Positions 1-64,000 of a stretch of 64,000 nucleotides of DNA are shown in pieces (the stretch's first letter is position 1; each line of letters starts with the position of its first letter). The translations under genes and the position numbers were made by a program. This stretch comes from Methanobrevibacter smithii ATCC 35061 (GTDB lineage Archaea > Methanobacteriota > Methanobacteria > Methanobacteriales > Methanobacteriaceae): the NCBI RefSeq assembly GCF_000016525.1, contig NC_009515.1, positions 832,501 to 896,500 on the forward strand, read 5' to 3'. The notes beneath the pieces were generated by a model. The model was not told where the DNA came from. It did not search any database and was given only the letters and a program-made list of their open reading frames with translations.

Positions 1-669
1 CATATCAATAGACAAATAAATTGGAGTGTCAATAATACTCAAATAATATTCTATATTATCCAGATGATGAAATACATCATTATTTTTAAATGTTGTGATA
101 TTTGACTGGTTTTTAACAAAATCTTCCTCTTCCTTTGAAGCTGACCTGATGCCAATCTGAACCAATTCCTTAACACCCATTTCATGAACCCTTTTCATGA
201 CACTGGCATGGGAATACAGCTCTCCAATAAAAGTATCTGCCAGATCCCTATGAGCATCCAAATGGACAACAGTCAGATCATCATATTTTTTAGTTAATGA
301 ATTAAGAACACCAATAGTCAAACTATGTTCTCCACCAATAGTCAGAGGTTTGATTTTTAAATCAGACAGTTCGTTAACAGTATCTTCAATTATGTCACAT
401 GTTTTTTTACAGTTTCCAAAAACAACATTTACGTCTCCGAAATCGTAAAAAATATTGTCCAATTGTGTATTAAAAATAGTATTATATTTTTCAAACCCAT
501 AGGAAGCTTCTCTAACTACTATGGGTCCAAAACGTGAACCAGGATGATAAGATGTTGTACTGTCAAACGGAACACCAATTATTCCCCAAGCACCCTCTTT
601 AAGGTTGTTAAAATCAGTTTCTTCCTGGGAAAAAGCAAATTTCCATGGTTCATATGTGTTTAAAAGCAT
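1..669 (-). CDS. speB: Agmatinase / ureohydrolase family protein (3' end outside window)
   Basis: Metal-dependent ureohydrolase that most likely hydrolyses agmatine to putrescine and urea. Translating the minus strand from the ATG at 669 gives an open frame to the window edge, about 223 codons. Family motifs are visible in order: GVPFD near residue 33, GGEHS near 113 and HLDAHRDL near 136 (manganese ligands), and IGIR near 172. The frame leaves the window inside the expected SxDxD metal motif (SID is seen), so only the C-terminal part is missing. It lies directly downstream of eIF5A on the same strand, with a hairpin and T-run between them, and opposite arginine decarboxylase, which makes its substrate. 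Family assignment is firm; agmatine specificity rests on that context. Confidence 0.85.
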   Translation of the reverse strand, partial: MLLNTYEPWKFAFSQEETDFNNLKEGAWGIIGVPFDSTTSYHPGSRFGPIVVREASYGFEKYNTIFNTQLDNIFYDFGDVNVVFGNCKKTCDIIEDTVNELSDLKIKPLTIGGEHSLTIGVLNSLTKKYDDLTVVHLDAHRDLADTFIGELYSHASVMKRVHEMGVKELVQIGIRSASKEEEDFVKNQSNITTFKNNDVFHHLDNIEYYLSIIDTPIYLSIDM

Positions 670-682
670 AATAAATCAAAAA

Positions 683-708
683 AGAACTAAATAAAATTAT
701 TTAGTTCT
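683..708 (-). terminator. Hairpin over the eIF5A stop codon, between eIF5A and speB
   Basis: Perfect inverted repeat of 11-12 bp (left arm 683-694, right arm 697-708) with a 2-4 nt loop. The eIF5A stop codon occupies 697-699. On the transcribed strand the stem is followed by a run of seven T and then the speB start. It may end most eIF5A transcripts and let some read into speB. Confidence 0.6.
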
Positions 709-1086
709 CATAATTTTCATATTTCCTAAAGCTACGATGTAATCTACTTCAATACCTTCAGTGATTTGGTCTTTTAATTCTTCAGGCATAGGTAAATCTA
801 AAGTGTCGTAGTTTTCCATATCCATTAACTGAACATTGTTACCTTGGATAGATAATACCTGACCAACCCTTTTATCGATAATTGGAATATCTACTTTGGT
901 ATCTACAGGTTTAACAATACTTCTTTTTTGGTTATCGAAAATACCTACAGCTTCTAATCTAGCTTTAGCAGCACCATGTTTACCTGGGGATGAAGTAGTT
1001 AAACTTGTGATTTTAGATGCTTCCCCACCTAATACGATATATTTACCAACTTTTAATGTTTTAATCTCTACAACTTTTGTTGACAT
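697..1086 (-). CDS. eif5A: Translation initiation factor 5A (aIF5A)
   Basis: Archaeal eIF5A, a hypusine-containing factor that helps the ribosome through difficult peptide bonds and in termination. The 129-residue length is normal for the family. The modification loop SSPGKHG is present, with the lysine that becomes (deoxy)hypusine at about residue 36. An N-terminal KOW-like and a C-terminal OB fold are expected for the length. The start is an ATG preceded by a GGAGG-type site. It is the first gene of a leftward unit that continues into speB and is divergent from pdaD, so three genes linked by polyamine supply sit together. Confidence 0.97.
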
Positions 1087-1174
1087 TAATTTTCCTCCAT
1101 AAATTAAAAAATAGATTTAAATAAGTAATCTATAATAAGAATTATTTTAGATTAATAATAATTCTATCCAACAT

Positions 1175-1183
1175 TTTATATAA
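1175..1183 (+). promoter_or_regulatory. Probable TATA box for pdaD
   Basis: The string TTTATATAA in the 173-bp gap between the divergent eIF5A and pdaD genes resembles an archaeal TATA box. A start site about 25 nt downstream would give a leader of roughly 50 nt. Inferred from sequence alone. Confidence 0.4.
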
Positions 1184-1259
1184 ATTATTCGTTTTAACAA
1201 GTAGGACTTCAATAATAAATATTAAATAGAAATTACAAATTTAAAACAAAGTGATAAAA

Positions 1260-1721
1260 ATGAAAATAGCTATTGTATCAGGAAAAGATGAGGGTCCAAC
1301 AAGGTTAAATGCATTTGACAATGCACTAACTGCTGCTGGAATAGGAGACGTCAATTTAATTAAAGTATCAAGTATGCTTGGAAAAAACACTCAAGTTAAA
1401 GACCTGCCAAAACTCAAACCTGGAGCTATGGTTAATTGTGTACTTTCTTCAGTTACCTCAAGCAAGCCTGGAGATACAATAACTGCAGTTGTTGCAGTAG
1501 CTATTGGGGAAAAATTAGGCTGTGTAGTTGAAACAACTGGAACAAACAAGGACCCGCAGGATTTGATTGGTGAAGCTAACTTCATGGTAAACTACATGAT
1601 GGAAAAACGTGAAGTGGAAATTAAAGATATTATAATTGAGTCCGCCAGTACAACTGTTGAAAATATAGCTTCAGTTGTAGCTTCAGTTGTTTATTTGAAT
1701 GATGAAATAATTGAGGGATAA
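1260..1721 (+). CDS. pdaD: Pyruvoyl-dependent arginine decarboxylase
   Basis: Converts arginine to agmatine, the first step of polyamine synthesis in methanogens. The proenzyme self-cleaves between two serines to make a pyruvoyl group; here the pair is in IKVSSML at residues 37-38, aligned with the RISS site of the Methanocaldococcus enzyme. NAFDNAL and GIGDVNLI upstream of it are also family hallmarks. A GTG nine bases earlier is better read as part of the GTGAT ribosome-binding site, so the ATG at 1260 is chosen, giving 153 residues. It is followed after 3 nt by the NAD kinase gene. Divergent eIF5A and speB complete a polyamine/hypusine group. Confidence 0.93.
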   Translation: MKIAIVSGKDEGPTRLNAFDNALTAAGIGDVNLIKVSSMLGKNTQVKDLPKLKPGAMVNCVLSSVTSSKPGDTITAVVAVAIGEKLGCVVETTGTNKDPQDLIGEANFMVNYMMEKREVEIKDIIIESASTTVENIASVVASVVYLNDEIIEG

Positions 1722-1724
1722 AAT

Positions 1725-3563
1725 ATGGATGCGAAAGATAAAAAAATAGCTACAGACCTTTGTTACGATATTATAAAAGAGGTAGGAAGAGCTATCAGAC
1801 CATATGTCGGAAAACCTGAATCAGGAGAAAAAGTTAAAATGGGGGCTGACGGCACTCCAACATCATATATTGATGTTATAGCTGAAGATCAAGTAATTAA
1901 CATTTTAAAAAATGCTCCTATACGCTCATACATCATTAGTGAAGAAATTGGAGAACTGAAAGTTGGATACGGAAAAAAAGAAAGTGTTGTTTTAACTCAG
2001 GAACTTAGAAGAACTGATTTAACTCCGGAACAAAAACCCAAATTCATATTCTTAATAGACCCTATTGACGGTACAAGCAATGCAATTAAGGAAATACCTG
2101 CATATGGAATTTCAATAGCTGTTGCAAATGTTCCTGATGGCAGATTAGCTACTTTAAATGATGTTGAATTAGGTTTTATCAGCAACTTCGGAAACGGCAA
2201 TTTCTTTGAAGCTGAAAAAGGAAAAGGATGCTGGTTGAATAATGAAGAGGTGCACCCCTCAGATATTGTAAACATCAGTGATATGTCTCTTGGAGGATTT
2301 ACTAAAAGCGGAACCAAAGCAGCTTCCAAATTAGTTGACAATGCAAGGCGCATGCGTGTTTTAGGTTCTGTTGTTTTGGAACTTTCATATGTAGCCAGCG
2401 GAAGATATGATGCATTTCTTGATTTGAGAGGCAGCAGAATAATAGATATTGCAGCTTCCAAATTGATTGTTGAAGAAGCCGGAGGAATCATCACCAACAA
2501 ATACGGTGAAAAACTGGACAATAAATTAAGTATCTATGAAAGAACAATTGTTGTTGCAGCAAATAACAATATACTCCACAAACAGATAATCGATATCTTA
2601 AATGACAATGAAAGTGATGTTATCGGAGAAGTTGGGGTAGTAAGCCGTGTAGATGAATACCATGCAATATTATTCTCTGTAAAAATCATAGATTATCTTT
2701 TGAATAACGGTATTGATGTAGTCATTGAAAGGACACTGGCCAGAAAGCTTGAAAAACTTAAAAAAGACCCTAATTTGAAAAATATAATTAACACAACCAT
2801 AAAAGAGCATCCTGAATTAAAGGACCAGTTGAAAAATTTAAACTTTAACATTGAATTTAAATTGCTCTCACAAAGTATACAAGACTTTAAAAGCGATATG
2901 GCAATTATTCTTGGTGGAGACGGAACCCTTTTAAGAACACAGACTAAAATGACTGAAGAAATACCAATATTTGGAATTAATATGGGTACAGTAGGATTTT
3001 TAACTGAAATTGAAGTTAATGAAACATTTGATTCACTTAAAAAAATATTAAAAGGAGAATATTACCTTGAAAAAAGAACAAAATTAGTTGTTTCCCATGA
3101 AAACCACCATTATTCTGCACTGAATGAAGTTGTTGTAATGACTGACGAACCTTCAAAAATGCTTCATTTCCAGGTTCAGGTAGACGGAGAAATCATTGAA
3201 GAATTCAGAGCTGACGGTCTTATCATATCAACTCCAAGCGGTTCTACAGCATATTCCATGTCTGCAGGAGGTCCGATTGTTGATCCGAATGTAGGAGGAT
3301 TTATCATCATCCCAATTTGTCCGTATAAATTAGGTGTAAGGCCATTTATCGTGTCTGATGAAAGTGAAATTATTGTCAAATTACTTAAAAAAGGTAAAAC
3401 CGCAGTATTTGTAATGGACGGCCAAATAAATGAGGAAGCAGAATATCAGGAAGAAATCAGATTCAAAAAATCAGACAAACACGTTTACTTCATAAGAAAC
3501 TCAAATAAATGTTTCTATAAAAAAGTTAAAGACAAGTTAAATGAGGGAGGCATCAACAACTAA
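1725..3563 (+). CDS. nadK: Bifunctional NADP phosphatase / NAD kinase
   Basis: A 612-residue fusion that both makes and removes NADP, known from Methanocaldococcus (MJ0917 type). The N-terminal half is an inositol-monophosphatase-like domain: metal ligands EE at about 73-74, DPIDGTSN at 112-119 and DIAASK near 241. The C-terminal half is an NAD kinase: GGDGTLLRT at 397-405 with the catalytic aspartate, GTVGFL near 421, and ADGLIISTPSGSTAY at 496-510. A linker of roughly 30 residues near 285-315 joins them. It starts 3 nt after pdaD and its stop overlaps the next start as TAATG, so the genes are probably co-transcribed. Opposing activities in one chain imply control by substrate levels. Confidence 0.93.
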   Translation: MDAKDKKIATDLCYDIIKEVGRAIRPYVGKPESGEKVKMGADGTPTSYIDVIAEDQVINILKNAPIRSYIISEEIGELKVGYGKKESVVLTQELRRTDLTPEQKPKFIFLIDPIDGTSNAIKEIPAYGISIAVANVPDGRLATLNDVELGFISNFGNGNFFEAEKGKGCWLNNEEVHPSDIVNISDMSLGGFTKSGTKAASKLVDNARRMRVLGSVVLELSYVASGRYDAFLDLRGSRIIDIAASKLIVEEAGGIITNKYGEKLDNKLSIYERTIVVAANNNILHKQIIDILNDNESDVIGEVGVVSRVDEYHAILFSVKIIDYLLNNGIDVVIERTLARKLEKLKKDPNLKNIINTTIKEHPELKDQLKNLNFNIEFKLLSQSIQDFKSDMAIILGGDGTLLRTQTKMTEEIPIFGINMGTVGFLTEIEVNETFDSLKKILKGEYYLEKRTKLVVSHENHHYSALNEVVVMTDEPSKMLHFQVQVDGEIIEEFRADGLIISTPSGSTAYSMSAGGPIVDPNVGGFIIIPICPYKLGVRPFIVSDESEIIVKLLKKGKTAVFVMDGQINEEAEYQEEIRFKKSDKHVYFIRNSNKCFYKKVKDKLNEGGINN

Positions 3564-4978
3564 TGAACAGCCTCGTAATTGACATGACTCACGGAGGAGT
3601 GAAAATAGCCGTCAGTCTTGCAAAAAAAGATGAAACAGTCTATGCCTATGACATTTACAACACTTTGAAAAGTGTTGATAAAAAAATGTTAGCGGTTTAT
3701 AATGTTAAAATTATAGATTTGGACTATTTAAAAAACTTAAACGGAAATTTAAGAGTTATCTATCCTGTTCATTTACCTTTAACTAAAAGAGATATTGAAA
3801 AGTATAATCCCTCTTTAAATTATACTTTTTTAACCCATCACGAAATAATTAAAGAACTTCTGAAAAACTGGGGCAATGACATTCCCAAAATTGAAGTTAC
3901 AGGAGTTAAAGGAAAAACCAGCTGCGTTTTTATGCTTAAAGAAATCTTAATTGATAAAAACCCACTAATTTTATCCAGCTTAGGTGCATTATTATATGAA
4001 AATGGAGTGAAAAAAACATTAAAACAAAATATATCAATTACTCCTGCAAATATTAAAGAAACAATTGACCTTGCATATAAAATAGCTAACCCTGTATGCG
4101 AAATAGCTGCAGGGAAATGCGATAGCCAAAATCTTAAAAAATATGGGTGTGCAATTTTTGAAAGTTCACTTGGAGCCAGCGGAATTGGAGATGTAGGGCT
4201 TTTGACAAACATAGTTGAAAATTATCCAATAGCTAAAAATAAAAGAACAGCCAGTGAAGCTAAAAGTCAGATATTCAATTGCAGCATCGTAGCTATCCAA
4301 AAAGAAACATTAGATGAATTCTACAAAAACATCGAACATAAAAAGATAAATACTTTTTCCCTAAATAACAATGCTGACGTAACTGTTAAAAATATAGAAT
4401 ATGATTTGGATAAAACACTGTTTGATATAAGTTATAACAATATAATAACTGCCAACGGTGAGGTAATCTCCGGAGAATTTAAGGTTGAAACATTTGCTCC
4501 AGGAAAACATCATGTAAAAAATGTTTTGGGAGTTATTGCAACTTGTTTATCATTAAACATTCCAAAAGAAAAAATAATCAAAGGACTGGCCAATTATAAA
4601 GGAATTAAAGGAAGAACCAATAAAAAAATCATTGAAAATTCAACAATAATAGAAGAAATCAATCCCGGAATCAATACAAAAGCTATTGAAGAGTCCATAA
4701 ACATGATAAGAAATTTGGATGATTATTACATAGCCATTGGTGGAGATTACGGAATAACATGTGAAGAAATTGATGAATCTAAAGTCAGCACTTATCTGGA
4801 CACTCTTGATTACAATATCATTTTAACCGGAGAAGTAGGTGAAGGAATTTTAAAAAAAATGAATAAACCGGTAAAATATTCAAAAAACTTCCAGGATGTT
4901 TATAAACAAGCTATACACAACAATAAAAACCTGCTTTTGATTTATCGCTCAGATTACAGAAAACTTAATAAAAGATAA
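3563..4978 (+). CDS. cfbE: Mur-ligase-like protein, probable coenzyme F430 synthetase
   Basis: ATP-dependent ligase of the Mur family, 471 residues. The ATP-binding loop EVTGVKGKTS is at 111-120. The first residues, SLVIDMTHGG, match what I recall of CfbE, the enzyme that activates the propionate of seco-F430 to close the final ring of coenzyme F430. A Mur-type domain order (short N-terminal part, ATPase, C-terminal part from about 330) fits. The next gene is hemC, which supplies the same tetrapyrrole pathway, supporting CfbE over a pseudomurein ligase. The start overlaps the NAD kinase stop by one base. The family is certain from the motif; the CfbE role is recognition plus context. Confidence 0.72.
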   Translation: MNSLVIDMTHGGVKIAVSLAKKDETVYAYDIYNTLKSVDKKMLAVYNVKIIDLDYLKNLNGNLRVIYPVHLPLTKRDIEKYNPSLNYTFLTHHEIIKELLKNWGNDIPKIEVTGVKGKTSCVFMLKEILIDKNPLILSSLGALLYENGVKKTLKQNISITPANIKETIDLAYKIANPVCEIAAGKCDSQNLKKYGCAIFESSLGASGIGDVGLLTNIVENYPIAKNKRTASEAKSQIFNCSIVAIQKETLDEFYKNIEHKKINTFSLNNNADVTVKNIEYDLDKTLFDISYNNIITANGEVISGEFKVETFAPGKHHVKNVLGVIATCLSLNIPKEKIIKGLANYKGIKGRTNKKIIENSTIIEEINPGINTKAIEESINMIRNLDDYYIAIGGDYGITCEEIDESKVSTYLDTLDYNIILTGEVGEGILKKMNKPVKYSKNFQDVYKQAIHNNKNLLLIYRSDYRKLNKR

Positions 4979-5121
4979 TCAAAAATGTAACATTAGTTTT
5001 ACATAAAATTGAAACATTTAATAAATATTAGCTAAATATTATAATTTGTAATTTAATGATAGTTATATGTTAAAATTTATTATTAAATTAGAAATAATAC
5101 TTTTAAATTGGAGATTATATT

Positions 5122-5991
5122 TTGAATGTTGGAACAAGAGGAAGTCAATTAGCACTTGCACAAACTAATCAAGTTTGTAAAGATTTAGCATCAATTACTA
5201 ATGAAAATATTGATGTTAACATAATTAAAACAAAAGGCGACAAAATAACTAATTCTCAATTATATAACATGGATGCAAAAGGTCTTTTTACTAAAGAACT
5301 TGATAAAGCATTGCTTGAAGAAGAAATAGATTTTGCAGTACATAGTTTTAAAGATTTACCAACTGAATTAGATGAAGAACTTGAAATAGCAGCAGTTCCA
5401 AAACGTGTAGCTCCAAATGAAGTACTGATCTCTAATAAAAACTGGGATGAACTAGGCCCTAATTCCAAACTTGGAACTAGCAGCCTCAGAAGAGAAGCTT
5501 TTTGTAATTACCACAATAAATGCTTTGAACTCAAACCAATTAGAGGCAATATTGAAACCAGAATCAGCAAAGTTAACGGTAGCGATTTAGATGCAACACT
5601 TATGGCTCAGGCAGGACTAATAAGATTAAATCTTACACAACACATAAAAACAGTGTTTCCCCTAGATTATATCACACCTGCAGCAGGTCAGGGTGCATTA
5701 GCCATCATAACCCGAAAAGATTCTGATAAAAAAGAAATTATTTCTAAATTAAATGACTATCAATCCCGGCAAGAAGTATTTGCTGAAAAACAAGTGCTTG
5801 AAGAACTAGGTGTAGGTTGTCAATGGCCAATTGGTGCTATAGCCCAAATGAAGGACAAACAATTTTGTATATACTCAATCCTATTAACCAAAGAAGGAGA
5901 AGTTCTAAAAGAACATACTGAAAAAGGATCAATAAGAGATGCTGTCCAATTTGGTAAAAAAATAGGAAAAGTTTTTAAGGATTATGTTTAA
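5122..5991 (+). CDS. hemC: Hydroxymethylbilane synthase (porphobilinogen deaminase)
   Basis: Joins four porphobilinogen units into hydroxymethylbilane, the linear precursor of sirohydrochlorin and so of F430 and cobamides. The 289-residue chain begins NVGTRGSQLALAQT, has HSFKDLP with the catalytic aspartate near 78, LGTSSLRRE near 118, and the dipyrromethane-bearing cysteine at 233 in LGVGCQWP. The start is TTG at 5122, chosen because GGAG lies nine bases upstream and the conserved N-terminus begins immediately. A 143-bp AT-rich gap before it may hold its own promoter. The Gfo/Idh/MocA gene follows after 14 bp. Confidence 0.96.
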   Translation: MNVGTRGSQLALAQTNQVCKDLASITNENIDVNIIKTKGDKITNSQLYNMDAKGLFTKELDKALLEEEIDFAVHSFKDLPTELDEELEIAAVPKRVAPNEVLISNKNWDELGPNSKLGTSSLRREAFCNYHNKCFELKPIRGNIETRISKVNGSDLDATLMAQAGLIRLNLTQHIKTVFPLDYITPAAGQGALAIITRKDSDKKEIISKLNDYQSRQEVFAEKQVLEELGVGCQWPIGAIAQMKDKQFCIYSILLTKEGEVLKEHTEKGSIRDAVQFGKKIGKVFKDYV

Positions 5992-6005
5992 TTGGAGGAA
6001 TAAAA

Positions 6006-6962
6006 TTGAGAACAGTAAATGTAGGAGTTATTGGAGTAGGTGCAATGGGATACAACCATGCACGTGTATATTATAAATTAGAAGAAGCTAATTTAGTTGC
6101 TGTTAGTGATGTAAGTGAAAGAACTTTAAATAAAGTAGCTAAAAAATATGATGCAAAAGGTTTCACTGATTATGAAGATTTACTCAAAGATCCTGAAATA
6201 GAAGTAGTTAGCGTATGTGTTCCAACTACCTTCCACCATGATGTTGTAATGGAAGCTATTAAACATGGAAAACATGTATTAGTTGAAAAACCAATAGCTT
6301 TTACCCTAAAAGAAGCAGAAGATATGATTGCTGCTGCAAAAGAAGCTGGAGTTATTTTAGCAACAGGACATGTGGAAAGATTCAATCCGGCTGTTCAAAA
6401 AGCTAAAGAACTCATTGATAATGATGTTATTGGAGATATCGTATCTGCATCTGCAAAAAGAGTAGGACCATTCCCTCCAAGAATAAAAGATGTTGGAGTA
6501 ACTATTGATTTAGCTATTCATGATTTGGATGTAATGAACTACTTATTTGATGAGGATGTTATTCAGGTTTACGGAACCATGAACAGTATCCTGGAAAAAT
6601 GTGAATTTGAAGACCATGCTGAAATCATGATTAACTTCAAAAATGAATCTACAGGAATTCTGGAAGTAAACTGGTTAACTCCATACAAAAGGAGACAAAT
6701 TGAAATTACAGGAACTGACGGAATCATTTCAGTAGACTATATCGAACAAAGCATTGACGTATACGGTAAATTCGCTCAGGATATTGATATTAAACATGAA
6801 GAACCATTAAAAGAAGAATTAAGGTCCTTTTTAAATGCAGTTGTTAATGGAACTGAACCTGAAATTACCGGTGAAGACGGTCTTAAAGCACTTAAAATGG
6901 TAATAGCTGCTACAAAATCCTCCAGAGAACATAAACCTATTAGCTTTGATGAAATTGAATAG
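6006..6962 (+). CDS. Gfo/Idh/MocA family oxidoreductase, possible UDP-GlcNAc 3-dehydrogenase
   Basis: NAD(P)-dependent dehydrogenase of 318 residues. The nucleotide-binding GVGAMG is at 10-15 and the family VEKP motif at 93-96; GHVERFNPA near 123 and DLAIHDLDVMN near 170 (with the catalytic histidine) resemble enzymes that oxidise C3 of UDP-GlcNAc in methanogen surface-sugar synthesis. That substrate is a guess from sequence resemblance. The start is TTG at 6006, with GGAGGA seven bases upstream. It sits between hemC and a regulator gene, and no aminotransferase or acyltransferase partner is next to it, so its pathway is not fixed by context. Confidence 0.75.
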   Translation: MRTVNVGVIGVGAMGYNHARVYYKLEEANLVAVSDVSERTLNKVAKKYDAKGFTDYEDLLKDPEIEVVSVCVPTTFHHDVVMEAIKHGKHVLVEKPIAFTLKEAEDMIAAAKEAGVILATGHVERFNPAVQKAKELIDNDVIGDIVSASAKRVGPFPPRIKDVGVTIDLAIHDLDVMNYLFDEDVIQVYGTMNSILEKCEFEDHAEIMINFKNESTGILEVNWLTPYKRRQIEITGTDGIISVDYIEQSIDVYGKFAQDIDIKHEEPLKEELRSFLNAVVNGTEPEITGEDGLKALKMVIAATKSSREHKPISFDEIE

Positions 6963-6971
6963 GTGATTTTA

Positions 6972-7577
6972 ATGAAACAAAAATTAATTAAAAAAGCTCA
7001 AGAGCTTAGACAACATGGTTTTACAACTGGTGAAATAGCTGATGAACTTAATGTAAGTATGGATACTGCCAGATGGTTAACTCTCCAAAAACCTGCTGAA
7101 GAAAAACCAGAAGCTCCTGTTGACTTTTTTATAAATTGGAAAAGTTTAGGTGGAAATTCAACCCGTTTAAGATATGTTTCCGGAGCTTTAAGTGATATGG
7201 CATTATCACATGGAGAAGCTGAAGTAATTCTTGGAATAGCTGTCAGCGGAATACCATTTGCAACTATGATGGCTGACTTTCTAGAAGACATGAGTGGAGT
7301 TGAAACTTCCCTTGCAGTATACCACCCTCACAAACACAGAAAAGAAAAAGACGACGGCGAAGGAGCTATAAGTACCAATTTCGGATCTGTTGAAGGTAAA
7401 AAAGTTGTAATTGTTGATGATGTTATAACCAGCGGTAAAACTGTAAAAGAAGTTATTCATGCAGTAAAAGACCATGGTGGAGAACCTATAGCTGTTACTG
7501 TATTAATCGACAAATCAGGACTTTCTGAAATTGAAGAAGTTCCTATCGAATCTTTAATTAAAGTAGGTAGATTATAA
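6972..7577 (+). CDS. gfcR: PyrE-like transcriptional regulator, GfcR type
   Basis: Protein of 201 residues with an N-terminal helix-turn-helix (residues about 3-40, [19 protein letters not shown]) and a C-terminal phosphoribosyltransferase fold. The PRPP-binding signature [13 protein letters not shown] is at 145-157. Family members were once named orotate phosphoribosyltransferase-like; a haloarchaeal homologue, GfcR, is a sugar-catabolism regulator. Whether this one binds a sugar metabolite or PRPP is unknown. A GTG nine bases upstream is part of the GGTGAT ribosome-binding site, so ATG at 6972 is taken. A hairpin lies across the stop codon. Confidence 0.85.
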
Positions 7578-7583
7578 ACCTAC
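7563..7583 (+). terminator. Hairpin around the gfcR stop codon
   Basis: Six-bp stem GTAGGT/ACCTAC (7563-7568 and 7578-7583) with the TAA stop in the loop, followed by T-rich sequence. It separates gfcR from the convergent adhesin gene. Confidence 0.5.
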
Positions 7584-7646
7584 ATTTTTACTATTTTTTA
7601 TAAAAAAAGAAAAAGAATAGTCATAAAGACTAATCATAATTTTAAA

Positions 7647-9962
7647 TTATTCTTCGTTTAATTTTCTGCGTTTGTATCCAACAAATATTAACAAAGCAAC
7701 GATTATAATTAATATAATAGAAGCAATAATTGTATTCGGATTACTTTTCATTATATTTTTATCAATTTCATATGCTTTTACAGATTTGGAGTCATCACCT
7801 GCAGAACTTCCAGCACTTTTTGCATTTGATCCTGAAGAGGATTTTGTGCTACTTGCTGGAGATGGATTTCCGTCAAGGCTTGGACTGTCACTAGATGAAG
7901 TACTGCTATTTGTACGAACAGTTCCACCATATGAATTGGATCTTGAGTCTCCAGTGTCTGTATTTGAATTCAAGAAATTAATCAAAGCATCAAGTAAACT
8001 TACACCTAATTTGTTAGAATTTTTATCTGTACTACTAGTGCCGTTAGACGGATTTTTTGATCCTCCATCATCACCAGATAAATCAGGGACATCCACATAA
8101 CCTGCATCACCGTCAGGTCTATCTGGAACATTTGGATTTTTATCATCACCATCGTCAGGAGTTACAATAACACTACTTCCGTCACCAGGTTTAGGAAGTA
8201 AAGGATTTCTATTAGGGAAATCAGGGAACCATGGTTTTATTTTTGAACCATCAACCTTATTTGTCAAATTGTTCACATTGGTAGGAGTCGTATAATTAAA
8301 TTCAGAACCTCCGTCAACATGATTGTAAATTTCCGCATAATAATCAAATGCATTGACTACACGATTATTATAATATGAAGTATTATAAAATTTTCCTTTC
8401 GTATTGAATGCATCATAACTGGCTTTCGCATCTTTCCTAGTAGATATTAATAAATTATCAACAATAACCGAATTCTCAGCACTTATTAGAGAAATCGCAT
8501 ATTTTGCATCACTAGTAACTGTATTATTTTTAATTACAAATGTATGGTTACCTTTAGTTGATTGAGAATAACTTATACCGTACATATTGTCATTGTCCTT
8601 AACTTCCGCAACACTATGAACTTCAATTGTATTATTAATAATAGTATCGTTAGAATCCTGAACTTCTATACCTGCAACAAGTGCCCAGCTATCATTACCT
8701 GCCAATCCTGTCACGTTAATCTTATTATGAGCAATATACAATTGTGTATCACCATAATAATTTTGTGAATAGATTCCTATGTTTGGCCCGTTAGATATTG
8801 AATACAAATCATTATTAGTTATATTTATCTTCTTAGAAGGTCCGGTAATTTGTATAGGGTATGCAGTACCGGCAGATAACATTCCGCCAGTAGTTAAAAT
8901 AGCTATATTATTAGAATCTAATGTCAAACTATTTACACGCCATACATCAATACCATAAAGATAATTATTAAGACCTGGGAAAGTTAAGAAATCTTCCATA
9001 TACAAAGTATTGTTTTTAACAAGACAATCATTTGAATCGGCAATAATTATACCGTCCAATGTAGGGAAAGGACTTCCTGGCCTTTTATTAACAATACTTG
9101 CAACAATATTTCCGATAAATGTTAAATTATTACTGTACTCAATACCTACACTTGCCACATAATTAGAATTTAAATCAGCTCCAACTGCTCCGAAATTAAC
9201 ATCCCTCAACGGAAGCTGAGTATAAATACTGTTATTTGCAATTAATGCATTAGGACAGTTACTTACTTTTAAAGCATAATTATAGGTATTTGCCTTATAA
9301 TTATGGCCTTCAAAGTTGATTATACAGTTAATAACTTCCAAACCACTAATTGGAGCAATTCTTCTTCCAACTGCAGAAATGCCGTAACCTTCACTATCAC
9401 GAGGAACATTATAATTTATAACACAATCACGTATATGCGTATTATTGGCCAATGTAAGAATTGCCGCACCATCAGCATCTTTGAAATCAAAATCATTAAC
9501 TAATGTGAAATTAGCTAAGGTAACATCTTTACCATTAATCAAAAATGCAACATTTTGCAAAGTAAAATTATTACCTAAAATAGTTACATTATTTGCTTCA
9601 ATTTTTAAAAGACCTAAATTATCAAAGTTTTGAGTTAATACAAATTTGGTATTAGAATGCTCAACCCCCAAAGTACCGTCAACAAAATATTCATCGATGT
9701 TAAATATGGTCAAATTAACTGTATCAGAATCATTTTGATCATCAATGTCCGGATTATCAGGATCAACTGGAAAATCCGGAATATCTGGAATGTCAGGCAC
9801 ATCTGGAACTTCTGGTGCATCACCAACAATTATAATATTAGGCACAGTAGTATTTTCACCTAATGTTGATAAATCATTTGCAGAAACGCATCCCATAATC
9901 ACGAAAAATAACATTAACAAAGATGTAATTATTATTTTTCGACTTAATTTAATCTTTTTCAC
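7647..9962 (-). CDS. Adhesin-like surface protein with beta-helix and C-terminal membrane anchor
   Basis: Predicted cell-surface protein of 771 residues. An N-terminal signal peptide (about 1-28) is followed by an acidic PD-rich segment (49-80), then a long region rich in N-N-x-I/V and hydrophobic-N motifs that reads as a right-handed parallel beta-helix (about 90-560), an acidic PD/G linker, a Ser/Asn-rich stalk (about 640-735) and one transmembrane helix (about 743-763) ending KRRKLNEE. This is the architecture of Methanobrevibacter adhesin-like proteins, which protrude through the pseudomurein wall. Ligand unknown. The cysteine in the signal peptide (VIMGC) has a poor lipobox, and the C-terminal helix makes lipid anchoring unlikely. 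Confidence 0.88.
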   Translation of the reverse strand: MKKIKLSRKIIITSLLMLFFVIMGCVSANDLSTLGENTTVPNIIIVGDAPEVPDVPDIPDIPDFPVDPDNPDIDDQNDSDTVNLTIFNIDEYFVDGTLGVEHSNTKFVLTQNFDNLGLLKIEANNVTILGNNFTLQNVAFLINGKDVTLANFTLVNDFDFKDADGAAILTLANNTHIRDCVINYNVPRDSEGYGISAVGRRIAPISGLEVINCIINFEGHNYKANTYNYALKVSNCPNALIANNSIYTQLPLRDVNFGAVGADLNSNYVASVGIEYSNNLTFIGNIVASIVNKRPGSPFPTLDGIIIADSNDCLVKNNTLYMEDFLTFPGLNNYLYGIDVWRVNSLTLDSNNIAILTTGGMLSAGTAYPIQITGPSKKINITNNDLYSISNGPNIGIYSQNYYGDTQLYIAHNKINVTGLAGNDSWALVAGIEVQDSNDTIINNTIEVHSVAEVKDNDNMYGISYSQSTKGNHTFVIKNNTVTSDAKYAISLISAENSVIVDNLLISTRKDAKASYDAFNTKGKFYNTSYYNNRVVNAFDYYAEIYNHVDGGSEFNYTTPTNVNNLTNKVDGSKIKPWFPDFPNRNPLLPKPGDGSSVIVTPDDGDDKNPNVPDRPDGDAGYVDVPDLSGDDGGSKNPSNGTSSTDKNSNKLGVSLLDALINFLNSNTDTGDSRSNSYGGTVRTNSSTSSSDSPSLDGNPSPASSTKSSSGSNAKSAGSSAGDDSKSVKAYEIDKNIMKSNPNTIIASIILIIIVALLIFVGYKRRKLNEE
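9723..9818 (-). repeat. PD-rich low-complexity segment in the first adhesin gene
   Basis: Codons 49-80 of the 771-residue adhesin encode a run of V/I-P-D units with extra D and N, from near-identical short DNA repeats. Such a segment could act as a spacer or bind cations and is prone to length change. Confidence 0.7.
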
Positions 9963-10103
9963 CTCTTTTTAGTTTTAATAAAATCTTTTAAAACTAAAAT
10001 AAGTCATTTTATAAGATTAAAAAAAACTTATTTAAAGTTCAAACTAAAAGACAATTAAGTATATGTAAAAAATAGTTTATATATTTATCCTTAAAATAAA
10101 ATC

Positions 10104-10131
10104 AAAAGAGATTAATTGAATAATCTCTTTT
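10104..10131 (-). terminator. Hairpin terminator after the large adhesin gene
   Basis: Perfect 11-bp stem (10104-10114 with 10121-10131) and a 6-nt loop, directly next to the stop codon of the adhesin gene at 10132. T-rich sequence follows on the transcribed strand. Confidence 0.65.
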
Positions 10132-11150
10132 TTAAAATATTCGTATTGTGTTTCCTGTTTGGAAATTGTTCCAGCAGGAAGTTATGATGTATTCTCCATG
10201 CATCAATCTAATGTTTAATTTGGCCATACCGTTATTGTCTGTGACTTTATAGTAAAATACTCCGTTTACATTAAATGATACGTTTTGGTTAGCCAGTGGT
10301 TTTCCCTGACCGTCTAATGTCTGTGCAGTAAAGCTGCTTCCGTCCAGGTATTTCATGTTCAAGTTTTTAGTAACCAATGTAGGCAATACACTGACTTTGT
10401 TTCCAATAACCAATCCGTCAAACATAGTTGTAATGATATATTCTCCAGGCCTTAGAGATATTCCCAGACTTGCAACACCATTACTGTCAGTTGTCCTGTG
10501 ATAAAACACACCATTGATGTTAAAAGTCACTTCCTTATTTACAGCCAAGCTCCCATCCTTGTTATAAATGGTTGCTTCAAATCTTGAAGCATTTAAATAG
10601 TACTTGGTTAAATCCTTTTGAACAATCAATGAGTTTACAGTAATAATATTGCTTGATTGCTCACCTGTAACAAGATTTATCACAGTTATAACATACTTGC
10701 CAGGATTTAAGTTAATGCCCATCATAGCTATTCCCTTATCGTTGGTGGTTTTGGTGTAAAAGACACCATTGATATTGAACTGAACGTTTTTGTTTTTAAG
10801 GAAATTACCATGAGAATCAGTAAATATTGCATAATATTGTGTGCTGTTTCTAAACATTTTAACAACATCCAATCCTTTAACAGTTGGTTCAATAGTGACA
10901 TTTGCATGCTTGGTTATTGGAGTATAGTTTAATAATCCTTTAAATTTAACAACAACAGAATATATTCCACTGTCCAGATTCAAACCCAAACTCACACTAC
11001 CTTTCTCATCAGTTATCTTATCATAACTTCTTCCATTGATAATTATTTCAATTGCAGCACCACCAATAGGATTTCCCTGTTTGTCTGTTAGGGTTGCTAC
11101 AAATCTGGTGCCGTCATGATAAATCATTTTAACATCAGGAGCATTTAAAA
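10132..11150 (-). repeat. Four C-terminal NGVFY-type repeats in the giant adhesin
   Basis: About four copies of an 80-87 residue unit end the adhesin. The last three share the core F-N-(I/V)-NGVFY followed by TxDxxGxAxLxI; the first has NGRSYDKITDEKGS instead. A related single unit with NGTTYKVTTNNAGKAS occurs earlier in the protein. Boundaries are approximate. Confidence 0.7.
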
Positions 11151-14100
11151 TAACATTGTAATCAACAGGCAGGACTTCAAAAACACCAGTATCTACAGCT
11201 CGAGAAATTTTATCAGTTCCTTTATAAGTTGCAGAATATGTGTATTTACCAACTGAAGGTTTTTCAATGCTTCTTACACCAATTCCGTCAACTACAACGA
11301 TTTTATAAAATTTAGTGTTAATTTCCAAAGTTACATTGCCTGTAATCAGCTGACCGTCCAGAGTTTTAAGAATTGCAGTAACTACCATGTCATCTTCATA
11401 TACTTCAACATTTACCTTCAAAACACTTACAGTTTGATTTACTGAAATAACCATAGTTGTATTTGAGCTTAAATAGTTATTATCACCATTATATGTAGCC
11501 ACAACAACATATGAACCACTATTTAAAGGTGAAATAAGCCATGACGCATTGCCTCCAACAATAGTCTTATTTCTTGGTGAATATAATCCCAAAATCCTGA
11601 AAGTAACATTTCCAGTTGCATCATCATTTACAACAGCCCAAATCCTAACATTTTTATTAAATTCTATTTCACCAGTGATAATTTCAATATTTGAATTAGC
11701 TTTGGCTACATCAAATGATTTTTCATCAGATGATTTGGAATAAACAGAATTTCCCAAATAATCTGCCCTAACACTATAAGTTCCTGCATTTAACTTATTA
11801 AAAGTAGCTATTGCTTTGCCGTTTATAATTTCTACTGTTTTAGTTAAATTTCCAAGGATAAAAGTAACATTACCCGTTGCTCCAGAGGTTACACTGGCCA
11901 GTACAGTTATATTTTCACCATAAACAGTATTGTTTACATCAATGACAGTTTCTGAAAGTGAATTTTTAATATTGAATGTCATGTCGGCAGTACTGCTGTT
12001 GTAATTAGCATCTCCAGAATACATTACTTTTAAACTATGATTTCCTAAAGTCAAATCAGGAATTGCAATTGCAGCTATTCCATTATTAAGTGTTTTTGTA
12101 TATGTTGTTCCATCTACAATAAATGTAATTTCTCCTGTTGCATCATTTGGAAGAGTTACTGTAATTACTTCATCCTGTCCTGCGAGAACATCCTTAATGT
12201 CCACATCTAATTTTGGAGTGCCTTTGGATACTGTGAATGTAGCTGTTTTTGATAGTTTGGAATTATAAACAGCTTCTACAGTATAAGTACCCAGTTTTAA
12301 TCCGCTCAAACTATATCTGGCATTTCCTGAGATTACATCAACAGTTTTGTTTAAATGATTTTTAATTATAAATGTAACAGTTCCGTTAATTAAAGCATTG
12401 AAATTAGCATTGATAATTGCATTTTCACCATATCCTATATCAGCTACTGTTAAATTAAAATCAAGAGGTTTGACTGTAATGGTGTTGTATACTGTTGTAT
12501 AATCATATGTAGCAGATATTGTGTAATTTCCGGAAGTCAGATTGAGAGGAAGTGAAGCCTTACCTGCATTATTTGTAGTTACCTTATATGTTGTGCCGTT
12601 AACTTCAATTAAAACAATCACATAAGTAAAGGGATTTCCGTCCAGATCAGTTACTTTAACTGTGTATTTGGATCCGTCTTCTTCAACCATTATAATGTCC
12701 TCACCGGTTAAGATACATTTTGCAGATATATTTACCGTTGTATTCCATGACGCATCATCATAATAGCTATCTCCAGGATAGTATACATAAACATAATTAG
12801 TTCCTTTTGTAAAGTTAACAGAAACATTAGCTATTCCATTAACCAGCTTTGCCTGATAAAGTACATTATTTACATAAACTCCAATAAGACCAGTACAATT
12901 ACCCGGGTTTGTTTTTATATTGACAATACCTGTAAGGTCATCATTTTGAATAACATCAACAGTCAAATTGCAGCTTTCTTTTAAAACCACAAATGACGTT
13001 GATGCCGTTGAACCGGCATATTTATTGTCACCAGGATAAATGACAGTTACATCATATTTTCCGCCGGTTAAATTATGGAGTGTAATCTCAGTTATTTCAT
13101 CTTTTAAAAATATTTTGCTTTCAACACCATTTATAATAAGTGTTGCTTCCCCTTTAACATCTTTAGGGTTTATTTTAATAGTTATTGTTGCATTTTCACC
13201 TGCTTTAACATCACTGGCATTAACACTCAGATTTGTATCATATTTATTTACTTTCAATAATCCGCTGACTGAAGCCATTTCATAAAGCTGTTCATCAAGT
13301 TCACTGCCCCATGTTTCAATTGTAATGTTGTACACGCCAGCTCCACCATAATTTCTAATTGTAACCTGAATATCCTCCTTATTTATAACAATCATCTGTA
13401 CACGTTTACCGTTAATACTTAAATATGCATAAATTTGAACTCCTTTAGGAGATGTATGTATATTGACCTTTGCAATTTCCCCAACATTAATTTCAGGAAT
13501 TGAAATGTTTAAATTAATAGGGCATTTATTTACTGTGACAGTTTTATGAACAAATGATCTGAAATATTCGTCATTTCCCATATAAACAAGATTTAATGTA
13601 TGATTTCCGGCAAGCAAATCAGGTATGTTAAAAGTTGCCTTACCATTGACTAAGTTTTCAGTGTATGTTTTTCCACCAATTATAAGTGAAACATTTCCTT
13701 CAGGCAAAATTGAATCTATGCCATTTACGGCTACATCAACAACAAGAGTTTCAGTATAATTGATGTCATTGACACTTACAGTCATATTTGATACAAGTTT
13801 ACCTACATCAACCAATACTTTTTGAGTAAAATTCCTTAAACTGATTGAAACTTCATAACTTCCTTTCTTTTGAGTCCAGTTATAGCTTATAACAGCGCTT
13901 CCATTATCCAGTTTTTTGGTTATTGTCTGTGCAGTTCCATTAACCCATGTATTAAATGAAACATCAAAAATAGGGAATAAACTAATATCAACAGGCTTTC
14001 CACTGCTTGATTTCCAAATAGCTGAAATATCAGTTGACTCGTTTATATTAAGAGCACTGTATTCCGGAGACCCTACCAACATCAGCCAGGAATTTACTTT

Positions 14101-15324
14101 ATCAACATTGGATTTGTTCACCGGCTTTTTATTGGATCCCCACCAATTATTGTCCAGACAAATGTTTTCACCACCGTCTGCAAAGAAATCAGCATAACTT
14201 TCAGCCAGCGGCTTGTTATTTAAAAATGCAGAATAGCTTATGTCTATTTCCCCTACAGTGTAAATATTGACAGTACCTTTATAAACAGGAATAGCACTAT
14301 CTTTTATACCTCCATTATTTGCAAAAATACATCCAACAGCTTTTAAACTACCTTCATTATAAATAACACCATAAAGAGTATTGAATAAAGCTCTAGTTAC
14401 AAAAGAATCCTTAATAGTAGAATTTATCATAGTACAATTTCCGGAATTAAAAAGAACTGCTCCCTTAACCTGCTGAGCAGTACTACTACCAGACATTACA
14501 ACTCTGGTTAATGTTAAATTACCATTATTAGAAATTGATCCTCCGAATGCAAAGTCTCCAACATATGAACCCTTAAATGTGGAATCAAAGATTTTTAAAG
14601 TACCATTATTGTAAACATCACTTCCATGCGCAGAATTACGTGCTTCAGAAGTCATTGAATTACTGTTGAATCTGGAATTAATAATTGTCATATTACCAGA
14701 ATTACTAATGGCTGCTCCGTAATTGTCCTTACTTATAGATGAAGTATGTTCAATACGGTTATTGTTAAATGCACAATTGCTAATAAAGACTGTTGCTTTT
14801 TTAACATCCAACACTGCACCATATACGCTTTTCTGGTCATAATAAAGATCCGCTTTTTTAAATGCATTAATAAAAGTTATATTGCTAATACTGACAGTTA
14901 CACCATCGGAAATTGTAAAAAAATAGTTTTTGTTTAATCCGTCAAATACAGTGTTAACAGAACCTACAATATTTACAGACTTGGCTATATTAATTTTTGA
15001 ATTTGCAGAACCGCTGTATGTTCCATTATCTATGTAAATCGTAGTATTGTCTTTAGCTAAATATATTGCCCAATCCAATGAGTTAGTGGCACTGCCCCAT
15101 GAAGTAGCATTAGCATAGCTATTACCATTTACACTAACATAAAGACAATCGCCGTTATTTTCCTCGCCAACTGCATGGTTATTATTAATTTCACCAATTA
15201 CAGGATCACCCTGAAAATCATCAAGTGTATCATTAGTTAAATCGGCAGCACTGACACTAGCCAAACCCAGCAAACTGCATAAAATCAATATTAATACAGC
15301 AGTTAACAACCTACCATGTTTCAA
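10132..15324 (-). CDS. Giant adhesin-like protein with beta-helix and tandem Ig-like repeats
   Basis: Predicted secreted protein of 1730 residues. A signal peptide (about 1-27) leads into a beta-helical region with N-S-G-N and N-N-G-x-L motifs (about 60-400). From about 520 to 1350 there are tandem bacterial Ig-like repeats carrying motifs such as GNHSLKVMYSGDANYNSS and ATGNVTF. The end (about 1395-1730) is built of four related repeats with the core NGVFYxKxTDxxGxA. No C-terminal membrane helix is seen, unlike the neighbouring adhesin, so it is either held by wall interactions of the repeats or released. Sister adhesin lies downstream on the same strand, separated by a hairpin. Binding partner unknown. 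Confidence 0.88.
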   Translation of the reverse strand: MKHGRLLTAVLILILCSLLGLASVSAADLTNDTLDDFQGDPVIGEINNNHAVGEENNGDCLYVSVNGNSYANATSWGSATNSLDWAIYLAKDNTTIYIDNGTYSGSANSKINIAKSVNIVGSVNTVFDGLNKNYFFTISDGVTVSISNITFINAFKKADLYYDQKSVYGAVLDVKKATVFISNCAFNNNRIEHTSSISKDNYGAAISNSGNMTIINSRFNSNSMTSEARNSAHGSDVYNNGTLKIFDSTFKGSYVGDFAFGGSISNNGNLTLTRVVMSGSSTAQQVKGAVLFNSGNCTMINSTIKDSFVTRALFNTLYGVIYNEGSLKAVGCIFANNGGIKDSAIPVYKGTVNIYTVGEIDISYSAFLNNKPLAESYADFFADGGENICLDNNWWGSNKKPVNKSNVDKVNSWLMLVGSPEYSALNINESTDISAIWKSSSGKPVDISLFPIFDVSFNTWVNGTAQTITKKLDNGSAVISYNWTQKKGSYEVSISLRNFTQKVLVDVGKLVSNMTVSVNDINYTETLVVDVAVNGIDSILPEGNVSLIIGGKTYTENLVNGKATFNIPDLLAGNHTLNLVYMGNDEYFRSFVHKTVTVNKCPINLNISIPEINVGEIAKVNIHTSPKGVQIYAYLSINGKRVQMIVINKEDIQVTIRNYGGAGVYNITIETWGSELDEQLYEMASVSGLLKVNKYDTNLSVNASDVKAGENATITIKINPKDVKGEATLIINGVESKIFLKDEITEITLHNLTGGKYDVTVIYPGDNKYAGSTASTSFVVLKESCNLTVDVIQNDDLTGIVNIKTNPGNCTGLIGVYVNNVLYQAKLVNGIANVSVNFTKGTNYVYVYYPGDSYYDDASWNTTVNISAKCILTGEDIIMVEEDGSKYTVKVTDLDGNPFTYVIVLIEVNGTTYKVTTNNAGKASLPLNLTSGNYTISATYDYTTVYNTITVKPLDFNLTVADIGYGENAIINANFNALINGTVTFIIKNHLNKTVDVISGNARYSLSGLKLGTYTVEAVYNSKLSKTATFTVSKGTPKLDVDIKDVLAGQDEVITVTLPNDATGEITFIVDGTTYTKTLNNGIAAIAIPDLTLGNHSLKVMYSGDANYNSSTADMTFNIKNSLSETVIDVNNTVYGENITVLASVTSGATGNVTFILGNLTKTVEIINGKAIATFNKLNAGTYSVRADYLGNSVYSKSSDEKSFDVAKANSNIEIITGEIEFNKNVRIWAVVNDDATGNVTFRILGLYSPRNKTIVGGNASWLISPLNSGSYVVVATYNGDNNYLSSNTTMVISVNQTVSVLKVNVEVYEDDMVVTAILKTLDGQLITGNVTLEINTKFYKIVVVDGIGVRSIEKPSVGKYTYSATYKGTDKISRAVDTGVFEVLPVDYNVILNAPDVKMIYHDGTRFVATLTDKQGNPIGGAAIEIIINGRSYDKITDEKGSVSLGLNLDSGIYSVVVKFKGLLNYTPITKHANVTIEPTVKGLDVVKMFRNSTQYYAIFTDSHGNFLKNKNVQFNINGVFYTKTTNDKGIAMMGINLNPGKYVITVINLVTGEQSSNIITVNSLIVQKDLTKYYLNASRFEATIYNKDGSLAVNKEVTFNINGVFYHRTTDSNGVASLGISLRPGEYIITTMFDGLVIGNKVSVLPTLVTKNLNMKYLDGSSFTAQTLDGQGKPLANQNVSFNVNGVFYYKVTDNNGMAKLNIRLMHGEYIITSCWNNFQTGNTIRIF

Positions 15325-15701
15325 TTTTTCAAACCTCCTTTAAAATACAATTTATTTTATATTTTATAAAATATATTTGACTAATGATAATTAAAGTTAT
15401 CAAAAAATGAACAGGCATCTAAAAAAAATTATCATTAATTAAACATCATCTTTATTATATCAAATATATTAAAGAATACAATTAAAAGTTTTAGTATAAA
15501 AATATATAAAATTAACGATAAATTGAAATTATTATTTTCCAATACAGATTAATGTTTTTTTATTTTTAGATAATAATTTTGAAGATGCATTTTGTTTATA
15601 TTGTTTTTTAAAAATTAGTTATTTATATTTTCAAATAACAATAAAAATTGCTTAAACTTGTTTTATGAAAAGATTATCATTTTATTTAAAAAAAGAAAAA
15701 T
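15325..15701. other. AT-rich intergenic region upstream of the giant adhesin
   Basis: No open frame of note. AAGGAGGT lies just before the adhesin ATG on the minus strand, a strong ribosome-binding site. The rest is very AT-rich and should hold the adhesin promoter, but no single TATA box stands out. Confidence 0.5.
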
Positions 15702-15734
15702 AAGTAATGAAATTATACAGTTTAAACATTACTT
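15702..15734 (-). terminator. Hairpin around the stop codon of the small secreted protein gene
   Basis: Eight-bp stem AAGTAATG/CATTACTT (15702-15709 and 15727-15734). The stop codon at 15722-15724 lies in the 17-nt loop, and a T-rich tract follows on the transcribed strand. Confidence 0.5.
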
Positions 15735-16192
15735 GTATCAATAGATTTAATTATAATATTTACAGGATTGTCACTATTGGAAACATCCCAATCGGATGGA
15801 TCATTTGCGGCACAAACAATATAACTGGAACCATCTACTTCACAAACATACCCATATATTGGCATACCGTCTTTATCATAAGCTTGCTCAAATACTTTTA
15901 TATCACCGAATCCGGAAACATCTTTTTGACTTTTGAAAGTGTAACCTTTTGATTCAAGAGTTTTTTTTGCATCATCAGGACTTTTAGCATCACTAGCTAA
16001 AACAATAATTGCAAGATCATCTTTAACTAAAGCAGTATTCCCGTCACCATCATCTTGAACTGTAAAACCGTCAGGAACTGTAAAAGTTGCCCCGTCAGGT
16101 AAAGTAAGATCTTCAGCAGCCACCATACCTACAGTAATTGCAGCTACAACACACAAAAGCAATGCAACCACTATTTTTGAATTTAACTTCAT
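15722..16192 (-). CDS. Small exported protein of unknown function
   Basis: I do not recognise a named family. The 156-residue protein has a clear signal peptide (about 1-26, ending GMVAAED) and no other membrane segment. The mature part of about 130 residues starts LTLPDGATFTVPDGF and has a pattern of hydrophobic strands and acidic turns, with two cysteines late in the chain (YVCEVDG and YIVCAAN) that could form a disulfide. It lies between the stress protein and the giant adhesin, all on the minus strand but separated by terminator hairpins, so it is probably transcribed alone. A cell-surface or pseudo-periplasmic role is likely from the signal peptide only. Confidence 0.75.
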   Translation of the reverse strand: MKLNSKIVVALLLCVVAAITVGMVAAEDLTLPDGATFTVPDGFTVQDDGDGNTALVKDDLAIIVLASDAKSPDDAKKTLESKGYTFKSQKDVSGFGDIKVFEQAYDKDGMPIYGYVCEVDGSSYIVCAANDPSDWDVSNSDNPVNIIIKSIDTSNV

Positions 16193-16542
16193 TTAAATCA
16201 TTATCTCCAAATTATTAAAAATAATTTACTTTTATTCTAATAAAAATGTATAAAATTCAAAAATTAAAAACATCTTTTTAAATTCATTGCATTTCCATTT
16301 TTATTGAATATCTATGTTTTAATATATTTCAAGTAAAAAACACGATTATTTCATCAATTCAGCTAAAAAAAACAGAATTTTTCAATAAATCCTTATGAAA
16401 AAGGATTATTATATAAAATTTACTGCCATTAAAAATATTAATAGTTTGGCAAAAATCAGATGGTGTTAAATATTGATTTAATCACCCTAACACCAATTAT
16501 AAACATTTTCTTTAAAAAAAAGTAAAAATTTGTAAAAAATAA
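16193..16542. other. AT-rich intergenic region upstream of the small exported protein
   Basis: No gene seen. On the transcribed strand it would hold the promoter and leader of the small exported protein. The only structured part is the inverted-repeat group at 16461-16495, listed separately. Confidence 0.5.
16461..16495. promoter_or_regulatory. Inverted-repeat group with two mutually exclusive pairings
   Basis: TGGTGTTA at 16461-16468 can pair with TAACACCA at 16488-16495 (8 bp, 19-nt spacer). The overlapping GGTGTTAAAT can instead pair with ATTTAATCACC ending at 16486 (10 bp, one bulge). It may be an operator or a switching leader for the exported-protein gene. No factor is known. Confidence 0.3.
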
Positions 16543-16567
16543 AAGCAGCTATGAAAAATAGCTGCTT
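16543..16567 (-). terminator. Hairpin over the stress-protein stop codon
   Basis: Perfect 10-bp stem AAGCAGCTAT/ATAGCTGCTT with a 5-nt loop. The stop codon at 16566-16568 overlaps the end of the stem. The transcribed strand continues with TTTTATTTTTTAC. Confidence 0.7.
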
Positions 16568-16985
16568 AATGTACTAATAAAACATCTTTTTTAAAGGAGT
16601 GAATAACTTTTTCAGCTACACTTCCAATAAAGAATTTTGTAACTCTACCTTTACCAGATGATGAAATAGCTATTAATCCAACATCCTCTTCTTCTGCAAC
16701 TTTAACAATAGTTTCTGCAGGAAAACCAACAAGAACTTTAGTTGTAACATTAAGATTTGGATCAAATTTAGCTTTCATTTTATCCACATTAAATTGAGCT
16801 TCATCTAAGAAAGATTGATTTAATTTATCAATATCTTCTTTACTTTGGAATTGGTGTGGAGTCAATTCAGATGCAACTGACAATATGATGATTTCACCAT
16901 CTTCAGCAAGTAAATCTCCAACTTTTTCAACTTCTTTTTCTGCAGCTTCTGATCCATCAGTAGGAACTAAAATTTTTTTATACAT
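16566..16985 (-). CDS. Universal stress protein (UspA family)
   Basis: Cytoplasmic nucleotide-binding-fold protein of 139 residues, the usual single-domain length. It starts KKILVPTDGSEAAEKE and has the late signature G-x9-GS in SGKGRVTKFFIGSVAEK, typical of ATP-binding UspA proteins. The first glycine of the usual G-x2-G-x9-G(S/T) pattern is serine here, so ATP binding may be altered. It has its own terminator and no operon partner. The exact stress it answers cannot be read from sequence. Confidence 0.92.
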   Translation of the reverse strand: MYKKILVPTDGSEAAEKEVEKVGDLLAEDGEIIILSVASELTPHQFQSKEDIDKLNQSFLDEAQFNVDKMKAKFDPNLNVTTKVLVGFPAETIVKVAEEEDVGLIAISSSGKGRVTKFFIGSVAEKVIHSFKKDVLLVH

Positions 16986-17216
16986 AATTTTTCACCTCAT
17001 GAAAAATGTTTAGTTCATGCATTTTTTATTTTAATTTAAACTATTTAATAAATATTATGAAAATAATTTTTAGCTATAGAAGTAATTTATTATAATAATT
17101 AAGAAAACCCGGAATTTGTACAATATCACAAATTAAAAGCTGAAAAATAAAATTTAGCCAGTCAAATAGACAAAAAACAATGTTTTTATGAAATTTTTCT
17201 TAAAAAAAAGTTAAAA

Positions 17217-17236
17217 GCTATAGAATTAACTATAGC
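17217..17236 (-). terminator. Hairpin terminator after gdhA
   Basis: Perfect 7-bp stem GCTATAG/CTATAGC with a 6-nt loop, 14 nt beyond the gdhA stop codon. A TTTTAACTTTTTTTT tract follows on the transcribed strand. Confidence 0.6.
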
Positions 17237-17250
17237 CAAGTTAAATAAAT

Positions 17251-19070
<1,820 letters not shown>

Positions 19071-19358
19071 ATGGCTGTATACAAACCAACTGATGAAATA
19101 AAAATACCCCAATCCAAATATGATAAATTAAAAGAGGATTATTTAAAAAATCCGAAAACTGCTTATTCACTTTATGCCAAATTCAATAAGGAATATCCTA
19201 TGGATAAAAAAGTATTTATTGAAATCATAGATAAAATCAGGATAGATGAAGGTGCAACTGCTTTTAACCCGATTAAAAAAACAAAAAGAGCAAATAATCC
19301 ATTTAGCTATTATGATAAGCATCCTGACAGCTATATTTGTATGGAATATTCAAAATAA
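19071..19358 (+). CDS. Small unknown basic protein
   Basis: Not recognised. A 95-residue soluble protein rich in lysine, tyrosine and proline, with no signal peptide or membrane segment. It reads as two short helical parts joined by IRIDEGATAFNPIKKTKR near 63-80. The start is ATG at 19071 after AGAGAGAG, a weak purine-rich site. The last 11 codons plus flank recur almost exactly at 20022-20056 without the rest of the gene. A second unknown gene follows after 34 bp on the same strand, so the two may be co-transcribed. Confidence 0.65.
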   Translation: MAVYKPTDEIKIPQSKYDKLKEDYLKNPKTAYSLYAKFNKEYPMDKKVFIEIIDKIRIDEGATAFNPIKKTKRANNPFSYYDKHPDSYICMEYSK

Positions 19359-19392
19359 AACCACATAGTACCTATAATTAAATAGTGATTTT

Positions 19393-19932
19393 ATGGTATT
19401 CATTAGATTAGGTGGTGAAAAAGTTGAAGGATTTTATTTCCATAATAACTGGAAAGTTCAAGTTGATTATGGTATGAATATGACAGAAATACCATTTTCA
19501 GATTATAATGAAATTGATGAATCATCATTACCTTCTAAAGATGTACTTTATTGTAGAGGAGGTAGATCTAGTGATTATTTTAGAATATTGAAATTATTCA
19601 AAGACGGAAAATTAATAAGTGAAGTTATAGAAAAGAATCCTAATTATGTTCCAAGAGATACTCAATTGAAAATGTTGGAAGATCATGTGATTATTGGGGA
19701 AGATGTGGAAAGAGTATTTAATTTTCCTAATGGTTATTCCGCTAAAATTGAGTATTGGATTTCACCAACAGAACGTGATTATAAACATGGATTTTACACA
19801 GCTAAATATAGAAAATTAATTTTATCGGATGATAAAGATAATATTATTTCTGATATTTTTGAAGATAATCCTAATTACCGTAGTTTTGATAAGATTTGTT
19901 GGGATTATTCTGATACTTCAGGTAGATTCTAA
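19393..19932 (+). CDS. Unknown protein with an internal duplication
   Basis: Not recognised. The 179-residue soluble protein contains two similar halves. One carries GKLISEVIEKNPNYVPRD near 76-93, the other DNIISDIFEDNPNYRSFD near 155-172, each preceded by a strand-rich stretch with Y-R/F-R and L-K-L. This points to a duplicated beta-rich module. There is no signal peptide, and it is acidic near the C-terminus. The start is ATG at 19393 after AGTGAT. A weak GGTA/TACC hairpin with the stop in its loop and a T-run follow. Function cannot be inferred from neighbours, which are an unknown gene and aRF1. Confidence 0.7.
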   Translation: MVFIRLGGEKVEGFYFHNNWKVQVDYGMNMTEIPFSDYNEIDESSLPSKDVLYCRGGRSSDYFRILKLFKDGKLISEVIEKNPNYVPRDTQLKMLEDHVIIGEDVERVFNFPNGYSAKIEYWISPTERDYKHGFYTAKYRKLILSDDKDNIISDIFEDNPNYRSFDKICWDYSDTSGRF

Positions 19933-20006
19933 TACCATTATTTTTTGAACATTTCCCCCACATAAACCACCATATCTAATTCATAACCATAAACTGAAGG
20001 TTCACC

Positions 20007-20056
20007 ATGACTGATGAAGAAGACAGCTATGTTTGTATGGAATATTCAAAATAAAA
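20007..20056 (+). pseudogene. Remnant copy of the 3' end of the gene at 19071
   Basis: Positions 20022-20056 repeat 19326-19360 with one mismatch in 35 nt, encoding DSYVCMEYSK and a stop in the same frame as the original DSYICMEYSK. Upstream only a 15-codon frame from ATG 20007 is open, unrelated to the parent gene. It is best read as a leftover of a tandem duplication or a deletion. Confidence 0.65.
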
Positions 20057-20093
20057 ACCATGATTGGAATTAAAAATATTTATCCAACATGGT
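20057..20093 (-). terminator. Hairpin around the aRF1 stop codon
   Basis: ACCATG (20057-20062) pairs with CATGGT (20088-20093), and after a one-base bulge TTGGA (20064-20068) pairs with TCCAA (20083-20087). The stop codon of prf1 at 20080-20082 lies in the AT-rich loop. A TTTTTATTTTG tract follows on the transcribed strand. Confidence 0.5.
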
Positions 20094-21318
20094 ATCTTAA
20101 AATCGCTGCAACTCCACCAAATGCTCTTAAGAGTTGCATACCTTCTTCAGTTTCTGTAGAAATAAGCTCAACTTCAGAATTCATTTCTTCAGCTTTTTCA
20201 ACAAAATCTTCAATTAAAGTTTGTGAAGATTCTTCTTTTAAAATTTCACCACAATTGGAACATGGTTTTTCAAGTTTATCTGCTTCACTTTGAGATTTGA
20301 CAGTAATTTCCTCTTCATTGCCGCAGCTAGGACATTTGAAAACTTTACGCATTGCAGTTAAATCTTCAGATAATAATAATGTGTCAACTGCACCCATAAT
20401 TAAGTTAGTCCTGACTTCCCTTTCACCATAAGAAGCAAGCCCTTTATCTTTAACTAACTCATGGAGGAATTTTTGAACTACTTTTTTCTCCTGCATAACA
20501 TCCAAATCATTTAAAATATCTGCAGATTTGTCTATTACTTCCCTAATACCAAATTCCCCAGTATATGAAGTATCTACAGTAGCTATGATTTTATCTTTAA
20601 TTTCGTAGTTAAGATAATCACCTTTTACAAATTCTTCTTTTGTAAAACCTGGACCTCCAATAATAACTCCTTCAAGTTCTTCCAAAGCTAAGAAATCTTC
20701 ATTCATGTGTTCTCCGATACGTTTTTTAAACTCATGAGCAGCCAAATCAATTACACGATCAAACCTTCTTTGTGATTGACCTCCTGCTTTGTGTTTTCCC
20801 GGAACACCACTTGTCAAATGGTTTAAAATGTTTACTTTTTTACCTCTTAAAGTAGCTATTGTAGCTTCTTTTCTGTCAATAACTGCCAAACCATAAGTTT
20901 CCCTTTCTTCAATCATATACTCAAGAGGTTCTAAGAAAAACTCATTGTTACACTGGTACCAGTAAGTTGTAATAGGTTCCGGAGGTTCAAAAACATAAGT
21001 TTCCATTTTTTCAGTTCCTGGACCTCCTCTTGGAATCATACCTACAAAAAGAACCAGTCCATTTTCAGGAGCTGCTTTAAATAATCTTATCCTTTGCATA
21101 ATTACTTCAATAGCTGACTGTACATTCTTTCTTGTTTGCTTACTCTTGATGTTAGCACTTTGTCCGAGTTCATCCCTCATTTGTTTACCAACATCACTAA
21201 TTTGTTTATCATGAGGAATATAAACGGAAACAAGCTCTGTACCTCTACCTTTTTTCTCTGATAACTCTTTTAAAGTTTTTTTAAATTTATATAATTCTTT
21301 TGATGATACTTCTGCCAT
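20080..21318 (-). CDS. prf1: Peptide chain release factor aRF1
   Basis: Recognises stop codons and triggers release of the finished protein. At 412 residues it has the normal archaeal length. The stop-codon-reading NIKS motif is at 56-59 and the catalytic GGQ at 179-181 in [13 protein letters not shown]-terminal zinc-ribbon-like part has CPSCG near 329 and CSNCG near 353. The start ATG begins [12 protein letters not shown] as in homologues. It is divergent from the zinc-ribbon membrane protein gene and convergent with the unknown gene pair to its left. Confidence 0.96.
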
Positions 21319-21396
21319 GTTAATCCCTTAAATTAATATAATAATATATTTATGTAATTTCACCTTATAAATAATTAATGAAAGAACTTTAAATAC

Positions 21397-21405
21397 TATA
21401 AATAC
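21397..21405 (+). promoter_or_regulatory. Probable TATA box of the zinc-ribbon membrane protein gene
   Basis: CTATAAATA, preceded by A-rich sequence, lies 27-35 nt before the ATG at 21432. At usual archaeal spacing transcription would start almost at the ATG, giving a very short leader. Confidence 0.35.
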
Positions 21406-21431
21406 TAACTATTAATAACGAAGATGATAAT

Positions 21432-21959
21432 ATGGTTTTAAGAAGATGTCCAAACTGTCGCTCAACATGTGATGACCAATACGGATTTTGTATCAAATGC
21501 GGATATGAGTTCCCGAAAATAACAGAAAGTGAAAATGCTTGTCCTTACTGTGGATTTGCAAATCCTGATGAAGCTACATTTTGTGTTAAATGTGGTACAC
21601 CACTAATTTTCAAAAACCAATTAAACGGAGTTAACACAACACTAAACCCAATAGTTATCAAAAAAGAAATCAGCAAAAATTCCATGAAACAAGAGGAATA
21701 TAAACCTACCAGCAAAATAATAATCATTTTAGGTTATATCTTTTCTTTACTTGGAGGACTAATTGGAGTAATACTGGCAATTTACCTTGCAACAAGAAAA
21801 GATCCTGTAGCTAAAAAACACGGATATATCCAACTAACAATTTTAGTATTATATGGAATTTTAATATTAACACTATACTTAACTGGAAATCTTGATTTGA
21901 CTGCAATTGATAATGCTACCCAAATGTTAAGCAATAATTTAACCAGCATTAAACCTTAA
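21432..21959 (+). CDS. Double zinc-ribbon membrane protein
   Basis: A 175-residue protein with two N-terminal zinc ribbons: CPNCRSTCDDQYGFCIKCG (about 6-24) and CPYCGFANPDEATFCVKCG (about 37-55). Two hydrophobic helices follow (about 96-118 and 133-152). The cytosolic double zinc ribbon plus membrane part is common in archaea, and no function is established that I can apply here. It is divergent from prf1, and its last 11 bases overlap the end of the convergent rimI gene. Confidence 0.8.
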   Translation: MVLRRCPNCRSTCDDQYGFCIKCGYEFPKITESENACPYCGFANPDEATFCVKCGTPLIFKNQLNGVNTTLNPIVIKKEISKNSMKQEEYKPTSKIIIILGYIFSLLGGLIGVILAIYLATRKDPVAKKHGYIQLTILVLYGILILTLYLTGNLDLTAIDNATQMLSNNLTSIKP

Positions 21960-22386
21960 CCGGCAGATACATAACGATAGCACCATCACCGTTATTGTAA
22001 TAATGTGGAACTTTTCTATCCACTTCAAAATTAAATTTTTTATAAAATTCAATAGCTCCTTCATTATTTTCATTTACTTCCAAAAGTATTTTGTTTATTT
22101 TAAATAATGACAGGACATTTATAGCTTTCAGCAGCAATTTTGTTCCTGCTTGTTTTCTTTGATAATCTTTATCAACTGCCAGAGATATGATGTGGCCTTC
22201 ATTTTCATATTTTATCCAAAACAAGACATAACCTACAACATAACCATCATCTTCAGCTACTAAAAAACCTGCACCAATATCATACAACTGCTTAAACATG
22301 TTTAGCTCATAAGACTCATCAAAAGACATCTTTTCTATTTCACAAACACGTTTCAAATCATTTGGGACAAATTCTCTAATTATCAT
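21949..22386 (-). CDS. rimI: N-terminal (ribosomal protein) acetyltransferase, GNAT family
   Basis: Transfers an acetyl group from acetyl-CoA to protein N-termini. The 145-residue GNAT fold shows the acetyl-CoA loop in DKDYQRKQAGTKLL (near 80), the strand HIISLAVD before it, and NEGAIEFYKKFNFE near the end, all typical of RimI/archaeal Nat enzymes. The start begins MIIREFVPNDLKRVCEIE as usual for the family. It overlaps the convergent membrane-protein gene by 11 bp and is divergent from the UPF0146 gene 76 bp away. Confidence 0.88.
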   Translation of the reverse strand: MIIREFVPNDLKRVCEIEKMSFDESYELNMFKQLYDIGAGFLVAEDDGYVVGYVLFWIKYENEGHIISLAVDKDYQRKQAGTKLLLKAINVLSLFKINKILLEVNENNEGAIEFYKKFNFEVDRKVPHYYNNGDGAIVMYLPVKV

Positions 22387-22462
22387 CTATAAACCTATAA
22401 TTTAAATTAATCTTGAAAGATATATATCATTAGATAAATATATAATTTTTGAGGTTAGAAAA

Positions 22463-22849
22463 ATGTGGGATGATTTCGCAGAGTTCATTTTAACACAGGC
22501 AACTGAAAATCCGACAAGAATAGTGGAAATAGCCGTCGGGAAATTTGACGGAGTATACCAATACCTAAAGAGAAACGAAAATATAGAAATTATCAAAACC
22601 GATATTTTGCCAAATGATGATGAAGTAATAAAAGATGACATTACAAATCCTAACTTGGAATTATATGAAAATGCCGATATTATATATTCCATTCGCCCAC
22701 CAAGTGAATTGCAACCCCATATAGAAAGACTGTCACGAAAAGTTGACGGAACTTTTATCATAAAACCTTTGTGTAATGAAGATTTAAATATAAGTTCACA
22801 CAAAGTGAAATTGAAAAATTATAAAAAAGCAAGTTTTTACATATTATAG
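22463..22849 (+). CDS. UPF0146 family protein
   Basis: A 128-residue archaeal protein I recognise as UPF0146. It looks like a reduced Rossmann fold: RIVEIAVGKFDGVYQYL near 19-35 resembles a nucleotide or SAM-binding loop, then IIKTDI and ADIIYSIRPPSELQP near 73-87, a Ser-x-Arg-Pro-Pro motif where methyltransferases have their fourth strand. No activity is known. It starts at ATG 22463 after GAGGTTAG, and the ATPase gene follows after a few bases, suggesting co-transcription. Confidence 0.82.
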   Translation: MWDDFAEFILTQATENPTRIVEIAVGKFDGVYQYLKRNENIEIIKTDILPNDDEVIKDDITNPNLELYENADIIYSIRPPSELQPHIERLSRKVDGTFIIKPLCNEDLNISSHKVKLKNYKKASFYIL

Positions 22850-22860
22850 GTGTGTCTTTA

Positions 22861-25317
22861 ATGGAAGAATTTTTAAAAAAATACAATACTTCAGAAGAAG
22901 GGCTGAGTTCTAATGAAGTAACAAAACGCCAAAATCAAAATGGGCTGAATGAATTAAAAGAAAAAAAGAAAAAAAGTGCGGTTATGCTCTTTTTAGAACA
23001 GTTCATTGATGTTTTAATAGCTCTCCTTATTGTTGCAGCCATTGCAGCATATTTTGTTGGAGACGTTATCGACTCATGTGTAATTTTAATAGCTGTACTT
23101 TTAAATACAGTAATCGGATTCATACAGGAATACCGTTCAGAAAAAGCAATTGAAATGCTTAAAAGCGTTACAACATCATATGCAGTTGTTAAAAGAGATG
23201 GGCAGGTGCAAAAAATTGATGCAAAAGAATTAACCATCGGAGATATTGTAATTCTTGAAGAGGGAGACAAGATTCCTGCAGATTTAGTACTTATTGAAAC
23301 CAACAGACTGAAAGTTGATGAATCAAATTTGACCGGAGAATCTGTACCTGTTGAAAAATCTCCAAAAGAAGAAGCATATATGGATTCAAATGTAACTTTA
23401 GGAAACGGAGTGGGAATTGTAACTGCCATAGGTATGGACACATCAATAGGAAAAATAGCTGAAGTGATTCAGGAAGAAAAGGGAGAAACTCCTCTTCAAA
23501 AGAAAATGGACAAACTTGGAAAAACACTTTCCGTAATAGCTATTATTGTTTGTGTATTTATATTCATTTTTGAATTATTCAGAGGAATTCCTATTGTTGG
23601 AACATTTTTAACAGCAGTTTCACTTGCAGTAGCTGCTATACCTGAAGGTTTGCCTGCAGTTTTAACATTGACATTAGCTTTGGGAATGCAACAACTGACC
23701 AAATCCAATGCAATTGTCCGCAGACTGCTTTCAGTAGAAACTTTAGGTTCATGTACTGTTATCTGCAGTGACAAAACAGGAACATTAACTGAAAATAAAA
23801 TGACTGTCAGAGATGCATTTTTCTATAATGAAAACAAATCTTTAGAAATCAATGCACTTTGTAACAATTCCACAATCAGAGACGGCAAAACTATCGGAGA
23901 TCCGACAGACGGTGCTGTTTTAAAATACAGTCAGGACAATAACTATTTTAAAGAGGATTTGCAGGAAAAATTCCCTAGAGTTGATGAAATCCCATTAGAC
24001 AGCAGCCGTAAAATGATGACCACTATACATGAAAATGGTGAAAAGTATTTGGTTCTCACTAAAGGTGCTCCAGAAATCATTATCGGCAAATGTAAACACA
24101 TAGATAACAATGGAAGTGTTGAAATTCTTGATGATTCTGTAAAGGAAACACTAACTGAAAAAATAAATGAAATGAGTGATAATGCATTAAGAGTTTTGGG
24201 AATTGCATATAAAAATACCGAAAATATTGGAGACAATGTAGAAAATGATTTGATATTTACAGGACTTGTCGGAATAATTGATCCTCCAAAGGAAAATGTT
24301 GACAAATCAATAGCTGCATGTAAAAAAGCTGGAATTAAAGTAAGAATGATAACAGGAGACCATCTAAAAACAGCAGCATCTATTGCCCGCGAAATTGGAA
24401 TCCTGACAGACGGGAAAGTAATTGACGGTGAAACTCTGGATAAATTAAGTGATGAAGAGTACTTTGAGATGGTAGACGACATACAAGTTTATGCAAGAGT
24501 AAAACCAGAGCAGAAAATGAGAATTGTTGAAACCCTAAAGCAAAAAGGCGAAATTGTTTCAATGACAGGGGATGGAGTAAACGATGCTCCTGCACTTAAA
24601 AATGCATCTATAGGAGTGGCTATGGGATCAGGTACTGATGTTGCAAAAGAATCAGGAGATATGATTATTCAGGACGACAACTTTGAAACAATAGTAACTG
24701 CCATTCGTGAAGGGCGTAAAATATACGACAACATTAAAAGATTTGTCAAATTCCAGGTATCAACAAATGTCGGAGCTATTTTAACAATTGTCGGAACAAG
24801 TATTTTCATGCTTCCGGTGCCATTTAACCCTGTACAACTGCTTTGGATTAACATTGTAATGGACGGACCTCCTGCCCAAACTTTAGGAATGGAAGGTAGC
24901 GAAAGAAATATTATGACAAGACAGCCTGAAACAGGAGATATTCTGAATAAAAAGGTATTGATAAAAATATTTATTGCAGGTCTTGTAATGGCAATAGGTT
25001 CAATAGCGCTGTTCAGCTACAAATTGGCAATTGGCGCAAGTCAAAAGCAGGCAATGACTGTAGCATTTACCTTATTTGTAATGTACCAGTTATTCAATGC
25101 ATACAATTCAAAATCAAATTCCGCCAAAAAAAGCACTTACCTTTATTTGGCCATTATAGCATGTTTCATATTGCAGGTATTGATTGTATATATACCTGAG
25201 CTGCAAATAATATTCAGAACAACCAGCATCGGACTTACAGACTGGATATTAATATTCATAATTGCAGCTACAATATTAGTGTCAAACAGAATAGCAAACA
25301 AAATTGTGGTAGAATGA
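22861..25317 (+). CDS. P-type cation-transporting ATPase, calcium type
   Basis: Membrane pump of 818 residues. N-terminal cation-ATPase domain; actuator motif LTGES near 157; phosphorylation motif CSDKTGTLT with the aspartate near 304; hinge MTGDGVNDAPALKN near 570; about ten membrane helices. Calcium-type markers are AAIPEGLP in helix 4 (glutamate near 262) and N and D in helix 6 (NIVMDGPPAQ). The helix-5 glutamate of SERCA site I is alanine here (NVGAIL), so one ion per cycle, as in plasma-membrane pumps, is likely. GTG at 22852 belongs to the ribosome-binding site, so ATG 22861 is chosen. Substrate is inferred, not shown. Confidence 0.87.
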   Translation: MEEFLKKYNTSEEGLSSNEVTKRQNQNGLNELKEKKKKSAVMLFLEQFIDVLIALLIVAAIAAYFVGDVIDSCVILIAVLLNTVIGFIQEYRSEKAIEMLKSVTTSYAVVKRDGQVQKIDAKELTIGDIVILEEGDKIPADLVLIETNRLKVDESNLTGESVPVEKSPKEEAYMDSNVTLGNGVGIVTAIGMDTSIGKIAEVIQEEKGETPLQKKMDKLGKTLSVIAIIVCVFIFIFELFRGIPIVGTFLTAVSLAVAAIPEGLPAVLTLTLALGMQQLTKSNAIVRRLLSVETLGSCTVICSDKTGTLTENKMTVRDAFFYNENKSLEINALCNNSTIRDGKTIGDPTDGAVLKYSQDNNYFKEDLQEKFPRVDEIPLDSSRKMMTTIHENGEKYLVLTKGAPEIIIGKCKHIDNNGSVEILDDSVKETLTEKINEMSDNALRVLGIAYKNTENIGDNVENDLIFTGLVGIIDPPKENVDKSIAACKKAGIKVRMITGDHLKTAASIAREIGILTDGKVIDGETLDKLSDEEYFEMVDDIQVYARVKPEQKMRIVETLKQKGEIVSMTGDGVNDAPALKNASIGVAMGSGTDVAKESGDMIIQDDNFETIVTAIREGRKIYDNIKRFVKFQVSTNVGAILTIVGTSIFMLPVPFNPVQLLWINIVMDGPPAQTLGMEGSERNIMTRQPETGDILNKKVLIKIFIAGLVMAIGSIALFSYKLAIGASQKQAMTVAFTLFVMYQLFNAYNSKSNSAKKSTYLYLAIIACFILQVLIVYIPELQIIFRTTSIGLTDWILIFIIAATILVSNRIANKIVVE

Positions 25318-26108
25318 AAAAACTAAACATCCTCCTTATTGGCGGAACAAAGGACGCAAGCAACATAACAAAACACATAAAGGAAAAATATGATTCATAT
25401 ATCCTGACTACAACAACTACAGAATACGGATCAAAATTAGCTATTGAGTCTGGAAGTGATGACACAATAGCTAAACCACTTTTAAAAGATGAATTCATAA
25501 CACTTATTGAAAATAATGAATTCAATCTTTTAATTGATGCAACTCATCCTTATGCATCACACATCACCCAAACTACTGTTAGCCTATCCAAATTATTCAG
25601 CATAGCTTATATTCGCTTTGAAAGACCACCATCAAACCTTGATAATGTTGACACATCAAGAGTTCGTGAAGTAACTTCCCTTGATGAAGCAGGACAATTA
25701 ATAGCTAACGAGTTTACTTCAGGAAACGTGTTGCATCTTGCAGGAGCCAATACCATGGAACCTATTTTAAAATATGTTCCTGTAAACAGGTTTTATGCAA
25801 GAATTTTAAAAGTTCCGAAATCTGTGGAAAAATGCAAAATGCTAAATCTTCCTGAGGAACATATCATACCAATGAAAGGTACATCCAGCTTAGAGGAAAA
25901 CCTAAAAATAATTGAAGAAACACAAGCAAGTGTTATGATAACAAAAGAAAGTGGTGATATCGGAGGAGTAACTAATAAAATTAATGCTGCTAATTTAAAA
26001 GATATAGGTGTCATCATGTTAAAACGTCCAAAAATCAGAGATTTAAATAAAAATGACATTGTTTCTAATTTAGACGAATTAGATGAAAAAATAAATAACT
26101 GTTTTTAA
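25314..26108 (+). CDS. cobK: Precorrin-6A / cobalt-precorrin-6A reductase
   Basis: NADPH-dependent reductase of the corrin ring (CobK/CbiJ), 264 residues. It shows LLIGGTKDASNI at 7-18 (nucleotide loop), LLIDATHPYASHI near 74-86, IAYIRFERP near 98 and KESGDIGGVTNKI near 211, all family-typical. The ATG overlaps the ATPase stop codon (ATGA), so it is translated from the same mRNA. It serves cobamide synthesis with CobS at 61.7 kb; other cob/cbi genes are not in this window. Confidence 0.92.
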   Translation: MKKLNILLIGGTKDASNITKHIKEKYDSYILTTTTTEYGSKLAIESGSDDTIAKPLLKDEFITLIENNEFNLLIDATHPYASHITQTTVSLSKLFSIAYIRFERPPSNLDNVDTSRVREVTSLDEAGQLIANEFTSGNVLHLAGANTMEPILKYVPVNRFYARILKVPKSVEKCKMLNLPEEHIIPMKGTSSLEENLKIIEETQASVMITKESGDIGGVTNKINAANLKDIGVIMLKRPKIRDLNKNDIVSNLDELDEKINNCF

Positions 26109-26119
26109 ATTAAAAAGAA

Positions 26120-26202
26120 CGCCGAGACTGGGATTTGAACCCAGGCGGAGAAACTCCACAGGATTTCAAGTCCTGCGCCTTACCAGACTAGACTATCTCG
26201 GC
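26120..26202 (-). tRNA. tRNA-Ser (anticodon TGA), copy 1
   Basis: Folds as a type II tRNA: 7-bp acceptor stem GCCGAGA/TCTCGGC, long variable arm, anticodon loop CTTGAAA, T-arm GGGTTCAAATCCC and discriminator G. CCA is not encoded. Identical to the copy at 26258-26340. Confidence 0.95.
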
Positions 26203-26257
26203 AAAAAATACACTGTTAAAAAAATTAGAAAAAATATATAAAAAGTAAAAAAGATAA

Positions 26258-26340
26258 CGCCGAGACTGGGATTTGAACCCAGGCGGAGAAACTCCACAGG
26301 ATTTCAAGTCCTGCGCCTTACCAGACTAGACTATCTCGGC
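26258..26340 (-). tRNA. tRNA-Ser (anticodon TGA), copy 2
   Basis: Exact duplicate of the upstream tRNA-Ser, 138 bp apart start to start; identity extends to about 86 nt. Both copies are intact, so both are likely functional. They read in the same direction as S10 and come after it. Confidence 0.95.
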
Positions 26341-26353
26341 ATGATAACAGAAA

Positions 26354-26380
26354 AAATATTTAGAAAAAATCTAAATATTT
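26354..26380 (-). terminator. Hairpin over the S10 stop codon
   Basis: Perfect 11-bp stem (26354-26364 with 26370-26380) with a 5-nt loop. The rpsJ stop codon at 26379-26381 overlaps the stem end. T-run and then tRNA-Ser follow. Confidence 0.65.
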
Positions 26381-26687
26381 ATCCTTTAAGTTCTATTTCA
26401 ATACTTACATTATCCGGAACATTAACTTTCATGACTTGTCTCATAGCACGTTCGTCAGCACCAATTCCAACTAAACGTTTATGAATTCTAAGTTCCCATT
26501 TTTCCCAGGAAGCTTTTCCTTCTCCATCCGGAGATTTTCTTGTAGGTACTACTAATTTTTTAGTAGGTAATGGAATAGGACCAGACAAATCAACACCAGT
26601 TCTTTCAGCGATTTTTTTAAGTTGATCACAGACATAAGCTAATTTTTCTGGATCAGTTCCTGTAAGCTTAATTCTTGCTTGATGCAT
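26379..26687 (-). CDS. rpsJ: 30S ribosomal protein S10
   Basis: Small-subunit protein uS10, 102 residues, the usual archaeal length. It begins [19 protein letters not shown] and has [21 protein letters not shown] in the middle, the long loop that threads into 16S rRNA. It is the last gene of the S12-S7-EF2-EF1A-S10 series. GGAGGATAATA precedes the ATG. A strong hairpin separates it from the EF-1A gene, so it may depend on read-through. Confidence 0.97.
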
Positions 26688-26712
26688 TATTATCCTCCAA
26701 AAATAAAAATAA

Positions 26713-26739
26713 AAAAGAAAGGAACAACCCCTTTCTTTT
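26713..26739 (-). terminator. Hairpin between EF-1A and S10 genes
   Basis: Perfect 10-bp stem AAAAGAAAGG/CCTTTCTTTT with a 7-nt loop, 18 nt past the tuf stop codon. It is followed by TTTTTTATTTTTATTTTT and then directly by the S10 ribosome-binding site. Terminator or attenuator. Confidence 0.65.
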
Positions 26740-26757
26740 AATTAACTACTTACAAAT

Positions 26758-27999
26758 CTATTTAGCTGGGGTAACGTCAATACATAATCCAGCAGCAACA
26801 GTTTGACCCATATCCCTAATAGCAAATCTACCCATTTGAGGGATTTTTTTAGCGTTTTCGATTACCATAGGTTTGGTTGGTTTAACTTTTACGAATGCTG
26901 CGTTACCAGTTTTTAAGAAGTCAGGGTTTTCTTCAGCTACTTGACCAGTTGCAGGGTCTAATTTTGCAGTTAATTCTAAGAAAGTACATGCAACTTGAGA
27001 AGTGTGACAGTGGAATACAGGAGTGTATCCAACAGTGATTACACCAGGGTGTTGTAAAACAACAATTTGTGCATCAAATTCTTTAGCTACAGCAGGAGCA
27101 TCGTCTACATGACCAGCTACGTCTCCTCTCCTGATATCGTTTTTACCTACACCTCTTACATTGAATCCGATGTTGTCACCAGGTTCAGCAGTTTCAAAGG
27201 TTTCGTGGTGCATTTCGATAGATTTTACTTCTCCAGAAGCTCCAGCAGGTTCGAAGATTACGTTTTCTCCTTTTTTCATAACACCGGTTTCTACTCTTCC
27301 TACAGGTACAGTACCTACACCAGTAATGGAGTAAACATCTTGAATAGGGATCCTTAATGGTAAGGATACAGGTTTTTCAGGAGCAGCTAAATTATCTAAA
27401 GCTTGCATTAAAGTGTCACCTTTGTACCAGGAGGTGTTAGGACTTGCATCTTTAATGTTGTCTCCTTCAAATGCAGAAACAGGGATGAAAGGAACATCAG
27501 CAGGGTTGAATCCAACAGTTTTAATTAAAGCAGATACTTCGTCTTTTAATTCGTTGAATTTTGCTTCATCATAATCTACTAAATCGATTTTGTTGATTGC
27601 AACGATTAATTGGTTAATACCTAAAGTTTTGGATAAGAAAACGTGTTCTTTGGTTTGTGGCATTACACCGTCGTCTGCAGCTACTACTAATACACCAGCA
27701 TCTGCTTGGGAAGCACCAGTAATCATATTTTTAACGAAGTCTCTGTGTCCAGGACAGTCTACAACAGTGTAGTCGTATTTTTTGGTGGAGAATTTTTGGT
27801 GAGCAAGGTCGATAGTTACTCCTCTTTCCCTTTCTTCTCCTAATTTATCCATAACAAATCTGAATTTGTTTTCTCCATCATCTAATTGTTGTTCAGCGAT
27901 TGCACCTGCTTTTAATAACAAGTGTCCAACTAATGTGGATTTTCCGTGGTCAACGTGTCCGATAAATGCTAAATTAATATGTTCTTTAGTTTTTGCCAT
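26758..27999 (-). CDS. tuf: Translation elongation factor 1-alpha (EF-1A)
   Basis: GTPase that carries aminoacyl-tRNA to the ribosome. 413 residues from the ATG at 27999, where the sequence starts [20 protein letters not shown] with the P-loop [13 protein letters not shown] and NKID (G3 and G4) follow near 90 and 150. An upstream in-frame ATG would add 13 residues not found in homologues, and GAGGT lies correctly spaced before 27999. It has its own putative promoter, a hairpin in its leader and a hairpin after it, so it is likely transcribed separately from EF-2 as well as with it. Confidence 0.97.
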
Positions 28000-28037
28000 A
28001 ATAATACCTCTTTTCGTATAAATCGAAATAACATTCA

Positions 28038-28060
28038 TTAAGCTTATAATTTTAGCTTAA
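28038..28060 (-). promoter_or_regulatory. Hairpin in the EF-1A leader
   Basis: Seven-bp stem TTAAGCT/AGCTTAA with a 9-nt loop about 40-60 nt before the EF-1A start codon. It would lie at or near the 5' end of the mRNA if the TATA box at 28081-28090 is used. Function unknown. Confidence 0.35.
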
Positions 28061-28080
28061 TTTAAATTTTAATTATTCAC

Positions 28081-28090
28081 ATATAAATAT
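28081..28090 (-). promoter_or_regulatory. Probable TATA box for EF-1A
   Basis: ATATTTATAT on the minus strand, in the 150-bp gap between EF-2 and EF-1A. A start about 25 nt on gives a leader near 57 nt. Confidence 0.4.
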
Positions 28091-28130
28091 GTAATGTTTT
28101 TTTCGTAATTTTAAATAAAAAATATAAAAA

Positions 28131-28152
28131 AATTAAAAATTAAATTTTAATT
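28131..28152 (-). terminator. Hairpin over the EF-2 stop codon
   Basis: Perfect 8-bp stem AATTAAAA/TTTTAATT with a 6-nt loop; the stop codon at 28151-28153 overlaps its arm. A T-run follows. All AT pairs, so weaker than the others. Confidence 0.4.
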
Positions 28153-30343
28153 ATCCTACATAATGTTCAGGACCATAAGGTTCTGGAGATAAGCCTTTTC
28201 TTTGCCTAATCTCTTTAACGATTTGATTTTGCATTTCACGTGGTAATCTTTCAAATCCAGACATTTCAGTAGACCATAAACATCTACCTTCAGCAGCGGA
28301 TCTGATATCACCAGCAAAACCAAACATTTCAGCTACAGGAACTTTAGATTCAATAGTAGCCATGTCTCCTTCTTGACCCATGTCAACTATTTGACCTCTC
28401 CTGTTTTGGATTTCCCTGGTACATGGACCCATGTAATCTTGTGGAGTGTTAATGAACACTTTTTGCATAGGTTCAAGTAAAGTAGGACCAGCAGACATCA
28501 TAGATGCATAAATTGCATTTCTAATAGCTGGCAATACTTGTGCAGGTCCTCTGTGAACTGCATCTTCGTGAAGTTTTGCATCGTGGAGTTTGAATTTTAA
28601 TCCCATAGCAATTTCTTTAGCTAAAGGTCCGTCATTAAGTGCGGATTCAAATCCTTCAATTAAAAGCTCTTTTACTTCATCTAAGTATTGGATACCACGG
28701 GTAGCATTGATGAATACGCTTCTGTTGTAAACATCCCATACTTTTCTCGCTTCTTCTTTATCTAAACCGTATTCCATGAAGTCATTAGCAGATTCTTTAC
28801 CTTTAACTTTACCTTCTTTAAGTTTTCCTTCTTGTAATGCTTTGAAAAGTTCATCTTCTAAAGGTTCAACAGTAATGTAGAATCTGTTATGTTTGTTTGG
28901 AGATTTACCTTCAACTTGTGGAGATAATTGAGATACGGTTTCCCTGTATACAACAATAGGTTCTGAAGTTTGGATTTCAACACCTTTATCTTTAATTCTG
29001 TAACTGATAACTTCTAAATGAAGTTCTCCCATACCTGAAACTAAATGTTCACCGGTTTCTTCGTTAATTTCAACTTTAATGGTTGGGTCTTCTTTAGCTA
29101 CTTGTCTTAATACTTCAATTAATTTTGGTAAATCTTTAGTATTTTTAGCTTCTACAGCAACAGTAACTACAGGTTCAGAAATGTGGTCTAATCCTTCAAA
29201 CTCTTTGATTTTGTCTTCAGGAGAACAGATAGTTTCCCCAGCGATTGCACCTTTTGCACCAGCAACATATACAATGTTACCTGCAGGTACAGCATCAGTG
29301 TTAACTCTTTCAGGTCCGAAGTATACACCTACTTGCTGAACTCTGGATTTGGAATGAGATCCAACTAAGTATACTTCTGTACCTTTTTCAATTGATCCTC
29401 CGTAAACCCTACCGGTAGCAATTTCACCAGCGTGTTTGTCTACAGATACGTTAGTAACCATTACAGCTAAAGGTCCGTCAGGACTTGTAGTAATCATACC
29501 TTGACCTGCAGGAGATTCAATGTCACCTTCCCAGATGTTAGGTACCCTGTATTCTTGAGATACTTTAGGAGAAGGCAAGTGTTCTACTACCATACCGAGT
29601 AATACTTCAGACAATGGTACTTTTTGAGCTAATTCTTTTTGTTTATCATCATTACAATAATCAATGATGTCTTTGAAGTTAACTCCAGTTTCTTGCATCA
29701 TTGGAACGTTAATAGCCCAATTGTGATAAGCTGAACCGAAAGCTACACTACCATCAGTGAAATCAACAGCCCATTCTTCTTTTTTATCTTCAGGAGCCAT
29801 GTTTTTGATTAATTTGTTAGCTTCCATGTAAATGTTAATGAACCTTTTTTGTAATTCTTCAGGTTCTAATTTTAACTCGTTGATTAATCTGTCAACTTTG
29901 TTAATGAACAAAACAGGTTTAACATTTTCTTTTAAAGCTTGTCTAAGTACAGTTTCAGTTTGAGGCATGATACCTTCAACAGCACAAACAACAACAACTG
30001 CACCATCTACAGCTCTCATAGCACGAGTTACGTCCCCACCAAAGTCAACGTGACCTGGAGTATCAATTAAGTTGATTAAGTATTCTTCATCTTTGTAATT
30101 GTGAACCATTGATACGTTTGCTGCATCAATAGTAATACCACGTGCTTGTTCTTGTTCATCAAAATCTAAAAACCTTTGATCACCAGCAAGTTCTTCGGAA
30201 ATCATTCCTGCACCTGCTAAAAGGTTATCGGATAATGTAGTTTTACCGTGGTCAATGTGAGCACAGATACCAATATTCCTGATGGAATCTGGTTTATACA
30301 TTAAATCCTTAATTTTTGCAATCATTTTCTCTCTTCTACTCAA
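28151..30343 (-). CDS. fusA: Translation elongation factor 2 (EF-2)
   Basis: Translocation GTPase of 730 residues, the normal length in Methanobacteriales. P-loop AHIDHGKTT is near 27; DTPGHVDF near 92; NKVDRL near 147. The diphthamide-bearing histidine is in the C-terminal loop, DAVHRGPAQ near 590-600. The longest frame starts at GTG 30352, but GTGAT there belongs to the GGTGAT ribosome-binding site; TTG at 30343 fits spacing and gives [17 protein letters not shown] at the N-terminus as in relatives. S7 lies just upstream in the same unit. Confidence 0.96.
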
Positions 30344-30367
30344 AGAAATCACCTTATATAAATATGA

Positions 30368-30928
30368 TTAGTGTGCTGCTTTTGCAACTCTTTCTTTTTC
30401 TTCTTTTTTCTGTAAAGCAAAACTTCTGGAATCTTCTTCAGAAGCAAGAATTAATTCATCAGCTAAACATTCAGCAACAGATTTTCTGTTTTTAAATGCT
30501 GATTGTAAAGTTCCTCTAGTTAAGAATCCTAATGAAAGATCTACTCTTCTTTGTGGAGAAATGTCCACTGCTACTTGGTATCCGATACCACCGTATTTAA
30601 TACGAGTAGTTTCTTCACGAGGGGAAGTATTTTCAACTGCAGTAACTAAAACTTGAACAGGGTTCTTTTTAGTTCTTTTGTTGATAATATCCAATGCATC
30701 TTTTACAATATTGTAAGCTTTGTTTTTCTTACCTGAGTTGATGTGAGTCCTCATGATTTTATTCATTAATCTTTCAATGATAGATACTTTAGATTTTGCA
30801 AACTGTCTTTTTACATGTCTACCTGAAGTGTGAGGAACAAGAGTTTCATCTAAGCAGATGTATTTTACTAAACCTAAATCTTCGATTTTGACTTCATCGA
30901 GTTCCCATTTATCAAATAATTTACTCAT
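30368..30928 (-). CDS. rpsG: 30S ribosomal protein S7
   Basis: Small-subunit head protein uS7, 186 residues as in archaea. Family features are the N-terminal extension before TSGRHVKRQFAKSKVSI (about 34-50), NSGKKNKAYNIV near 64, and GGIGYQVAVDISPQRR near 118-133. It lies 14 bp after S12 and 15-25 bp before EF-2, so the three are one unit. Confidence 0.97.
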   Translation of the reverse strand: MSKLFDKWELDEVKIEDLGLVKYICLDETLVPHTSGRHVKRQFAKSKVSIIERLMNKIMRTHINSGKKNKAYNIVKDALDIINKRTKKNPVQVLVTAVENTSPREETTRIKYGGIGYQVAVDISPQRRVDLSLGFLTRGTLQSAFKNRKSVAECLADELILASEEDSRSFALQKKEEKERVAKAAH

Positions 30929-30941
30929 AAAAATACCATCC

Positions 30942-31367
30942 TTATCTTACAGGTTTTTCTATTTTTCCACTTACCATCTCGGATAAAGCTACGTTGTTAA
31001 CTTTAGATACTTTCCAACGAACTCCAGGAATATCTCCCATAGATCTTCCAGATGGTCCACCAATTCCTTCAATCATGACTTCATCGTGCTCATCGATAAA
31101 TCCAATAGCTCCGTCACCTGGTGCGAAAGCAGTTAATTGTTTACCGTTTTTGATTAATTGAACACGAACACATTTACGTATAGCAGAGTTAGGTTGTTTT
31201 GCTTCTATCCCTACTTTTTCGATTACAATTCCTCTAGCTTGAGGAGCTCCTTCAAGAGGGTCTGCTTTAACATCTAATCTTAAAGCTTTCCTTTTGTAAT
31301 CTACATCTTTCCACTTAAAATTTTGTCTATTTTTTTTAAGTTTTTTTGCAGCAAAAAGTCCTGGCAT
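30942..31367 (-). CDS. rpsL: 30S ribosomal protein S12
   Basis: Decoding-centre protein uS12, 141 residues, archaeal form. [16 protein letters not shown] (about 55-70) and the loop [14 protein letters not shown] near 85 are diagnostic. It begins the S12-S7-EF2 unit here; in many euryarchaea NusA lies directly upstream, but here the methyl-CoM reductase operon intervenes. The leader must therefore carry its own promoter. Confidence 0.97.
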
Positions 31368-31880
31368 AATATTTCCTCTAAACTTTTATTAAACATATCT
31401 AAGAATCCACCGCTGCGATTTATACAGCTAAAAATAGCTAATACAATCTAAATTCAAAGATATAACTAGTTAATAATATAATAATTAATTAGACAATTAA
31501 ATTATCTAAAAATGAAGATATCATGATTTTTTATTGGAAGCATAGTAAAAAGCACACACAACTATGTTCCATTAATTGTCGATATCTTATGATGATTTAT
31601 CTTTTTTAACATTAATAAAGGTATCTATTTTGACTTGTTGAAAGTCAGTTTTGATTAAATAAAAAATATTTCAAAGATTTATTTGAATATTATTTGCTTT
31701 GTTTTTATTGCTTATATTAGTTTTCCTCTACATACAAAATAAACTCTATATCCTGTTTTTTAGAGCCGGTATTTTTGTTGTAACAAAAACATGAAAACCT
31801 GATTTTTCAATAGAGAATTTCAAAATTAAGATAAAGAAAAAACAATAAATTTAAAGTAAAAAAAAGAAAAAAGAAGAGAA
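31368..31880. other. Intergenic region between mrtA and the S12 gene
   Basis: No gene in 513 bp. On the minus strand GTATAAATC at 31418-31426 is a fair TATA candidate for the S12 unit, with a start near 31393 and GAGGAAAT before the ATG. Near 31540-31565 CATAGT and ACTATG flank a CA-rich loop, a weak hairpin. The part next to mrtA is plain AT-rich sequence with no clear terminator hairpin. Confidence 0.45.
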
Positions 31881-33539
31881 TTATTTTGCAGGAATTATAA
31901 TATCCCTTTCACCGTCCGGCTCAAATTCTCTTAATGCTCCTCTTGCAATCTCTTTTCTAGGATGTTTAAAATCAAAAGATAATGCATCATCTGCAAATGC
32001 AATTTTTATTAAAGGATTAACAGAAAATGCATCTTTTCTTGCAGCATGAGGTGCCTGTGCAATACCTGCATATTCTGGCTGGTGACCTACATTCATAGCA
32101 TAGTTCGGATAGTTTGGTCCTCTTAATTCATGAATTAAACCTTCATCACTTCTAATAGATAATGAATTAGCAGAACCGCACTGGTCTTGCAAGTCATATC
32201 CATAGAATCCTAATCTTGAATGTCCTTCCTTATGTAAAAGCATACTTAAATACCAGCCATTTACACCAGCATTGGAATTTGCTGTTGCAAAAGCTGTGGA
32301 ACATCCTGCAGCTGCAGATATAACTGATGCCCTTTGTGAACCTCCGAAATGAGTTTCAAGAAGAGTAGGTATTTCATATTGTTCTAAACCATAAAGTGTT
32401 ACTTCTGTTGAAATATCCCTTACAACATCCATAGTTTTTTCAGCCTGACATAAACCGTAGTTATCCTCAACATAATCCAAACCATAATAAACAAAGTCAT
32501 CTAAAATATCATCAGTATAAGTTGCACTTGCATACTGAGTGAAACCTACACCTCCTGACATGTAAGAACCTAACCAAACCTGATCATATAGCGCAGCAGC
32601 ACCTGCAATAACCTCCAATGTTACTTCAGCAGGATCATCAGAAATTCTTGAAGTTTGAATCATATCTGAAAAAGCACCAAATGAAACGCCTCCAGGCTCA
32701 TTTGGTCCTCTCGCACGCCTAGCAGGTAAAAATGAAGCCATACCAATAACATCTGCATGTTTAGCAGCATAAGAAAAATCTGCAATAGCTGCTTCACCAG
32801 CACATAATTTATATGCATTAATAAAACTCATACCAATCTGCATAGCAGACCATCTGGATACAGTACCTCCGTCACATGCCCTTACAACTAATGTAGGCAC
32901 TCTACTAACCTGATATGTTTTGTTTCCGAGATAATCTTTAAGCATTTGTGCCTGATCTTCCGGGAACTCTTTATTAATATCAATTAATACTCTTTTATCT
33001 ATTTCATCAGCCAACTCATCATTACCTGTGAAAATTTTTGCATAACAGTCACTAACTAAACCAGGATGCACTTCAACCATATGTTCCTGAACTACTGCTC
33101 CACCAGGAAGTGCATGATTGATATTCTCCATATATTCATTGATTGTTTCAGGAGTTACTTCCACACCTAATCTTTCCTGCAAAACAGAGTGTGCAGTATC
33201 CATACCTACAATAATTGTTCTTTTAATATCGTCAACCAATTGTTGAATAGCTGCATTGTTACAAAAATGCAAATCATCGCCTTCAACATAATCATCAGTT
33301 CCGGAAATTTTATAAGTCATTAAACTTCTCTGACCTAAAGGAACACCAATATCCGGATTATAAAAAGGCATATTCCTATCTTTAGCTAATTTTTCTGCAG
33401 CATCATTAAACTCTCTTTTTCTTGGAGACTGCTTCCACCCATCAAAACAATAGAAACTGGTGTGGTTACTTTCATTATCTTCACCTTTAAATTTTTGATT
33501 TAAAGCTTTGAAGAATACTTTTTCCTCATTCTCCATCAT
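31881..33539 (-). CDS. mrtA: Methyl-coenzyme M reductase II, alpha subunit
   Basis: Large subunit of the enzyme that makes methane from methyl-CoM and coenzyme B, using nickel F430. About 552 residues. The nickel-ligand glutamine region reads [14 protein letters not shown] near 140; the modified residues' contexts are all present: [11 protein letters not shown] (methylarginine), [10 protein letters not shown] (methylglutamine) and [10 protein letters not shown] (thioglycine). The frame's upstream GTG is part of GGTGAA, so ATG 33539 (or the next ATG) is chosen; it overlaps the mrtG stop. The B-D-G-A order without a C gene marks the MCR II (mrt) isoenzyme, which in relatives is favoured at high hydrogen. 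Confidence 0.93.
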
Positions 33540-34332
33540 ATTCACCTAATCTCATTTTTAAATCTTTACTGAAAACTCCTAAACCATAACCGCCTTTTGT
33601 ACGAGATGAATGAATAGTTTCAACAATATCAACAGCTTCATCATCTGACCTCAAACCTACATTATCTTCCCGATATATTGTTGTAATATCTTTTAAATAA
33701 TCTTCTTCTAACGGAACACCAACATCTACTGCTTCATCAAGAGGTCTGCCGACTTGATCTTTAACATACATGATATGTCCGCTTTCCTCATCAAAAACAT
33801 ATCTTTGAAGGGCATCGAACATCAAACCATTTTCATCAAGCCTTAATGAATGGCCATGTACTGTTGCTCCCCTCATACCGGATTTTGCAGGATCAAAAAT
33901 ATCTGTTTCAACAAGCTCTTTAGAAATTTTTTCCAAATCCTGTTCCCTTATTTCAATTACTTGTCTTCCAGATAATGTTCCAGTATCTACACCCCTATAT
34001 CTCCACATATAAGTTCTTGCTCTATCATATGGCTGTGCAGGAGCATTATACATGGAATCTGCAAATTGAATATATCTAACTCTAATACCTTGTTTTGCAC
34101 CAGGAGTAGGTTCTACCATTTCTCTAATTATGTCTCCACCCATATCCATTTCATCTAACGGAGGATGAACAGTTTTATAATTTTCTCCAGGATTACGGTG
34201 TCCCAATATTCTTACTAAACCCTCATCAGACACTTCCCTTATCTTTTTAAATTTATGAGTAGGATCCATATGTTTTCTTCTATTTTCAGCTATTTTTGTT
34301 TCACCAGGAGTGAATTGTGCTTTATATGACAT
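33526..34332 (-). CDS. mrtG: Methyl-coenzyme M reductase II, gamma subunit
   Basis: Third structural subunit, 268 residues, of the alpha2-beta2-gamma2 complex. Typical motifs are [16 protein letters not shown] near 5-20, [17 protein letters not shown] near 42-58 and the stretch [17 protein letters not shown] near 109-125, close to the F430 site. The ATG at 34332 has GGTGTAT upstream and gives the normal N-terminus; longer readings overlap mrtD. Its end overlaps the mrtA start, which suggests coupled translation. Confidence 0.94.
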
Positions 34333-34346
34333 AATATACACCAACA

Positions 34347-34853
34347 TTATTTAATTATACTTATTGATTCAGAACTTCTTGCACGAGAATCTATTAAACC
34401 TATATATCTTTTATCAATAAGATTTTCAAATCCAATACCATATTTGAGATAGTCAGAAATTGTTGATGTTGTTCTTGTAAAAATTCCCACTAACAAAGAA
34501 TACTCGACAGACAAAGTTTCTGTTAAAATATCTTCCAACTGATTCATGAAATCATTGAATTTATCCAATTCCACAGTAATTATAATTTCTCCAACCATCA
34601 CTTTTAAATCAATGCCATTTCCATTGACTAAAATACTCTTCCTATCACCGTGATTTACATCATGCCCTTTACCAGGACCATAAAAAACTTTTTTAGGCAA
34701 AGATGGTCCATGAATTAAAAATCTAACATAACCTTCTAATCCACATATTTTATTTAATAATAATTCAGTAGTTTTTGGCTTTAAAAATCTATTCGGATAA
34801 ATTTTAATGTCAATGACATTAATTTCATCATGAAGTTTATCAGATTCACACAT
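34347..34853 (-). CDS. mrtD: Methyl-coenzyme M reductase operon protein D
   Basis: Accessory protein of 168 residues always found in mcr/mrt operons; McrD is thought to help assemble or load the reductase with F430 and is not part of the mature enzyme. Recognised by INVIDIKIYPNRFLKPKTTE at about 11-30 and GLEGYVRFLIHGPSLP near 39-54. It lies between mrtB and mrtG with gaps of 11 and 14 bp, in the usual order, and has GGTGATTAAGC before its ATG. Confidence 0.93.
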   Translation of the reverse strand: MCESDKLHDEINVIDIKIYPNRFLKPKTTELLLNKICGLEGYVRFLIHGPSLPKKVFYGPGKGHDVNHGDRKSILVNGNGIDLKVMVGEIIITVELDKFNDFMNQLEDILTETLSVEYSLLVGIFTRTTSTISDYLKYGIGFENLIDKRYIGLIDSRARSSESISIIK

Positions 34854-34864
34854 GCTTAATCACC

Positions 34865-36190
34865 TTATATTTTAAGTTCACCTGCGGATTTGGCTACATT
34901 AATAATAGGATTTCTAAGATTATCTATAGTACCATAAACAGTTCCAATCAATGAAGAAGTTCTTTGAACTGAAAACATTTGAGTTCCAGCATCCAAACAC
35001 ATAGCAGCAGATGCACATGGAATTGCACAACCTTTACTGTGTCTAGTAACAACATGGTTACCGTGGAATGTACCTGGTCCTCCACCCCCATAAATGGAAT
35101 GAGAGAAGAAACTGAAACCTACACCAACACCCATAGTTCTACCAAAATCAACACTAGGAAGTCCCGTTTCATATTCCAATATATCATTATAATAAAGAAC
35201 CGTGGATGCAACTGCTTGAGCAGCTCTTGCAGCACCCACATTAACAATAACCGCAGCTAATAATCCTGCAGCAGCATAAGCATTCCATAATGCCCAATCA
35301 ACAGGTTCATAATTAATAAACCCAGAGTTCATTTTTCTAGATGCTTTAATGACATTATCTTCAATAGCTCGCCCAACTAGACTTTGAATAACTGTTCCTA
35401 CAGTCCCTTTGACATTTTCTTTTACCAAATCAAAAACAAGATTATCTGCATTTAAACCCTGATAAGCTAAAGTCAATAAGTGCATTCTTTCAAAAGCACC
35501 TGAAGCATCACCAGTTTCAAACATTGCAGTTTGTTCCATTATAGAAGATAACGCTGCGGCATTTAAAGTATTTTTATTAGTAATTGCTACAACATGATTT
35601 GCCATGACATTTCTAAGACCATAACCTAAACCTTCCAAAAGAACCGGAGGCCCCAATAATGCACTAATATTAGCTCCCGCCAAATCAACAGTTTGAGGAT
35701 ATGCTCCCATGACCGCAGTTTTAATTGTAGACGCATCAAACATATTGATATCAAATGTATCAATTATTGACTGAATTGTAGCAGAACCTGAAAGCAAAGA
35801 TGCAATACTGTAATCAGCAGCTACCCTTAACCTTTCATTAGGCAATTGTATTAATAATTGCTGACCGTTATTAATCAAACTAACATTAGTCGCATCATCC
35901 TCATTTACCTGGACAATTCTTTTTATTTTATCTGCAATTAATTCCGCATTTTCAACAATTGGCAAATCCAATTCCCTACCAGGAATGAAAACAGATTTAC
36001 CACCCATAGCCCCTGTCCTTAATCCTTTCTCAATACTTGCTAAATTAACAGCACATGATCTTTTAATATCAAAAATCATTTTAGCAATAGCTGGATTTTT
36101 AAGTGGGCTAATTGCATCCAATGAAACTTCACTTTTTAGAAGTTTTCCATCTTGACCATACAAATCAATTTTATCATTGTAAATTTGCAT
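34865..36190 (-). CDS. mrtB: Methyl-coenzyme M reductase II, beta subunit
   Basis: Second structural subunit, 441 residues, first gene of the mrtBDGA operon. It begins [17 protein letters not shown]; the glycine-rich [19 protein letters not shown] near 350-370, part of the coenzyme B channel, and [14 protein letters not shown] near 380 are diagnostic. GGAGAT lies eight bases before the ATG. A long gene-free leader region lies upstream, where the mrt promoter and any hydrogen-responsive control should be. Confidence 0.95.
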
Positions 36191-37136
36191 TAGTAATCTC
36201 CATTTTAAATAAATTAAAATATTAAAAAAATAACAAATATGAGCTAATAAAAATTCAAAGTTTGATGATATAGAATTGTAATGTTTTTAAATGAATATAT
36301 TTGTTAATTTTTTTTAATATTGCAAAATTGTAACTTGATTTTTTTAAATAAATAAAAACTTAACATGATTAAATACCAAACATGTGTTTTAAAAAAAACA
36401 TAATTTATTTTATTCAAATATTATTAAATCGCGTTACATGATTATTAAGTTCTAACAATCAATTCAATATTAATAGTAATACTTATTTAAATGTTACTTT
36501 ATTTTAAAAGCTCAAATTAACGTTTAAATAATTAAATAAAAGTTATTAATCATTTAAAAAAATAAAAAACAAATGACAAGTTTAAAAAATTAAAACAAAA
36601 TGCATTTAATACTTATTAACAATAAAGTAATAAAAAACTAATCTGAAAAACACTATTAAAAATACATAAAATCCGAATACAACCATTAATAAAAGCCAAT
36701 ATAATAATTAAATACCAATTATTAAAAAAATATAAAAAATATGCAATTTAAAGCCTAGCTATACTCTTTATAGAACATATATAAAAAAATAAAAAACGTA
36801 ATAATTATTAATAACAATGTAATATTTAATTGATAAAAATAAAAAATTAAACTTTATAAAAAGCCCGTTTCCAATAGTAAAATTAAAGATTATTAAAAAA
36901 TATAAGTGGAAAAACAATAAAATTTAAAGAAAAATAATTTCTATGAAAAAAATATGAAATAACAAACAGTCCATTAATTAAAAATTATGGTAAGTTTTAC
37001 AAAAAACAGATAAAATATTTGAAATAATGAAAATCAGACACATTTACCACAAAGTATATTCAAAAAGTGTGTGCGGGTTTAATAAAATAATGAAAAATCG
37101 AACTGGTTTTCATTTGATTATCAAAAAAGTAAAAAT
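36191..37136. other. Long AT-rich gene-free region upstream of mrtBDGA
   Basis: About 950 bp with no credible gene on either strand, extremely AT-rich, with many A/T runs of 5-8. Only a few GC-containing islands occur (for example GTGTGTGCGGG near 37066-37076). It sits between the NusA terminator hairpin and the mrt operon and must contain the mrt promoter. I cannot pick one TATA box among the many AT tracts. Confidence 0.5.
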
Positions 37137-37160
37137 AAATAGCTAAATTAATAGCTATTT
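37137..37160 (-). terminator. Hairpin over the nusA stop codon
   Basis: Perfect 9-bp stem AAATAGCTA/TAGCTATTT with a 6-nt loop; the TAG stop at 37155-37157 is in the arm. TTTATTTTTACTTTTTT follows. It marks the end of the RNA polymerase transcription unit. Confidence 0.65.
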
Positions 37161-37586
37161 TAAAATAATGTTGTTTATATTGTGTTGTCTTTTTGCAATT
37201 AACTTAGCTCTTTCGATATTAACGCCGTTTTTACCAATAGCAATACGTTTGTTGGTATTATCTGCTGTAACAGTAGCTATTTTTTCACCTGATTCCTTCT
37301 GAAGTACTTTAACACCTTGTACTTCTGCAGGGGATAAAAGATTTTTAATAAATTGAATCGAATCGTCGGACAATTCAACGATTTCAATTCCTTTATCTAC
37401 TGCTCTTTGAACTTTGGAAACAGTGCTTCCGCCTTTTCCAATAGCTAATCCCATATCACCGTTTTTCACGACAAATGTGACTTTACCATGTTCATCATCG
37501 ATAATACAATCTTTAACCATTGCTCCAGTCATGTTTTCAAAAAGAGCTATGTATCTAATTTCATTTGCAGTGAATTTAATAGACAT
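37155..37586 (-). CDS. nusA: NusA-like transcription factor (KH domains)
   Basis: Archaeal NusA is a short form with two KH domains and no S1 or acidic repeats; the 143 residues fit. GLAIGKGGSTVSKVQRAVD (about 57-75) and IAIGKNGVNIERAKLIAKR (about 113-131) carry the two GxxG RNA-binding loops. It is the last gene of the rpo unit, 6 bp after L30e. In many euryarchaea S12 and S7 come next; here a terminator hairpin, a long AT-rich stretch and the mrt operon do. Confidence 0.95.
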   Translation of the reverse strand: MSIKFTANEIRYIALFENMTGAMVKDCIIDDEHGKVTFVVKNGDMGLAIGKGGSTVSKVQRAVDKGIEIVELSDDSIQFIKNLLSPAEVQGVKVLQKESGEKIATVTADNTNKRIAIGKNGVNIERAKLIAKRQHNINNIILK

Positions 37587-37592
37587 ATGAAT

Positions 37593-37892
37593 CTACCTCA
37601 AATCATCTAATATAGTAGAATCTCCTGGATCGTTAACGATTAATGTAGCAACTGTAAATGGTTTACCACAGACAGAACCCAATTCTACACTTGAACCTTC
37701 GTAAGTGTATGATGGGATATCTGAAAGATTTGTATAATATTCAACATCTTCAACAATATCTTTAGGAGTGTTTGCAGCAACAATTACAAGCTGACCTTTT
37801 CCTAATTTTAAAGATTGAATTGATTTTTCAGAGCCTAATGTCACATCACCAGTATCGACAGCTACCCTGATACTTCTATCTACGTCCATCAT
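37593..37892 (-). CDS. rpl30e: 50S ribosomal protein L30e
   Basis: RNA-binding ribosomal protein eL30, 99 residues. GDVTLGSEKSIQSLKLGKGQ (near 15-34) and VIVAANTPKD (near 36-45) define the L7Ae/L30e fold. Two ATG codons sit at the start (37892 and 37889); the second has the better distance from GGAGG, so the protein may be one residue shorter. It lies between rpoA'' and nusA with small gaps, as in other euryarchaea. Confidence 0.93.
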   Translation of the reverse strand: MMDVDRSIRVAVDTGDVTLGSEKSIQSLKLGKGQLVIVAANTPKDIVEDVEYYTNLSDIPSYTYEGSSVELGSVCGKPFTVATLIVNDPGDSTILDDLR

Positions 37893-37900
37893 CTAGCCTC

Positions 37901-39112
37901 CTATTCATTTTTATTTGCCATTTTGACACCGATTGAACCGGTACCAAGAGGTATTGGTTGTCCAATAATAATATTTTCGATGATACCAGTTAAATCATCA
38001 ACTTCACCACGAATACTTGCACGAAGTAAATGTTTACCAGTTTCTTCAAAAGCTGCACGAGCTAAAACGCTTGATTTTTCACCACTAATACCATGTCTAC
38101 CAATGGATTTTACTTCTCCTTCAGAAGTCATAATATCTGCAACTAACATAATGTGTCTAACATCAACACTAAGACCTTGGTTTTCAAGAGTATTTCTTGC
38201 TTCGTTAATAATTGATTGACGAGCTGCTTCAATACCCAATACAGTTTCTATCTCATGAATATCATTTGTAGTAGTTCTGTATGTGTCAATACCTTCCATA
38301 GAGAGAATATCTTTAAGATTAGAACCTTCAGTGTGCATAATCCATTCTCTTTCATCTTTACGGATAATGACTTTTCCAATGTCTTTAATACCACTTATCT
38401 GTAAATCACGGAATTTGTCTGCTAAAAGACGGAGTTCCCTAATTTCACGTTTTGGCGGTTCGACAATAATCTTGAGATTATCCTTAATATCAGCTTTTTT
38501 AAAGTTTTTCTGAATTTTAGCAAGAATTTCATCAAGATCAAGTCTTTTATCTTCAATTTTTCTTTCGTCTAAAACTGCTTCAACTTTCATATCAGCATAA
38601 TTTAAACTGAAATCACTGAGAACATCGTTTACAGTACTTTTACCAATTTTATTAGCTAAAGTTTTAACGAATTCTTCATTATGACGTTTTTCTTCAGTAA
38701 AATAAATATCCATTGTTGGAGTAGCTATTTTTTTTCTTGCGTCAACGATTTCAATAAGTCTTGGAAGACCTAATGTTACGTTTAATTCCATTACCCCTGC
38801 ATAGTGAAAAGTACGCATAGTCATCTGAGTACCCGGTTCACCTACAGATTGTGCAGCTACTGTTCCAACAGCCTCACCAGCTTCAACATGAGCTCGTTCA
38901 TAGGCAGTTTTAAGCTCTCCAATAAGCATATCTAATTCATCATCAGATAAATGCCTGTTAACATAAGCAGATGCTAAATCATCCACATATTTTTCAGGGA
39001 ACTTTACACGACTTGATGGGTCAATAATTCCATTTTCAACAATTCTTGCATCAAAGTTTATTTCAGCTTTAAGTAAAGCATCTTCCACTTTTTTAATTAT
39101 TGCATCATCCAT
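37901..39112 (-). CDS. rpoA2: DNA-directed RNA polymerase subunit A''
   Basis: C-terminal third of the largest RNA polymerase subunit, split off in archaea; 403 residues. [20 protein letters not shown] (about 75-94) and [11 protein letters not shown] just after are the region following the trigger loop; the end contains [24 protein letters not shown], the clamp and jaw closing part. It starts 8 bp after rpoA' on the same mRNA. Confidence 0.96.
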
Positions 39113-39120
39113 AGTTACAC

Positions 39121-41805
39121 CTATTTACCCTCTTGTTCAACACTTGAATCATAGTTTGGATTAGCATCTCCTAACCTATTTTCATCAATGATTTTATTTA
39201 AGTCAGCTGCTTTACCAAAGTCACTTTTAGCTGGATCTACTCCATCTTCACCAAACATAAGTTGGATAACCATTCCCTGATTATCAGTAACAAGTCCTGA
39301 CGGTTTAACCTGTAAATCCTGAAGCGCATTTACCAGTCTTCTTTGCATATAACCGGATTGTGCTGTACGAATCGCTGTATCTACAAGACCTTCTCTTCCT
39401 CCCATAGCGTGGAAGAAGAATTCAATTGGATCCAAACCTTTTTTATAACTTGAATGTACAAATCCTTTTGCCTTTGCACCTAACTCATTTTTACGGAAAT
39501 GAGGTAAAGTCCTGTCAATATAACCCCTGTGGATACGACCACCACGAACAGATTGCTGTCCTACACAGGAAGTAATCTGAGTAAGGTTCAACATAGATGC
39601 CCTAGCACCAGTACGTGCCATAACTACAGAATGGTTGTGTTCCATAGTAAGGTAGTTTTCTGCAATTTGACCAGATACGTCCCTAGCTTCCCCAAGCACT
39701 TGCATAATCTTCATTTCTAAAGTTTCTTCAAGGCTTCTACCGGGTAAAGCTTCAAGATAATCGTTTTCATATGCTTCAACTAATTTATCTACCTTATTTT
39801 CAGATTCTCTTAAATGCTCATTAATTCTTTCCTGAGCTTCTTCAGGAATTTCTTCATCATTTGTACTTGTGGTGATTCCTGTTTTCATAATTCCGCAGAT
39901 AGCTAAATCAGTAGACCTGTCTAAGAATTCTCTGGCTCTAGCAGGGCCATACTCTTTAACGATTTTATCTAAAATACGTCCTGAGAAAGAACCGTAAGCT
40001 TTTTCATCAATGACACCATGTTTAAGTTCACCGTCTTCAATTACAACATAAGCATCAATGTCACAAGCTTCTTCTTTACAGACATCACATTTCTGACAAA
40101 TCTCAGCTTTATAAACAAGATTCAAATCATCAGGCAGTAATAAAGAGAATAACTCTTTACCAGTCCAGTTTTTATGTTTACGTTTTAAGTGTTTAGGATC
40201 AACATTTTCATTATTGAACAAATGTGATTTTCTGATTATCTGCAGTGCCTGTTCTTCGCTAAATTCAGATCCTGGTTTTGTTAAAAGATATGCTCCGGAA
40301 ATGTGGTCGTGAATAGCACCAATAATAGGTCCACCAAACCTTGGAGATAAAATATGTTCCTGTACACGCATTAAAGACTTAGCCTCAGCACGGGACTCAT
40401 CAGTTTGGAAAACGTGCATGTTCATTTCGTCCCCATCGAAATCTGCATTGTAAGGAGGACATACACATAAATTAAGACGGAAAGTCTTATAAGGTAAAAC
40501 TCTTACCTCATGAGCCATCATAGACATTCTGTGAAGAGAAGGCTGACGGTTGAATAAAACCATATCACCATCTTTCAGGTGTCTTTCAATAATATAACCA
40601 GGTTCTAACTTCTCTAAAATCATGTCTTTAGTTTCATCATAAACCCTGATTTTCCTTCCGTCAGTTCTTATAACATAGTTGGCTCCAGGATGAACATTAG
40701 GACCGTTTTCAATATATGTTCTCATTTCATCCATGTTCCAGTCATTTACATAAGCAGGTACAGTAACCTCTTTTGCAATCATTTCAGGAACACCAACTTC
40801 ATTAATACTAATGTTTGGATCTGGTGAAATTACAGTACGGGCAGAGAAATTAACCCTTTTACCAGACAAATTACTTCTGAATCTACCTTCTTTACCTTTT
40901 AACCTTTGAGCTAAAGTTTTTAAAGGTCTTCCAGACCGGTGTCTTGCAGGAGGAACACCACTAGCTTCATTATCGAAGTAAGTAGTTACATGGTATTGCA
41001 ATAACTCCCATAAATCTTCAACAATAAGTTGAGGAGCACCTGCTTCCATGTTTTCAATTAGTCTTTGATTAATACGTAAAATATCAACAAGTTTGTGAGT
41101 TAAATCATCTTCAGACCTTTCACCAGTATCTAAAGTAATAGAAGGCCTTACAGTAACTGGAGGAACAGGTAAAACAGTTAACACTAACCATTCTGGCCTA
41201 GCTACTTCAGGATTAACACCTAAAACAAAAGCATCTTCATCAGAAATCCTTTCAAGCCTTTCACGAACTTCACTAGCAGTTAATTTATAATCTTCACCTT
41301 CCATTTTTTGAACAATGGAAACCGGCTTATCAATAGTAATATCATCCTGAGCTGCTTCACAGTGAGGACAAACATCACGACGAGCTTCATTATAAATCTC
41401 TTTTAAAATCTTAGTTAAATTTTCATGATGATTTTGAGCATCTTTAATCTTTTCAGTGTATTTGAAGATTTCATCATCAGTTAATAAAACACGACCACAT
41501 TCATTACATGTTGAACGTAAAATTTTGTGAATTATATCACCAAAACCAACATGAATAACAGGTCTGGCCAACTCAATACTACCGAAGTGTCCTTGACACT
41601 CTCCACCTCTGTAACCACAAGACCTACATTTTAAACTTGGATCAATAACCCCTAAATGAGGATCCATTAAACCATTTTCAATAGGATAACCATCCTCATC
41701 GTAAGTATCAGGAGTTTCAATTTTAACTACTGACATTTCACGAATATCCTCAGGAGACATAAGCCCAAAGTTAATTTGTTTGATTTTTTTTATAAATCCT
41801 TTCAA
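39121..41805 (-). CDS. rpoA1: DNA-directed RNA polymerase subunit A'
   Basis: Catalytic large-subunit part, 894 residues. The magnesium-binding active-site motif [13 protein letters not shown] is near 457; zinc ligands [16 protein letters not shown] lie near 60 and CNECG near 100. It ends just past the trigger-loop start ([18 protein letters not shown]). The start is TTG at 41805 with GGAG nine bases upstream. The N-terminus [20 protein letters not shown] matches homologues, so the start is well supported. Confidence 0.96.
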
Positions 41806-41831
41806 AATATTGACTCCTTCATATTATATAA

Positions 41832-43643
41832 TTATGTTTTGTCTCCTAAAACTAATTTAGGGAAAATACATAAACTCTTAAGTTCATCTAATAATAATTT
41901 AAATGCGTATGAAATTTCTATCGGATAAGTTTCAACATCTCCACAAATTGGACAGTACTTTTTATTTTTATTCTTATCATATACTGCTAACATACCACAA
42001 TTTTCACAGACAATAGCTTCATATTTGTCAGACTCATCTAAAAGTCTTTCTTTTAAGGTAAGAGCTGCACCGTGTGCAATAAGACAATCTCTTTCCATTT
42101 CTCCAAACCTTAAACCACCTTCACGAGCTCTTCCTTCAGTAGGCTGACGGGTAAGAACTTGTACAGGACCTCTTGAACGAGCATAAACTTTATCAGTAGT
42201 CATGTGGTGTAATTTTTGGTAATATGCCACACCAACAAATATTTCAGCTTCGATTCTTTCTCCGGTTACACCATTATATAATGATTCGCAACCTGCAGAT
42301 TCAAATCCGTGATTTTTAAGCTGTTGTTTGATTTCTTTTTCAAGTTCTGTATTGAATGGAGTTCCGTCAACACGTTCACCTTCAAGACAGCCTGCTTTAC
42401 CTGCTACCATTTCAAGCACTTGTCCTACAGACATCCTGGAAGGAATAGCGTGAGGGTTAACAATTAAATCAGGAACAACACCAGATTCTGTGAAAGGAAC
42501 ATCTTCAGGAGATAATATTAAACCAAGAACCCCTTTCTGACCGTGCCTTGATGCAAATTTATCCCCAAATTCAGGTTGCCTGGTATCTCTTACTCTAATT
42601 TTAGCCAATCTGCTTCCTTCAACAGTTTCAGTTAAAAGAACAGCATCAACGATACCTTTTTCACCGTGTCTTACTGTTACAGAAGTTTCCCTTCTTTTTT
42701 CAGCTACAGTTCCGAATTCGTCGATTTCTTCCAAGAATCTTGGTGGTGAAGTTTTACCGATTAATACATCACCAGATTCAACATATGATTCCGGGTTAAC
42801 AACACCGTCATCATCTAAGTGCCTATAAGCATCTTCGGAACGGTAACCTTTAATGTTTTTATCAGGAACCTCAAATTTATCCTCTTGTCCACCAGGATAC
42901 CTTTTTTCAGCAGTATCATAAGCTCTGAAAAATGAAGACCTAGCCAATCCTCTTTCAAGAGAACCTTTGTTAATAACCATTGCATCTTCCATGTTATATC
43001 CTTCGTAAGACATAAGAGCTACAACAAAGTTCTGACCTGATGGTCTTTTGTCATAATTAGTTGAATCAATAATACGTGTTTTTACAATAGGAGTTTGCGG
43101 GTGGTGTAATAAGTGAGCCCTTGTATCTGTACGTAATGCATAGTTAGAAACATATAATCCTAATGCTTGTTTTGTCATACCTGCTTCCATAGTATTCCTT
43201 GGTGAAGAATTGTGATCGGAAAACGGAATAATACCTGCACAAATTCCAAGCATAGTAGCCGGGTCAATTTCCAAATGAGTATGTTCCTCATTTAAATCAG
43301 CAATACTCATAGCAATATAGGAGTTTTCTTCCTCTTCAGCATCCAAGTATTCAATAAAACCATTGTCTATTAAATCATCCCATTTTAATTCGCCTTTAGC
43401 TACTTTTTCTAAATGTTTATCACTAAGAACTGGTTTACCATCTTTAACAATGATTAATGGTCTTCTTGCCCTACCTGGGTCATTGAATATATAAATCTCA
43501 TTATTTTTATCATAATAAGTAATATTCATTTCATGAGAAACCTCACCATTTCTCCTTTTTTCTCTCATTTCATTGGTGAAACTTTCAGGGTCTTTACAAT
43601 ATCCTAAAAGTTCTCCATTAATATAAATTTTAGCACTATCCAT
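41832..43643 (-). CDS. rpoB1: DNA-directed RNA polymerase subunit B'
   Basis: C-terminal part of the second largest subunit, 603 residues, split from B'' as in Methanobacteriales and Methanococcales. [18 protein letters not shown] near 215-232 and [16 protein letters not shown] near 367-382 carry conserved lysines near the active site; a zinc site lies near the C-terminus ([12 protein letters not shown] and CPICG). It follows rpoB'' by 12 bp. Confidence 0.96.
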
Positions 43644-43655
43644 ATTATCGTTCCT

Positions 43656-45200
43656 TTAATCCTCTAAAACATTCATCTTTTTAATAACATCAATGATTTC
43701 TTGTTCATCAGAACCTTCAGAAATATTACACATTAAAGCTAAATTCTTTACCAGACCACAGTTAGGACCCTCTGGGGTTTCATTCGGACAAATCTTACCA
43801 AATTGTGTTGGGTGCAAATCCCTTGCTTCAAAGTGAGGTTGACTTCTTGTTAAAGGAGATACAACACGTCTTAAATGAGAAAGAGTTCCCATATAACTAG
43901 TCCTATCTAATAATTGACTTACACCTGCTCTTCCACCAACCCAGTTACCAGTTGCAATAGCATGTTTAATATTTTCAGTTAAAACATCACTACGAACTGC
44001 CTGTTTGATTGAAAGCTCTTTACCACGGGAAATACTTCTTTCAAGTTGATAACTCATATCTCTGGTTAAACTTGTAAAAGCAACTCTGAATAAATCTTCC
44101 ATTAAATCTCCAGATACTCTGAGTCTTTTATTTGTGTAATGGTCCTTATCGTGAGGTTCTCTTTGTTCATCAATAACCTGAAGCAACATTTCAGTCATTT
44201 CAGCTAAATAAGTAGCTTTAGCTTCACGTCTTTCTGATTCAATACCCATGTGAGGTAATAAGTAACGGTTAATTACATCTTCAGCACGTTTAATACGGTA
44301 TTCTTCAGTCATACCTTTAGCTACACGATTACCTATGTATTTAATAGCAGCCAATTGTAAATATTGTCTTCTTTCTTCTTTATCCATGCCGTCCATTTCT
44401 TTTTGATCTAATTTCAATTGAGAAAGGGATACCTGAATATCATCTGCAATAATCATTTGGAAATTTGGATCATTGGAAATTGCAGTAATAATTTCCTGAC
44501 CTGTAGCCAAACCAAGAGCTCTTAATAAAATAACAAGTGGAATTTCCCCTGGAACATAAGGGAAAGAAATTCTTAAAAATACTCCGCTTTTACGTGGTTT
44601 TTTATATTCAAGAGAAATTCTTGCTCTGAAACCACTTTTAATAGAAGTTACAATAGCCTTAGCTCTTCTGTCTTCAACATCACCAATACGCTCAAGAATA
44701 ATTTTATTTGGTGCAATTTCTTCCATTGTTACAACAGCTCTTTCAGAACCGTTTACAATGAAGTAACCACCTAAATCTTGAGGGTCTTCACCCTGTTCAA
44801 TTAATTCTTCATCACTAAGACCATGAAGATGACAAATATCTGATTTAAGCATTACTGGCAATTCACCAATATATACTTTTTCTAAAGGATTGTCTTCTCC
44901 TTCTTCATTTAATGCCATCTCAAGATACATGTGTGCAGAATAATTTAAATTCCTAAGTCTTGCTTCAGCAGGATAAATCATACTTTTGGAACCGTCTGCT
45001 TCTTTAGTGAATGGCTTTTCAATAAAGAGTTTACCGGTTTTTAAAGTATATTTACCGTTTTCTAAAGTAATAGGTTCAGTAATATCTATGATATTTTGAA
45101 TCCCACTATTTATAAAATCGTTGTATGATTTAATATGATGGTCAACTAAATCATATTTATCAAAAAATGCATCAACTAATTTCCAGTTATTCTCTGTCAT
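43656..45200 (-). CDS. rpoB2: DNA-directed RNA polymerase subunit B''
   Basis: N-terminal part of the split second largest subunit, 514 residues: protrusion, lobe and start of the fork. GGYFIVNGSERAVVTMEEIAP near 144 and the end LHPTQFGKICPNETPEGPNC (near 467-486, fork loop) are diagnostic. It starts ATG 45200 after GGAGGAAGTCC. A 238-bp AT-rich gap separates it from rpoH, longer than other gaps in this cluster, so a second promoter there is possible. Confidence 0.96.
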   Translation of the reverse strand: MTENNWKLVDAFFDKYDLVDHHIKSYNDFINSGIQNIIDITEPITLENGKYTLKTGKLFIEKPFTKEADGSKSMIYPAEARLRNLNYSAHMYLEMALNEEGEDNPLEKVYIGELPVMLKSDICHLHGLSDEELIEQGEDPQDLGGYFIVNGSERAVVTMEEIAPNKIILERIGDVEDRRAKAIVTSIKSGFRARISLEYKKPRKSGVFLRISFPYVPGEIPLVILLRALGLATGQEIITAISNDPNFQMIIADDIQVSLSQLKLDQKEMDGMDKEERRQYLQLAAIKYIGNRVAKGMTEEYRIKRAEDVINRYLLPHMGIESERREAKATYLAEMTEMLLQVIDEQREPHDKDHYTNKRLRVSGDLMEDLFRVAFTSLTRDMSYQLERSISRGKELSIKQAVRSDVLTENIKHAIATGNWVGGRAGVSQLLDRTSYMGTLSHLRRVVSPLTRSQPHFEARDLHPTQFGKICPNETPEGPNCGLVKNLALMCNISEGSDEQEIIDVIKKMNVLED

Positions 45201-45438
45201 GGACTTCCTCCAGCATTCTATAAAACACCTTAAAAATAATTAACTAAATAAAAATAAGATTAGGAAACCTAATTAAAATTCTTCATTTGATTATTATTCT
45301 TAATTTACTCCTAACTATCTCCATTAAGATAATTCCTCTCAAACTAAGTTCAAATTTATTATAATGAATTTCCAAAAAACAATAAAAAAATACAGAAATA
45401 AACTTATTATACTAAATTTTACTATTCTAACATTATAA

Positions 45439-45672
45439 CTAACTTTTTACAATACGATAAGTAACAAAAGTACCTGCAGTATCACTTTCACGAGTAATTC
45501 TTAAAATATCATTTTCTTTAGCATCAATATCTTTTACAACAGGATCATCAACTTTAATTCTAGGAAGATTTTCAATATCATAGTCAGCACTATTTTTTAA
45601 ATCTTCAATTTCAGAATCAGTCATTATTTCATGCTTAGGTACAAGCATATGTTCTTGAATATTAATTGTCAA
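45439..45672 (-). CDS. rpoH: DNA-directed RNA polymerase subunit H
   Basis: Small assembly subunit equal to the C-terminal domain of Rpb5, 77 residues. HMLVPKHEIMTDSEIEDL (about 8-25), the LPRIKVDDPV loop (about 36-45) and FVTYRIV at the end are typical. The start is TTG at 45672 with GGAGG eight bases before. It heads the H-B''-B'-A'-A'' cluster and lies just after five tRNA genes on the same strand. Confidence 0.95.
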   Translation of the reverse strand: MTINIQEHMLVPKHEIMTDSEIEDLKNSADYDIENLPRIKVDDPVVKDIDAKENDILRITRESDTAGTFVTYRIVKS

Positions 45673-45718
45673 TATATAATTCCTCCAGCTAGAAAAGTTA
45701 AAATATAAAATTAGAAAA

Positions 45719-45794
<76 letters not shown>

Positions 45795-45817
45795 ACATAC
45801 AACATTTAAATATTAAG

Positions 45818-45889
45818 CGCCTTGGCCGGGATTTGAACCCGAGTCGCGGGCTCGACAGGCCCACATGATAGCCCCTACACCACCAAGGC
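45818..45889 (-). tRNA. tRNA-Asp (anticodon GTC)
   Basis: Acceptor GCCTTGG/CCAAGGC, anticodon loop CTGTCGA, T-arm GGGTTCAAATCCC, discriminator G. 72 nt, no intron. Confidence 0.95.
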
Positions 45890-46033
45890 AGGAAATACTT
45901 AAAATACAGTATAGCTAATCAAACAGTATTAACCATACACCATTAATTACTATATTTAACATCATATATAAAGGTTTCGGAAAAATTAATTTTCCATAAC
46001 CACAAATATAATCAATTTAATAAAGTAATCAAA

Positions 46034-46107
<74 letters not shown>

Positions 46108-46116
46108 ACATAAAAA

Positions 46117-46191
<75 letters not shown>

Positions 46192-46327
46192 ACTAATACA
46201 GACATGATGCATAACAATACATCATACATTACCTATTTTATACCTCATAGTATATAAATGTTATGGATTACATGATTTTAAAAAAAAATGCAACCATAAT
46301 ATGTGTACTAAAAAACACAAAATAGAA

Positions 46328-46401
<74 letters not shown>

Positions 46402-46514
46402 AGGATGAAATTAAGATAACAAATAAACTTTTGTATAAACTTATTTAAATACTTTTCTAATACTTAATTAAGACTCTTTCAAAATAACATACAAAAATTA
46501 TAGATAATGAAAAT

Positions 46515-46787
46515 TCATATAGGGAAAAAAATATTTTTCAAAATACTAAAAAATACAAATACCCACGGAAGTAACCCCATATAATTATTTGTATATCCTT
46601 TTACAAATAAAAAATAAATCCAACATACCACTAAAACAACAATAAGAACCATAGCAAAAACACAACAATTAAAACCCAATTCATACCATCCGAAATAATG
46701 ACAACGATTAATAACGTATTCAATACAAATTTCCAATAAAACACCAACATAACACAACATAGTTACAATTAACTCTTTAGACTCCAT
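46515..46787 (-). CDS. Small unknown membrane protein
   Basis: Not recognised. A protein of about 90 residues with three likely membrane helices: a first one near 5-25 rich in V, L and C (TMLCYVGVLLEICIEYVI), a second near 40-62 (FAMVLIVVLVVCWIYFLF) and a third near the C-terminus (LLPWVFVFFSILK). Six cysteines is high for the length. An in-frame GTG upstream is likely part of the leader; AGTGGAT before the ATG at 46787 serves as the binding site. It lies between the tRNA cluster and a TPR membrane protein on the same strand. Confidence 0.6.
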   Translation of the reverse strand: MESKELIVTMLCYVGVLLEICIEYVINRCHYFGWYELGFNCCVFAMVLIVVLVVCWIYFLFVKGYTNNYMGLLPWVFVFFSILKNIFFPI

Positions 46788-47031
46788 TAAAATCCACTCC
46801 CCCACAATTTAATTCACAAATCTTAAAAAAATATCCATTTATAATAACAGAAAATTGCTAAGAACCATATAACATATATGCAACACATTAACTCAAATTT
46901 TAACCTAAATAACAACCAAATATAAACCCATTAAACTGCACCAACAATATATACTGATTATAAACTAAACAAATTACTAAAATAATTTAAATCTCCATCT
47001 ATTTAAGTATTCCAATAAAAAAATATTAACA

Positions 47032-47682
47032 TCATTCACATCCACGATTCCATTTAATAAATTTTCTAAAATAAACCATGCGCTCATTATATGCAAGCTC
47101 TTTCAATTTATAATGTGCCCTATAACCTCCAACATTAAAAGGTCGTGAAACTTTAACATGGCCATCATGTATTAAATAGAAAGGATATCCCTTAAAACGC
47201 ATCATCATAGCTACTTTGCCATGCATAACCCATTTAGGTGTAGGATTTTTTAAAATATCTTCATTTAAAGACATGCGTGCAGAATAATACCTGCCCAAAT
47301 TATAAAATGCCTCAAACCTTTTTAAATAAAGCCAATCATTATTATCTCCCCCATCAATTGCTTTATCAAAATATACAATGGCTTTTTCATAATCTTTTAA
47401 ATCAAAATATATCAATCCCAAATTAACCAAAAATCCAGAAAAACTAGGATAAACCTGAAAACCTTTATTAAAATAATTTATTGCTTTTTTATAATTTTTA
47501 TTATTTTTAGCTTTAATCCCTATTGAAAAGAAATAACGGCCAAATATTAATTTATAAAATGAAAGAAAAAAATTACTAACCATACCTACCAATGCAATCA
47601 CATAATAATCTGAAACAAAACAATATACAGTTACAATAACACAAAATCCATTCACCAACAAAATAATTACATCTTTATCCAT
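47032..47682 (-). CDS. Membrane-anchored TPR protein of unknown role
   Basis: A 216-residue protein with one or two N-terminal membrane helices (about 5-45) and then tetratricopeptide repeats: NYKKAINYFNKGFQVYPSF near 63-81 and DYEKAIVYFDKAIDGGDNN near 97-115, with a third degenerate unit near 120-145. The last 70 residues, including WVMHGKVAMMMRFKGYPF and GGYRAHYKLKELAYNERM, are basic and aromatic and not part of the repeats. TPRs bind proteins or peptides; the partner is unknown. A small gene ends 15 bp upstream on the same strand. Confidence 0.72.
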   Translation of the reverse strand: MDKDVIILLVNGFCVIVTVYCFVSDYYVIALVGMVSNFFLSFYKLIFGRYFFSIGIKAKNNKNYKKAINYFNKGFQVYPSFSGFLVNLGLIYFDLKDYEKAIVYFDKAIDGGDNNDWLYLKRFEAFYNLGRYYSARMSLNEDILKNPTPKWVMHGKVAMMMRFKGYPFYLIHDGHVKVSRPFNVGGYRAHYKLKELAYNERMVYFRKFIKWNRGCE

Positions 47683-47696
47683 CCAAACACCATAAA

Positions 47697-47888
47697 TTAA
47701 ATTACATGAGAATATTCTAAATTTAAATACTGAAGAATTAAATATAAATATAATTCTAAATGTACAAAAAACAATTTATTTATAAAAATTAAAGGTAAAG
47801 GAAGACCAACAACCACTTGCAGTCTTATTTCACTAACAGTAGTATCTTTAATTGGAGTAGATAATATTTCTTTCAAACTTTTAGACAT
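47697..47888 (-). CDS. Small hypothetical protein, possibly a remnant
   Basis: Not recognised. ATG at 47888 follows GGGGAGTATTGAA, a good ribosome-binding site, and gives about 63 residues: SKSLKEILSTPIKDTTVSEI, then a hydrophobic, leucine/tyrosine-rich tail (about 24-58) that could be a membrane helix. It runs into the TPR protein gene on the same strand with a 14-bp gap. It may be a genuine small membrane protein or the front end of a broken gene; the tail's amino-acid mix is close to what AT-rich noncoding DNA would give. Confidence 0.4.
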   Translation of the reverse strand: MSKSLKEILSTPIKDTTVSEIRLQVVVGLPLPLIFINKLFFVHLELYLYLILQYLNLEYSHVI

Positions 47889-48296
47889 TTCAATACTCCC
47901 CATTATTAATTATATTGTTAAACTAATATTAAATACATTATTTTTCAGTAATAACAATTTATTTACAATAAAAATTTTATATTTATATTAATTTAAAAGT
48001 TAAATAACTACAATTACAAATTTCCTACACCATATAAAACATTTTAATAATATTAAATACAAAATAAATCTCAAATTATGCTGGAAATAAAATAAAAACT
48101 TTAAAAAAATAGTTGCTGTAGAAAATTAGCTGTAAAAAAATTAGAAAAAATCAAAAAATCATGAAATTAAACAAAGAAGGTTTAAAAATAATATCAACTG
48201 TTCAATTAAAAATAAAAAATCACTAGCTAAATTAAAATTAATTCAAAAAATATTTACATCAAATATTAAATACTAAAAGATTTATAATTATAAATC
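47889..48296. other. AT-rich divergent intergenic region before thiM
   Basis: About 400 bp with no gene or RNA-like structure. The right end should hold the thiM promoter; AAATATTAAATAC near 48261-48273 is a TATA candidate that would make the thiM mRNA leaderless or nearly so, since no ribosome-binding site precedes its ATG. A 12-nt palindrome TTATAATTATAA lies at 48282-48293, next to the start codon. Confidence 0.4.
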
Positions 48297-49160
48297 ATGA
48301 CAAATAAAGAAAAATTACTTCAAAAAATACCAGAATTATTAAATGAAGTAAAAAGTAAAAACCCTTTAACTCACTGTATAACTAATTTTGTAACTGTAAA
48401 TGATTGTGCAAATGCAGTATTGGCTATTGGTGCTTCCCCAATTATGTCTGAAGATATTGAAGAAGTAGCAGAAGTTGTTTCAATAGCTGATGCTTTAGTA
48501 ATAAACATTGGAAAATTAAGTCATGAGCAAGTTGAAGCTATGAAAATCAGTTCTGCTCAAGCAAATAAAATAAACACTCCAGTTATTCTTGATCCTGTCG
48601 GAGTAGGAATAAGCCAATTAAGAAATAAAGTAACTTTAGAAATTATTGAAAATTATAAATTAGCTGCAATCCGAGGAAACATAACTGAAATAAAAACAAT
48701 AGCTAAATTAACCGGAATAATTTCCGAATCAAATACTGCAAAAGGTGTAGACGTATCTGAAAGTGACATCATAACCCAAGACAATTTAAATGAAAATGCA
48801 GATGTTATTTCAAAACTTGCAGCTAAATTAGATACTGTAATATTAGCCAGCGGACCAATAGACATATTATCCGACGGTGAAACTACAATAGCTATTGACA
48901 ATGGTGATGAAATGATGCCCTACATTACAGGCAGCGGATGTATGTTGTCATCAATTGTAGGAAGCTGTATTGGAGCAACCAACCCTCTTGAAGGAACAAT
49001 GGTTGCAGCATTATTAATGACAATAGCCGGTGAAAAGGCAAGATCTAAAGTAGATTCTGAAAATGCAGGAACCGGAAGCTTCAGAGCATATTTAATTGAC
49101 TATTTGTATAAATTAGATGGTCAAACTTTAATTAACAAAAGCAACATTGAGATATTATGA
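48297..49160 (+). CDS. thiM: Hydroxyethylthiazole kinase
   Basis: Salvage enzyme that phosphorylates the thiazole half of thiamine; 287 residues, ribokinase-like. NPLTHCITNFVTVNDCANA near 20-38, NIGKLS near 69, DPVGVGISQLR near 97 and the catalytic-loop TGSGCMLSSIVG near 216-227 are family-typical. No ribosome-binding site is evident, so it may be leaderless. Its last codons overlap thiE by 4 bp (ATGA). Together ThiM and ThiE join salvaged thiazole to the pyrimidine. Confidence 0.93.
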   Translation: MTNKEKLLQKIPELLNEVKSKNPLTHCITNFVTVNDCANAVLAIGASPIMSEDIEEVAEVVSIADALVINIGKLSHEQVEAMKISSAQANKINTPVILDPVGVGISQLRNKVTLEIIENYKLAAIRGNITEIKTIAKLTGIISESNTAKGVDVSESDIITQDNLNENADVISKLAAKLDTVILASGPIDILSDGETTIAIDNGDEMMPYITGSGCMLSSIVGSCIGATNPLEGTMVAALLMTIAGEKARSKVDSENAGTGSFRAYLIDYLYKLDGQTLINKSNIEIL

Positions 49161-49786
49161 ATAACTTAGACTTGTCACTTTATCTTGTAACCAACAACAG
49201 CGAAGATGAAGAAAAATTTTTAAACATTATAGAAGAGTCCCTAAAAGGTGGAGTTAGTGTAGTTCAGCTTAGAGAAAAAAAAGCTGAAACATTAGACTTC
49301 TATAATCTGGCCTTGAAAGTTAAGGAAATTACACAAAAATATAATGTGCCTCTAATAATCAACGACAGAATTGATATTGCACTAGCTATTGATGCTGACG
49401 GCGTGCATGTTGGGCAAAGCGACATGCCTGCAAAAACAGCAAGGTCAATGATTGGTGAAGATAAAATTTTAGGAGTATCTGCTGCAAATATCAAAGAAGC
49501 AAAAAAAGCTCAGAGGGAGAGTGCAGATTACATTGGTGTTGGTGCAGTTTATCCGACAAATACAAAAGACGATGCAACATCAGTACCTAAAAAAGAGTTA
49601 AAAGAAATAGTAAAATCTGTTGATATTCCAGTTGTAGCTATTGGAGGAATCACTCAGGAAAATGCACATGAATTAAATGATTGCGGAATTGATGGATTAT
49701 CTGTTGTTAGTGCAATCATGGAAGCTAAAAACCCAAAAATAGCTAGTGAAAATTTATTAAAAGAATTTAAAGCGAAAAATAGTTAA
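49157..49786 (+). CDS. thiE: Thiamine phosphate synthase
   Basis: Couples hydroxymethylpyrimidine diphosphate with thiazole phosphate to give thiamine phosphate. 209-residue TIM barrel: VSVVQLREKKAETLDF near 35-50 (diphosphate contacts), LIINDRIDIALAIDADGVHVG near 61-81, GVGAVYPTNTKDDA near 124-137 and VVAIGGIT near 158. It overlaps thiM at its start and meets pgk tail to tail, with both stops in one hairpin. Confidence 0.95.
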   Translation: MNNLDLSLYLVTNNSEDEEKFLNIIEESLKGGVSVVQLREKKAETLDFYNLALKVKEITQKYNVPLIINDRIDIALAIDADGVHVGQSDMPAKTARSMIGEDKILGVSAANIKEAKKAQRESADYIGVGAVYPTNTKDDATSVPKKELKEIVKSVDIPVVAIGGITQENAHELNDCGIDGLSVVSAIMEAKNPKIASENLLKEFKAKNS

Positions 49787-49803
49787 TTTTTACTATTTTT
49801 TGC
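49772..49803. terminator. Bidirectional hairpin between thiE and pgk
   Basis: A 12-bp stem with one G-T pair (49772-49783 with 49792-49803) and an 8-nt loop. The thiE stop (49784-49786) is in the loop and the pgk stop overlaps it. T-rich on both strands near the stem, so it can serve both genes. Confidence 0.65.
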
Positions 49804-51012
49804 TGAATCCCTTAATGCCTGAACGGCAGCCAGTTTTTTACCTGCAAGCATACTGATGCAAGCTCCGCCACCACTACTTAAATGACTCATTTGATCTTCA
49901 TAACCTAAAGCTGAAGTAGCCGCAGCAATATGGCCTCCGCCAATCAGTGTAAATGCATTTGATTTAGCCATAGCATTAATCAAATCTTCAGTGCCCATTG
50001 CAAATTTAGGGTCTTCAAATACACCTGCAGGACCGTTTGCAAATACTGTTTTTGAATCACGAATTATTTTTGCATAATAACTGATTGTTTTTACACCAAT
50101 GTCAAAAATAGATTCATTAGGAATTTCTCCACAGTCAACATCCTTTCTTTCACCATCTTTTTCAATAGCTACATCAATAGGGTATTTTACTTTATTTCCG
50201 AATTTTTCAATAAGTTCCTCAGCTTTAGAAACCATTGATTCATATCCTTTGCTTATTATGAAATTCTTGTTTACCTCACCGATATCCACACCTGCAGCCC
50301 AAAGAACAATGTTTCCTACAATACCTGTTGTTAAGATAGAATCTGCAGTACCGTTACTTAATACATTTTCCATAACATCTATTGAATCATCAGGTTTCAT
50401 TCCTCCAAGCAGGAATACACAGGGATGTTCCACATTATCCAGTGCATTTTGAATTACAGTCAGTTCTTTTTCCATTACCCTGCCTGCAGCTGAAGGAGTG
50501 TTGAGAGTAAAACCTACTAAAGATGCCTGAGATCTATGAGCTGCTGCAAATGCATCATTAACAAAATAATCAATCACAGGAGACAGTTGCCTAACAAGTA
50601 ATGTTTCTGCCTGAGCTTCAGCAGGTCTGGATAAAGATTCTTCAGAAAAGAACCTTACATTTTCAAGTAAAAGAATTTCATGAGGTTTTAACTGTTTAAT
50701 AGCTTCTTTTGCAGCTTTTGAAAAAATAGAGTCTATGTACTTTACTCTTAAATTCAAAAGGTCAGATAATGCATTAGCATGCTGGGACAAATCTGTGAAA
50801 TCTTTTTTACCCGGACGGCTTTGATGAGCAAGCAATACAACTTTAGCTCCTTTATTAGACAATTCTTTAATTGTTTTAGCATGTAATTTTAATCTTGTAT
50901 CATCCAATATGATTCCAGAACTAGGATCAACCGGAGAATTAATATCAATTCTAACCAGCACAGTTTTATTTTCAACATCAAAGTCATCAATTGTATTAAA
51001 TTTATCAGCCAT
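49783..51012 (-). CDS. pgk: Phosphoglycerate kinase
   Basis: Interconverts 1,3-bisphosphoglycerate and 3-phosphoglycerate with ATP; in methanogens mainly used towards sugar synthesis. About 409 residues. VLVRIDINSPVD near 18-29 (substrate loop), LAHQSRPGKKDF near 61, LLGGMKPDDS near 200 and the ATP-site end IGGGHIAAATSALG near 370 are visible. The frame can open at a TTG 12 bases earlier, but GAGTGA there looks like the binding site for the ATG at 51012. TpiA lies just upstream on the same strand. Confidence 0.94.
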   Translation of the reverse strand: MADKFNTIDDFDVENKTVLVRIDINSPVDPSSGIILDDTRLKLHAKTIKELSNKGAKVVLLAHQSRPGKKDFTDLSQHANALSDLLNLRVKYIDSIFSKAAKEAIKQLKPHEILLLENVRFFSEESLSRPAEAQAETLLVRQLSPVIDYFVNDAFAAAHRSQASLVGFTLNTPSAAGRVMEKELTVIQNALDNVEHPCVFLLGGMKPDDSIDVMENVLSNGTADSILTTGIVGNIVLWAAGVDIGEVNKNFIISKGYESMVSKAEELIEKFGNKVKYPIDVAIEKDGERKDVDCGEIPNESIFDIGVKTISYYAKIIRDSKTVFANGPAGVFEDPKFAMGTEDLINAMAKSNAFTLIGGGHIAAATSALGYEDQMSHLSSGGGACISMLAGKKLAAVQALRDSAKNSKN

Positions 51013-51060
51013 CATTTCACTCAAAATATTAAATATAGATATTTATAAAAATACAAGTTT

Positions 51061-51729
51061 TTATAATTTACTAACCAAATCAAGTAAAGCTTCTTTAGGA
51101 TTTTTAGCCTTAACAATACCTGAAGCTAATAAAACTCCATCTGCACCTAAATCCATTGCGGCTTTCATATCATCACCAGTTGATATTCCTGCACCGCATA
51201 AGACTTTGATTTTTTTGTTGATTGATTTAACTCCTTTAACAGAGTCTTCAACAACTTCAGGCTGTGCCTGAGATACTGGAATACCTGTACCAATAAGTTC
51301 CGGAGGTTCTACAGCTACTGCATCGGGACTGAAAGTAGCTATTGCTTTACTAGTTGCAATATTGTTTGTACAAACACAGGATTCAATATCATTTTGCTTA
51401 CACAATTGTATAACTTCATCAATATCAGCCAGTTTCATTCTATTTTCAGAGTGGTTAATTAAACTACCGCTTATACCTGCTTCAATTAAAGTTTCAATTA
51501 AATTAGAACCTGTATGTCCTCCAGGAGTAATTGGATCAATGTGCTGTGCAAAAATAGGTAAAGAAATTTGATCCTGAATCCTATAAATATCTGCCGCTTG
51601 TGGAGCTGCAACCATAGTTATACCAGATTCTTCAGAAGCACTTTTTAATGCACGAGCTAACTCCAATGCATTTTCCCCGCTAGATTCCAAATAAGTTTTA
51701 TAATTTAATATTACAATTGGCGTATTCAT
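51061..51729 (-). CDS. tpiA: Triosephosphate isomerase
   Basis: Interconverts the two triose phosphates. The 222-residue length is the short archaeal form. Catalytic residues are lysine 11 in NYKTY, histidine 93 in LINHSENR and glutamate 141 in AVEPPELIGTG; the phosphate loops CGAGIS and GADGVLLASG are near the end. It is followed by pgk after about 50 bp, so both are probably one gluconeogenic unit. Confidence 0.96.
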   Translation of the reverse strand: MNTPIVILNYKTYLESSGENALELARALKSASEESGITMVAAPQAADIYRIQDQISLPIFAQHIDPITPGGHTGSNLIETLIEAGISGSLINHSENRMKLADIDEVIQLCKQNDIESCVCTNNIATSKAIATFSPDAVAVEPPELIGTGIPVSQAQPEVVEDSVKGVKSINKKIKVLCGAGISTGDDMKAAMDLGADGVLLASGIVKAKNPKEALLDLVSKL

Positions 51730-51850
51730 AAATAATTCCCCAAATCATTGATTTAATTAATATTTTTGATTTGAAATAATTTAAATTTAACCAAAATACT
51801 TTTGGATAATATCCAAATATACACAAAATATATATGTTTTCCAAGATAAA

Positions 51851-52198
51851 ATGAAACACATGAACAAAGCAGCCAAACTTTGTATAGTTTTAGCTGCAAT
51901 TATATGCTTATTCAGCATTACAGCTTACGAATCAAACACCCCAACTAAAGAGGAGACTTTAAATTCAAGTGATGAATATCTCCCACCTACAACCAACATC
52001 AGCGACAGCTATCTAAACAGCAGTGCTGATAAAAAAGAAAATAACCACCATACCCCAAGTCCAATACACCACACTACAACCAGCTATTCTTATGACTACG
52101 ACAACTCATATGATGATGCCATAGGTGATGATTACTACTACGATGATGCATACTATGATGACAGGTACGGAGACAGCTGGGAATATTATGACGAATAG
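51851..52198 (+). CDS. Small exported protein with an Asp/Tyr-rich tail
   Basis: Not recognised. A protein of up to 115 residues: a short positively charged start and hydrophobic signal (about 6-28, ILAAIICLFSIT-like), a Ser/Thr/Asn-rich middle with histidines and a C-terminal 40 residues made largely of D and Y (such as DDYYYDDAYYDDRYGD). There is no lipobox. ATG at 51860 is an alternative start. The acidic aromatic tail could bind metal or the cell wall, but that is a guess. It is convergent with another small exported protein and shares a terminator hairpin with it. Confidence 0.65.
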   Translation: MKHMNKAAKLCIVLAAIICLFSITAYESNTPTKEETLNSSDEYLPPTTNISDSYLNSSADKKENNHHTPSPIHHTTTSYSYDYDNSYDDAIGDDYYYDDAYYDDRYGDSWEYYDE

Positions 52199-52222
52199 CA
52201 GCTCAAATTATTGAGACTGCTA
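52196..52222. terminator. Shared hairpin whose ends are two facing stop codons
   Basis: An 11-bp stem with one bulged A and a 4-nt loop (52196-52206 with 52211-52222). Its two ends are the TAG stop of the rightward gene (52196-52198) and the TAG stop of the leftward gene (52220-52222), paired with each other. Confidence 0.65.
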
Positions 52223-52828
52223 AATAGGATGTCCACTATATGTTCTTCCATCACCCCTATCTTCCCATACATGTTTTCCATTATACATTATTCCATTATC
52301 CCCTCTTTCACCGAATCTCTCAAATAATTCGCCGTCAGACATTTCAGGATATTTGGCTTTTAATTGTTCACAGGACAAATGATCATCTTCATAATAAGAA
52401 GATGATTTTTGATTAGATGTATCTTTAAATCCATTATTTCCATCTTGAACTACATTACTAATAACACTTACATTTTGAGTTACATTAGTACTTTTATAGT
52501 TCCCATCCCCATCAAAAACACAATTAATAGAATAATTACCAACACCACTTATATTAAAACTAATTAACCCTTCATTATCAGTAATATATTTAAAATTAGA
52601 TTTTAATCCTTTTTCATCAGTTAAAGTTACATTAACTGTTTTATTAGATATTCCAAGACCATTTTCATCAGTTAGCTTAACCGTACAATTATCTCCATCA
52701 TATAAAGTTGCATTACTTGTAATTGTTAATGATGATTCTTCCTGCGGATTTATAAAAACAAAAGCAGAAACAATAACTGCTAAAATTAGTATAACTGCAC
52801 AAACAAGAACTAAAATTTTATTATCCAT
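52220..52828 (-). CDS. Membrane-anchored protein with one Ig-like domain
   Basis: A 202-residue protein with an uncleaved N-terminal anchor or signal (about 5-26) and one Ig-like beta-sandwich (about 33-125) of the kind repeated in the big adhesins: DGDNCTVKLTDENG, SFNISGVGNYSINC and FDGDGNYKST. The last 60 residues, after a Ser/Tyr/Asp linker, contain CEQLKAKYPEMSDGELFERF and end GDGRTYSGHPI; I do not recognise that part. It probably faces outside the cell. It could be a small relative of the adhesins or a subunit of some surface complex. It is divergent from taw1. Confidence 0.68.
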   Translation of the reverse strand: MDNKILVLVCAVILILAVIVSAFVFINPQEESSLTITSNATLYDGDNCTVKLTDENGLGISNKTVNVTLTDEKGLKSNFKYITDNEGLISFNISGVGNYSINCVFDGDGNYKSTNVTQNVSVISNVVQDGNNGFKDTSNQKSSSYYEDDHLSCEQLKAKYPEMSDGELFERFGERGDNGIMYNGKHVWEDRGDGRTYSGHPI

Positions 52829-52979
52829 AATAAATAATATGGTTAAATAATTATTAAAACATAACTTTTTTCAAACAATACTTTTTGATATACATGAATT
52901 AAAAAGTTAGTCAACAAACAAAATATTAAATTAGTATAATACCCTAAATAAATTCATAGCATTAAGGATTTTTAAAAAT

Positions 52980-53894
52980 ATGTCATTAAATAAAAAACAA
53001 GTAGAAAAATTAGAGTCAAGCGGATACAGATTTGTTGGCAGCCACAATCATGCAGCTGCTAAAATATGTCACTGGACCAAACAAAGTATCTTAGATAAGG
53101 GAGTTTGTTATAAAGAGAAATTTTATGGTATTGAAAGTCACAGATGTCTTCAAATGGCTCCTGCAGTACCTAACTGTCAGCAAAAATGTGAGTTTTGCTG
53201 GAGAGATTTGTCATATACCCAAACCCAATGGGAAGGAGAATACGATGATCCGAAAACCATAATTGATGAAGCTGTTAAAGCTCAAAATAATTTACTTTGC
53301 GGTTTTTTTGGAAATGATAAAGCAAATAAAGAAAAATTAGAAGAATCCAAAACTCCTACAAATGCAGCTATTTCACTGGCTGGAGAACCGATGTTATATC
53401 CTGAAATTGATGAATTAATAGCTGAATTTAATCGCCGTAATTTCACAACATTTGTTGTCAGCAATGGTCAGTGCGTAGACAAATTAAAAAACTTAGAAAA
53501 TGAACCTTACCAGCTGTATCTTTCCTTAGATGCTCCTACAAAGAAAATATATAATGATGTTTGCCGACCTCAAATTAGTGAAGGCTGGGATAATTTAAAC
53601 CAATCACTTGATACACTAGCTAGTTTTAACTCCCGTACATGCATAAGAACAACATGCGTTAAGGGAAGAAATATGACTAATCCTGAAAAGTATGCTGAAC
53701 TGATTAAAAAAGCCAGCCCAGATTTTGTAGAAATAAAAGCATACATGTGTGTGGGATCATCAAGACACAGATTAACCCCTGACAATATGCCAACATTTGA
53801 TGAAGTCAAAAGTTTTGCCCAAAAAATAGGAGAAAATTGCGGTAAAAAAATAGTTAACGAATCTGAAGTCAGCCGCGTTGTTTTGCTTCAATAG
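52980..53894 (+). CDS. taw1: 4-demethylwyosine synthase Taw1 (radical SAM)
   Basis: Builds the tricyclic base of wyosine at position 37 of tRNA-Phe from methylguanosine and pyruvate. 304 residues. The radical-SAM cluster cysteines are at 66, 70 and 73 (CQQKCEFCWR) and a second cluster uses cysteines 30, 43 and 56, with the same spacing as the Methanocaldococcus enzyme. SLAGEPMLYPEIDELI near 136 and LYLSLDAPTKKIY near 177 follow. Its 3' end overlaps the convergent flavoprotein gene by 26 bp. Confidence 0.93.
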   Translation: MSLNKKQVEKLESSGYRFVGSHNHAAAKICHWTKQSILDKGVCYKEKFYGIESHRCLQMAPAVPNCQQKCEFCWRDLSYTQTQWEGEYDDPKTIIDEAVKAQNNLLCGFFGNDKANKEKLEESKTPTNAAISLAGEPMLYPEIDELIAEFNRRNFTTFVVSNGQCVDKLKNLENEPYQLYLSLDAPTKKIYNDVCRPQISEGWDNLNQSLDTLASFNSRTCIRTTCVKGRNMTNPEKYAELIKKASPDFVEIKAYMCVGSSRHRLTPDNMPTFDEVKSFAQKIGENCGKKIVNESEVSRVVLLQ

Positions 53895-54531
53895 CTATTT
53901 TTTCTCCTAATTTAAATGCATTTTCCAAATCAATCGGAAACTGCATTTTACGTGTTTTTAATTTTTCATCTTCAGTAAAAAGATCCATTTTATACTTTGA
54001 ATAATCAAACTGATAGGTGTCGTAGGAATAAAGATGAAACGGTTTTGTAAACATCTTTTCCAAAACAAATTCATTTTTATCGAATAAATCATGGTAGCCA
54101 AATTGTCTTGCAGTTTCCTCATCAAGATTCATAGTGTAAATACATCCAATAGCCATCTTTTTTGGAGCTAAGCTAGTCATATCCTCATCATAAACAAAGA
54201 ATGGAAAGATAAAACGCTCTAAAAAGCACCTCATTACCCCACTTACATCACCAAAGTAAACTGGAGATCCCAGTATTACACCGTCTGCCTGAACAATTTC
54301 TTCCAAAATTGGTTTAAAGTCATCTTTATAAACACATTTTCCATAATGACGACCATTAATCTTTTTACATGCAAAACAGCTTTTGCAGCCATTAAAAGGA
54401 ACATCATATAAATTAACTGATTCAATTTCAGCATCACTGCAAACTGATTTTATTCCTTCCAAAGCTTTTTCTAAAAGCTGAGCAGTATTTCCATCTTTTC
54501 TGTGACTACCATTTATGGCAAAAAATTTCAT
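53869..54531 (-). CDS. Flavodoxin-fold / iron-sulfur flavoprotein-like reductase
   Basis: A 220-residue NAD(P)H:FMN-reductase-like protein. FAINGSHRKDGNTAQLL at 4-20 is the FMN phosphate loop and GVILGSPVYFGDVSGVM near 84-100 the second flavin loop. Cysteines at 49, 52, 55 and 66 form C-x2-C-x2-C-x10-C, similar to but longer than the compact cluster motif of methanogen iron-sulfur flavoproteins, so cluster binding is possible but not certain. It starts within the end of sucC (ATGA overlap), making it the last gene of the kor-suc run. Physiological partner unknown. Confidence 0.8.
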   Translation of the reverse strand: MKFFAINGSHRKDGNTAQLLEKALEGIKSVCSDAEIESVNLYDVPFNGCKSCFACKKINGRHYGKCVYKDDFKPILEEIVQADGVILGSPVYFGDVSGVMRCFLERFIFPFFVYDEDMTSLAPKKMAIGCIYTMNLDEETARQFGYHDLFDKNEFVLEKMFTKPFHLYSYDTYQFDYSKYKMDLFTEDEKLKTRKMQFPIDLENAFKLGEKIAIEAKQRG

Positions 54532-55643
54532 TCTTCAGCCTTAATTTTATTACAAAGCTCAACAGCTTTTTTAGCTGCTTTTTCCATTGAAATTTCATAT
54601 GGAATTCCTGCTTCTTCAAGTATTCTTTGACCTTCTTCCTCATTAGTACCGGTTAACCTAATTACAATTGATACTAAGCTTTTGGATTCCTTAATAGCAT
54701 CAACAACACCATGAGCAACATCATCTGCTTTAGTAATTCCTCCTAAAACATTTAAAAATACTACTTTAACTGGTTCATAATTTAGTACTATGTTAAGGGA
54801 TTTTTTAATACTTTCTTCTGAAGCTCCCCCACCGATATCTAAGAAAGTAGCAGGTTCTCCACCGTGGAATTTAATCATGTCCATACCTGTCAATGTTAAA
54901 CCTGCACCATTACCGATAACTGCAATATCCCCATCTAATTTAACGAAATCTACTGCTTTTTTCTTATAACGTGCAAGTTTTACCAAATCAGGATGTCTGT
55001 ATAATGAGTCATTTTCCACAACGAATTTTGCATCAGCAGCTATTAATCCTTCGTCAGTCAATACCAATGGATTGATTTCAGCGGTTTCTGCATCATATTT
55101 CTCAAATAATTTATATAATTTGTATATTACATCACCCATCGGAGATATTAACTCTGATGGAACACCCATTTTACGAGCTATTTCACGGGATTCATATGGT
55201 AAAAATTCAATTAAAGGATTTGGATGATATTTAATTATCTTTTCAGGATTTGTTTTAGCTAAATTTTCAATTTCAACCCCACCTTCATTACTTACCATAA
55301 TAACCGGTTTTTTATTGGCTCTGTCAATGGATATACTTAAGAAAAATTCTTTAATAATGTTTGCTTTTTTCTCAATTAAAAGCTGATGTACTCTTTCACC
55401 ATTAATTGTATTACCAATCAATGAATCAGCAACTTTGTATGCTTCACCAGAGTTATCTGCAAATTTAATACCTCCGGCTTTACCTCTACCACCAACTAAT
55501 ACTTGAGATTTTATTGCAACAGGTACACCCATATCTGATGCAATAGATGTTGCTTCTTCAGCAGAATTGGCAACATGCCCTTCTAAAATTGGAATTCCTT
55601 CCTCGTTAAAAATTCTTTTTGCCATATATTCGAAAAATTTCAT
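54528..55643 (-). CDS. sucC: Succinate-CoA ligase, beta subunit
   Basis: ATP-grasp subunit of succinyl-CoA synthetase, 371 residues. It begins KFFEYMAKRIFNEEGIPIL; SQVLVGGRGKAGGIKF near 44-59 is the nucleotide loop, AEINPLVLTDEG near 191-202 the metal site and FLDIGGGASEESIKKSL near 255-271 the CoA-ligase signature. In this direction it makes succinyl-CoA for KorDABC. Its partner alpha subunit (SucD) is not in the window. It follows korC by 12 bp. Confidence 0.94.
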   Translation of the reverse strand: MKFFEYMAKRIFNEEGIPILEGHVANSAEEATSIASDMGVPVAIKSQVLVGGRGKAGGIKFADNSGEAYKVADSLIGNTINGERVHQLLIEKKANIIKEFFLSISIDRANKKPVIMVSNEGGVEIENLAKTNPEKIIKYHPNPLIEFLPYESREIARKMGVPSELISPMGDVIYKLYKLFEKYDAETAEINPLVLTDEGLIAADAKFVVENDSLYRHPDLVKLARYKKKAVDFVKLDGDIAVIGNGAGLTLTGMDMIKFHGGEPATFLDIGGGASEESIKKSLNIVLNYEPVKVVFLNVLGGITKADDVAHGVVDAIKESKSLVSIVIRLTGTNEEEGQRILEEAGIPYEISMEKAAKKAVELCNKIKAEE

Positions 55644-55655
55644 TATAACACCTAA

Positions 55656-56198
55656 TTAGAAATTATATCCTGCTTCAAAAGCAGCTATGTTTTTATCTTC
55701 AGTTCCTGCAGGAACACTAGCTTTAATTGATTCAATAGCCGCATCTTTAGATATAACTCCTGTAATTTTTGTAATAGCTCCAACCATAACAATATTAGCT
55801 ACAATTTTAAGACCAATATCATCCATTGCGGTTTTGGTTGCCGGAGCATTATAAACTTTAATATTATGTTCATCAATAAAATCCTGAACATCTTCGATAG
55901 TTGTTGTTCCAGGATCAACAATTAAAATTCCATTATCCTTTAAATCAACAATATATTTAAGTAATGCTTCATGAGACATTGCTACTAAAATATCAGGACT
56001 TTGAACTTTAGGATAATCAATTTTTTCATCACTAATAACAACTTCACATTTGGAAGCTCCCCCACGAGCTTCAGGACCATAAGACTGGGTTTGAACTGCT
56101 TCATTTTTATCAAAAAGACAAGCAGCTTTTCCTAAAATAATTCCTGCAAGAATTACTCCTTGTCCTCCAAACCCGCCGATTCTTAATTCTTTTCTCAT
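55656..56198 (-). CDS. korC: 2-oxoglutarate:ferredoxin oxidoreductase, gamma subunit
   Basis: Fourth subunit type of the four-part 2-oxoacid oxidoreductase; 180 residues. It begins KELRIGGFGGQGVILAGIIL, the glycine-rich start of all gamma subunits, and has SYGPEARGGASKCEVVISDE near 41-60. The frame opens 45 bases earlier, but GGAGGATAAT lies just before the ATG at 56198 and the conserved N-terminus starts there. It is the third of korDABC, after korB. Confidence 0.92.
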   Translation of the reverse strand: MRKELRIGGFGGQGVILAGIILGKAACLFDKNEAVQTQSYGPEARGGASKCEVVISDEKIDYPKVQSPDILVAMSHEALLKYIVDLKDNGILIVDPGTTTIEDVQDFIDEHNIKVYNAPATKTAMDDIGLKIVANIVMVGAITKITGVISKDAAIESIKASVPAGTEDKNIAAFEAGYNF

Positions 56199-56211
56199 AT
56201 TATCCTCCAGT

Positions 56212-57084
56212 TTATAAATCTGATTCATATGCAGAATTAACAAGAGTTCTGCTACCTGATTTGTCTTCGCTTAATTTTTCAATATTTTCACTAAATTCCG
56301 GTCTTGATTTATTGGCAAATTCACCAGTGACAATTTTTCCGATTAATTCATCATCACTCATACCTTCAGCATCTTCTTTTGACAATGTATTTATTTTCAT
56401 AGTTACTGCCATAGCTGTTGGGGTTTTGAGATTGTTTTTACGACCATAATAAGTTGGACATTGGGAAACAACTTCAATAAATGAAAATCCTGGATTTTTT
56501 AGAGCTGTTTTAATAGAATCTACCAGTTCATCAACCTGAACAGTTGTCCATCTTGCTGCATAAGTTGCACCAGCAGCTGCAACAAGTTCTGCTAATTTAA
56601 ATGGATAATCACCATTTCCATAAGGTGCAGTTGTTCCAAAACTGCCTTTTGGAGAAGTTGGACTAATCTGACCACCAGTCATTCCATAAATATTGTTGTT
56701 AATACAAATAACAGTTAAATTAATGTTTCTTCTAGCTGCATGGATTAAATGATTACCTCCAATGGAAGCGGCATCACCGTCTCCGGTAAATACAACAATA
56801 TCCAAATCAGAGTTGGACACTTTTAAACCAGTTGCAAAACTAAGTGCTCTTCCGTGAGTTGTGTGTAATGAATCACATTTAACATAACCCGGAACTCTTG
56901 AAGAACATCCAATACCTGAAACCATAGCTATATTATCAAAATCCATTTCAGCTTCTTCCATTCCTTTGAAAAAAGCATTCATAATACTACCATTTCCACA
57001 ACCCGGACAAAAGATATGAGGAAGCCTGTCTTCTCTCATATAAGGAATAAATTTGTTTCCATTAGGATCTTTTTCGACTGACAT
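56212..57084 (-). CDS. korB: 2-oxoglutarate:ferredoxin oxidoreductase, beta subunit (TPP-binding)
   Basis: Carries thiamine diphosphate; 290 residues. FCPGCGNGSIMNAFFKG near 25-41, FTGDGDAASIGGNHLIHAAR near 94-113 and the TPP-magnesium motif's asparagine in INNNIYGMTGGQISPT near 127-142 are typical of KorB. It carboxylates succinyl-CoA to 2-oxoglutarate with reduced ferredoxin. korA lies directly upstream; their stop and start codons touch. Confidence 0.94.
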   Translation of the reverse strand: MSVEKDPNGNKFIPYMREDRLPHIFCPGCGNGSIMNAFFKGMEEAEMDFDNIAMVSGIGCSSRVPGYVKCDSLHTTHGRALSFATGLKVSNSDLDIVVFTGDGDAASIGGNHLIHAARRNINLTVICINNNIYGMTGGQISPTSPKGSFGTTAPYGNGDYPFKLAELVAAAGATYAARWTTVQVDELVDSIKTALKNPGFSFIEVVSQCPTYYGRKNNLKTPTAMAVTMKINTLSKEDAEGMSDDELIGKIVTGEFANKSRPEFSENIEKLSEDKSGSRTLVNSAYESDL

Positions 57085-58212
57085 TTAGTTTCCTCCAATC
57101 TCTTCAATTTTTGATAAAATTTCTTCAGGAGTTGGCAATAATCCTCCAATAACACCTAAAAGATGAGTATTAGCTGTAGCGTTAACTGCCCTATCTACTT
57201 CATAATACATTTGACCTAAATTCATTTCAACAACTAAAACATCATTTGCATTTTTAGTTAATTGTTTTATTTGTTCATCTGGGAACGGCCATGGAGTATC
57301 AATTTTAATATAACCTACTTTTTTGCCATTAGCTCTGGCTTCTTTAGTAGCAGTTATAACAGACCTAACCGGAGCACCATAAGATACTATAACAATATCT
57401 GCATCTTCACAATTTTCAGTCTGGATAGAACAAATTTTATCTTTATTTTTTAACACTTTATTGCATAAACGTTTAACAAGAGTTTGATGAGTTTCCGGAG
57501 AGTTAGTATCCGGATAACCTCTTTCATCATGAGTTAAACCTGTTACATGTATATTGAAACCTGCTCCAAAAGAAGGCATCGGATTAACACTTTCTGAATT
57601 TTTAAATGGCAGGAAGTCATCTTTATCTTCAGGCATTTCTCTGGAAATAACTTCAATATCATCTTCAACAACGATTTTTTCCCTCATGTGTCCAATAACT
57701 TCATCAGCTAAAACAAATACTGGAGTTCTGTACTGTTCAGCTAAGTTAAAAGCTTTTATAGTGAAATCAAAAAATTCCTGAACACTGGATGGAGATAAAG
57801 CTATCGGTTCATAGTCTCCGTGAGATCCCCAACGGGCCTGCATCATATCAGCCTGAGCAGCCATTGTTGGCTGACCAGTAGATGGAGAACCTCTTTGAAC
57901 ATTAACAATAACAATTGGAGTCTCTGAAATAAATGCATAACCTATATTTTCCTGCATTAAAGAAATACCCGGTCCTGAAGTTGCAGTCATAGATTTGGAT
58001 CCTCCCCATGAACCACCAATAATAGCGCCTGCTGATGCAATTTCATCTTCCATTTGAACAAAAGCTCCCCCGACTTTTGGAAGTTCACGAGCTAAAGTTT
58101 CAGCTACTTCAGTAGATGGAGTAATAGGATAACCTGCAAAAAATCTGCAACCTGCCTTCAATGCACCTTTTGCACATGCTTCATTTCCTTGAATAAAAAA
58201 TTCTTCTGACAT
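57085..58212 (-). CDS. korA: 2-oxoglutarate:ferredoxin oxidoreductase, alpha subunit
   Basis: Pyruvate/ketoisovalerate-oxidoreductase-like subunit, 375 residues. It begins EEFFIQGNEACAKGALKAGC; FFAGYPITPSTEVAETLA near 24-41 and ATSGPGISLMQENIGYAF near 78-95 are diagnostic. It works with KorB, C and the small ferredoxin subunit D, which lies 11 bp upstream on the same strand. Confidence 0.95.
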   Translation of the reverse strand: MSEEFFIQGNEACAKGALKAGCRFFAGYPITPSTEVAETLARELPKVGGAFVQMEDEIASAGAIIGGSWGGSKSMTATSGPGISLMQENIGYAFISETPIVIVNVQRGSPSTGQPTMAAQADMMQARWGSHGDYEPIALSPSSVQEFFDFTIKAFNLAEQYRTPVFVLADEVIGHMREKIVVEDDIEVISREMPEDKDDFLPFKNSESVNPMPSFGAGFNIHVTGLTHDERGYPDTNSPETHQTLVKRLCNKVLKNKDKICSIQTENCEDADIVIVSYGAPVRSVITATKEARANGKKVGYIKIDTPWPFPDEQIKQLTKNANDVLVVEMNLGQMYYEVDRAVNATANTHLLGVIGGLLPTPEEILSKIEEIGGN

Positions 58213-58223
58213 GATAAATCCTC

Positions 58224-58433
58224 CTATTCACCCTCTAAATCATTTACTGTGATAGCCTGATCAGGACAAGCTATTTCACATTTACCACATTTGTCACACC
58301 TATCTCCAAAATTAACATACGGCAATTGTACGCTTTTTTTATTAGGTTCAGAAGATATTGCGTAAACATTCTGCGGACACATATATAAACAAAGGTGACA
58401 CCCTTTGCATAAATTTTCGTCAATAATAATCAT
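58224..58433 (-). CDS. korD: 2-oxoglutarate:ferredoxin oxidoreductase, delta subunit (ferredoxin)
   Basis: Two [4Fe-4S] clusters in 69 residues: CKGCHLCLYMCP (9-20) and CDKCGKCEIACP (near 46-57). First gene of korDABC, preceded by GGAGATTGTGA and a promoter region shared with the divergent fumB. Confidence 0.95.
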   Translation of the reverse strand: MIIIDENLCKGCHLCLYMCPQNVYAISSEPNKKSVQLPYVNFGDRCDKCGKCEIACPDQAITVNDLEGE

Positions 58434-58676
58434 TCACAATCTCCTAAAAAATTATAATAAATTAAAATAGATTATGTATTATATATGTTTTAATACATTT
58501 AAAAAGTTTATTATAAATCATGATAATTTATAGGAAAATAAAAAATAAAAGTATACAGTAAAAACAGATTAATAATTAAACAAACAAGTGTTAATTAAGA
58601 AATTTTAAAGTAAAATTTGAACAAAAACAAAATTTAAAAGCATTAACTTGTTTAAAATTATAAAATTGTGAGAAAT

Positions 58677-59168
58677 ATGAAAAAAATAAAAACACCGATA
58701 AGCGATGAAGAAATAAGTGAACTTCAAATTGGAGACAAAATTTTACTCTCCGGAGTAATGTATACCGGAAGGGATGCTGCACTGCCGCAACTTGTAGAAC
58801 TGATAAAAAAAGGAAAAACTCCCATCAATACAAATGGAATAGCTATAATGCATACTGCAGTTAGTGATGCCGGAATAGCTCCAACAACAAGCAATAAAGA
58901 AGAAATAGAATCCACAATTCCTTTTTTAAGTGAAAATGGTGTTAAAATCCATATCGGCAAAGGAATGTTAAATGACGAAACAAAAAAAGCTTTAAATAAA
59001 AACAATTCCATTTTCGTAATAACTCCACCTGTAGCCGCACTGCTTACAAACAATGTTTTAGAAAAAGAGTGTGTTGCTTTTGAAAATGAAGGCATTGAAG
59101 CTTTATATAAATTAAAAGTAGAAAATATCCCTGGAATAGTAGCTATTGCCCATGGAAAAAGTATTTAG
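58677..59168 (+). CDS. fumB: Fumarate hydratase, beta subunit (class I, C-terminal part)
   Basis: Half of the two-subunit iron-sulfur fumarase that interconverts malate and fumarate. 163 residues from the ATG at 58677; the GTG nine bases earlier is likely part of the binding site. LSGVMYTGRDAALPQLV near 27-43 and IAIMHTAVSDAGIAPTTS near 56-73 are characteristic, also of L-tartrate dehydratase beta; context with Kor and Suc favours fumarase. The alpha subunit carrying the iron-sulfur cluster is not nearby. It is convergent with FKBP. Confidence 0.88.
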   Translation: MKKIKTPISDEEISELQIGDKILLSGVMYTGRDAALPQLVELIKKGKTPINTNGIAIMHTAVSDAGIAPTTSNKEEIESTIPFLSENGVKIHIGKGMLNDETKKALNKNNSIFVITPPVAALLTNNVLEKECVAFENEGIEALYKLKVENIPGIVAIAHGKSI

Positions 59169-59169
59169 A

Positions 59170-59186
59170 AGAAGAATTATTCTTCT
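59170..59186. terminator. Short palindrome between fumB and the FKBP gene
   Basis: Seven-bp stem AGAAGAA/TTCTTCT with a 3-nt loop between convergent genes; the FKBP stop codon at 59177-59179 is the loop and the fumB stop is 2 nt before the stem. No long T-run, so weaker evidence than the others. Confidence 0.35.
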
Positions 59187-59908
59187 GCTTCTTCTTCATC
59201 TTCTTCTTGTTTTTTCTCGAAGGAATCAACAAAGTTGACTTTTTCAAAGTCCATGTTTTCCCAGATGTCTTTAGCTATTCTGAATCTAGCAAAGGTTACA
59301 TCCATGTAAGATTTTTGATCGAATTTAGCAACATCATCTAAAGTTATGTTTACAACATCCCCGTCAATATCAATTACGGTTTTGTTAATATCCATATTAG
59401 GAGCTGCGTAATGTAACTCAATCATACTTTTAATTTTGTCTTCGTCATTGTCAATGATTTCAGTAACATCAACATCAAAAATTAAATCTTTACCTGCTAA
59501 TTCATGGTTGAAGTCCACTTTTACTCTTCCACCGTTAACAGTTAAGATTTTACCAGTGCTTCCTTCAGAAGTAATTTTCATACCCGGTACAGGAGTCATA
59601 CCTTGTCTTTTGAATTCTTTCATTGGGATTAATTGAATTAATTGTTTGTTTCTAGGTCCGAAAGCATTTTCACTATCAATTTCGATAGTTTTGGAATCGC
59701 CTGCTTCTAATCCAACAATAGCTTCTTCAATAGCAGGTAATAAATGATTTCCACCTACAATAATTGGAATAGGTTTGTATTCTTTGTTTTCATCAAATAA
59801 ACCTGCTTCTTTAGCTACATCTTCAAAAGTAGTATCAAATATTTCATCGTTTTCTTTAATTTTTCCAGTAAAATTTAATCTTACAAAATCTCCGTTATTA
59901 ATAGCCAT
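59177..59908 (-). CDS. FKBP-type peptidyl-prolyl isomerase, long archaeal form
   Basis: Protein-folding helper of 243 residues. The FKBP core is split as usual by an insert-in-flap domain: FVRLNFTGKIKENDEIFDTT near 8-27, then VGGNHLLPAIEEAIVGL near 51-67, ENAFGPRNKQLIQLIP near 82-97 (start of the chaperone insert) and HELAGKDLIFDVDVTEI near 134-150. A C-terminal part of about 70 residues, found in the long archaeal type, ends in a very acidic tail (EEDEEEAEE). Alone in its unit, convergent with fumB. Confidence 0.93.
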   Translation of the reverse strand: MAINNGDFVRLNFTGKIKENDEIFDTTFEDVAKEAGLFDENKEYKPIPIIVGGNHLLPAIEEAIVGLEAGDSKTIEIDSENAFGPRNKQLIQLIPMKEFKRQGMTPVPGMKITSEGSTGKILTVNGGRVKVDFNHELAGKDLIFDVDVTEIIDNDEDKIKSMIELHYAAPNMDINKTVIDIDGDVVNITLDDVAKFDQKSYMDVTFARFRIAKDIWENMDFEKVNFVDSFEKKQEEDEEEAEE

Positions 59909-60072
59909 AATAAACGCTCCTAAATAAATTTTAATGTGTAAACTATGTTAACATTATAACATTTATTAATTTTATAAATAATAGTTTATTAATGTTTTCA
60001 TGAATCATTAACATTACTTAACAACTGCTCTTATAAAACTTATTAATACACTTAAAATTAAAAATATAAATT

Positions 60073-61167
60073 ATGCAAAAAAAGGGATCTGTCAATTTAC
60101 CACTTCACGGAGGCCATCCGCCAAAATGGCTGTTTTCAAGAATGGTGAAACTGTCCTGTGCAATTACAGAAGTTATTCTTGATGAATACGGACCTCACGA
60201 GTTTTTAAATAGAATATCAAATCCATACTGGTTTCAGTCATTTTCCTGCGTATTAGGCTTTGACTGGCACTCCTCAGGAACAACTACAACAACTCTCGGA
60301 GCTCTAAAACAATCTATTAAACCCGAAGAACATGGATTATATCTTAGCGGAGGCAAAGGAGAAAAATCCCGTAAAACTCCAGAAGGAATACAACGAGCCG
60401 GAGAAATATTCAATTTAAAAACAAAAACTGTCGAAGAAATGGTAAAAGGAAGCAAATTATCTGCCAAAGTAGATAACTCCTGCATTCAAGACGGATACAC
60501 CCTATACCAGCATAATTTTTTCATTACAGAAAAAGGAGACTGGGCTGTTGTTCAACAAGGATTAAACACCGAAAACAAATATGCCAGACGTTATCACTGG
60601 ATGAGCGATACTGCAATCGATTTTTTGGAAGATCCCCATAGTGCAATTTCATGTGACGTTAAAAATCCTGAATCACTAAACATGACTGACAAGAAAAGTA
60701 AGGAAGCTCAAAATATCAGTGTTGACTTAATTAATGATAATCCTGAGCATTTGCGTAGCTATTTTAAAAGAAAAGATAATCAGATGCTATTAACAGATTT
60801 TACAATGCCCTCCCACCATCCGGTTTTAGATATGGATATTTCAGATAAGGAATTTGAAGTTCTTAAAAATGCCTGGGAAATACAGCCAGAAAACTATGAG
60901 GAATTAATTTTACTTAAAGGAATTGGTCCCAAAAAAATAAGAGCACTGGCTTTAATATCTGATTTGGTTTTTGGAGAAAGCGCAAGCTGGGAAGATCCTG
61001 TAAAATATAGCTTTACCCACGGTGGAAAAGACGGATTTCCATACCCCGTTGATAAAAAAGTTTATGACAATTCAATAAACACAATGAGAGATGCTATTGA
61101 CCAAGCCAAATTAAAAAAAGATGAAAAAATTAAAGCCATCAAAAGGTTAGATGACTTTATTAGCTAA
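60073..61167 (+). CDS. DUF763 domain protein
   Basis: A 364-residue protein of the DUF763 family found in archaea and some bacteria; no activity is known to me. Recognised from the start GSVNLPLHGGHPPKWLF (5-21), then WFQSFSCVLGFDWHSSG near 53-69 and FFITEKGDWAVVQQG near 150-164. Near 275-296, ELILLKGIGPKKIRALALIS looks like a helix-hairpin-helix, which suggests nucleic-acid binding. It is followed tail to tail by aTrm56, with the two stop codons 2 nt apart at a short AT palindrome. Confidence 0.85.
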   Translation: MQKKGSVNLPLHGGHPPKWLFSRMVKLSCAITEVILDEYGPHEFLNRISNPYWFQSFSCVLGFDWHSSGTTTTTLGALKQSIKPEEHGLYLSGGKGEKSRKTPEGIQRAGEIFNLKTKTVEEMVKGSKLSAKVDNSCIQDGYTLYQHNFFITEKGDWAVVQQGLNTENKYARRYHWMSDTAIDFLEDPHSAISCDVKNPESLNMTDKKSKEAQNISVDLINDNPEHLRSYFKRKDNQMLLTDFTMPSHHPVLDMDISDKEFEVLKNAWEIQPENYEELILLKGIGPKKIRALALISDLVFGESASWEDPVKYSFTHGGKDGFPYPVDKKVYDNSINTMRDAIDQAKLKKDEKIKAIKRLDDFIS

Positions 61168-61169
61168 TA

Positions 61170-61712
61170 TTATCTGTTTTCATCATGAATATTAACATTT
61201 TTACCATGCGCTGTTGGAATAACTTCAAATACAGGATTTTCAAACTCCAAATCAAATTCCTTACCGTCCATAAGCAAATGCTGGAAAACAGCAAGAGAAG
61301 AAACTTCAGAGTGAGGTTGTGTAGTTACTGAAACATTCCAATCGGCACTTTTATATACTTTTCCAGGAACTTTAGCCCCACCAACAACAATCAAAATGTC
61401 AGCACTGGATTTCTGAACTTCACTAACAATTTCATGAGCCTGAGAGCCATACATTGTTAAGTGAACTACTTTTCCACCATTGTCTTTCCATTTGTTAATA
61501 ACACCCATATAATTTTTAGCATATTCAATTTCAAAATTTCCTCCCCACCTATCAGCAGTGTCTCTAACATTTTCCATAAGTTTATGGTCTTCTTCACCAC
61601 TTAAATAGATTTTACTAGCTCCAAAAGCTCTAGAAGTCAAACATACATGAGTGGTTATACGTGTATCTCTTCCAATTCTATGGTCCAATCTTAAAACATT
61701 TACATTCATCAT
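61170..61712 (-). CDS. trm56: tRNA (cytidine(56)-2'-O)-methyltransferase
   Basis: SPOUT-fold methylase for C56 in the T-loop of archaeal tRNA; 180 residues. VNVLRLDHRIGRDTRITTHV near 3-23 and LTSRAFGASKIYLSGEED near 26-43 open the family; VVGGAKVPGKVYKSADWNVSV near 107-127 and QPHSEVSSLAVFQH near 131-144 form the knotted SAM site. Two ATG codons stand at the start; either fits GTGAT upstream. CobS lies 6 bp upstream on the same strand. Confidence 0.92.
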   Translation of the reverse strand: MMNVNVLRLDHRIGRDTRITTHVCLTSRAFGASKIYLSGEEDHKLMENVRDTADRWGGNFEIEYAKNYMGVINKWKDNGGKVVHLTMYGSQAHEIVSEVQKSSADILIVVGGAKVPGKVYKSADWNVSVTTQPHSEVSSLAVFQHLLMDGKEFDLEFENPVFEVIPTAHGKNVNIHDENR

Positions 61713-61718
61713 ATCACT

Positions 61719-62492
61719 TCATAAAAAGAACAAAGCCACTGACATAAATAACAATGCCATCAGCCTTCCAACTTCATTAGACATTCCCAAAACATCACCA
61801 TTAGCTATAACAAAATTGCGTTTAGCAATAAATGCTATTAAAGCTCCTGCAACAATAGCTCCAGCCAAACCTATAACTCCAACAACATCACCAACCAAAT
61901 AAGCAATAACTGCTACAATAACTGTAGAAAGTATATAATTCAATATATTGGTTGAATAAATAAAGTAACATCCAATACCCTGATCCGAAGGAGTTGAAAG
62001 CAAAGCTGTTGTTAAAATTGAAGATTTAGATACCATTTCACAAATGATTATTGCAGCTATACATTCATAATCCAAAACATTGTAAAGTCCTGCGATTGTT
62101 AAAATAGCTACTAAAAATAAAGTTGCAACTCCACCAGCACCTACTGATGAATCTTTCATTACACTTATTTTTCTTTGGGGGTCACCATGAACCATGACTC
62201 CATCTGCCATGTCCATTACACCATCCAAATGATTATATCCTGTTATTAACATTAAAAATGCATAAATAAGTGCTGCTGTGAAAAATGGATTTAAATGCAA
62301 CACATCTGCACAAACTATTCCAAACACAGCTGCTAAAATACCTACAACTAAATGAATGAAAGGCCAGCACCAAACCAACCTTGTCATATATTCTATTGAA
62401 GTATACTGTTTAACTGGAATAATAGTTGAAAAAGACAAAAGTCCTAACAGAGATTTGATTGGTGAAAATCTTTCATGTTCATTATTTTCCAT
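61719..62492 (-). CDS. cobS: Adenosylcobinamide-GDP ribazoletransferase (cobalamin synthase)
   Basis: Membrane enzyme that joins the lower-ligand nucleoside to adenosylcobinamide-GDP in the last stage of cobamide synthesis. 257 residues, about six membrane helices. The active-site motif GYNHLDGVMDMADGVMVHG near 85-103 has the acidic DGxxD...D pattern; KDSSVGAGG follows. It lies 7 bp after the PgpA/CobZ-like gene, which probably supplies or finishes its substrate or product. Confidence 0.93.
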   Translation of the reverse strand: MENNEHERFSPIKSLLGLLSFSTIIPVKQYTSIEYMTRLVWCWPFIHLVVGILAAVFGIVCADVLHLNPFFTAALIYAFLMLITGYNHLDGVMDMADGVMVHGDPQRKISVMKDSSVGAGGVATLFLVAILTIAGLYNVLDYECIAAIIICEMVSKSSILTTALLSTPSDQGIGCYFIYSTNILNYILSTVIVAVIAYLVGDVVGVIGLAGAIVAGALIAFIAKRNFVIANGDVLGMSNEVGRLMALLFMSVALFFL

Positions 62493-62499
62493 ATTTTAT

Positions 62500-63600
62500 C
62501 TACTCCTCAAAAATTTTTGACATACATCCCGCAATTAAACCGGCAAATATGTCATCTACCATAGGTCCTAAACCACCAATAATTCCAGGTTTTGCTTCAT
62601 CATAGCGTTTAAAGTTAAATGTTGCTTTAGTTCCCGCAATCTGATTAGAAATAGCTAATCCCAACACTTCATCAGTGTAGAGATATGCCGGATCATCACT
62701 TACATCAACTTCCCTTATTCTTCCACCGGTAAAATCAGCTTCCGTCCTGATAGCTGCCATCAACAAAGCAATAACATTAATATCACATAATGATTTTAAG
62801 ATTTGTGCCTCAAGTTTTTCTGAAATTTCTTCAGTAACTTCCACACCTGCAACAAGTGCCAATCCTGCTTCCACCAAATCCCCTAACAAAATACCTTCAG
62901 ATACAAAGTAATCCAATATTCCAAAAGACAATTCAAGCTTTTCTATTGCGTCTTCACAGCTGATTATAACTGCTTCCTCAATTGAAGTAGCCAACTCTTC
63001 AAAAATCAGCTGGTCATCTTCATATTGATTATTTATAATATCCACACTGTTTTCATCAATTAAGCTAGTTTGAGCCACATTACAAAGCACTGCCAGAAAA
63101 TCATTTTTATTTAAAATATTTTCTATATGTAACGGTAGGCAAAGACCACGTAAAAACTCTGCTTTAGCTTTAACAACAGTTTTATAAATTTTTAACAACA
63201 TTCCAGGAGATAAAGTTTTATTAATATATAAAACATGATTTATATCAATTCTGGCATCTGCGAAACCTTTAGGAGAATTGGCTACTTTAAGATTTTCAGT
63301 GAAATCTTCAATAACCACATCATTAGCCATAAAAGTAAATAATGTTAAATCCCCATAAGTATTTGAAAAATAATCAATTGAATTAACTGCCTGTGCAATA
63401 TATGATCCTTCAGAATGGTTGAAAGCTTCTGCTTTTTTAGCAGTTTTCTCAAAATCATCTTTACTTTTTAAAATATTGACATTTTCAACAATGTCAATAC
63501 CATCACTAACAGTAAAGTCGCTAAATGCTAGAAAATAATCAGAATTATTAATACATATCCCATAATCTTTAGTGATAATATTCAAATTAGTATTTTCCAT
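62500..63600 (-). CDS. PgpA-fold phosphatase with extra N-terminal domain, possible alpha-ribazole phosphatase
   Basis: A 366-residue two-part protein. The last 65 residues match phosphatidylglycerophosphatase [15 protein letters not shown], then [10 protein letters not shown] and [17 protein letters not shown] with the conserved acidic pair. Archaeal CobZ, which removes the phosphate in the lower-ligand branch of cobamide synthesis, has this fold, and cobS is the next gene, so a CobZ or CbiS-like role is proposed. The first 190 residues (with [20 protein letters not shown] near 106-125) I do not recognise; a CbiZ-like amidohydrolase part, as in Methanopyrus CbiS, is possible but not shown by any motif I can see. 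Confidence 0.6.
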
Positions 63601-63701
63601 GATTTAACCTGTTATTATTTATATGTAGTATATGGTATATAGTAATTCTTAATATAAATTTTTTAATAATGAAAATAAATAAGAAATATAGGGGAAAAAT
63701 C

Positions 63702-64000
63702 ATGACACTTATTATCGACCCACAAACCGGAGGAATAGCTGGAAATATGATTATAGGTGCTTTAGTTGATTTGGGAGCCAATCCTAAAGAACTTAAAGAA
63801 ATTATGGAATCAGTTACCTCCCAATTTGGAAAAGTGAAAGTGAGCTTTAATAAAGTAAACAAATGCGGAATTGATTCAACTTACTGTAATGTAGAATTAC
63901 TAAGTGAAAATAAACACATCCACTATAAAGATTTAATATCCAAAATTGACAATTTGGAACTGGATGAAAAAGTAAAGGAAACTTCTAAAAATATTTTTAA
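63702..64000 (+). CDS. larC: LarC-like nickel cofactor protein (N-terminal part, cut by window edge)
   Basis: The open frame from ATG 63702 runs off the window after about 99 codons. IIDPQTGGIAGNMIIGALVD at 4-23 matches the start of LarC/UPF0272 proteins (usually DPFSGxSGDMFLGAL), followed by LGANPKELKEIM. LarC inserts nickel into the pincer cofactor of lactate racemase in bacteria; in methanogens the role is unproven. GGGGAAAAATC precedes the ATG. Divergent from the CobZ-like gene. Confidence 0.8.
   Translation, partial: MTLIIDPQTGGIAGNMIIGALVDLGANPKELKEIMESVTSQFGKVKVSFNKVNKCGIDSTYCNVELLSENKHIHYKDLISKIDNLELDEKVKETSKNIF

Follow-up and report, generated by a model that had tools for sequence, protein, structure and literature searches.

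Two adjoining genes of the human-gut methanogen Methanobrevibacter smithii ATCC 35061, which encode an adhesin-like protein with a C-terminal membrane helix (p1) and a longer one that lacks a membrane anchor and ends in four Ig-like repeats (p2), are one of several recurring anchored/anchorless gene pairs. They lie in a stretch of 64,000 nucleotides (positions 832,501 to 896,500 of NC_009515.1), hereafter the window. We give an even chance to the reading that p1 and p2 make up one of several units of two genes, with p1 held in the membrane and p2 held at the surface by its C-terminal module, likely a wall-binding one. The issue matters because adhesin-like proteins are reported to account for a large part of the genomes and vesicles of gut methanogens, and in the sources drawn on here their retention has so far been a matter of proposal only. 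An ordered, lineage-specific end common to about 22 M. smithii proteins amounts to one short, expressible fragment, and a recurring anchored/anchorless pair shows which two proteins to study together.

Two neighbours with different ends

The features of both proteins are collected in Table 1. The sequence-only reading had given p1 a terminal membrane helix and p2 four NGVFY-type repeats without an anchor, and both descriptions hold. In p1, the hydropathy peak covers residues 744-762 (Kyte-Doolittle 3.17, 19-residue window) and a signal peptide is found too; the C-terminal helix is also present in the AlphaFold2 model and is kept in 20 relatives. In the same model, residues 80-546 form blocks mostly of pLDDT 80-98, for which Foldseek returns beta-helix lyases and tailspikes. 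The Beta_helix family (PF13229) has no match in p1 and matches one of 20 aligned members; model and Foldseek matches support a predicted right-handed beta-helix. This domain is 37% identical to one within a 3684-residue protein whose end is the last repeat copy of the p2 type (the cap), and a related beta-helix passenger is found on either kind of C-terminal end. Exosortase-type sorting of the p1 tail was rejected, since PF09721, to which the archaeosortase check was limited, has no match in the source genome at E ≤ 0.001.

Table 1. Features of p1, p2 and the interval between them (positions in the window)
Feature	Positions	Strand	Remarks
p1, 771-aa adhesin-like protein, GTG start	7647..9962	-	signal peptide, beta-helix, flexible linker, C-terminal membrane helix
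p1 residues 80-546, beta-helix-like domain (modelled)	8325..9725	-	AlphaFold2 and Foldseek; p1 itself lacks a Pfam match
p1 residues 547-741, disordered linker	7740..8324	-	pLDDT <50 over 547-744
p1 residues 742-765, membrane helix, then basic tail GYKRRK	7668..7739	-	hydropathy and model
p2-p1 gap, 169 bp	9963..10131	-	hairpin-like inverted repeat, then Ts, then TATA-like box (by eye)
p2, 1730-aa anchorless adhesin-like protein, TTG start	10132..15324	-	Big_3_5 and Big_1-type domains
p2 signal peptide, residues 1-27, AxA-type site (VSA-A)	15244..15324	-
p2 degenerate internal fifth repeat copy, residues 876-950	12475..12699	-	26 bits
p2 module domain -4, residues 1396-1480, NGRSY	10885..11139	-
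p2 module domain -3, residues 1481-1565	10630..10884	-
p2 module domain -2, residues 1566-1648	10381..10629	-
p2 module domain -1 (C-terminal cap), residues 1649-1730	10135..10380	-	most conserved copy

The sole hydrophobic stretch of p2 is its signal peptide (2.69, residues 6-24). Its motifs start at residues 1430 (NGRSY), 1519, 1604 and 1687, the last three being literally NGVFY; they are spaced by 83-89 residues, and the last repeat runs up to the stop codon. The Big_1 family (PF02369) matches p2 with 55.6 bits and the module alone with 64.6 bits, the Pfam gathering cut-off being 34.9, and it matches all 49 modules compared at E ≤ 0.001. The pseudomurein-binding repeat family PMBR (PF09373) is matched by neither protein at E ≤ 0.1, an NCBIfam search yielded nothing, and the p2 end, ..NNFQTGNTIRIF, carries no LPxTG sortase signal and no C-terminal hydrophobic stretch. 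AlphaFold2, applied to the p2 module with 48 relatives, predicts four Ig-like domains (mean pLDDT 95.7). The structural matches of this model (Foldseek, VIA) are general Ig and macroglobulin folds, among them the Ig-like domains of invasin (1cwv, Z 9.9, rmsd 19.0 over 305); since they are many and have large rmsd, only the general fold is claimed for the module.

Just upstream of p2, at 15722-16192(-), the window encodes a 156-residue, secreted-looking protein without Pfam match, the counterpart of which in another genome (G042) has 159 residues and occupies the same place (L172:7748-8227). The window also holds a tandem pair of tRNA-Ser(TGA) genes at 26119-26341(-).

An ordered repeat module ends many adhesins

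The p2 repeat is not a chance feature, as the source genome contains 136 matches to its last copy (E ≤ 1e-5). Around these matches 24 stretches were fetched, in which, window included, 34 open reading frames (ORFs) carry 143 repeat copies. Placement is strictly C-terminal in most carriers: the last copy lies 0-4 residues before the stop codon in 22 of the 34 ORFs and 16-22 residues before it in three. A check of whether other anchorless adhesins also end in the repeat had been proposed from the sequence, and it finds the same placement elsewhere. In named genome contigs 77 loci were obtained, every one titled Methanobrevibacter, with the best 80 of 368 matches kept; among these matches a strong cap lies within 8 residues of the stop in 107 of 121 closed repeat ORFs, a share that is enriched because the loci were picked by the cap. 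Four cap copies are non-terminal there (three followed by tails of 9, 105 and 162 residues, the fourth a surplus copy in a protein that is already among those counted), and a strong cap is absent from 11 of the 121. The order -4, -3, -2, -1 was recovered by model in 66 of the 107 cap-ended ORFs, again for the best 80 of 368 matches.

Together, the four copies make up an ordered module with position-specific conservation. When the four final copies in each of 24 repeat-ended proteins are labelled by position, the nearest relative is a copy at the same position in another protein for 86 of 93 copies, and mean identity between proteins reaches 62% for caps against 41% between a cap and its adjacent copy. 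Across 22 caps (the two divergent tailed ones excluded), the median synonymous difference is 0.65, near saturation, and the non-synonymous one 0.22, compared with non-synonymous values of 0.30-0.41 at the other positions; only one of 231 cap pairs looks recent. With synonymous sites near saturation, the cap is maintained by purifying selection and not by copying, and gene conversion as the cause of its conservation is ruled out.

In the remaining nine source-genome ORFs the repeats stand elsewhere, usually directly after the signal peptide, and in one protein they are found mid-protein. In two of the nine, PMBR repeats and a transglutaminase domain follow the N-terminal repeats; among ten other repeat proteins scanned, PMBR is present in two. 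Three more carriers are worth recording. In L043:3804-6983(+) (G000:1146803-1149982), which has no Pfam match, a block of four repeats adjoins the signal peptide and is followed by some 640 residues, and the N-terminal repeats of L039:5384-7246(+) and L048:4047-5930(+) precede C-terminal domains without Pfam name that by eye are metallopeptidase-like and contain a Cys-rich stretch, respectively.

These N-terminal copies bear on the possibility that a dedicated machinery reads the C-terminal domains for sorting, similar to the C-terminal domains of Bacteroidota type IX secretion (T9SS), with the tail-anchored neighbour perhaps as docking partner. Such a role agrees with the finding that most carriers have the repeats strictly at the C-terminus, with the lineage-specific type common to many proteins and with the conserved tail-anchored neighbour. 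Repeats directly after a signal peptide should, however, not occur with a C-terminal sorting signal, and no candidate machinery was identified, nor an exosortase by PF09721, so that we regard sorting as very improbable.

Conservation and cleavage sites likewise bear on a somewhat unlikely alternative, in which the four Ig-like domains sit at the distal end as the adhesive tip, binding bacteria, protozoa or host glycans, and the N-terminal hydrophobic segment is kept as the membrane anchor. Gupta and Seedorf (2024, PMC11532034) assign membrane anchoring to the N-terminal helix in most M. smithii adhesin-like proteins, and protozoa binding by M. ruminantium Mru_1499 is reported to require its first Big_1 domain (PMC9213418), so Ig repeats of the Big_1 superfamily can be the adhesive part, a point that also counts against wall binding; the invasin domains among the structural matches are in line with a tip as well. 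Against this, an AxA-type cleavage site is present in all 20 repeat-ended ORFs that have an h-region (four of the 24 lack one at the called start), which makes it more likely that the N-terminal helix is cleaved off than that it serves as anchor. Moreover, a tip that binds partners would be expected to diversify, whereas in some 20 proteins no other part of the module is as conserved as this end, and related beta-helix passengers occur with a repeat end or with a membrane helix.

Across the phylum, some match at E ≤ 1e-8 is found in 107 of 151 genomes, while a strong cap match (1e-26) is found in only 25 of them, 22 of these being among the 67 genomes of the own genus. The nearest relative comes from the same genome for 75 of 125 caps, where 17.6 would be expected (best 80 of 368 matches). 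Pseudomurein composition was considered as the cause of these lineage types and dropped, the word "ornithine" having 0 occurrences in PMC11915815. Viral carriers of the module were also sought in IMG/VR; among 107 pattern matches no tblastn relative was found and none was confirmed.

Recurrence of the anchored/anchorless pair

That the two neighbours may form a pair, as had been suggested from their sequences, is borne out by the gene neighbourhoods of their relatives. Relatives of p1 occur in 50 of the 67 genus genomes at E ≤ 1e-20 and largely represent one ortholog set. Neighbourhoods were read for 49 long relatives, short and partial matches being excluded; the first 20 were partly picked with giant neighbours in view and 29 further long matches were then added, and as five lie at contig edges, 44 are informative. 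A repeat-carrying, same-strand upstream neighbour within 500 bp is found for 35 of these 44 genes, or for 33 under a stricter rule with the repeats ending at most 10 residues from the stop, and is absent from nine (11 by the stricter rule). The same upstream test applied to repeat-ended genes generally gives 3/24 in the source genome and 18/62 in the named contigs (15 more being at edges). The difference from p1-like genes has a Fisher p of about 4e-6 or less under either rule, with the p1 loci not being independent events because the genomes are related.

A test independent of p1 combined a whole-genome beta-helix search with a test for a C-terminal helix in the regions fetched around repeat genes, and it yielded five further adhesins with a C-terminal membrane helix. 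Within these regions all six such beta-helix adhesins of the source genome, p1 included, directly adjoin a repeat-ended gene, with gaps of 253 (divergent), 169, 220, 113 and 400 (divergent) bases and one 4-base overlap; one of them has a directly adjacent 2114-aa frame as its repeat-ended partner. The overlapping genes, repeat-ended and membrane-helix-ended, are G000:C1:1629940-1633728(+) and 1633725-1639220(+) (L050), the repeat-ended partner being one of the two proteins with a 19-22-residue tail after the repeats; their overlap suggests translational coupling of that pair. For p1 and p2 themselves, the hairpin-like repeat, the Ts and the TATA-like box, which by eye stands about 115-125 bp before p1, do not imply co-transcription, and p1 seems to have its own promoter.

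Pairing also depends on the kind of membrane tail. In another species of the genus (G044), proteins with a C-terminal membrane helix were selected by their beta-helix; those with GYKR-like tails stand beside a repeat-ended gene in 3/3 cases and those with GNP-type tails in 0/6 (Fisher p 0.012), a fourth GYKR-like protein, which came to light only through the repeat-ended gene beside it, being uncounted. The large adhesins L226, L227, L229, L234, L236 and L238 of this genome have a GNP(L/I/F)-or-similar membrane tail and a basic end, and this GNP-type tail looks like a sorting signal.

This dependence speaks to a reading that we find decidedly unlikely, namely that the module is a folding or stability end-piece, or a stalk base, without specific ligand, that the adhesins are released or carried by vesicles, and that the gene pairs arose by duplication inside adhesin clusters. 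Stalks are commonly built of Big domains, the structural matches are generic, and adhesin-like proteins are reported as 46 of 229 shared vesicle proteins compared with 81 of 1904 in membrane fractions (PMC12134236), an enrichment that is unexpected for a purely wall-bound protein. Yet clustering of adhesins alone yields only the 3/24 and 18/62 given above, the partner kind matters, and position-specific conservation of all four domains exceeds the need of a generic stalk.

Retention at the surface and known systems

In the two-gene unit that we propose, both proteins would be exported via Sec with cleavable signal peptides, as their motifs suggest. Protein p1 would stay in the membrane by its C-terminal helix, its modelled beta-helix being held outwards on a flexible linker of about 200 residues, and p2 would be retained at the surface by its ordered module of four Ig-like domains, which would most likely bind pseudomurein or another wall glycopolymer non-covalently, its N-terminal domains presumably facing outward. 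Cleavage of the N-terminal helix would leave the repeat-ended proteins without membrane anchor, and the obvious candidate for retaining them is the conserved end that they share. The non-terminal repeats, which mostly follow the signal peptide and thus lie near one protein end, fit a base rather than a tip. The wall is a plausible ligand, and a link to it is provided by the two proteins with PMBR and transglutaminase domains; these same proteins, already having PMBR, would need no second wall binder, which counts against wall binding. The restriction of the strong cap to 25 of 151 genomes, the nine unpaired p1-like genes and the seemingly separate p1 promoter weigh against the proposed two-gene unit. 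The proteins p1 and p2 may act together; a more elaborate version, in which a per-lineage interchangeable attachment module ends dozens of adhesins per genome and each GYKR-tailed protein is the dedicated membrane-side partner of the adjoining repeat-ended adhesin in a two-part fibre or docking system, instead of the two being independent adhesins, appears unlikely.

All 49 modules match Big_1, and with its four modelled Ig-like domains the p2 module resembles Big_1, Big_3_5 (PF16640) and invasin; this common fold says nothing of the ligand. In T9SS, an Ig-like C-terminal domain is common to many unrelated secreted proteins; the likeness to the M. smithii module lies in this Ig-like end, and the difference in that the M. 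smithii repeat also occurs off the C-terminus. The classification of M. smithii adhesin-like proteins by archaeal Big domain (ABD) and membrane-anchoring domain of Gupta and Seedorf (PMC11532034) deals with the same proteome and recognizes Ig-like repeats and beta-helices; it differs in treating the N-terminal helix as anchor and has 0 occurrences of the terms "signal peptide" and "cell wall", and the portion of it used here mentions neither an ordered C-terminal module nor gene pairing.

The closest precedent is M1-C, the C-terminal ~200 residues of many M. ruminantium adhesin-like proteins (44 proteins, weak Big_1 homology), for which wall attachment was put forward in 2010 as a proposal only, in a species reported also to have adhesins with a C-terminal membrane helix (Leahy 2010, PMC2812497). 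Wall attachment has therefore already been proposed for a related module; apart from that report on M1-C, no earlier account of such a wall-binding end or of the conserved gene pairing was found in the literature searched, which mostly excluded subscription papers. In G024 (2.9 Mb, one contig), taken as M. ruminantium-like, many adhesin ORFs end in a two-repeat module closing with KLTIK or similar. With a model built from eight of these ends, G024 gives 46 matches of 201-317 bits, the source genome at best 98 bits (in a PMBR/transglutaminase protein) and p2 at best 76.7 bits; the agreement of 46 matches with the 44 M1-C proteins indicates that the G024 ends probably are M1-C, provided that G024 is M. 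ruminantium. Like M1-C, the p2 module belongs to the Big_1-like superfamily and occupies the very C-terminus of many adhesin-like proteins, but it consists of four ordered repeats of another sequence type, whereas the M1-C-type end has two repeats and about 185-200 residues. The M. smithii module is thus a counterpart of M1-C and not a member.
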